32,789 bases of DNA, taken from a virus. Below, piece after piece: positions 1-32,789 of the stretch. The position numbers and the translations under genes are program-made. Numbering within the stretch: the first letter of the stretch is position 1; every line of letters begins with the position of its first letter. Below the pieces are notes generated by a model that searched no databases, was not told the origin of the DNA, and worked only from the letters and a program-made list of their open reading frames with translations. Where the stretch lies: positions 1 to 32,789 of IMG/VR virus record IMGVR_UViG_3300025141_000426, one strand, 5' to 3'.

Positions 1-3000
1 AACATTTACAACATGAACCATCATCCCCTAATAAAATTAGTCCAGCAACATGATTTTCACAATCTAACATCGTATTAAATGGGTATGGAGAACATGAAGG
101 TGATACTGGTCCATTAACAAATTGACAGTGACAATCTCCTATAGGTGGAACACATTCCCCACATACAAAATTACATTCTGTAGTACAAGCCGCGGCATTT
201 GTTCCAAAGAAAGTAACGCATGGGTTACCATCACTACCATTTGGTGCTGCTCCAATATAGGATAAACACCCATCTATAGCGTGACAACAATATTCAGTTT
301 GTGGTTCTTCACATCTTTTGGACCCTGTTTGAATTATTTGTTGGTCCGAACAGTTTCCTGGTGAAATGCTACTTGGTAAACCAGTACCACAAGACATTGT
401 ACCACCAAGACAGGTCAAATCACCCCAATTACAATGTGATGTTGCTGGATTACCACATAATTCACAACCACCTGTCCCTGGAGGTGCACAATCACAACAA
501 AATCTACAATGCTCTTCACATTGTGCTTGTGTGGGGAATCCTTGTCCCACTGGTAAATTACCTAGGGTTACCGCCCAATTATAATTATTAGTAGGGTCTG
601 AAGGACCCCCTACTCCTTGTCCAATAGCTTGTGTTTGGTATGAAATTCCTTGTAACCCAATATATGAACTTGGGCGGCACGCTGAGGACCCTACCGCATC
701 GTACAATCCCGCATCAGCCCCAGCCCAATCACACCACCATTCTTCTACATAATTATTACATAGACAATCCACATTTGCGAGTTCGCAATCCACAGCTGAA
801 GTATAAGTTACTGCTGCTAGGGACATAGGGATAAATTGACAGGTTTGTGCACCTTGAGAATTACATTCCCATGTACACCATTCTTGACAAGCAGATAATG
901 AAGCAAAAGTTCCTCCGGGACCATAAACTGGATAACACCCTACACCACCCAAACATGGATTACCATTTACTTGTGGGCAGTTACAACTATAGTCACATTC
1001 CCACGTAGTAGTTCCTGTACCTCCCGTACAACAATCAAACATTCCAGTAGATAGTTGGGTCTCACAGGTTATAAGAGAATCGTATGACCATAAATACCCA
1101 CTTGGTGCTCCAAGAAATAGTAAAACTACACTGGGTGCAACAGGGGGAAATGTATATGGGTATGGAGAATAACCAAGATAATTAATACCCAAATCAGTAT
1201 TTAGGATATAATCTTGCAGTACAACACAATTTGAGACTTCTGAAGCTTCAAATCCTGATGGGGGTCCTGGGTCTGCACAATAACAACCTGCTCTACATTG
1301 GCCATGATAAAAAGAAAGTGCGTTGGAACAATCAGTAGTTAAATAACAATTATTTTCGGTTTCCCACTGAGCTACATTGTATCCTGTGGGTACATTGTAC
1401 GTACAAGCAGATTGTGTACAACCCGATTCAGTACAAGAATATGTATCTCCACTAACGGTATCACAAGGACCACAAGGGTCTCCAATAACTGGTGTTGGTG
1501 TAGATGGGTCAAAAGATGGTAATCTTTCACATGTTTGCCAACAATTTGGTGTTCCGTCAGGGTAAGGTCCATCATCTGGTGGACTAGAGTTACAATCATA
1601 AACCCCTCCTGCTCCTGGTGGTAAACCAGTTATATCAATCGGACACATACATATCCAACAACAATCAGGGGTGTTTGCATCTCCATAGGTTACGGTTTCA
1701 TATATGTTATAAGTGTTATTTACATTAGTCCATGGTCCCATCCAAGTAAATCCAGTAGTAATTGGTATTCCGTTTACGGTTAACCAGTCTTCACACGCAC
1801 AATTACAAGTTTCTTCTAGTGGTACACAACATGTCATTCCTGTAGTACTCAGTGGGTCTGGACATAAACTATTTACACAATCTATCATATCACAATAAGG
1901 TAAACCTGGATGGTCTATAAAACATTGTGCCATCCCAAATAAACCTGAAGCTAGATTTACATATGCTGGTGAACAACAATTTACAAAACCTGGACCTTCT
2001 GTATCATCTAAGTCACTTTGCGATACCCAATAACATGGTAGTTGTCCCCCACCACCACTTTGGAGTGCAGGACCTGTAGTGGTGTACGCTGTCCATCCCA
2101 TGAATGCAGCCTGTGCTGGGTCTGCTTCACAAACCGCACGACAACACTCTGTTGCGTTACAACATTCTTCAAAAGTAGTATACCCTGTTGGGTTTCCTTG
2201 AGGGTCGGTAGGTGAACCTGGTGGGTATGTTACTCCTACTTGAGCCATAGCCCACTCACTAGCATAATAAGTACAACCACCTACTTGTGTGCCTACTATA
2301 GAAGGACTATTAGAAGGTACATCATCATACACAAAACAATCATATCCCCCAGGACATGTACACGCACTTTGACATTCAATTGATGATGCAAAGGTGGCCA
2401 TTCCCGCATATGGACCTGATGTCGGTACCCAAGGGTCCGTTCCTGTGTTAGAAACGGGCCAATAAGGACACGTATGTGTACCCGCACTAATAAATGCATA
2501 ACAAGGAACATTTGCTCCATTTACTTCATTTAAACAATCACATACATAACATTCCGTAGCACAAGAACAAACCATTTCACATTGGGTTAGTCCTGTTGCG
2601 TCATAGGTATACGGTGCCATTAGTGTACTTGCTGTTACACATCCTTCACAAGGGATTGGGCAGTCCCAACCACAAGGGGTGTCTCCAACCCCTAACCATT
2701 GTGGGTTGGCTGCATAACAATCACCGGAAGTTGCATAACCTGAACCTACATAGACGGGTTTACATCCTTCTTCACAATTATAAACCCACCTAACCCAATC
2801 ACAACAACCACTATAAGTCCCTGCTGGATTTGTGAACCCTGCATTACAATCACTTAGAGTGTAAGGGTCAAAAAACAATTCAAAAGTAAAAGCGGCATAA
2901 TCAATAAAGCTTGAAAAAGGTGCTGGTGTTGGTGGTAAGGTTTGCATTACCGCATATACATTGTCTATATAGTAGGTTGTTCCATTTAAAGAATCGTCTT

Positions 3001-5413
3001 GACATGATAATAAACTACAACAATTACCCCCTGCTTGTGGATTACTAGTAGTACATGAGTAAGCCGGTGGTTCACACCACTCTAAACAATCCATTTCATT
3101 ACCAAAAACTGGTCCTTGGGCTGGGTCTAACGCACTAGGGTCATTATATAAAGGATGTGCTGAAGAAATTTCTGTACACCCAGAACAAGCATATTGTTCA
3201 TCACAAATCCATCTATCTTCACAACATTGTCCTAGATAAAAATCAGTCATACAATCTTCATAAGCTGTATAACCAATTGTGGTACATGGTCCAACTGTTG
3301 TTGTCCCAGTTCCTGGTACTAACTCACAAGTTACTGTAGAACTTGATGATTGTCCTGTTTGAGCTGATACGGGTGGACAAACCCAACTAGAACATCCTAT
3401 ATAATCCCAATATTGGTTATTTGTTAATCCTGATGGGGGTGGTAATGTACCACCGGATAAAGCTCTATAACAATTACCCCATTGACCTAATGTAAATTGG
3501 CCGGTAATATATACATTCCCATTACTATAGACTCCTGCGGGACCTACTGGTGTTATAGTTGGGTATGCATTCCAGGTATTTGTTGGGTCATAACAAGGTA
3601 TTGATGTGTAATCTGGACATGCTTCACATTCTGGTGTACAAGCTTCCCAAACATGTTCTGATGGTTGTCCATTAAACCACCACACACCTTGAATCATATC
3701 TGTTGGTTTAATACCGGCCCAAGGGTCTATGGTTCCCCCTGACTGATTAATATCTTTTACTGCCATATAACAACAACATTCTCCCCATGTAGAATCAAAT
3801 ACTATATCACCTTTTATGTAGTTGGTGGTACCAGTCCACTCACCCCAATTAGTGTTAAGCAGTGGGTCAAAACTTATTGGTTCTGCTAGAGTTGTTATTC
3901 TATCTATATATTCGTCTTTTGTTTCACAATAAGTACAATCCCCTATTTCACACTTTACACAATCAAACGCACCAAAAGCAAAAGCATCTAACCCACAACT
4001 AACAGCTTCGTAAAGAGTAACTCCATTACTAAAGTCATAAAATGTTATTGGTGTATTAGTCCCTATACTAATGGTGTAAGCGGTGTACTGTGTAGTTTCA
4101 ATAGTAATCATTCCAGTAACCCCTTGTTCTATTTGGTTGGTTAGTGGGTTTATCACTTCCCCCATTAATGGTACCGCCACACCCAGTTGGTATCCTGGGG
4201 GTAAATTACCTGTTGATAGTGAAGTGTAACTCTGGAATGCACCTAATAGACTTTGTGTATTCCCTGTAACGTCAAAACAATTACTATTGTTACCACCATA
4301 AAATATTGGAGACATTCCACTATATTGTAATATATCTGTACCTGAATCTAAAGGTGAGAAAGGATATGCTCCAAAATATGTATTAGTACCTACTGGTCCA
4401 CTTGGTCCTATTACGGGGGCATTACTAGGAGCTATTCCTGTGTTGGCAGCTGCATTATAAGTTTGAGCTTGTAATGTATTATATGGCATAAAAGGAACCG
4501 ATATAACTTGAGAAACTGAGGTTGGTCCCCATTCATTTTCCTGTGTTATGGTAATTCTTCTAGTCCCTACACCAGCATAAGTGTGGGGTGTTGGGTTGGT
4601 TAGGGTTGGGAATTGTAGTGTTTCACAACAAGGGTCCCCAAATGAATTTGTACATGGAGGTATAGGACAATTACAATTGCAGTCCCCCCAATCTATAGTA
4701 TATGGTGAATCTTGATATGTCTTGTAATAACCGAAATCAGTAGTATTAGATACTTGTATTTTGTTACCTACAGCAGTAGTTGCCGTAACTATAAAATTAG
4801 AAAAAATGTCTTTTTGTCCCACATTACCATCCCAGATATCATAGTGACCAATATCGTTAAAGTCTTGGTCTAAGAATAAAGGTATTTGGTATAGGTCATT
4901 GAAAATAGGTTGTGGACAAAAACAAGATACGGTGTTAGCTGCTAAATGAGCTGTAGTTTGTGTGTTAAGTGGTTGGGATAAGGTGGATTGTGTTAACTGG
5001 AACACACTTATTAAGTCATTATAACTTTCACCAGTAAATGTCATTACACCAGCCTGAAATAAGTTTAACCCCGCAAATATCACATAAGGATGTGATTCTA
5101 CATCTAAACAAAATGGAGATGCTATTGGTGCTACATTACCATATGGTGGGCCGGGTGCATACACTGGCATAGTAGTAGTATCATTTAATAAAACACATGG
5201 ATTAGTAGTCGAACAAGCAGTTAACTCTGTTGGAAAATTATTCATATCCCCCTGTAAAGCGTTTTGTACTTGACTAAATGTGGAGTTGTACATTGTAAGC
5301 CCGGAACAATTGGTGCTCGTATTTATAGGGTAGAAATTCGTCCCTCCAGTACATGGTACTGTGAAGTAAACACTAGGGTTACTTCTTTTTATTCTATATT
5401 TGTGGATTTCCAT
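1..5413 (-). CDS. Giant cysteine-rich putative tail fibre/adhesin (C-terminus beyond left edge)
   Basis: Hand translation from the ATG at 5413 gives 1804 codons without a stop, running off the left edge. The ATG lies 3 bases after the stop of the 316-aa gene. Residues about 205-310 resemble a PKD domain (IDWGD near 241-244, then HTYAGVGT and an ITIT strand), with a Cys-rich insert at 245-263. Residues about 523-566 and 611-672 resemble chitin-binding CBM5/12 modules (YIKGDIV ... CY; NGNVY ... WGNCYRA ... PPPS ... YW). From about residue 465 onward roughly one residue in ten is Cys, with a recurring [YF]-x-[ST]-x(3)-C-x(3)-C motif and many C-Y pairs. I count about 145 Cys in total and few Lys or Arg. 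There is no obvious signal peptide or membrane helix. Its place after baseplate genes suggests a distal fibre or adhesin held by disulfides. The function is inferred; the open frame and composition are seen directly. Confidence 0.85.
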   Translation of the reverse strand, partial: MEIHKYRIKRSNPSVYFTVPCTGGTNFYPINTSTNCSGLTMYNSTFSQVQNALQGDMNNFPTELTACSTTNPCVLLNDTTTMPVYAPGPPYGNVAPIASPFCLDVESHPYVIFAGLNLFQAGVMTFTGESYNDLISVFQLTQSTLSQPLNTQTTAHLAANTVSCFCPQPIFNDLYQIPLFLDQDFNDIGHYDIWDGNVGQKDIFSNFIVTATTAVGNKIQVSNTTDFGYYKTYQDSPYTIDWGDCNCNCPIPPCTNSFGDPCCETLQFPTLTNPTPHTYAGVGTRRITITQENEWGPTSVSQVISVPFMPYNTLQAQTYNAAANTGIAPSNAPVIGPSGPVGTNTYFGAYPFSPLDSGTDILQYSGMSPIFYGGNNSNCFDVTGNTQSLLGAFQSYTSLSTGNLPPGYQLGVAVPLMGEVINPLTNQIEQGVTGMITIETTQYTAYTISIGTNTPITFYDFSNGVTLYEAVSCGLDAFAFGAFDCVKCEIGDCTYCETKDEYIDRITTLAEPISFDPLLNTNWGEWTGTTNYIKGDIVFDSTWGECCCYMAVKDINQSGGTIDPWAGIKPTDMIQGVWWFNGQPSEHVWEACTPECEACPDYTSIPCYDPTNTWNAYPTITPVGPAGVYSNGNVYITGQFTLGQWGNCYRALSGGTLPPPSGLTNNQYWDYIGCSSWVCPPVSAQTGQSSSSTVTCELVPGTGTTTVGPCTTIGYTAYEDCMTDFYLGQCCEDRWICDEQYACSGCTEISSAHPLYNDPSALDPAQGPVFGNEMDCLEWCEPPAYSCTTSNPQAGGNCCSLLSCQDDSLNGTTYYIDNVYAVMQTLPPTPAPFSSFIDYAAFTFELFFDPYTLSDCNAGFTNPAGTYSGCCDWVRWVYNCEEGCKPVYVGSGYATSGDCYAANPQWLGVGDTPCGWDCPIPCEGCVTASTLMAPYTYDATGLTQCEMVCSCATECYVCDCLNEVNGANVPCYAFISAGTHTCPYWPVSNTGTDPWVPTSGPYAGMATFASSIECQSACTCPGGYDCFVYDDVPSNSPSIVGTQVGGCTYYASEWAMAQVGVTYPPGSPTDPQGNPTGYTTFEECCNATECCRAVCEADPAQAAFMGWTAYTTTGPALQSGGGGQLPCYWVSQSDLDDTEGPGFVNCCSPAYVNLASGLFGMAQCFIDHPGLPYCDMIDCVNSLCPDPLSTTGMTCCVPLEETCNCACEDWLTVNGIPITTGFTWMGPWTNVNNTYNIYETVTYGDANTPDCCWICMCPIDITGLPPGAGGVYDCNSSPPDDGPYPDGTPNCWQTCERLPSFDPSTPTPVIGDPCGPCDTVSGDTYSCTESGCTQSACTYNVPTGYNVAQWETENNCYLTTDCSNALSFYHGQCRAGCYCADPGPPSGFEASEVSNCVVLQDYILNTDLGINYLGYSPYPYTFPPVAPSVVLLFLGAPSGYLWSYDSLITCETQLSTGMFDCCTGGTGTTTWECDYSCNCPQVNGNPCLGGVGCYPVYGPGGTFASLSACQEWCTWECNSQGAQTCQFIPMSLAAVTYTSAVDCELANVDCLCNNYVEEWWCDWAGADAGLYDAVGSSACRPSSYIGLQGISYQTQAIGQGVGGPSDPTNNYNWAVTLGNLPVGQGFPTQAQCEEHCRFCCDCAPPGTGGCELCGNPATSHCNWGDLTCLGGTMSCGTGLPSSISPGNCSDQQIIQTGSKRCEEPQTEYCCHAIDGCLSYIGAAPNGSDGNPCVTFFGTNAAACTTECNFVCGECVPPIGDCHCQFVNGPVSPSCSPYPFNTMLDCENHVAGLILLGDDGSCCKC

Positions 5414-5416
5414 ATA

Positions 5417-6367
5417 TTAAGCACTTACATATTCATAAAATTTTATTGGCATCGCGTTGGGTACTTGTAGTGTACCTGGAATCGCACCTGATGGTGTACC
5501 TCCTGGTAACCCAGTCCCTCTTGGTGTCCCTCCCCCTATAGCCATAATAGTTTCGTTAAACTGAGTAACCACATACCGATATTTTGGGTTGGTCGTAGAT
5601 GCGTTACTGGTGTTTATAAATAATTTAACTTTATAGTAAAACCATTCTGGGTAACTTAATATTTCCCCATTAGTAATTTGACTTAATGTGGGTTGTTCAT
5701 TTATCATGTTACTTACTTTTCCAGTTTTTGCGTTAAAGAATTTACAACTCATATAGAATTCGTCAATTTCTGTTAATTCTCTGTCTTTTAACCACTGGAT
5801 ATAATAATTCTCACTTCTTCCGTGTAAGGGGCCTAAAACACATGTAGGGACATATACCCCATACATAGGTAATAATATACCCGATGCTATCTGAGAAAAA
5901 TATTCTATAGGGTCTTCAAATTCATCTACGGGCGTTTCCACTCTAATACAATTATTTAATGGCATTATAGTTGTAAACATTATTTTTTGTTCTTTTCTTA
6001 ATGGTGAGTCATAGAAATCAAACTTAAAAAAACTCCTAGTAAATGCTTTTTTAGGTTTAGCTAAATCCTTATTTAAAAAACCTAAAACATTAAAATTATC
6101 TACATAAGAATTAGTTGCAGAATCCCAAAATTCAAATGAGTAGGATATGGTGTTGTTTCCACCACTATAAAGATTAACAACATTATTTTTATGAGCATAT
6201 CTAGTAGTCTCATAATCTTGTATTACATTTATATTATCTTGTAATTCTACCTCTTCCCAAGTTCTAACTAATTGTTCATTACCTATTTCGTCAAATGTTT
6301 GACCTATAGGAATGGTCACACTCCTATCCTTTAATGAAGCTTTTATATTTAATCTATTGACAGCCAT
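5417..6367 (-). CDS. Putative virion structural protein, 316 aa
   Basis: I do not recognise this family. The protein is 316 aa, rich in beta-prone, aromatic and Asn residues, with no signal peptide or transmembrane segment. It contains EDPIEYFSQIASGILLP (about residue 150) and a Gly/Pro/Thr-rich stretch near the C-terminus (GGGTPRGTGLPGGTPSGA), which resembles a flexible linker before a short tail. Its ATG overlaps the end of the 593-aa gene by 14 bases, and its stop lies 3 bases before the giant Cys-rich gene, so all three are probably co-translated. No Shine-Dalgarno sequence is visible. Its position between baseplate genes and the putative fibre suggests a baseplate-periphery, connector or fibre-attachment protein. 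That is inference from context only. Confidence 0.8.
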   Translation of the reverse strand: MAVNRLNIKASLKDRSVTIPIGQTFDEIGNEQLVRTWEEVELQDNINVIQDYETTRYAHKNNVVNLYSGGNNTISYSFEFWDSATNSYVDNFNVLGFLNKDLAKPKKAFTRSFFKFDFYDSPLRKEQKIMFTTIMPLNNCIRVETPVDEFEDPIEYFSQIASGILLPMYGVYVPTCVLGPLHGRSENYYIQWLKDRELTEIDEFYMSCKFFNAKTGKVSNMINEQPTLSQITNGEILSYPEWFYYKVKLFINTSNASTTNPKYRYVVTQFNETIMAIGGGTPRGTGLPGGTPSGAIPGTLQVPNAMPIKFYEYVSA

Positions 6368-8135
6368 CTGTATATTCTGTTAGTATAGTTAATGTTCCAG
6401 AGGATAGTGGGATTAATGCGGGCCCAACTGCCTCTATTTTAAATTCTAAATTATGGTATGGGTAGTGTGCATCATTAAGATATGGATAACTAACCCCATT
6501 ATCCCCATCTTCATAAGTTTCTACCGGTAAAATTTCTCTCCACCTAAATGTTTCCTCTGATAAAGAATAAACAGCGTACTGGGGCGATGTAAACAGACTA
6601 TCATTATAACTTATATAATTAGAGAATTTTTTTACTGGAATTTTATGGTGGGGGTTATATTTGAATATGGATTCCACAAAATCATATCCAGGTGTTCCAC
6701 CTACCTTATACATGGTATTTGTATTAAATTTTAAAGAATGACCTATTTCAGAAATTACCCTTTCCTTTAATTCAAAAGGATTATATTCCGCAAAAGCTCC
6801 TCTAAATGTAGACCCACTAGGTGGTAGTGGGTCAACACCTAAATTACCATTTTGAGTTAGACTGACTGGGTGTGCTCCATTATCTACAAATGGGTCAACA
6901 ACACCATTCTTTTTAAAATTCCAACCCCAACCATAACCAGCAGGACTAGAATTACCACCAGAATTCCAATCCCAAATTAAATTTCTGTTGGTGGTTAATA
7001 TTGTTAAATAAAACTCTGTTAATGGTCTATTAAATTGGTCATAGTAACTATCACTATTGATATTTCTGTTAACATTCCATAAAAATGAGTCGTATGATTG
7101 GTATAAGACCGATTTTGTATTGTATGTTGGGGTCCTTTTTGCTGGGAATATCCTTCCTTTCTTATTGTATATTCCTCTTTCAAAAGCTGTTTTGTCAAAT
7201 GTAAAGTCGTTTGGGTTGGTTATAAGTTTATGTATTTGGCAATAGTATTCAGATTTGGTTTCCAACATATTATCTGGATTTGTTACTCTTTTTAATGTAC
7301 CTACTGGTTCGGTGGGTAAAGAGGTCACATCTAAACCTATAGTTGTAATGTTCATTACGTAATCTTCTGAATTTTCTAACCCGTTACCTAGATAATCTAT
7401 TTTAAAAATCGTTTGGGGTGGGGTAGCATAGGTTGCTGTTACAGACACATCCACTACCAGATTTGCACCACCAAACGTGGTAGCTCCTGATTGTATTTCT
7501 ATATATTCACCTGGAAGTACACCATGCCTTACAGGTGTGATTATTTGTAATACTTCTTTACCATCAGTAGTTGTGACTCTAGGGGTAAAAGGTATACCAT
7601 CTCCTGCTAGAAATTGCATTCCAGAAATTGAGGCATAATCAGTATAGTACGTCATAGGTTGTAGAGTATCAGCGTCATGAACATAGGATATATATTGTAC
7701 CCAATTATCTTGAGATGCTAGTAATGGTTCCCACCCTGCTTTACTTGGGTTGATTCCATACCTTCTAGAAGGTATAAAGGTAAATGTTTCCGCTGGTGGT
7801 AGGCCTGAACAATAAGTTGGTGGTACCCCTAGCGTTTGGGGACAACCTATATAGTCTGGGATAAAATACATAGATTCCATAAAATCGGTTTCTTGGGTTG
7901 TCCCACTTATAATGTTATTAAATAATATGTCTATTTTACCGTATAATCTATATTGTGTTGAGTACTCTCTTTCGAAATCAAATTGGTCCCTAAGATTTAA
8001 AACTAGATTCCTATCTCCTTCGTGTATTTGTTTTTGTGTGGAATCTAAATAAGGTTGTAGGCGCAAATCACTGTTTGGGGACCCTGCAAATTTCGATTCC
8101 CCCCTTACTATTCGTATATTTTTTTCGTTACTCAT
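6354..8135 (-). CDS. Putative virion structural protein, 593 aa
   Basis: I do not recognise this family. The protein is 593 aa, soluble-looking, beta-rich and high in Asn, Tyr, Gly and Pro, as is usual for large tail proteins. The N-terminus (MSNEKNIRIVRGESKFAGSP) is polar and not a signal peptide. It has only a few Cys (for example GCP and YCSG near residues 97-108), far fewer than the 1220-aa protein before it. The start ATG shares one base with the stop of the 1220-aa gene (TAATG), a classic coupling arrangement, and the end (TAG) overlaps the 316-aa gene by 14 bases. By position it belongs to the baseplate or tail-fibre cassette. No enzymatic motif was found. Confidence 0.82.
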   Translation of the reverse strand: MSNEKNIRIVRGESKFAGSPNSDLRLQPYLDSTQKQIHEGDRNLVLNLRDQFDFEREYSTQYRLYGKIDILFNNIISGTTQETDFMESMYFIPDYIGCPQTLGVPPTYCSGLPPAETFTFIPSRRYGINPSKAGWEPLLASQDNWVQYISYVHDADTLQPMTYYTDYASISGMQFLAGDGIPFTPRVTTTDGKEVLQIITPVRHGVLPGEYIEIQSGATTFGGANLVVDVSVTATYATPPQTIFKIDYLGNGLENSEDYVMNITTIGLDVTSLPTEPVGTLKRVTNPDNMLETKSEYYCQIHKLITNPNDFTFDKTAFERGIYNKKGRIFPAKRTPTYNTKSVLYQSYDSFLWNVNRNINSDSYYDQFNRPLTEFYLTILTTNRNLIWDWNSGGNSSPAGYGWGWNFKKNGVVDPFVDNGAHPVSLTQNGNLGVDPLPPSGSTFRGAFAEYNPFELKERVISEIGHSLKFNTNTMYKVGGTPGYDFVESIFKYNPHHKIPVKKFSNYISYNDSLFTSPQYAVYSLSEETFRWREILPVETYEDGDNGVSYPYLNDAHYPYHNLEFKIEAVGPALIPLSSGTLTILTEYTDGCQ

Positions 8136-11100
8136 TATATTACAGTGTCTGCTAATTCTTCATCGATATATTTCCGTACAAACGTATTGAATGATGTTGC
8201 TCCAGGTCTTAACCCAAAATAATAAAATAGTGGTTGTGAGAACACATAAGCATCACTAACAGCGGGTGCACCATTAAGTAACGGATAGTTATTGTTGGCA
8301 AAGGAGAATGGTCCGGTAGGTGGTCCTCCCATATACGATTGGAACTCACCGTCATAAACTAATGGTGTACCTATACCATGTAATGCACTACCCTGAGCGG
8401 TATTATAATTAATAGATGGTAATATAGACATTAAAGGACCTGGTATACCAAACGCATACCTAAATTCCCCTGTAGTTCCTATCCAATCATTCCATACTGT
8501 ACCAAACCCACCAATTGGTTGTCCACCTAACATAGCCCCACCCGCAGCATCTAAATGCCATGGGTAAAATGGAACACTTTGACTGGACGCTGATAATTCA
8601 AGTGTTACACAATCTATTAAATCTTGTCCATTCATAATGGTTTGAGTTGAGGCTGTAAAGAGTAGAGGTTCCCATAGAAGAATGTGTGTAAATGGGTTTT
8701 CGTTACCTAAGTTATTTACATTAAGAGCATTTTGTATGTATGTTCCCGCGGTAAAATTAGGAGATGGGTAAGATAAACCACTAAGTGGTACTATATCATC
8801 TGGTGCGGTAGAGAACCCACCAAAACCTAGACCGTTAGGGTAACTACATTCACACGCTGTTGTACCTACATTTGCTTCATACCCAACAACACCTAACATA
8901 CAGTTTTGCATTAATGCTTGTGAAACATCACCCCCAATTTCATATTCTGGACGTGGGAAGAAGGTAGATAGTGAAGCTCCTCCTTGTTGCATTTTAAGAT
9001 TATAAGTATCTGAAATAAGTTCTGTTATATCCTGGAATGTCGTACTTCCTATTTGGTCGGTAACAGAACACTCATTAGCATATTTAGGGTCTAAACATAT
9101 TTGTTGTATACATTGGTTTCTTGAACCCATATCTACCATAGTGGTTGGGAATAAGATATGGCGGTCCATATCTCCTTTGGCATGCATATCGCTGGTAGAA
9201 TTTCCACCCCCAATCATCCACCAAGGTTTGTAAACCCCGTCAGTATCACCAATAAAATTACCATCACTTGGTCCGATTCCAGTACATTGGAATGGTGTTG
9301 ACCTATAAAAGAAAGTATGTTCGGTTGGGTGTAGGTATACCAGTTTTTTACAGTATTTGGATTGGGTAGCATATGTATCATTAGCGGGGTCATATTCTAC
9401 TTTAGCTCTAAATTGGAATTGGTATAGGAATCCACTTACCCAACTATTCTCCCAGAAATAATTCATCACACCGTTACATAAAGCTTGTGCTATTTTTTCT
9501 CTTCTAACCCATTCTTTAAGTACTGTAAGATTATAATTAGGCCCAATACACCCAGGGCTAAAGCATATTAATTTAACATAACATCCACCACCCGCAACTC
9601 CATCATCTGTACTTCCAGCTGTATTTGGTCCAAAATCAGACCTATACCCATAGTGGTCTGGGCAACACACTCTAGTTTCATCTGTTTGTGCACAACAATC
9701 ATGTTCCCACTTACCACCAAAATCATCACCCGTAGCCCCATTACCAGGTGGACATTGGGGCACACAACTACCTGGAGGAGACGTTGAGGTTGCTGATGCA
9801 CTGTCTGGTACTCCACCAGGACAGGGCCATTGACTAGATAAGTAGATTAGTGAATCTGGGACACTCATTATCCCCATAGTTCTACACATACATTTTTCAC
9901 ATTCTGGGTACTTTGTTTGTCTAAGAGTAAATAAAACAAATCCCATTCTAAGTCCAAAATATGAACAATCAGTACCACAACCAAAACAACCTGCACCCGT
10001 AATACAAATAGACCCACATTCTTCAGGAGGTGCACCGTTAGGTCCAATGAGACTTTGCATATCTAAAATAGTCCAACCCCATAAAGTAATACGAATACAA
10101 TATATTGCACACCACAACCAACATAATGCCCACATTATAACTAATATAATAGCTAATATTAAACTTAAAAATATGGCTAAAGTGGATATTAGTATGGTTA
10201 AAAACATATAAATCATCCCTAGAAAATCTATTATGAACATCCACAGAAATACCATTAAACTAGGAGCTCTTACTGCACTATTTATCGGAAAGAACATCGC
10301 TGTCGTTGCACATTGTTGGTCGGCTTCCGGTAATATATTTTTTATACCCACAAATTGTCTTCGACCACCATGTTTAATATGGTCATGGAATTGTGAGAAG
10401 GTGTATACCCTATTAAATGTCATGTCATAGAATACATCTTTTGCCGCTGGTATTAAATTTCTTTGTGCCCATGGGTGATAATCACTATAGTCCACAGAAA
10501 ATGTATAACTACGTGGGTCTATTCCTGGCCAATCACCATCATTATTTCCTGCCCAAGGGTCATAATATTCTCTAATATTGGGTACTAAGTAACTCCCAAT
10601 TCTCCTTTGTCTTGCTCCACCTGTTGCTTGTTCTGGTCTTATCCTAAACCTACATCTGGTTCTGGTTGGTACCCCAACACTTGGGTCATCCGATAGGACC
10701 ATCTCCCCAAATTCATTTGTTACCATATAATCCAAATTCATTGGTATATGCACTAAAAAAGACCCTGTATCATCAATGACTCTACCTCCGTTCGGTAAAT
10801 AGTATCTTTCTAGTATTGGTACTTCACCCCCTATGGGTGCACCCCAACCTCCACCACCCCATCCAGGGTATGCGTTTGGGTTGTTTTCAAAGAATGGTGT
10901 GTATCTTATACAGTCTATTATTCCTGGTTTGGATATTAAACTACAAAGTTCACCCATAGCTGCTTTTGGTCTACAGTTTCTATTGACCGAATCTTTATCC
11001 GTATCAGATGCGGTACTACCCATAAACACCGCGTTAGGTTCTAGTTTGAATCCGGTTGCTCCTAAATCAAAATCTACCCTCGTGATTGCGGCTCTACAAA

Positions 11101-11797
11101 ATTCTTCATCCCCCCAAAAAGGTCTAATATCTATAGATTTTTGTTGACTTAGTATTTGAGGTAGACTATCGATTACTGTTTCATCTTTAAACTTTGCCCC
11201 GTCAAAATCAGAATCTGCATATCCTTTTATTTTAAAATCTTCTGGCAATAATGAGAAACAACCTATATCACTTACATCAACATCCATTATTATAGTCTGG
11301 TCACCCACTGGTACACCATATATCATAAAATCACCTGCCTCATTAGTTTTCACAGTATACTTATAATACTTATCGTACACATATTTAACATCCTGTTGAT
11401 TTAGAACATCGTTGAGTGTGGGAAATGTACCTACCGTTACATGACAATCAAAATTGGGTTCACTACTAAGGAGATTGTATCTTTTACCATCTTCTGTTAC
11501 GTCAAAGGGTTCTTTAAATGGATAAAGTTGTTTTATTACTTGGTTTTTTTCATCTTCATCAGTAAGGGGGACGAAGATAGAAACTTTTGCGTTGGGGATA
11601 CCGAAACCACCATTAGTGATAACCCTACCCACCACAACTCCGAAATCTGCACACATACGAGTGTAAACATCTGTTTGTGTTAAAGAAAGACTAAGAATTT
11701 CTAATAAGTCAAAGTCCTGATTCAGGTCGAAGGTTACATTCTTGTCTGTCGCACCTCCAACTCTAATGTCAGTTCTTACTCTAAATGATTTACCCAT
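8135..11797 (-). CDS. Large cysteine-rich tail protein with prealbumin-like domain and internal membrane segments
   Basis: A 1220-aa protein following the gp6-like gene. Residues about 52-178 fit a carboxypeptidase-regulatory/prealbumin-like beta sandwich: VVVGRVITNGGFGIPNAKVSIFV is split here as GRV...GIPNAKVSIF, followed by TNEAGDF and YGVPVGDQTI. Residues about 511-575 form a long hydrophobic block (FLWMFIIDFLGMIYMFLTIL onward), enough for two or three membrane helices, which is odd for a tail protein. Residues about 575-790 are Cys-rich (CGSICITGAGCFGCGTDC; CEKCMC; CCAQTDETRVCC). The C-terminal third is Gly/Pro/Asn-rich with scattered Cys. By position it could replace T4 gp7-type wedge proteins, but I see no sequence likeness to them. 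The hydrophobic block might insert into the host membrane during infection. The role is inferred; the domain layout is seen. Confidence 0.85.
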   Translation of the reverse strand: MGKSFRVRTDIRVGGATDKNVTFDLNQDFDLLEILSLSLTQTDVYTRMCADFGVVVGRVITNGGFGIPNAKVSIFVPLTDEDEKNQVIKQLYPFKEPFDVTEDGKRYNLLSSEPNFDCHVTVGTFPTLNDVLNQQDVKYVYDKYYKYTVKTNEAGDFMIYGVPVGDQTIIMDVDVSDIGCFSLLPEDFKIKGYADSDFDGAKFKDETVIDSLPQILSQQKSIDIRPFWGDEEFCRAAITRVDFDLGATGFKLEPNAVFMGSTASDTDKDSVNRNCRPKAAMGELCSLISKPGIIDCIRYTPFFENNPNAYPGWGGGGWGAPIGGEVPILERYYLPNGGRVIDDTGSFLVHIPMNLDYMVTNEFGEMVLSDDPSVGVPTRTRCRFRIRPEQATGGARQRRIGSYLVPNIREYYDPWAGNNDGDWPGIDPRSYTFSVDYSDYHPWAQRNLIPAAKDVFYDMTFNRVYTFSQFHDHIKHGGRRQFVGIKNILPEADQQCATTAMFFPINSAVRAPSLMVFLWMFIIDFLGMIYMFLTILISTLAIFLSLILAIILVIMWALCWLWCAIYCIRITLWGWTILDMQSLIGPNGAPPEECGSICITGAGCFGCGTDCSYFGLRMGFVLFTLRQTKYPECEKCMCRTMGIMSVPDSLIYLSSQWPCPGGVPDSASATSTSPPGSCVPQCPPGNGATGDDFGGKWEHDCCAQTDETRVCCPDHYGYRSDFGPNTAGSTDDGVAGGGCYVKLICFSPGCIGPNYNLTVLKEWVRREKIAQALCNGVMNYFWENSWVSGFLYQFQFRAKVEYDPANDTYATQSKYCKKLVYLHPTEHTFFYRSTPFQCTGIGPSDGNFIGDTDGVYKPWWMIGGGNSTSDMHAKGDMDRHILFPTTMVDMGSRNQCIQQICLDPKYANECSVTDQIGSTTFQDITELISDTYNLKMQQGGASLSTFFPRPEYEIGGDVSQALMQNCMLGVVGYEANVGTTACECSYPNGLGFGGFSTAPDDIVPLSGLSYPSPNFTAGTYIQNALNVNNLGNENPFTHILLWEPLLFTASTQTIMNGQDLIDCVTLELSASSQSVPFYPWHLDAAGGAMLGGQPIGGFGTVWNDWIGTTGEFRYAFGIPGPLMSILPSINYNTAQGSALHGIGTPLVYDGEFQSYMGGPPTGPFSFANNNYPLLNGAPAVSDAYVFSQPLFYYFGLRPGATSFNTFVRKYIDEELADTVI

Positions 11798-11808
11798 AGT
11801 TTATATTA

Positions 11809-11892
11809 TTATACCCCCATAAAATAATTTATTGCATTTATGGTGCTTATAACATAAATAGTTCCACCATTAAAACTAAAAGTACTCAACAT
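11809..11892 (-). CDS. Possible 27-aa micro-ORF between gp6-like and 1220-aa genes
   Basis: This is the largest gene-free gap in the window (11798-11911). It holds a frame with ATG at 11892 encoding 27 aa (MLSTFSFNGGTIYVISTINA then INYFMGV). The frame is also open further upstream, overlapping the gp6-like gene in the +1 frame. No Shine-Dalgarno sequence is visible. It could be a small gene, the remnant of a longer gp6-like C-terminus lost to a frameshift, or chance. A TATAAT-like string at 11808-11813 lies too near the next ATG to be a convincing promoter. Confidence 0.2.
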   Translation of the reverse strand: MLSTFSFNGGTIYVISTINAINYFMGV

Positions 11893-11911
11893 GGGTCTAT
11901 AGTAAAGATTA

Positions 11912-13750
11912 TTAAAGTACTGGTTTAGTTGGTTTTTTGTATCTAACCGCGATGTCTTGGTTTGGGAAACGAATCTGAAGTATCTCGTTTGGTTGAGCGT
12001 AAATGGTATCATCAATTAAACCTATTTGTTTTGTGGTTGCATTGACATAGGGTTGTGTAGTAACTGATTGTGAGTAGTTTCCACCTACTTTATTGAATAC
12101 TAGGATGTCGGTGAGATTAAGTACTCCTGGTTGTGACATTATAAAGGCTCTTAAACTACCTATTGTTAGGTCTTCTCCTAGTTCCATTTTATCTACAGCA
12201 AAATAATCACTTATCTTAGTAATAACATTGGTTACTATCTCTCCTTCATTTGCATTTTTTTCCAAAATAAGGTCAATGGAAAAACCTAAATCTATTACTC
12301 TAGCCGCACCCACCATAACATAATCATTTATCATCCTATAATTAGATAAATAATTAGCTATATTATTTTTAAGGGTACTACTAACTAATGAAGTTAATTT
12401 ACCATCTGGCGTATAAGAAAGTACATTAACATTAACTTTATTTTCTATTTCCGTGACACCCACTTTTGCTGGTGCACCAAATGTCGCAGGCATAGTCCTT
12501 AATTTAGAAACATAATCATTAATAGTCACACCTCTATTTTGTGCAGCAAAGTTATATGATATATAATTTCTTATTTCTTCGGGGGACATCTGATTTGCTC
12601 CCCCAATAGCAGCTGTAGTATTGGTAACCGCTAAACTACTAATAACGGTTTGGTTTATTTGTTGGCTTGGTCCCCCTACAACAAAGTCTATGTTCCCAAT
12701 TGAGTTTATTGCACCTGCACCAATATTTGCTGCTTTTCCACCACCTACTCTATACTGTATAAACAATGTGGTGTTAGCTTTAACTGAATTACCTAAAGCT
12801 ATATTATTTAAAAATTTAGACATATCCAATTTAACCCCTTTAGAAGCAAAATTATCTAGTAAGTCCTGAGAAGTTTGGTTACCACTACCAAATGTTAAAT
12901 GAAAAAATCCTTGTGGTGTAAATTCAGTAATAAATCTTTGTGGTACTGTTATATATTTACCCACTTTAATCCCTGGTGTATCCGCGGGCATAGATGGGTC
13001 CAACACAAATACTTCATTCTGAGCTAAAGCTTCCACCTCATGCCATTTATTAGCTGTTGTTGATAGGAAGTCAGTGTTTGATGGTATTGTTTGGTACCCT
13101 AATCCTGGTTTTTGTATAACTGATGTCACACCTATAACATTCTTTTCTGGTAAAAATATTTTATAAAATGGTTTACTATCTGCGTCAGTAATTTCTTTTT
13201 TGAATACTTTGGTTATACCATTAACCACCACCTCTCTTTTCACTATGGTATAGTTTTGTGTTATCCCATTTGCGTCCTTGTTGGGTATCTTGGTTTGATT
13301 TGGAACTCCTTCTGCATTATACTGAGAGGAGAAGTCACAATCTTCTAGTAATTCAAATACTTGACCGGCTCCTCTAAATTGTGAACCAGCTCTTAACCTG
13401 CCTAAATATTTAAAGTCTTCTTTATCACCTAAAACAGGTACTATTATAGACAAATCCACTACAGTTACTGATGGTCGATTTCCTGGTATTTTTAACCCAT
13501 AAGTTTTTGCTATATTATATAAAGAACTTCTTTCTTGAGCGTATTGTAGTACGGTCTCCTGAAAAGTTCTATCTATTTGGAAATTTAAATTGTCTGCTAC
13601 CGCCGCATTAAGGTCTAAAAATACAGAATATATAGAAGCGTCATTTGCATTTTTAATTAAATCTGGATAATAAGTATTAGTTAATCTTAATAATTCATTT
13701 CTAATACCTAGAAAATCTCTTTCTGTATATGCTATTTTTTTCTCTGCCAT
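11912..13750 (-). CDS. 6: Baseplate wedge protein, gp6/baseplate J-like
   Basis: A 612-aa protein matching the T4 gp6 / baseplate J family, which forms the ring of wedge dimers around the hub. The N-terminus shows the typical helical start (YTERDFLGIRNELLRLTNTY, then NANDASIYSVFLDLNAAVAD), followed by a beta-rich middle. The characteristic C-terminal half follows: MSPEEIRNYISYNFAAQNRG, VTINDYVSKLRTMP, then SYTPDGKL and a helical arm domain (about residues 480-560). It lies one base after the gp25-like gene, the same partner order seen in many phages, where gp25 and gp6 bind each other in the wedge core. It ends with TAA at 11912. A short +1-frame extension exists beyond the stop, so a lost or programmed frameshift is possible but unsupported. 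Confidence 0.9.
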   Translation of the reverse strand: MAEKKIAYTERDFLGIRNELLRLTNTYYPDLIKNANDASIYSVFLDLNAAVADNLNFQIDRTFQETVLQYAQERSSLYNIAKTYGLKIPGNRPSVTVVDLSIIVPVLGDKEDFKYLGRLRAGSQFRGAGQVFELLEDCDFSSQYNAEGVPNQTKIPNKDANGITQNYTIVKREVVVNGITKVFKKEITDADSKPFYKIFLPEKNVIGVTSVIQKPGLGYQTIPSNTDFLSTTANKWHEVEALAQNEVFVLDPSMPADTPGIKVGKYITVPQRFITEFTPQGFFHLTFGSGNQTSQDLLDNFASKGVKLDMSKFLNNIALGNSVKANTTLFIQYRVGGGKAANIGAGAINSIGNIDFVVGGPSQQINQTVISSLAVTNTTAAIGGANQMSPEEIRNYISYNFAAQNRGVTINDYVSKLRTMPATFGAPAKVGVTEIENKVNVNVLSYTPDGKLTSLVSSTLKNNIANYLSNYRMINDYVMVGAARVIDLGFSIDLILEKNANEGEIVTNVITKISDYFAVDKMELGEDLTIGSLRAFIMSQPGVLNLTDILVFNKVGGNYSQSVTTQPYVNATTKQIGLIDDTIYAQPNEILQIRFPNQDIAVRYKKPTKPVL

Positions 13751-13751
13751 C

Positions 13752-14219
13752 CTATAAATCTATTATAACAAAATCTTTAGTCTCAAATACACCATCTCCT
13801 GACGTATAATCAATTCTTACTCTCATAGAATAATTTCTTTGTGCTTCCCCAACAAAACTCATATTACCATCGTCCATAGACGGGTCGTTATTTTGTTCAT
13901 TAAGTTTTTCTTCTGCCTTTAAATCCTCCAATGTTTTTACCTCCACACTGTTTATGGTTAGATTGGGTATGTATTTATTTACGGCTTCTCTTATCTCTCT
14001 TTCAATAGATATTTTAGTTGTCGTATCCATTAATTCAAAAATATATTTATTTAAATTAGTGCCGAAATCTGGTAAAAAATACCTCGAACCTTTAGGTGTA
14101 AGCACTAAATGTATAAGGTTAGACCTAACTTCACTATCAGTATCTGTGTTTAGTCCTAGAAAAAATCCTTCTGAACTATCAACAAATGGAAATGTTATAC
14201 CATATCTTTGTGTGGGCAT
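13752..14219 (-). CDS. 25: Baseplate wedge protein, gp25-like (GPW/gp25 family)
   Basis: A 155-aa protein of the GPW/gp25 family, a small wedge component with lysozyme-like topology that nucleates sheath assembly. It shows the family core: a region that must match phage ends (RSNLIHLVLTPKGSRYFLPD, then FGTNLNKYIFE), and a helix with IEREIREAVNKYIPNLTINS. The usual E-P-R-like loop is replaced by S-R-Y-F-L-P-D-F-G. A polar insert (about residues 105-128, ending DPSMDDGNMS) precedes the last strands. The gene is followed after one base by the gp6-like gene. The ATG at 14219 is preceded by an A-rich leader without Shine-Dalgarno, and a GTATTTATTA motif sits 10 bases upstream. Confidence 0.88.
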   Translation of the reverse strand: MPTQRYGITFPFVDSSEGFFLGLNTDTDSEVRSNLIHLVLTPKGSRYFLPDFGTNLNKYIFELMDTTTKISIEREIREAVNKYIPNLTINSVEVKTLEDLKAEEKLNEQNNDPSMDDGNMSFVGEAQRNYSMRVRIDYTSGDGVFETKDFVIIDL

Positions 14220-14229
14220 TTCTTTTTTA

Positions 14230-14239
14230 TAATAAATAC
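14230..14239 (-). promoter_or_regulatory. GTATTTATTA motif upstream of gp25-like gene
   Basis: The minus strand reads GTATTTATTA ten bases before the gp25-like ATG, in the 48-base gap after the DUF5522 gene. The identical 10-mer occurs before the helicase gene at 17865-17874. It may be a phage regulatory or translation-enhancing element, or simply AT-rich coincidence. Confidence 0.3.
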
Positions 14240-14267
14240 TTCAAAAATTGGTTTATTATAGCTTTAT

Positions 14268-14477
14268 CTATTGTGTTAATACTTTATTGTTTTGTTGGTG
14301 ATTTGGTGTGTAGGGACAGTGCCTACAATTGTTACCACAACAATAACCTCTTTTTTTATGATATTCTTCTGTCATTACCATCCTACCATCTTCCCAATAA
14401 AAATCTTTTGGTTGTAGTTTAGGTTTGATGAATTCTCTATAGTATAAGTCTTCTATCCAATCGTCCTTTCTTTTCAT
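14268..14477 (-). CDS. DUF5522-like small Cys-motif protein
   Basis: A 69-aa protein with the signature of the DUF5522 family: DFYWEDGRMVMTEEYHKKRG followed by YCCGNNCRHCPY (about residues 26-56). The C-C-x(3)-C-x(2)-C cluster looks suited to metal binding. Function is unknown. The family is small, widespread in bacterial genomes and common in Bacteroidota, so this gene was probably acquired from a host. It sits between the ribonucleotide reductase and the gp25-like gene, separated from the reductase by 73 bases containing a strong hairpin, and ends with TAG. The A-rich leader lacks Shine-Dalgarno. Family assignment is by remembered motif and is fairly sure; any link to the reductase is speculation. 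Confidence 0.8.
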   Translation of the reverse strand: MKRKDDWIEDLYYREFIKPKLQPKDFYWEDGRMVMTEEYHKKRGYCCGNNCRHCPYTPNHQQNNKVLTQ

Positions 14478-14496
14478 TTTAATTTCTATAAGATAA

Positions 14497-14526
14497 TAAA
14501 TGGTGACTCTAAGGAATCACCATTTA
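14497..14526 (-). terminator. Strong hairpin after ribonucleotide reductase gene
   Basis: An inverted repeat: TAAATGGTGA pairs with TCACCATTTA over 10 bases. On the minus strand the stem can extend by T-G, T-A and C-G pairs to a four-base CTTA loop. It lies 25 bases past the reductase stop and 20 bases before the DUF5522 start. The following bases are T-rich but not a clean T run, so it could be a weak terminator or an RNA-processing/stability element. Confidence 0.6.
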
Positions 14527-14550
14527 CAATAATTTATTTTAACTTTTAGT

Positions 14551-16455
14551 TTATGTTAATTCAACTTCTTTTTCTTTATCAAGAGATTTTATATCAACAT
14601 CTATTTCACATTGTCCTCCAGCACATGCTAATTCACCAGTTAAGTTAGTATTGTCATCTAATTCAACAACTTTACTTAAATCAACGTCTTTTAAAGATTT
14701 CATCATTTCATTATATTTTTCTTCAGTGATATCTTCAAATGGTGCCTGAGTGTAAGTACCCCCATTATAAGGTAATACAGATAAACCATTATAAGCTTTT
14801 CTATTTTCCCACATCCATTCACCAGCTTTATCCCATTCATCTTCTTTTAAACTAATCGTTGCAGATACGTTATGTGAGTTAGACCCATTTCTGTGTCCTG
14901 ACCTTACCCACTCTATTGCGACTTTTTTAACCCTTTCTAATAAATCAAAAGGTGATTCAGTTCTTAGAATAGAACCTTCAGGAGCTTTTTGTGGTATACT
15001 AATTACAGCAGTGTCATGTGGTCTGAAATACTCATCTTCAACTAATTCTGGATGATTAATGTTTAAGTAACTATAAATTGCTTCATTCTTACCAACTCTA
15101 ACTCTTCTAATATAATAATCATTATGCCAAGCGTGAATACCTGATGATGTTCCTAATGTCAATGATGTTGTTCCTGCAGGTTTTACTGTTGTACATCTTG
15201 CGGAAGGATTTATGTCTATTAGTTTGGAAACTCTCGTGTTTTCTCTTTTAACTAAACTAGCGGATTTTTTCATGTCATAGTTTAAAACTTTACCCGAACC
15301 AATACCTGTCATTGATACCCCAATAAGAGCGTCCTTTTCAGTTGTTTCTTGCCATATTTCTCTTAGATAGTGGAAAGAAGTATATCCCGCTTGGAGTGTT
15401 CCAATAAATGCTGCTGCTTTTACTCTTTCATTTAGGTCATCTTGAGATTCTATATTTGATACATTTACTTCACAAAGATTACAGAATTGGTTTGGTCTTA
15501 GAGCAATTTCACAGCAAGGGTTTGTTCCCCAATCTTTATCGTTATTAAGATATATACCAGGTTCTCCTGCTCCTGATAATTCTACTCTTTTCCACAAATC
15601 CATAAAGAACTCTCTAGTTATTTTATGTCTCATTAGACATGCTGAATTATTAGCTCTACCTCTTTGTGGGTTGAGTTCCCACCAGTTACCAGCTTTGCAT
15701 CCAATCATAGCATCGTCATCAGCACTAAACAAACTAATAAGAGCGGCTCTACGAATACCACCGGCCAATACTGCGTCTGCAATATGACAGACGATATCAT
15801 GTACTTCAATTGTTGTAAGTTGTTCTCCATTTTCTTTTTGATTTAATAGACCTTCTATCTTCACTAAACATTCTTTAAGTGGTTGAGGTCCTGGTGCTTT
15901 ACCACCCGATGTTATTAATCTAGCTCCTTTAGGTCTAATATCAGAATAATCAAACTCTACTCTACTACCCCCACCATTCATATATGTTTTCATTAAAACT
16001 TTAATCGCGTCTGCCCAACCTTCAATTGAATCTCCAATTAAAAATCTTCTAGTTCTTTTTGGGTACGGCTGTGATATTACTGGTAATTTTGCTACATGAT
16101 GCTTTTGTACCGAGTAACCAACACCTGTACCACCTAATAATAGAAACATTGTTTCACTAAAAGAATCAATATGGTCAATAGGTACATAAGCACAATTGTA
16201 AATTCTATTTGGACTAATCTCAATAGGTTTACCACCGAATTGCATACTTCTCATTGATGGTAATACTTTTTTATCGTATACGAACTTATATTTTTGTTCT
16301 ATTTCTTCTTTTAAATGCGGATATTTTTTTATGTGCATTTTTTTATTTCGGGTAACTAATTCATCCCATGTTTCTCTTCTATTTAGTTCCGGTATATACT
16401 TAGCGTACTTCATGTAGACAGTAATATCCGACAGAATCTTATTTGATACTTCCAT
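14551..16455 (-). CDS. nrdJ: Adenosylcobalamin-dependent (class II) ribonucleotide reductase
   Basis: A 634-aa monomeric class II reductase that would convert ribonucleotides to deoxyribonucleotides using coenzyme B12 to make the active-site thiyl radical. Key parts are visible: the first redox Cys in RIYNCAYVP (C88); LLLGGTGVGYSVQ (about 105-117); the thiyl Cys, Glu and second redox Cys in NPCCEIALRPNQFC (C314, E316, C325), spaced exactly as C408, E410 and C419 of Lactobacillus leichmannii RTPR; a phosphate-binding KPAGTTSLTLGTSSGIHAWH; and a C-terminal CAGGQC swivel-type Cys pair. It is somewhat shorter than RTPR (about 739 aa). No ATP-cone or intein was seen. It starts 14 bases after the helicase gene, in the replication operon, to feed phage DNA synthesis. 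Confidence 0.9.
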   Translation of the reverse strand: MEVSNKILSDITVYMKYAKYIPELNRRETWDELVTRNKKMHIKKYPHLKEEIEQKYKFVYDKKVLPSMRSMQFGGKPIEISPNRIYNCAYVPIDHIDSFSETMFLLLGGTGVGYSVQKHHVAKLPVISQPYPKRTRRFLIGDSIEGWADAIKVLMKTYMNGGGSRVEFDYSDIRPKGARLITSGGKAPGPQPLKECLVKIEGLLNQKENGEQLTTIEVHDIVCHIADAVLAGGIRRAALISLFSADDDAMIGCKAGNWWELNPQRGRANNSACLMRHKITREFFMDLWKRVELSGAGEPGIYLNNDKDWGTNPCCEIALRPNQFCNLCEVNVSNIESQDDLNERVKAAAFIGTLQAGYTSFHYLREIWQETTEKDALIGVSMTGIGSGKVLNYDMKKSASLVKRENTRVSKLIDINPSARCTTVKPAGTTSLTLGTSSGIHAWHNDYYIRRVRVGKNEAIYSYLNINHPELVEDEYFRPHDTAVISIPQKAPEGSILRTESPFDLLERVKKVAIEWVRSGHRNGSNSHNVSATISLKEDEWDKAGEWMWENRKAYNGLSVLPYNGGTYTQAPFEDITEEKYNEMMKSLKDVDLSKVVELDDNTNLTGELACAGGQCEIDVDIKSLDKEKEVELT

Positions 16456-16469
16456 ATTTGTGCTTTTTA

Positions 16470-17849
16470 TTAATTATTTTTATTTATTACTTGTTCTCTT
16501 CTTTGTAGAGCTCGGGCAACTCTTTCTCGATTTCTGTTAGTTTTTTCTTCCTCGAAACCAAGGAATGTTTGTGTAGTTTCGGTATCTATTTCTAGTGTCC
16601 CATTGTCAAATTTACAATTCTCAAAAATGATACCGTCTTTTCCAAGTCTAGATTTAACAATAGCTATAGTCGCTAATCCCATTTCTTTCTGTTGTAAAGT
16701 CTTTGCGACGGATATTATAACATGACCAACTTGAGCTTTTTTAATGGAGCCTCCCATCTGGTCTGTGGTTACCACATCAGAAGATATAGAACTTCTATTC
16801 CCTTGGGTTGCTGTCCACCCAGCCATATTTAATTCATGACACATACCTTCGAATTTCCTCATAACTGAACCTTCACCCTTCCATTCATCATTAAATGCTC
16901 TATCGGGTAAAATACAATCTATATAGTCTATTAAAATCATATCAATTTTAATACCTTCAGAAATTATTTTTCTTACTTGGTTTTTTATTTGTAACATTGT
17001 CATTTCATCTGAAGGTAGTTTTTTAAGTATTAATCTACCACCTGTTTTTTTCATTTCGTCCGCTTTATCTAATACAGTCTCCTTATGTTCTGTTAATTTA
17101 TCATTAGGGATGCCTGTCCAACAAGTAAAATGTTTTCTTTGGATGATTTTTGGGTTGTCTTCAAAAAATATTTGTAGAACATTGTAACCCATATTAAATG
17201 CTGTATTCGCGAATCTTGTTAACATAGTTGTTTTCCCAACACCTGTCGGTGCTAATACCACCCCTATTTCACCTTTTGCTAAACCCCCATTTAAGATATT
17301 ATCTAAACCATCCACACCTGTAGGTACTGGGTGTCTATAATCATCTTCAAGTAATTTTTCTAACTCTGTAAAAATTTCGAAACTTCCTATGTCACCCTCA
17401 CCAATTTTAATAGCATCACGAATATACTCTTCACATTTATCATAACTTTCAAAATCACCTTTTTCCATTATATTTTCTACCTTTCTAATAGCTTTTTTTA
17501 ATTCTTGTTGTTTACAGAATTTAATGGACTTTTCTTTAATAAATAAATGGTCTTCGAAAGAAGCTTCTTTAATTTCTTTTAACATATCGAAAATATTTTT
17601 TCTTGCCATTTCCGAAGAAATTTCTATTCTTGTAAGTTGGTCCAAAGCGTCAAACGAAGGTGCTGTTTGGTATTTTTCATAATACTCTTTAATCAATTGC
17701 ATAATTAATCTGAAATATTGGTTGTCGAAATATTTAGCGTTAATTGCGTCAATTATTGACTGGAAAAAAGTATTATCTGTTACTATTAGATTAATTAATT
17801 TTAACTGAAAGTTATAACCTAAATAACCAAAATTTTTATTGTCTGTCAT
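16470..17849 (-). CDS. dnaB: Replicative DNA helicase, DnaB/T4 gp41-like
   Basis: A 459-aa hexameric 5'-3' replicative helicase. The helical N-terminal domain (about 1-150) is followed by a RecA-type motor: GGLAKGEIGVVLAPTGVGKT with Walker A at residues 200-208, the FFED acidic motif (about 228-231), Walker B DMILIDYID (303-311), and ATQGNRSS (about 347-354) as the sensor Gln motif. The C-terminus carries the IAIVKSRLGKDG DNA-binding/arginine-finger region typical of gp41-like enzymes. The gene lies 29 bases after the 149-aa unknown and 14 bases before the reductase. The start ATG is preceded by an A-rich run without Shine-Dalgarno, and a GTATTTATTA motif lies 15 bases upstream. No primase gene is seen nearby. 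Confidence 0.92.
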   Translation of the reverse strand: MTDNKNFGYLGYNFQLKLINLIVTDNTFFQSIIDAINAKYFDNQYFRLIMQLIKEYYEKYQTAPSFDALDQLTRIEISSEMARKNIFDMLKEIKEASFEDHLFIKEKSIKFCKQQELKKAIRKVENIMEKGDFESYDKCEEYIRDAIKIGEGDIGSFEIFTELEKLLEDDYRHPVPTGVDGLDNILNGGLAKGEIGVVLAPTGVGKTTMLTRFANTAFNMGYNVLQIFFEDNPKIIQRKHFTCWTGIPNDKLTEHKETVLDKADEMKKTGGRLILKKLPSDEMTMLQIKNQVRKIISEGIKIDMILIDYIDCILPDRAFNDEWKGEGSVMRKFEGMCHELNMAGWTATQGNRSSISSDVVTTDQMGGSIKKAQVGHVIISVAKTLQQKEMGLATIAIVKSRLGKDGIIFENCKFDNGTLEIDTETTQTFLGFEEEKTNRNRERVARALQRREQVINKNN

Positions 17850-17864
17850 ATTTTTTTATTCTTT

Positions 17865-17874
17865 TAATAAATAC
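17865..17874 (-). promoter_or_regulatory. GTATTTATTA motif upstream of helicase gene
   Basis: The minus strand carries GTATTTATTA in the 29-base gap after the 149-aa gene, 15 bases before the helicase ATG. It is identical to the 10-mer before the gp25-like gene (14230-14239), and both are followed by A-rich leader sequence. Whether it is a regulatory site is unknown. Confidence 0.3.
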
Positions 17875-17878
17875 TAGA

Positions 17879-18328
17879 TTAGCTGACTATTAAGTCATAA
17901 TCTTGGTAGTTGGTTGTAACTTTTCTTTGGGATAGTACTCCAGTCAATTCCCTCAATATATAAGATATTTGTGGTCTTATATCTACGGTGTATCTAACTT
18001 TTGGGGGATAGATGTTGGCAGGTGTGATTGTATCGTAAATTACTTTGTTTCCTTTTTTTATAGTTATCGTAAAATACGCGTCTTCTTGACCTTCATCTAA
18101 AACATTTTCTCTATAGTTACTTTCTAATAAATATAAAGTTTTAAGCTTTAAGTCATCCACAATATCCGTAACTACACCTTGTACAGCATAGTGTAAGTCT
18201 ATTGAGTTTGTGGCTCTATTGTTAAAGTTTCTAACTGAAAAGAATCTTTGACAAACTATATTATTTCCTAATTTTAATACGAACTCACATTTTTGTGTGT
18301 TCTCTCCTTTTTGTTTAATTTTACTCAT
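17879..18328 (-). CDS. Hypothetical protein in replication operon, 149 aa
   Basis: I do not recognise this protein. It is 149 aa, with a mixed alpha/beta pattern, basic N-terminus (MSKIKQKGENTQKC) and no transmembrane segment or known motif. The middle (LHYAVQGVVTDIVDDLKLKT) looks helical and is followed by alternating beta-like strands (YFTITIKKGNKVIY). The ATG overlaps the stop of the exonuclease gene by 8 bases (ATGAGTAA), so it is probably translationally coupled. T4 places small accessory proteins such as gp33 and the gp59 helicase loader near rnh, and a replication accessory role is possible here, but I see no likeness to those proteins. Confidence 0.8.
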   Translation of the reverse strand: MSKIKQKGENTQKCEFVLKLGNNIVCQRFFSVRNFNNRATNSIDLHYAVQGVVTDIVDDLKLKTLYLLESNYRENVLDEGQEDAYFTITIKKGNKVIYDTITPANIYPPKVRYTVDIRPQISYILRELTGVLSQRKVTTNYQDYDLIVS

Positions 18329-19349
18329 GTCTTTTATTTTTATAAAAATCTTTTTCTATTCTGGTTAATCTTAAAAATGGTCTCACAAAATCTACCCAAG
18401 CATCATCTTTCTTAGGTAAAATATTAAGAATTCCATCTGACATCATCAAGTCCAAAGCATTTTTCCAATGTCTTCCTTCTGGGTCAATCGCTTCATTTGA
18501 TAGGTCGTTTATTCCGTTTACGGCATCTTTGGTTAGAAATTGTTCCCCAACACCTATAATTTTATAATTTATTTCTAGTATAGAACTATCATTTTTTTCA
18601 TTATAAAGTATATTAGGTTGTTTCTGGGTTACCCCTTCTAGTATATTTTGTTCTTTTTTATTGATTTTATCTTTTGCGGTTATGGTATCTAGTATATCTT
18701 GTAGACTTACTTTTTCTTCCAATATCTCTGGTTTTATTTTTATAAGTGATTTTATACCCACCATTTTTATACCATATATATTATCAGAAGAGTCACCACA
18801 TATAGTTTTTGCTACTCTAACATTAAAAGGTGGTAAGTACACCCCATTTAAAGGTACTTTATCACCATCTTTAAATAACTTGTTTAAAGAAATAACATGT
18901 ACTGACACATTTTCTTTAATCAGTTGGAGTAGGTCTCTATCTGAAGTAAGGATTATAATATCTTCTTCTTGTGATTTTTCACAATAGTGTGCCATACAAT
19001 CATCTGCCTCACAAAATTTAAAGGTTGATTGTCTAACATAAAGTTCTTCTAGGTATTCTTGTATACGTAATTTCTGTCTCGCATAAGACTGTAGGTCGTC
19101 TTCTGATTTTGGTTTTAACCTTCTATTTAATTTATAGTCCGGATAAAATTCCAGTCTTGGTTTGGTGTTTTGTTCACCATCCCAAAAGACTACAATCTTA
19201 GTAAGTAAGTACGTATCTATTAGTTTTCTTAAGGTGTTAAGAAAATGGTACAACCCACCTATATGGTCTGTACCATTATACATATTTTTTATACCATGAA
19301 AACCAGTATTTAATAAGGAATTTCCGTCAACTAATAATGTTCTTGTCAA
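18321..19349 (-). CDS. rnh: 5'-3' exonuclease / T4 RNase H-like flap nuclease
   Basis: A 342-aa FEN1-type nuclease, the family that removes RNA primers and flaps from lagging-strand fragments. Metal-binding acidic clusters are visible in family order: LLVDGNS (D8), VVFWDGE (D57), CEADD (E114, D116, D117), TSDRD (D137, D139) and GDSSDN (D186, D189), followed by the helix-hairpin-helix part (GIKMVGIKSLIKI). The start is TTG at 19349. The frame has a TAA four codons upstream and no ATG before the essential D8, so a non-ATG start is required. It lies 30 bases after the FKBP gene and overlaps the 149-aa gene by 8 bases. The acidic set supports an active enzyme. Confidence 0.87.
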   Translation of the reverse strand: MTRTLLVDGNSLLNTGFHGIKNMYNGTDHIGGLYHFLNTLRKLIDTYLLTKIVVFWDGEQNTKPRLEFYPDYKLNRRLKPKSEDDLQSYARQKLRIQEYLEELYVRQSTFKFCEADDCMAHYCEKSQEEDIIILTSDRDLLQLIKENVSVHVISLNKLFKDGDKVPLNGVYLPPFNVRVAKTICGDSSDNIYGIKMVGIKSLIKIKPEILEEKVSLQDILDTITAKDKINKKEQNILEGVTQKQPNILYNEKNDSSILEINYKIIGVGEQFLTKDAVNGINDLSNEAIDPEGRHWKNALDLMMSDGILNILPKKDDAWVDFVRPFLRLTRIEKDFYKNKRHE

Positions 19350-19379
19350 AACACATTTTTAAAAGGTTAAACAATTTTT

Positions 19380-19814
19380 TTACTTTACTATTTCTAACAA
19401 TTCAATTTCAAAACTTAAATCTTCACCAGCTAAAGGATGGTTCATATCTAAATCTACACTTTCTTCGTTAATTTTTACTACTTGTCCTTGTACTGGTCTA
19501 CCTTTGTCATCTTGTCCTTGGATAAACCCGTTTAGTTCATATTTTAGTGATTCTGGGAATTCACTTTTTTTAACTGATATTATGGCCTCGTTAATGTACT
19601 CCCCATAAGCTTCTTTAGCTTTAATATCTATTTTAGTAGTAGTACCTATCTCTAAGTCTTTAACAGCATCATTAAATCCTTTTAATAATTGACCATCGTC
19701 AATTACAAATTCTAGTCCTTCACCCCTCTCTCTTGAGTTATCGAATTTTGAACCGTCTTTTAGTGTCCCTACGTAATGGACTTTTACTTTATCTCCTGAT
19801 TTTATTTTAGTCAT
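19380..19814 (-). CDS. FKBP-type peptidyl-prolyl isomerase, SlyD-like
   Basis: A 144-aa FKBP-type isomerase/chaperone. The N-terminal half shows KVKVHYVGTLKDGSKFDNSR and the GLEFVIDDGQLLKGFNDAVK region. Residues about 68-120 form an insert-in-flap-like chaperone domain (VKKSEFPESLKYELNGF onward). The C-terminal strand is the family's MNHPLAGEDLSFEIELLEI. It lacks the His/Cys-rich metal-binding tail of E. coli SlyD. Its ATG overlaps the end of uvsX by 8 bases (ATGACTAA), so the two are probably co-translated. Such a gene inside a phage replication operon is unusual. It may help fold Pro-rich phage proteins, including the giant tail proteins of this window, but that is a guess. Confidence 0.92.
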   Translation of the reverse strand: MTKIKSGDKVKVHYVGTLKDGSKFDNSRERGEGLEFVIDDGQLLKGFNDAVKDLEIGTTTKIDIKAKEAYGEYINEAIISVKKSEFPESLKYELNGFIQGQDDKGRPVQGQVVKINEESVDLDMNHPLAGEDLSFEIELLEIVK

Positions 19815-20811
19815 TTTCTTTTTCTATTTTTAAATCGAAATCACCACCCACACCTAACTGTTCAGACCAGAAGGTAGCATTTTCTTGTTTATACTTTTCT
19901 ATTGATTTTTTTTCTTCACTAGCTTCTCTTCCAGCGATGAATCCATGTGGTGTTATAAGTATTTTACCATCCTCATAACCTAAACCATTAACATGATTTT
20001 TCATAATGGTTATTTTTGTTCTAGTGGCAAATTTTACTTTTCGTTTTTCTTTAACTGCTGTAATATTTGTTGTACCACCATTTTTTTGATTTCCGAATCT
20101 AAATACCAGGGTTGAGTTTAACCATAGAGATTCACCACCTTTTGCTTTAATTTTTGGTTGTCCAAATGGGTTATCTGGTAATTCTACCCAAGGTTGGTTT
20201 ACAACTACCAAGGTGTTAGTGTATTTTGAGTCTTGTCTTCGTGATTTGCCGATTCTTTGATTTAGCCCCATCCCTATCTTATCTGCTAGTGTTGCTGCAT
20301 TATGCATTTTACCACCTTTACCATCAAAAGTCATCTTACAAGGTACAGAACCAACTGAATCCCATAAAAATAATAAATCATACTCCAATTCACCTTTATC
20401 TTGTGCATCTAGTAATGTGTTAATATAGTCTGTAATTTCTTCAATATACTGAAAATCATTGTTAAATAGAAAGAATCCATCCCAATCTATTTCTCCGGTA
20501 GTTTTATCCACCACCTCTTCACAATCAAATCCTAGAAGTTTTGCATGTTCAAAACCCCACTTTTGTTCAGTAATTATTAAAACAGGTAAAATTCCTTTAT
20601 TTTGTGCGTCTACCGCTGCTTTTATTAATGCGGTGGTTTTTCCTGTATCTGAATGACCAAGAAACATTTGTAAATGTCCCATTGCTGGTCCTGGTAAACC
20701 AGTAGCATCAAGGAAAGCTTTCCCTAAATCAAAAAATCTTTCTGGTTTAAAGTTAGCTTTCTTTGAGAATTTATTTTTCAAGTCTGAAAATGTTCTTTTT
20801 TTCAATGCCAT
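19807..20811 (-). CDS. uvsX: UvsX/RecA-like recombinase
   Basis: A 334-aa recombinase of the RecA/UvsX family, which forms filaments on ssDNA and drives strand exchange and recombination-dependent replication. Walker A is LGHSDTGKTT (residues 51-60) and Walker B is LLFLWDSVGSVP (about 146-157). An MHNAATLADKIGMGLNQRIG region and the VVNQPWVE segment after the ATPase core fit the L1/L2 DNA-binding side. The N-terminus is basic. The gene starts 8 bases after the gp32-like SSB gene and overlaps the FKBP gene by 8 bases. It is shorter than T4 UvsX (about 390 aa) but the core is complete. Confidence 0.9.
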   Translation of the reverse strand: MALKKRTFSDLKNKFSKKANFKPERFFDLGKAFLDATGLPGPAMGHLQMFLGHSDTGKTTALIKAAVDAQNKGILPVLIITEQKWGFEHAKLLGFDCEEVVDKTTGEIDWDGFFLFNNDFQYIEEITDYINTLLDAQDKGELEYDLLFLWDSVGSVPCKMTFDGKGGKMHNAATLADKIGMGLNQRIGKSRRQDSKYTNTLVVVNQPWVELPDNPFGQPKIKAKGGESLWLNSTLVFRFGNQKNGGTTNITAVKEKRKVKFATRTKITIMKNHVNGLGYEDGKILITPHGFIAGREASEEKKSIEKYKQENATFWSEQLGVGGDFDLKIEKEND

Positions 20812-20819
20812 ATCCCTAA

Positions 20820-21689
20820 TTAAAATGGTAAATCTTCGTCTTGTGGGTCGTTTGCTTGTGGGTCAGTACTACCACCTAAAGTTGTTGTAGAAGTATTACT
20901 TTTTGGTGCGCTTGGGTCGTCGTAAACATATTTCTTAAGTTCCGAGTCCCATACTGGGTCTAACCCTTTAGAGATTGCCTCTAAATATTCAACTGGTTTT
21001 TGTGAATAAACATCTTTCCAGGTTCTTTCATCACCTATCCATTCTTTAGATGTTGCTTCGTCAGTTGTTAATGGTGCTGGGTCTTCATACATAACAGCAG
21101 AAACTGTAGTATATTCACCTCTTCCACCTGGTAAAGGTACAGCTTGTAAAACTAAGATAAGGTCTCTACCTTCTTTAGCGTCAGTCACATCTCCTTTATT
21201 TCTCCAAATAGGAATAATTTTATCAATCGGTCCATCTCCTTTCCAATTGTGTTTAAATCTCCAAAACTTAACACCATCCTCTTCATTATCTCTATCGACC
21301 ACTTTAACAATGTAAAATTTTTGTGAACGATAAGAACGTGCTAATTCTTTCGATTGTGCATCTCCTGCTAATCTTAAAGCTTCTTCAACTTCATTTAAGG
21401 GACTTCTTTCACCAGATGGTCTTCCATCTGAATTTTTTCCTGGGTCATAAAGTTTTTGCCATCTTCCTTGTACTTGTACATTATGGAAGAATACTTCCTT
21501 AAATGGTGATGAACCGTCTGTTGTTGGTACGATTCTAATTCTTTTTTCTCCTTGTTTTGTTCCTTTTGGTAACATAATAGAAAGATATTGTTTCATTCTT
21601 TCTTCTGATGTCATTTGTGGTTTCGTGGAACCACCACTTTGTTTGTTTTTCTCGTATTGAGCTAAAACTGCATCTAAACTATTACTCAT
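20820..21689 (-). CDS. 32: Single-stranded DNA-binding protein, gp32-like
   Basis: A 289-aa protein resembling phage gp32-type SSBs. A basic N-terminal segment precedes an OB-fold-like core rich in aromatic and basic residues (RIRIVPTTDGSSPFKEVFFH; GRWQKLYDPG; FYIVKVVDRDNEEDGVKFWR), with an acidic C-terminal tail ending DPQDEDLPF, the typical partner-binding tail. No Cys occurs in the whole protein, so the zinc-binding Cys/His site of T4 gp32 is absent. It is the first gene of the DNA-metabolism block, behind a good promoter-like sequence, and lies 8 bases ahead of uvsX. The gene order SSB-UvsX supports the call. Confidence 0.83.
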   Translation of the reverse strand: MSNSLDAVLAQYEKNKQSGGSTKPQMTSEERMKQYLSIMLPKGTKQGEKRIRIVPTTDGSSPFKEVFFHNVQVQGRWQKLYDPGKNSDGRPSGERSPLNEVEEALRLAGDAQSKELARSYRSQKFYIVKVVDRDNEEDGVKFWRFKHNWKGDGPIDKIIPIWRNKGDVTDAKEGRDLILVLQAVPLPGGRGEYTTVSAVMYEDPAPLTTDEATSKEWIGDERTWKDVYSQKPVEYLEAISKGLDPVWDSELKKYVYDDPSAPKSNTSTTTLGGSTDPQANDPQDEDLPF

Positions 21690-21732
21690 AAATTTTCTTT
21701 TTAAATATTATTAATTAATAAACATATGAATA

Positions 21733-21761
21733 AATATACATATACATTACTGGTATGTCAA
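21733..21761 (-). promoter_or_regulatory. Sigma70-like promoter for SSB-uvsX replication operon
   Basis: On the minus strand TTGACA (21761-21756) is followed after 17 bases by TATATT (21738-21733), about 44 bases before the SSB ATG. This is a perfect -35 and a near-perfect -10 at ideal spacing, in a 90-base gene-free gap. The same bases also nearly fit the Bacteroidota pattern TTTG, about 20 bases, TAnnTTTG (here TATATTTA). Confidence 0.6.
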
Positions 21762-21779
21762 ATAAATAGTGGGGTAATT

Positions 21780-22556
21780 TTACTCTTCGTCTTCCGCGTC
21801 TGGGTCTCCGAAACTTTTCTGGATATCTACGTCACTGTAGTCTTCTACAGCGTCTTTGGTTAAAACATATTGTTTTTTACCGGTTTTGTCAAAAACCTCT
21901 TCTTTGTCAGTGAAAAAATCACTTAATGTTTTGTTATAAGGACCACTATCGTGTTTTCTTAACCCCAATTGTTCTTCAGGTGTACGTGGTCTATATTCTT
22001 CAAGTTTATCTTCTAAACTACTAATTTTATTAGCAACATCTTCCATAGACGATAATTGGTTTTCTAAATCTGAAAGTTTTGACATTAGGTCGTCTAGGCT
22101 TTCTGTGTTTTTAGATAATATATCTTTTTGGTCAGATAATTCAGAATTTACCTCATCTTGTTTACCTACTAAATCAGTAACATCAAGTTCTGTAGTATCT
22201 TCGTCACCACCTACCTCAGCATCAATTTCCATATCCATGTCCATATCCTCATCACCAGTATCGGTACCCATCTCATCTTCTGTTGGTACTTCTTCAGTGT
22301 CCGTTTCCATGTCCATATCTAATTCTTCATCACCACCTTCTACTTCAGTAGTGTCTGGAACTTCTTGTTCTGCCATTTCCATACCAAACCTTTTAGCGAG
22401 TCTTTCTACATGACTTCCCATACCAAGATTACTAAGACCACCAACATTATTGCCTACAGCAGTAGTATGTTGTTCATCCAAATTCTCAATGTTACGATTA
22501 ATTTGATTGAATCTTTTAAGTTCTTCTAGGATAGATTTTTCTAGTTCCTTAGCCAT
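21780..22556 (-). CDS. Acidic coiled-coil protein, 258 aa
   Basis: No known family was recognised. The protein is 258 aa in four parts: a helical start (LEKSILEELKRFNQINRNIE); an extremely acidic low-complexity stretch at about 64-128 with repeated Asp-Met and Glu/Asp-Thr units (for example DEDMDMDMEIDAE); a predicted coiled coil at about 130-188 (NTESLDDLMSKLSDLENQLS); and a mixed C-terminus ending in acidic residues. Its ATG overlaps the 79-aa gene by 8 bases (ATGGCTAA). It sits at the end of the virion gene run, just before the replication operon. It could be a virion component, a scaffold-like chaperone or a protein that binds basic partners; none can be shown. Confidence 0.82.
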   Translation of the reverse strand: MAKELEKSILEELKRFNQINRNIENLDEQHTTAVGNNVGGLSNLGMGSHVERLAKRFGMEMAEQEVPDTTEVEGGDEELDMDMETDTEEVPTEDEMGTDTGDEDMDMDMEIDAEVGGDEDTTELDVTDLVGKQDEVNSELSDQKDILSKNTESLDDLMSKLSDLENQLSSMEDVANKISSLEDKLEEYRPRTPEEQLGLRKHDSGPYNKTLSDFFTDKEEVFDKTGKKQYVLTKDAVEDYSDVDIQKSFGDPDAEDEE

Positions 22557-22788
22557 TTAATAATTGTTTTACTTGTCCGGAAGGTGATTCTACTTGTACT
22601 TTTCTGTTTACTCTAATACTATTTTCTACTCTTTCTATTAAACCATCTCTACTTCTAATAGTATAACAAATTCCAGTATCTAAGTCACAAACTTGTTGTC
22701 CTTCGGGTGTTTGTCCGTTTTCTACAATATTATCTGTTTTTTTACATAAAAAATTTCCTAATTTCTGTCTAAGTTGTTCTGTTATCAT
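22549..22788 (-). CDS. Hypothetical protein, 79 aa
   Basis: I do not recognise this small protein. The 79 aa include three Cys (FLCKKTDN, QQVCDLDTGICY) and a basic region (RVENSIRVNRKVQVESPSG), with no membrane segment. The coupled 8-base overlap with the acidic coiled-coil gene and the promoter-like sequence just upstream (about 22809-22835) suggest these two genes form one transcription unit, separate from the giant hub gene before them. Reading frame, overlap and leader support a real gene; function is unknown. Confidence 0.72.
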   Translation of the reverse strand: MITEQLRQKLGNFLCKKTDNIVENGQTPEGQQVCDLDTGICYTIRSRDGLIERVENSIRVNRKVQVESPSGQVKQLLNG

Positions 22789-22808
22789 AATATATTAGTA
22801 TATCTATA

Positions 22809-22835
22809 AATATACGTAAATTCATTAATAGTCAA
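22809..22835 (-). promoter_or_regulatory. Promoter-like sequence upstream of 79-aa gene
   Basis: On the minus strand TTGACT (22835-22830) is followed after 15 bases by TATATT (22814-22809), about 20 bases before the ATG at 22788, inside a 68-base gene-free gap. The spacing is shorter than ideal. It shares TTGAC and the 10-mer GTATATTTAT with the SSB operon promoter, which strengthens both. Confidence 0.42.
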
Positions 22836-22856
22836 CATAAAAAAGTATTTATGTAT

Positions 22857-25800
22857 TTAAGAACGTGTTCTAGGTAAGAAAGCTGCTGGATTCAAATAGT
22901 GTTCTACTATCTTTCCTTCTTGTTTTACACCTCTTTTTATCTCAAAATGTAAATGTACACTTTTAGAGAGTCCACTATTACCCATTTTCCCAATTACAAT
23001 ATTTCCTGCACCGGCCCCTATTTCACCTCGTTGTATTGGGTCATTTAGATTTACGGTTATCCCTTCTCGTAAAAATGCGTAACGTGTAAGGTAATAAGCA
23101 GTCCCTTCTTCAGGTGGGTCAGTATTTAATGTAGTTTTAACCTCAACATAGTTACCGTATTTACCACAAGATTCACTCTCTTGTAGTGGTTTACAACCAT
23201 CAACTACTTTACTTACTACCCCATATACCGCGGCATATATTGGTATTCCCCCGTTCTCATCGTTCGCTACTTCTAAATTATCAGAAGTAGGACAAATATC
23301 TACACCTAAATGGGTCTTTTCTGGGTCTTCGTTTGGTGTAACTATGAATGTGCCCGCACTTAAAGTAACATCCACCCATCTAACATTATCAATATCTAAT
23401 GGGGGTGTTTGGTAGGTCACACCACTTGCTATATAATTATTTTGTTTAGGGGTTAGTTTTTTCTGACTTTCTGTTGCACTTAACCCATCATAATATAAGT
23501 CTAATGGTATTTTATCTAACCTATCCTCCGCTTTTTCATATAATTTAATATTAACTCTTTGTACCAAATCACTTATAGCTGGTAGTGTTGGTCGTGGTAC
23601 TCTAACACCCTCAAATGTTGTTTCTATAGTATTTGGTCTGATTTCATGTTCAACATTAATAATTAAATAAGGCCCATTAAACATGGGTAAATATCTTAGT
23701 TGGAAATATTGGGTTGGTTGGATTGTGACGTTACCAACACATGTAACTCTTGCAGTATATGACCTACTCGCATATACATTAAATAAAGAGACTGATGCTG
23801 GAGACGCAGCTCCTCCCCCACCCGAATCTGCCATACTCTGTAATACTTTGAAACTCTCTGAAGTATTTTGGAATTGTGATTGGTCTAAAGTTATTGATTC
23901 AAAAATATTTTGGTTTGGTATACCGAAGTCTACGTTGAATCCCATGACCTTATTAGATAATTCTTTATTTCCACATTCTTGAGTGACTAGTGGTGAATTA
24001 GGTGAATTATAGTTAAATGAGTCGTTATTGTAACCATTATTAGGTGTTTTAGAATTTAACTGTGATGACGGTTTACCAACATACTGACATAAAAAAGCTG
24101 GTGCAGAATCTATATAATCTACTGTTTTAAATGTACCAAACATAGCGTTTCCTTGAGCTTGAGTGTCCGTACCTTTTTTCTCTACATTAAAGAAATTGAT
24201 ATAGGAAGGTAAGGGTATGAAATTAAAGTAATTATTAGCTAATATAATACTGAGGTAACTTGATACACTCTGAGTTAATGTTTTAGAGTTGGTGTCCGTG
24301 AAGGGAGAATCTAACTTTAATATGTCCCATATGTTAATGATTGCTTCATCCCCAATATCTTGATTTGCTCTGTCTAAAAATAAAAATTTCTCAAATAGTG
24401 TTTGGTCGGTGAGATTGGTCCCCGATACCCATCTATCATTTATTGTTTTAAATTGGTTGTACAGTTCTAATTTTAAATCGTCTGATTTAACTTCTGGTCT
24501 ATCATCAGTTATCACATCTATTGTCACATCATCTGTTTCTAGGTTTTGTTTTATGTGTTTTTTAAGGTCCTCTAGTAACATATCAATATAAAGTTCGTTT
24601 AGATTTCGTGTGGAGTGTATCTGTTGCATGAATATGTTTAAAAATTCATTTGCGGTTGTCGTTGGGTGGAGGGTCGTATATGAAGCATATAATTTAATGA
24701 AGGGTGCAAATAATCTAATGTTAGTAACATTAAATGTTATCCCACCCCCTATTTCATTACCATTAATTGTTTTGAAAAAATTATACATGGGATTGGAGTC
24801 GTCTGCTGTTATAAGTAAATTAAATTGCATGTCACCACCACCATAAAACTCACCAACCTCAAGTCTCATTGCTTGATATTCTATTGGGTTTCCGATGAAA
24901 AAATTACCACTTGTAGGTACTTGGAGTCCGTCCGCGTAAGTACCGTATATTTCACTTATATTGGTGGTACCGTCTAGGTCTGGTACTCCTCCATTAATTG
25001 TCCACATTTGGGACAATCTTTGTAGTAAAGTTTCACTATTTACAACCAAATCTAAATTAGTAGTACTTCTATGAATATATTCTACTTTTCTATTTAAGAA
25101 ATGGAACATTGTAGAGTTAAATTTTAATAGTTGTGCTTCTGCTAATATCTGACTATTTGGTGTTTGCGGGGTTTCTGTAACGGAGTTAACCCAAGTATCT
25201 TCAACAACTACTAACTCTTTAATTAACCCTTTTAACGAACCACCCAAAGCAGTAGAACCTCCTGGTTTAGAGAAAACTAAAAATTCTTGTTCAAATTCAT
25301 CTAGTTGTTCTTTATTAAATACACCCCTTAATACCTCAATAGTCTCATATATAGATTGTTGATTAAAACTCCAGTCTTCTTGTTCATTTTGTGTGTTATT
25401 AATCATTTTAAAGTATTGACCCGCAGTGGATTGATAACCTGCCTGGTGTTCAAAATACCCATAATTTGATGCTCCCCATAAAATTCTACTAGCTCCATTA
25501 TGTAGAGCTGCATTACCATATGTTGGTGCATCATAAGTAGATGCGTCTGTCCCTTGAAGTCCACCGGATGATGGGTATAGTATAGTGTACTTCTGTGGTG
25601 CTGGTTCGTTGGTTGGTGTAAGCCCAAAAGAAGGGCTTAAGATGTTAGATGAACTTAGGTAGACACTATAGAACTTTACGTCTACACCATCCGACGCAGT
25701 ATAGTTAATATCACTATTAGGTTCTATTGTTAGTTGAGCGTTTCCAGCAGCATCTATAAGGTTATTTAATACTTGTCCTGCCCCTATATTACTATAAGTA

Positions 25801-28800
25801 GTATTATTGGTTGCTATATAGTTAACAGCATCTATTAGTCCTGGGTACACACCTACTTGCATAATAGTATTGTTTGCTGTATTATCTTGTGTTACATAAG
25901 GATACGGTCCTGATGTTGACACACCACCATCACTACTTGACATGAATGAATAGTGACTAGTTGCATTTAGGGGTGCTTCATACACACTAGTCGGTCCCAC
26001 ATAACCTAATTGAGTTACCACCCCAATATCACCCCAAATAGAATTTAATGGGTCTATTTGTGTTTGGACTTCTGTTTTATATCTCCACCAAACTGACCCA
26101 ATTCTTAATATCAATGCTACTGGTAAATTATGTATAGCTGGCATTTGGTTAAACATCTGAGAGATATAGTTACCGAATTTATTATTATCCCCATCTTTAT
26201 ATAACGCTTTTTCTCTTAGTGTAGGAATTGGTAATGAATTTAAAAATAGATAAGCGGCTTGTGTGTAAGGTGATGGGGTTACGTTACTCTTCTCCGCTGC
26301 TACACCTGCCACTAATGCATTTATAAAATATGGTGTATTTAACATAGATGTCATCCTTACTGGTGGGGTTGTAATATTAGACCCCCCACCTGGTATAGTC
26401 ACTGTTGTTGGTGTTCGTTTTACTTCACCTTCTGTTATGAATTTATGTTCCACAAATGACTCATACGCTTCATTTGCGGTGGTAAGTGTGTTTAAAGCAT
26501 TTGCGTTTTCTTTTCGTTCTATTAGTTTTTCTTGGTCCGTATCTATGAATGATGAGTTTGAGTATTTAGCTTTTGTTAGATATAGAGTACTCCAAGTGTC
26601 GGTTAAAACATTTTTTTCATTTATATCATATTGTACGTTTTTGTTTATATCAAAAAATTGGTTACTTCCTAAAGTATCTCCATTAGCAAAATTCGCTCTA
26701 ACCCAATTACCAAAAATACAAGGTGCTAAGTCATATAAACCATTGGTTTTTCCATCTAATAATGCATCACTATTCTTTTCGAAACTTTGATTCTTAACTG
26801 TAAATCTTGATTTCTTATAGTTTAGGGTGAATGTTGGTTTTATTGTAAATGGGGTAACTGTTTGATACGCTGAATACAATCGCAGTCTGAATGGAGCGGA
26901 TTCGTTTAAAATCTGAAATATTTGGTTGAGTCCCCCTAGGTCCATAAAAACTTGTTTCTGGGTACTATAATTTTTAATTCGTTGATATAGGTTTAAGGCG
27001 TCATATTGTGCTAGTTCTACTATGGCAGAACCAACCCTGTTTGGTATCCCTCCCCCAAACATACCTGCGTATCTAGAAGCTAACCCACCATTTAGTGTCG
27101 CTTGTTGAGCTCTCCCTAATATTTCGAACCATATATCTAAATCTTCAACACTAGAGTATGGGGTGTCTATAGGGGGCCAATCATACACTGTTATGGGTGT
27201 CCAATCCTTATCTACACTTTCATTTGCTACTGGTGGACTAAACAAACTAAATTTATAATTCGTTGCTTTCGTATATTCTTCGACAAACTCTACTTCAGGC
27301 CATATTTTTGGGTTATTAGCTAAAGTTTGAGCTATCACATCTGACGCACCTGGATATGTTAAAACAGAATTAGTTGTAGTGCAGTTACCACCTTTTTGTT
27401 GTTCTTCAATTTTATAATATTGGGGCCATGGATAAACTATTTGGTTGGTTGCGTTGGAGTCGTCAGATGAAACTGCAACCGCTAATCTTTGTTCATTTTG
27501 TCTCTGAGCAAATGCGTCTGTATGTACATCATCTAAAAGTTTTAAAAAAGTATCTGCACCGGCTAATATTATAGCAAAAACATTTCTAATTGTAGGTTTA
27601 AATCCTATAGCTTTTTGTAATTTACCATTCAATTTATTACTCAGGTCTTCTGCCATCATTTTTGCCTTCGTATCAAAAAGTCTTTTAGTTGTTGTCCAGA
27701 TGAATAGGAAGCTACTTGCATCTCCCTGAAACATAAACCAAGGTGCGAGATTTTGTGGTAATTGGGAAGTTGTTCCTGCTCCTCCTGTTGCAAGTTGGAC
27801 GTTACCCTTTATCTGAGAATTTTCAAAAATATCGTAGGTGGGGTCACTAAATCTAGTTGCTACGGAATATTTCCCACCTTCTATTTGACTTCTCGCTTTA
27901 AAAGTAGGGTTTTGTTGTAATAGAGTAAGGTATTTTTTCACTATAGATGCTAATGCATTTTGGGCTTCCTCAACTAATTTCTGTTGTTTTTCTTGTCTTT
28001 TAGTTGGGTCTGTTTCTGAGGTGGCGGCGGACATCCCTTTTAAAGAATAAGCTTGCGTAGTAACTGTTTTACCGGTATTTGGTACTGTAGGGGTTGGTTG
28101 TCCTGGTATTGGTGGGTATGGTGGTTCGTCAACAAGTACGTTTCTAATACCCGATGATTTTGTATTACAGTATTTTCCAACCCAACCCTTCTTACCTATT
28201 ACGGCCTTTTTAAATTTTTCTAATGTTTCTTCATATTCTAATTTATGGGTGGTACTCTCCAAACTAGCTTGCCCGAAAACTTGAGCCATATCATTATCTA
28301 TAGATTGTATTTTTTCAATTAACTCTACAGTGGTATATTGTTTATTAAATAGATTATCCCCAATCAACCCCTTAGAATGGTATTCCCTATAAACCTCACC
28401 CAATACTTGTCTACCTTTAGTCATTTGTATATTACCACTATTTGGGTCTTGTTTTGTTGGGTACATATAAGGAGCTGTCACTGATTCGTGCATATTTACA
28501 TCCCTTAGCATTGCGATATGATTACCTTTAAAATCACACGTAACTAAATAATCACCAGATGCTGGGTCAAATCTTGAGATGAATTTTTCTAGTGTTAGTT
28601 GGTATTGTACTGCTTTACCGTAATAACCTTTAAGTGTTAAAAAGAATGTGGGGTATGGTAAATGGAAAAAAGCTGTGTAAGGCGTGTTAACTTTTGCTTG
28701 TTCAAATAATGTTTTACCCCTAACATCAGTAAAATTTATTGACACTTGTGGGATATAGGATGCGTTAACCTTAATACTTATTGATGTTATTCCGAAACCT

Positions 28801-29183
28801 TGAAAATCGTTTTGGTTACTTATACTGGTAGATGTTGTTACACCTTCTTTGGTTTTTGTTTTTATTTTTTGATTTACGTCTGGGTTAGTAAAAGCTTCTG
28901 TCCAATCGGAGTCAAAAGAATTCTTTCCTTTAGGTTTTAGGAAATTTAGTTCTCCATCCGCTATTTCTACACGAATTTCATCTCCTGCAGCTGCACCAAC
29001 CAATAACTTACTTCTAGGAAATATTTTGGCTGTAAGATTAGCGTACATTACAAAATCCTCTTGGTTAACCAACCTATCTTTTATAACACCATCTGCCCCC
29101 ACAACTTTATTAGGGTCTATGGACACAACGTTACCACCTATTTGAGTGGTTAATATGTTACCAGAATTTAAATTATCTGCCAT
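22857..29183 (-). CDS. Giant baseplate hub protein with C-terminal M23 peptidase domain (tail lysin)
   Basis: A 2108-aa protein. Near the N-terminus (about 130-230) lies a beta-rich domain with VSINFTDVRGKTLFEQAKVN and YPTFFLTLKGYYGKAVQYQL, a pattern of hub/tail-tip proteins. Residues about 1808-1865 resemble a hub barrel (YFQLRYLPMFNGPYLIINVE). Residues about 1957-2108 are an M23/LytM-type endopeptidase that would cut peptidoglycan cross-links at infection. Zinc ligands H1958, D1962 (HLGVD) and H2079, plus catalytic H2077 (HLHFE), are present, but the usual YAHL His is Phe here (F2037, RYAFL). The long middle is Asn/Thr/Tyr-rich without recognised domains. Its ATG overlaps the gp53-like gene by 11 bases, consistent with an assembled baseplate centre. 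Confidence 0.88.
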   Translation of the reverse strand: MADNLNSGNILTTQIGGNVVSIDPNKVVGADGVIKDRLVNQEDFVMYANLTAKIFPRSKLLVGAAAGDEIRVEIADGELNFLKPKGKNSFDSDWTEAFTNPDVNQKIKTKTKEGVTTSTSISNQNDFQGFGITSISIKVNASYIPQVSINFTDVRGKTLFEQAKVNTPYTAFFHLPYPTFFLTLKGYYGKAVQYQLTLEKFISRFDPASGDYLVTCDFKGNHIAMLRDVNMHESVTAPYMYPTKQDPNSGNIQMTKGRQVLGEVYREYHSKGLIGDNLFNKQYTTVELIEKIQSIDNDMAQVFGQASLESTTHKLEYEETLEKFKKAVIGKKGWVGKYCNTKSSGIRNVLVDEPPYPPIPGQPTPTVPNTGKTVTTQAYSLKGMSAATSETDPTKRQEKQQKLVEEAQNALASIVKKYLTLLQQNPTFKARSQIEGGKYSVATRFSDPTYDIFENSQIKGNVQLATGGAGTTSQLPQNLAPWFMFQGDASSFLFIWTTTKRLFDTKAKMMAEDLSNKLNGKLQKAIGFKPTIRNVFAIILAGADTFLKLLDDVHTDAFAQRQNEQRLAVAVSSDDSNATNQIVYPWPQYYKIEEQQKGGNCTTTNSVLTYPGASDVIAQTLANNPKIWPEVEFVEEYTKATNYKFSLFSPPVANESVDKDWTPITVYDWPPIDTPYSSVEDLDIWFEILGRAQQATLNGGLASRYAGMFGGGIPNRVGSAIVELAQYDALNLYQRIKNYSTQKQVFMDLGGLNQIFQILNESAPFRLRLYSAYQTVTPFTIKPTFTLNYKKSRFTVKNQSFEKNSDALLDGKTNGLYDLAPCIFGNWVRANFANGDTLGSNQFFDINKNVQYDINEKNVLTDTWSTLYLTKAKYSNSSFIDTDQEKLIERKENANALNTLTTANEAYESFVEHKFITEGEVKRTPTTVTIPGGGSNITTPPVRMTSMLNTPYFINALVAGVAAEKSNVTPSPYTQAAYLFLNSLPIPTLREKALYKDGDNNKFGNYISQMFNQMPAIHNLPVALILRIGSVWWRYKTEVQTQIDPLNSIWGDIGVVTQLGYVGPTSVYEAPLNATSHYSFMSSSDGGVSTSGPYPYVTQDNTANNTIMQVGVYPGLIDAVNYIATNNTTYSNIGAGQVLNNLIDAAGNAQLTIEPNSDINYTASDGVDVKFYSVYLSSSNILSPSFGLTPTNEPAPQKYTILYPSSGGLQGTDASTYDAPTYGNAALHNGASRILWGASNYGYFEHQAGYQSTAGQYFKMINNTQNEQEDWSFNQQSIYETIEVLRGVFNKEQLDEFEQEFLVFSKPGGSTALGGSLKGLIKELVVVEDTWVNSVTETPQTPNSQILAEAQLLKFNSTMFHFLNRKVEYIHRSTTNLDLVVNSETLLQRLSQMWTINGGVPDLDGTTNISEIYGTYADGLQVPTSGNFFIGNPIEYQAMRLEVGEFYGGGDMQFNLLITADDSNPMYNFFKTINGNEIGGGITFNVTNIRLFAPFIKLYASYTTLHPTTTANEFLNIFMQQIHSTRNLNELYIDMLLEDLKKHIKQNLETDDVTIDVITDDRPEVKSDDLKLELYNQFKTINDRWVSGTNLTDQTLFEKFLFLDRANQDIGDEAIINIWDILKLDSPFTDTNSKTLTQSVSSYLSIILANNYFNFIPLPSYINFFNVEKKGTDTQAQGNAMFGTFKTVDYIDSAPAFLCQYVGKPSSQLNSKTPNNGYNNDSFNYNSPNSPLVTQECGNKELSNKVMGFNVDFGIPNQNIFESITLDQSQFQNTSESFKVLQSMADSGGGGAASPASVSLFNVYASRSYTARVTCVGNVTIQPTQYFQLRYLPMFNGPYLIINVEHEIRPNTIETTFEGVRVPRPTLPAISDLVQRVNIKLYEKAEDRLDKIPLDLYYDGLSATESQKKLTPKQNNYIASGVTYQTPPLDIDNVRWVDVTLSAGTFIVTPNEDPEKTHLGVDICPTSDNLEVANDENGGIPIYAAVYGVVSKVVDGCKPLQESESCGKYGNYVEVKTTLNTDPPEEGTAYYLTRYAFLREGITVNLNDPIQRGEIGAGAGNIVIGKMGNSGLSKSVHLHFEIKRGVKQEGKIVEHYLNPAAFLPRTRS

Positions 29184-29490
29184 AATAGAGGAAGTGTTGG
29201 TCTAATTTAGATTTATAGTCCTCTAGTGATTGCATTAATGGGAAAGGTACAGTAATTATGGTACCATCTGGGATGTTCCATTCTTGCCCTCCGTATGTTG
29301 GGTTTGATTGCATTATAAGCCATCCATAATATGGTGAACCGTAGAATTGGTCTGATAACTTATCTAACCTAGTTTTTCCCACTTTGTAAATTATTTTTCT
29401 ATCACTAGATTTGGGAGTAAGTACAATGCTTGGTACCATTACATAGTCACCATTAATAATAAACTCATTATATCTGTTATAATAACTCAT
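29173..29490 (-). CDS. 53: Baseplate wedge protein, gp53-like with LysM-type fold
   Basis: A 105-aa protein resembling T4 gp53, the wedge component that carries a LysM-like domain and locks neighbouring wedges together. The LysM-like part is visible at about residues 33-85: a strand IIYKVGKTRLDKLSDQFYGS, then YYGWLIMQSN, a Pro/Gly turn (DGTIITVPFP), and a short helical tail. It lies 5 bases after the 360-aa gene and overlaps the giant hub gene by 11 bases. Size, fold pattern and neighbours all agree. T4 gp53 is longer (about 196 aa), so this is a short version. Confidence 0.82.
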   Translation of the reverse strand: MSYYNRYNEFIINGDYVMVPSIVLTPKSSDRKIIYKVGKTRLDKLSDQFYGSPYYGWLIMQSNPTYGGQEWNIPDGTIITVPFPLMQSLEDYKSKLDQHFLYYGR

Positions 29491-29495
29491 ATTTC

Positions 29496-30578
29496 TTAAC
29501 TAATGTATAATTGGTTTAACAATTTGTAATTAAACTTACTATCACTAATCCCAATATTTTTATCTCTTAGGTTAACCCTAACAGTATTCTCTGCTGTAGC
29601 TCCCGTATTAATATTATAACCCACATCAAAGTTACTATAATACCTATTCAAAACACCTTTTAATGTCTTATAACCACCATCTAACTTACTTGTAAATCTA
29701 GAAGTCATTAAACTAATATCATAATCTATCCATTCTTTTATAACATTATTTAGTTGGGGTTTAAATATTCTTATAGTGACTGGTGTAATGCCAGTAACCC
29801 CAAATTGGTCAATATTAGTTAAATCATTATACAATGTACTTTTTCTATACTTAAGTAACTCGTGTAGTTCTGGTTTATAACCAAATGTAAAAGAATCGGC
29901 TTCATTTGTGTAGATTATAGGACTAAAGAAAATGTATTCTCCATTAGATGGGTAGTTTTTAGTAAATCCAGAATTAACATGATTATTAATGAAAATATTT
30001 AAATAACCATTACTAAGGTCATAATTATTTCTTACAACATTTAAAGTACTGCCTGTTAATTGGAATGCTACCACCCTCCCACCATTTGGGTTTATGTATT
30101 GTCCATCATAGTTATTATTTACAACAAAATTAAGTTTGTCTGCTGTAGTGACTAGTTTATGTTGTGAATCTCTCAAACTATTAACTAAGGTCATAGTTTG
30201 TGTTATGGTATTATTTAATTGTGTTTCTAATGTATTATATAGTACATTTTTGACATATTGTTTTTCAAACTCTGTTGGTGAACATATATTTAATTTGGTT
30301 TGTATGGTGGTTGTTTCAGCACTTATATTATTTTTGACTGTCTCGTAATAAGTTGTAATTCTACTTATTATTTTATTTGGTATTCCAACCAAATTACCAT
30401 TAGAGTTACTACCTAGAATTCCTGTTTTATAATTTCTAGAAAACATAACTTCCTCCACTAGACCCATACTGTGGTATAGAAATGCATCATTTAATCTATT
30501 TTTCACATCCAAAGAATATGAATGACTTTCGTCGACGAAAGCATTTAAAAGGTTTTTATAATTTATTGTATAATCCAT
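29496..30578 (-). CDS. Putative virion structural protein, 360 aa
   Basis: I do not recognise this family. The 360-aa protein has a helical N-terminal half (for example NVLYNTLETQLNNTITQTMT, then LVNSLRDSQHKL) followed by a beta-rich, Asn/Tyr-rich half (NGEYIFFSPIIYTNEADSF). No membrane segment or signal peptide is seen. It lies 10 bases after the large structural gene and 5 bases before the gp53-like gene, in the middle of baseplate genes, so a baseplate or tail-tube-terminus role is likely. A T4 counterpart cannot be named from the sequence. The leader AATATAAGAA before ATG has no Shine-Dalgarno. Confidence 0.78.
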   Translation of the reverse strand: MDYTINYKNLLNAFVDESHSYSLDVKNRLNDAFLYHSMGLVEEVMFSRNYKTGILGSNSNGNLVGIPNKIISRITTYYETVKNNISAETTTIQTKLNICSPTEFEKQYVKNVLYNTLETQLNNTITQTMTLVNSLRDSQHKLVTTADKLNFVVNNNYDGQYINPNGGRVVAFQLTGSTLNVVRNNYDLSNGYLNIFINNHVNSGFTKNYPSNGEYIFFSPIIYTNEADSFTFGYKPELHELLKYRKSTLYNDLTNIDQFGVTGITPVTIRIFKPQLNNVIKEWIDYDISLMTSRFTSKLDGGYKTLKGVLNRYYSNFDVGYNINTGATAENTVRVNLRDKNIGISDSKFNYKLLNQLYIS

Positions 30579-30588
30579 TTCTTATATT

Positions 30589-32789
30589 TTATGGTCCCGT
30601 ACCCCACGCTTGTTGCCAATCACTCCCACTCTGGTCTCCATCTGCACTGGTACCTTCAGTGTTACTACTATTAGAACTTCCTTGTGTCGAATTAGCTTGT
30701 TGAGCTTCTAATTCTGCGATTATTTCTTGTTCATCTGCTAGTGGTTTTTGTTTGTCAGATGCTGTTTTTATACTTCTATTATTATACATCTCCGTGTTTG
30801 CAAAGAAGTTATTGGATAATGCATTTTGTAATTCTGATACTGGTGCTTCCAAACCTTGACCACCAATATATTTAAAGTTCATTGATACACTTGCTATCAT
30901 AGGTTGTACTCCGATACCTTCTGGGTTTAAATCATATATTAAAGGGTCATAACTAAAACTTACTGAATCAATAGCTATTTTGGTGTGGTAAAAATCCCCA
31001 ATTCTTAAAACACATATAGGTGGTGCACCAAAAGCGGTGTTATCTACATCTCTTTCTGAGTCTAGACTTCCATCAGCATTAACTGTCGGTATTGTATTAC
31101 CTGGTCGTGTACATTGTAATAAAAAACTTAGTCTGTTGTTTAACCCTTCTGGTGTCATAGAGTGAAATGCTGGGTGGAAATGTTTTAATTCTCTTTTTAA
31201 TGCATTATATATAAACTCGTCATCTTGTTTTAGAGCATTAAAATAGTTCTCTTCTCCTAATAATTTTGCTAATATCTTTGCTGTATCTAATTTCTTTTCT
31301 TGTCCCGCGGTCCCTTGGTTATTAGCGGTAGCTTGTTCCTCCGGCGTTGGGTCAGTATTGGTTCCTTCCCACGCAGCGTCCCACGCTTCTTGGTTGGGTT
31401 GGCCTTGGACATTACTTGCTATCCCATTATTCGCGTTAGGGTTATTGTTTCCTGTGAATGTACCTTCATTACTGTTAACTCCGGTGTTTCCTGGAAATGC
31501 TCCTTCTTCCCCATTTGGATTATTTGGTAGGTCTATATCACTTGTCTGATTATACATTGTTTGGAATGGGTCCGCGTCATATTCGTCGGTCACGTCATTT
31601 TGGATACTGATAATATCGTCTACTGATAGGTTAGGGAATGTAGAAGCTAATTCATATATGTCATATTCTTTACAACCCGCAAAGAACGCTTCCAAAGCTT
31701 GGTCGGCGACATAGTCTGGTACACCTTTTAGAGTTTGTTCTGTGATTACATTTAATATAGATGGGTGGTCTACTACTATTTTCCAATTTAAGGTTCCTAT
31801 TCTCTCAGTATAGTTATATGTATATATTGGTTCTGGTCTACCTAAGAAATTAACTGAATTCCATTGTGCTGAATTTGTATCACCAACTTGTAAATCATAA
31901 GGGGGGAACCACATTATTCTCCCGCCTTGTGGTCCTCTTTCGGATTTAGGTAGTTTTAATAATTCGGATGTACCTCTCCACGCAAGATTTTCTATTGAGA
32001 ACATGTACTTACTTACATTTTTTTCTTGTTTTTCAGTGTCTACATTTACACCGAATATAGGTGCAATATTTAAATTAAAGGTATTAGTTAGTACTGACCC
32101 CGCTTTACCTAGATGATTTCCTTTATGTCTTTGTAGGTTTTCCATTTTCCAATAAGGGTCATCTTTTGTCCAGGTTCTACAAAATTCTCTCGCTACTAAC
32201 CCAGCTCCTATACCAAACACCCCATTTGTTTCATCAACAAATCTAACACCGGAACCTTTAGAAATTTCTTTATAACCATCTGAAAACACTTTAGATGTCT
32301 GGTCTATCGCGTGACCCGCGTGTTTTCTTCTAGCACCACCCATAAGGGGTGCTGAATCTATAAGTTTTTGTGTTTCGTCTAATATTCCACCCTTTCTTTT
32401 AGGTTTTTGGAACGACCTCGTAGATAGTAAGTCAAAAGGTGCGTTGGTGGACGCGAAGGATTGGTTACCCATCCAGGTCCATCCTCCAGCTAAACTACCA
32501 CCATCATTATAACTATAACCTTGCACACCAAACATATAAAATGGCCAAAGTGGTTGTCCGTCTACTGTTTCTAATTGTTTAGCTAAAGTAGATGGTCCGT
32601 AAACTAAAGCATTTACTGGTCTTCCAAACTCATCACTTGGGATTGCTCCCATAGGGGACTGAGCTTTTGAGGGTTCGTTGCTTTTAGAACCTAGATAATA
32701 ATACGGAGTTATGTTGGTAACTCCTTGTCGGAGTTGCACTCTAGAGTAGTCTGGTCTATACTTGTTAAAATCTAGTGATGTAAATAATG
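30589..32789 (-). CDS. Large virion structural protein (N-terminus beyond right edge)
   Basis: At least 733 codons are visible. The frame stays open to the right edge: upstream of the GTG at 32739 it reads LFTSLDFNKYRPDYSR without a stop and without an in-window ATG, so the true start is outside. The N-terminal part is Gly/Pro/Trp-rich (GGWTWMGNQSFAS). The middle holds RIMWFPPYDLQVGDTNSAQW and TEPIYTYN-like text (RPEPIYTYNYTERIGTLNWK, then VVDHPS), which I associate with tail proteins of large phages without being able to name one. A low-complexity Asn/Gly/Glu region (about GTG-numbered residues 395-475) and a Ser/Asn/Gln-rich C-terminus follow. Short related motifs AWDAAWEGT and DWQQAWGTGP end these two regions. 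It precedes baseplate genes and is probably part of the tail. Confidence 0.8.
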   Translation of the reverse strand, partial: LFTSLDFNKYRPDYSRVQLRQGVTNITPYYYLGSKSNEPSKAQSPMGAIPSDEFGRPVNALVYGPSTLAKQLETVDGQPLWPFYMFGVQGYSYNDGGSLAGGWTWMGNQSFASTNAPFDLLSTRSFQKPKRKGGILDETQKLIDSAPLMGGARRKHAGHAIDQTSKVFSDGYKEISKGSGVRFVDETNGVFGIGAGLVAREFCRTWTKDDPYWKMENLQRHKGNHLGKAGSVLTNTFNLNIAPIFGVNVDTEKQEKNVSKYMFSIENLAWRGTSELLKLPKSERGPQGGRIMWFPPYDLQVGDTNSAQWNSVNFLGRPEPIYTYNYTERIGTLNWKIVVDHPSILNVITEQTLKGVPDYVADQALEAFFAGCKEYDIYELASTFPNLSVDDIISIQNDVTDEYDADPFQTMYNQTSDIDLPNNPNGEEGAFPGNTGVNSNEGTFTGNNNPNANNGIASNVQGQPNQEAWDAAWEGTNTDPTPEEQATANNQGTAGQEKKLDTAKILAKLLGEENYFNALKQDDEFIYNALKRELKHFHPAFHSMTPEGLNNRLSFLLQCTRPGNTIPTVNADGSLDSERDVDNTAFGAPPICVLRIGDFYHTKIAIDSVSFSYDPLIYDLNPEGIGVQPMIASVSMNFKYIGGQGLEAPVSELQNALSNNFFANTEMYNNRSIKTASDKQKPLADEQEIIAELEAQQANSTQGSSNSSNTEGTSADGDQSGSDWQQAWGTGP

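Follow-up and report, generated by a model that had tools for sequence, protein, structure and literature searches.

The window, the whole 32,789-nucleotide stretch of viral DNA analysed here, encodes on its minus strand a presumed tail or baseplate hub protein of 2108 aa (22857..29183, ATG start) with a C-terminal M23 domain. Within this domain the TTT codon at 23073..23075 (minus strand; AAA on the plus strand) specifies Phe2037, part of the stretch TRYAFLREG, at the position held by His260 in LytM. In a profile alignment 'ryafL' of the hub protein is aligned with 'RYLHL' of ShyA, the Phe lying opposite the catalytic His, in agreement with the sequence-only reading, which had proposed that Phe replaces the equivalent of LytM His260. 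Two base changes separate TTT from a His codon. The same reading held that the rest of the active site is intact, and the translation of the ORF bears this out. The predicted zinc ligands His1958 (23310..23312) and Asp1962 (23298..23300) lie within THLGVD, and HLHFE contains both His2077 (22953..22955), the first His of HxH and the remaining catalytic His, and the third predicted ligand, His2079 (22947..22949). All four residues are encoded on the minus strand and were found in each of the 44 distinct homologous domains described below.

The M23/LytM-fold domain covers residues 1950-2108 (22860..23336, minus strand). The match of the 2108-aa protein to Pfam PF01551 (M23) is just under the cut-off (E 2e-6; 28.3 bits against 28.7), and several close relatives exceed it. 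The C-terminus also matches two PHROG peptidase/endolysin families, one of them PHROG 14988 (E 7.7e-8). An AlphaFold2 model built from an alignment of 39 rows reached pLDDT 92.2 and pTM 0.89, replacing an earlier model with pLDDT 66.9, and VIA-align placed it nearest to DipM (Z 16.7, 2.1 A, 128 aligned), EnvC (15.4), ShyA (15.3), LytM (14.2) and LECT2 (9.5). The top match, DipM, is described as an autolysin coordinator; the scores of ShyA and LytM are close to it. The C-terminal domain is therefore confidently predicted to adopt the M23/LytM fold. It resembles the LytM/lysostaphin type of peptidase family M23 (M23B) in fold and profile, in the HxGxD (HxxxD) and HxH zinc motifs and in the aromatic-x-site-Leu strand. 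It differs from M23B, and from a catalytically complete M23 endopeptidase, in lacking the non-ligand His that precedes HxH. If it is classed with the degenerate M23/LytM factors, it is one with a single catalytic residue missing and every predicted zinc ligand present.

Two further genes were observed in the window. One (19380-19814), adjoining UvsX-like and gp32-like genes, encodes an FKBP-type peptidyl-prolyl isomerase (Pfam E 9e-20). The other (14551-16455) encodes a 634-aa protein with matches to the ribonucleotide reductase barrel and to an insertion domain of B12-dependent RNR.

The carrier protein and its C-terminal slot

The name 'hub', given to the protein in the sequence-only reading, gained no sequence-family support from PDB, PHROG, Pfam or phage-record searches. 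The body of the protein matched no PDB profile and no PHROG, the phage records held no match for the whole protein or for the body of a distant homologue, and two distant homologues showed no Pfam or PHROG match supporting a hub identity. A tail role nevertheless fits, because gp25-like and baseplate-J proteins are encoded in the same window and a match to a baseplate-wedge PHROG was obtained for the gene immediately upstream (29173-29490).

The C-termini of homologues that share the body but have no M23 domain were compared. Fifteen of these 22 proteins end no more than 79 aa past the body and seven have a C-terminal module of 197-271 aa. Scanning six of the seven modules (L073, L074, L075, L077, L080 and L091) identified two M15_4/VanY, two M15_3 and two GH25 domains. 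Since relatives hold M15 or GH25 in place of M23, the C-terminus is a swappable wall-hydrolase slot, and the occurrence of M15 in four and GH25 in two of the six scanned distant homologues indicates that the common job of the slot is wall hydrolysis. The baseplate neighbours and the C-terminal lysin slot point to a tail protein, probably the baseplate hub. What is found for a virion-associated lysin is thus an M23 module fused to a large protein, baseplate-type genes nearby and M15 or GH25 replacements in homologues.

The carrier is much longer than the corresponding proteins of the phage tail M23 lysins phi29 gp13 and Tal2009. In those lysins, too, the M23 module belongs to a presumed tail protein with a presumed role in entry (PMC9662197). 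The 2108-aa protein differs from them in its incomplete catalytic set, and its virion location is presumed.

The site in homologous and background domains

Domain scans of viral contigs recovered relatives with 30-100% identity carrying YAFL, YGFL or YANL, with YAHL in the most remote. The conserved body of the protein (residues 1600-1900; 23484..24386, minus strand) was used as query for homologues, and the best 77 distinct loci of 215 relatives were retained. Together with the window these gave 55 rows in which an M23 domain could be read, comprising 41 distinct domains; left out were L063, whose contig ends before the domain, and the 22 loci without M23 motifs (L070-L091). The site was Phe in 31, Tyr in 6, Asn in 2 and His in 2 of the 41 distinct domains, and His1958, Asp1962, His2077 and His2079 were kept in all 41. 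A second scan, with the His-type protein L067 as query, returned 46 loci, of which 40 fell, by contig name, on contigs already in the set and six were new rows; it contributed three distinct His-type domains. In the resulting set of 44 (body set from the best 77 of 215 relatives) the site is Phe in 31, Tyr in 6, Asn in 2 and His in 5, so that His is absent from 39 domains whose other four active-site residues are kept. Among the homologues, the five with His are the most divergent. No cellular homologue was found in one scan of genome contigs. In L040, L041 and L042 (TIHAFLRD) His takes the place of the Tyr two residues ahead of the site and may be a catalytic His that has shifted.

Among the distinct domains the Phe codons are TTT (24) and TTC (7), those of Tyr TAT (5) and TAC (1), those of Asn AAT (1) and AAC (1), and those of His CAC (4) and CAT (1). 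The presence of both TTT and TTC in relatives shows that Phe itself is kept through synonymous change. Although a single base change would turn a Tyr or Asn codon into a His codon, His does not occur at the site in any domain sharing the Arg2039 mark of the non-His group.

This mark, Arg2039 (23067..23069, minus strand), lies two residues past the lost His. It is Arg in 39/39 non-His domains and Lys in 5/5 His-type domains, and Arg in 8 of 113 background domains among the matches listed. His2095 (22899..22901, minus strand) is similarly confined to the non-His group, being present in 36 of the 39 non-His domains (36 of the 38 rows that are readable at this position; two have Gln and one row is ended by the contig) and in none of the five His-type domains. 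The domain also has an invariant Cys1997 (23193..23195, minus strand; 44/44) and a near-invariant partner, Cys2006 (23166..23168, minus strand; 43/44), a pair (window 23166-23195) that may form a disulfide or an extra metal site.

Background viral M23 domains were collected with a DNA pattern for G-x-x-G-x-x-x-G-x-HLHFE, which is blind to the site, and an upstream HxxxD was required. All 113 distinct background domains among the matches listed have His at the site; because the pattern is biased towards canonical enzymes, the 113 are a sample and no census. Seven of the 121 listed matches were dropped because HxxxD was not in range; six of these show YxH[LMF] by eye and the last one, L225, is too short to tell.

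In a quick tree built on residues 1401-1900 of 32 near-full-length proteins, the two His rows then known were split off with SH-aLRT 98. In the remaining 30-row non-His group Phe is the commonest residue, and on the starred branches Tyr requires at least two changes. The two His rows are on long branches and the tree alone cannot separate loss from gain of His; as M23 domains generally have His here, the simpler reading is a loss at the base of the non-His group. Of 19 pairs compared, 18 gave a dN/dS of 0.058-0.151 for the M23 domain and one, near-identical, gave 0.265, values near that of the rest of the protein (many dS exceed 1, near saturation). The M23 domain is under purifying selection and is maintained. 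As judged from these alignments and the model, loss of the second His is clade-wide, with the predicted zinc ligands and the HxH His intact in a confidently predicted fold.

Possible functions of the domain

The sequence-only reading allowed for a domain that is slow, differently tuned or no more than a peptidoglycan binder. The most likely function of the domain, which we favour tentatively and at slightly less than even chances, would be that of a slow or retuned M23 lysin, borne by the virion, dependent on zinc and relying on His2077. Such a domain would still bind zinc, and would still engage and slowly cut peptidoglycan peptides during entry. Zinc would polarise the carbonyl and His2077 alone would activate the water, while an aromatic side chain (or Asn) would occupy the pocket of the lost His, possibly helped by the invariant Arg2039. 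A lysin that acts once per infection might need no more than a slow local cut, and end lysis could fall to separate amidase, lysozyme or canonical M23 proteins.

The slow-lysin reading is favoured because the zinc ligands and His2077 are kept in every distinct domain while the site varies among Phe, Tyr, Asn and His. The low dN/dS, the LytM-like fold, the M15 and GH25 hydrolases of the slot and the Arg2039 common to all non-His domains argue in the same direction, as does the finding that canonical M23, Amidase_2 or lysozyme proteins are encoded in some of the same contigs. A 14-record search for second M23 proteins identified a separate one with YCHL or YCHM in five phages with an F- or Y-type domain (L093-L096 and L098; contigs of 89-156 kb) and none above cut-off in six further non-His records; two His-type records and a remote one make up the 14. 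Of 11 larger contigs, seven encode Amidase_2 and two a phage lysozyme. When the canonical M23 proteins were used singly as queries, the scans matched only the queries themselves or one relative. The stand-alone YCHL/YCHM proteins of the five phages are possible endolysins.

Published work on the two non-ligand His bears on the slow-lysin reading in both directions. According to the M23 review, water is activated by the HxH His and the other His 'might participate' (PMC9662197), which favours a lysin with His2077 alone. On the other hand, His260 and His291 of LytM both contact the attacking oxygen and alanine at either abolishes activity, a requirement backed by the homologues lysostaphin, LasA and ALE-1 (PMC4594094, the abstract of which has 'His260 and/or His291'), and the LytU paper gives the role of base to H260 (PMC5519744); both disfavour slow cleavage. 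In the Pgp3 paper both His are called strictly conserved, and the choice of base between them is left open (PMC6978369). Also against the slow lysin, the Phe side chain cannot hydrogen-bond, the top structural match is the autolysin coordinator DipM, and the known M23 proteins with incomplete catalytic sets (EnvC, NlpD, Csd2 and LECT2) are mostly binding proteins (PMC9662197).

A further reading would make the clade a natural one-histidine M23 peptidase, cleaving peptidoglycan via zinc and the HxH His alone, with the second His changed to Phe, Tyr or Asn and an invariant Arg two residues on. We regard this as possible, though on balance doubtful.

A close rival is that the domain is a catalytically dead binder, in which the zinc site and His2077 would be kept for peptidoglycan stem peptides, zinc perhaps serving as ligand for a carboxylate or carbonyl; the domain would anchor or position the tail tip and other enzymes would cut. 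This is a serious contender, albeit one that we consider rather less than probable. The inactivation of LytM by loss of either His agrees with it, as do the Tyr204 mutants, which are inactive yet still bind peptidoglycan (PMC4594094), and the degenerate M23 proteins that act in binding, among them LECT2, which is without the catalytic His (PMC9662197). In a pure binder, however, His2077 would be expected to drift, yet it is invariant, and the same slot is occupied by M15 or GH25 hydrolases in relatives. The phage domains also differ from EnvC, NlpD, Csd2 and LECT2, with which they have in common an M23 fold with an incomplete catalytic set, in strictly keeping the three predicted zinc ligands and the HxH His.

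It seems unlikely that near-normal activity is restored by compensation, with Arg2039, His2095 or a residue of a neighbouring subunit replacing the lost His. The distribution of Arg2039 and His2095 between non-His and His-type domains is consistent with such a replacement, and EnpA, an M23 enzyme, uses an Arg at another position in an oxyanion-type role (PMC8269130, PMC9662197). By the predicted strands Arg2039 could reach the site, residues i and i+2 of a strand sharing a face. Both columns, however, changed on one deep branch, so that shared history can explain their linkage, and two non-His rows have Gln in place of His2095. There is little support for the possibility, raised by the sequence-only reading, that another His fills the site. 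His2095 is the one further His common to the non-His group, and by the register of the predicted strands it should pair across the hairpin with Arg2084 and, if the hairpin is regular, lie on the face opposite His2077 and His2079, away from the zinc.

A sequencing or assembly error, a pseudogene or a decaying relic can be discarded with near certainty, since nothing was found in its favour, relatives in many contigs from different metagenomes carry the same residue, dN/dS is low and both Phe codons are in use. These comparisons indicate that Phe2037 is neither an error nor a one-off; it belongs to a clade-wide Phe/Tyr/Asn state and is a stable variant.

A natural variant of the M23 active site

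Incomplete M23 domains as such are known; what appears to be new here is a large clade that has lost the H260-site His only, the rest being strictly kept. In the literature covered on M23 proteins with missing catalytic residues, mostly from outside the subscription journals, we recognised no description of this phage protein or of one in which the H260-site His is naturally replaced and the zinc ligands are intact.

How M23 enzymes divide the work between their two non-ligand His is unsettled in print (PMC4594094, PMC9662197). The clade is a natural experiment on this question, with Phe, Tyr, Asn and His at one site on a related scaffold and, in some phages, a His-bearing M23 protein as well. 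These natural variants make the two-His question testable, and would show whether a phage entry lysin is weak by design or has been turned into an anchor. If the clade does consist of one-histidine peptidases, the 'conserved' second His would be dispensable in the right context.
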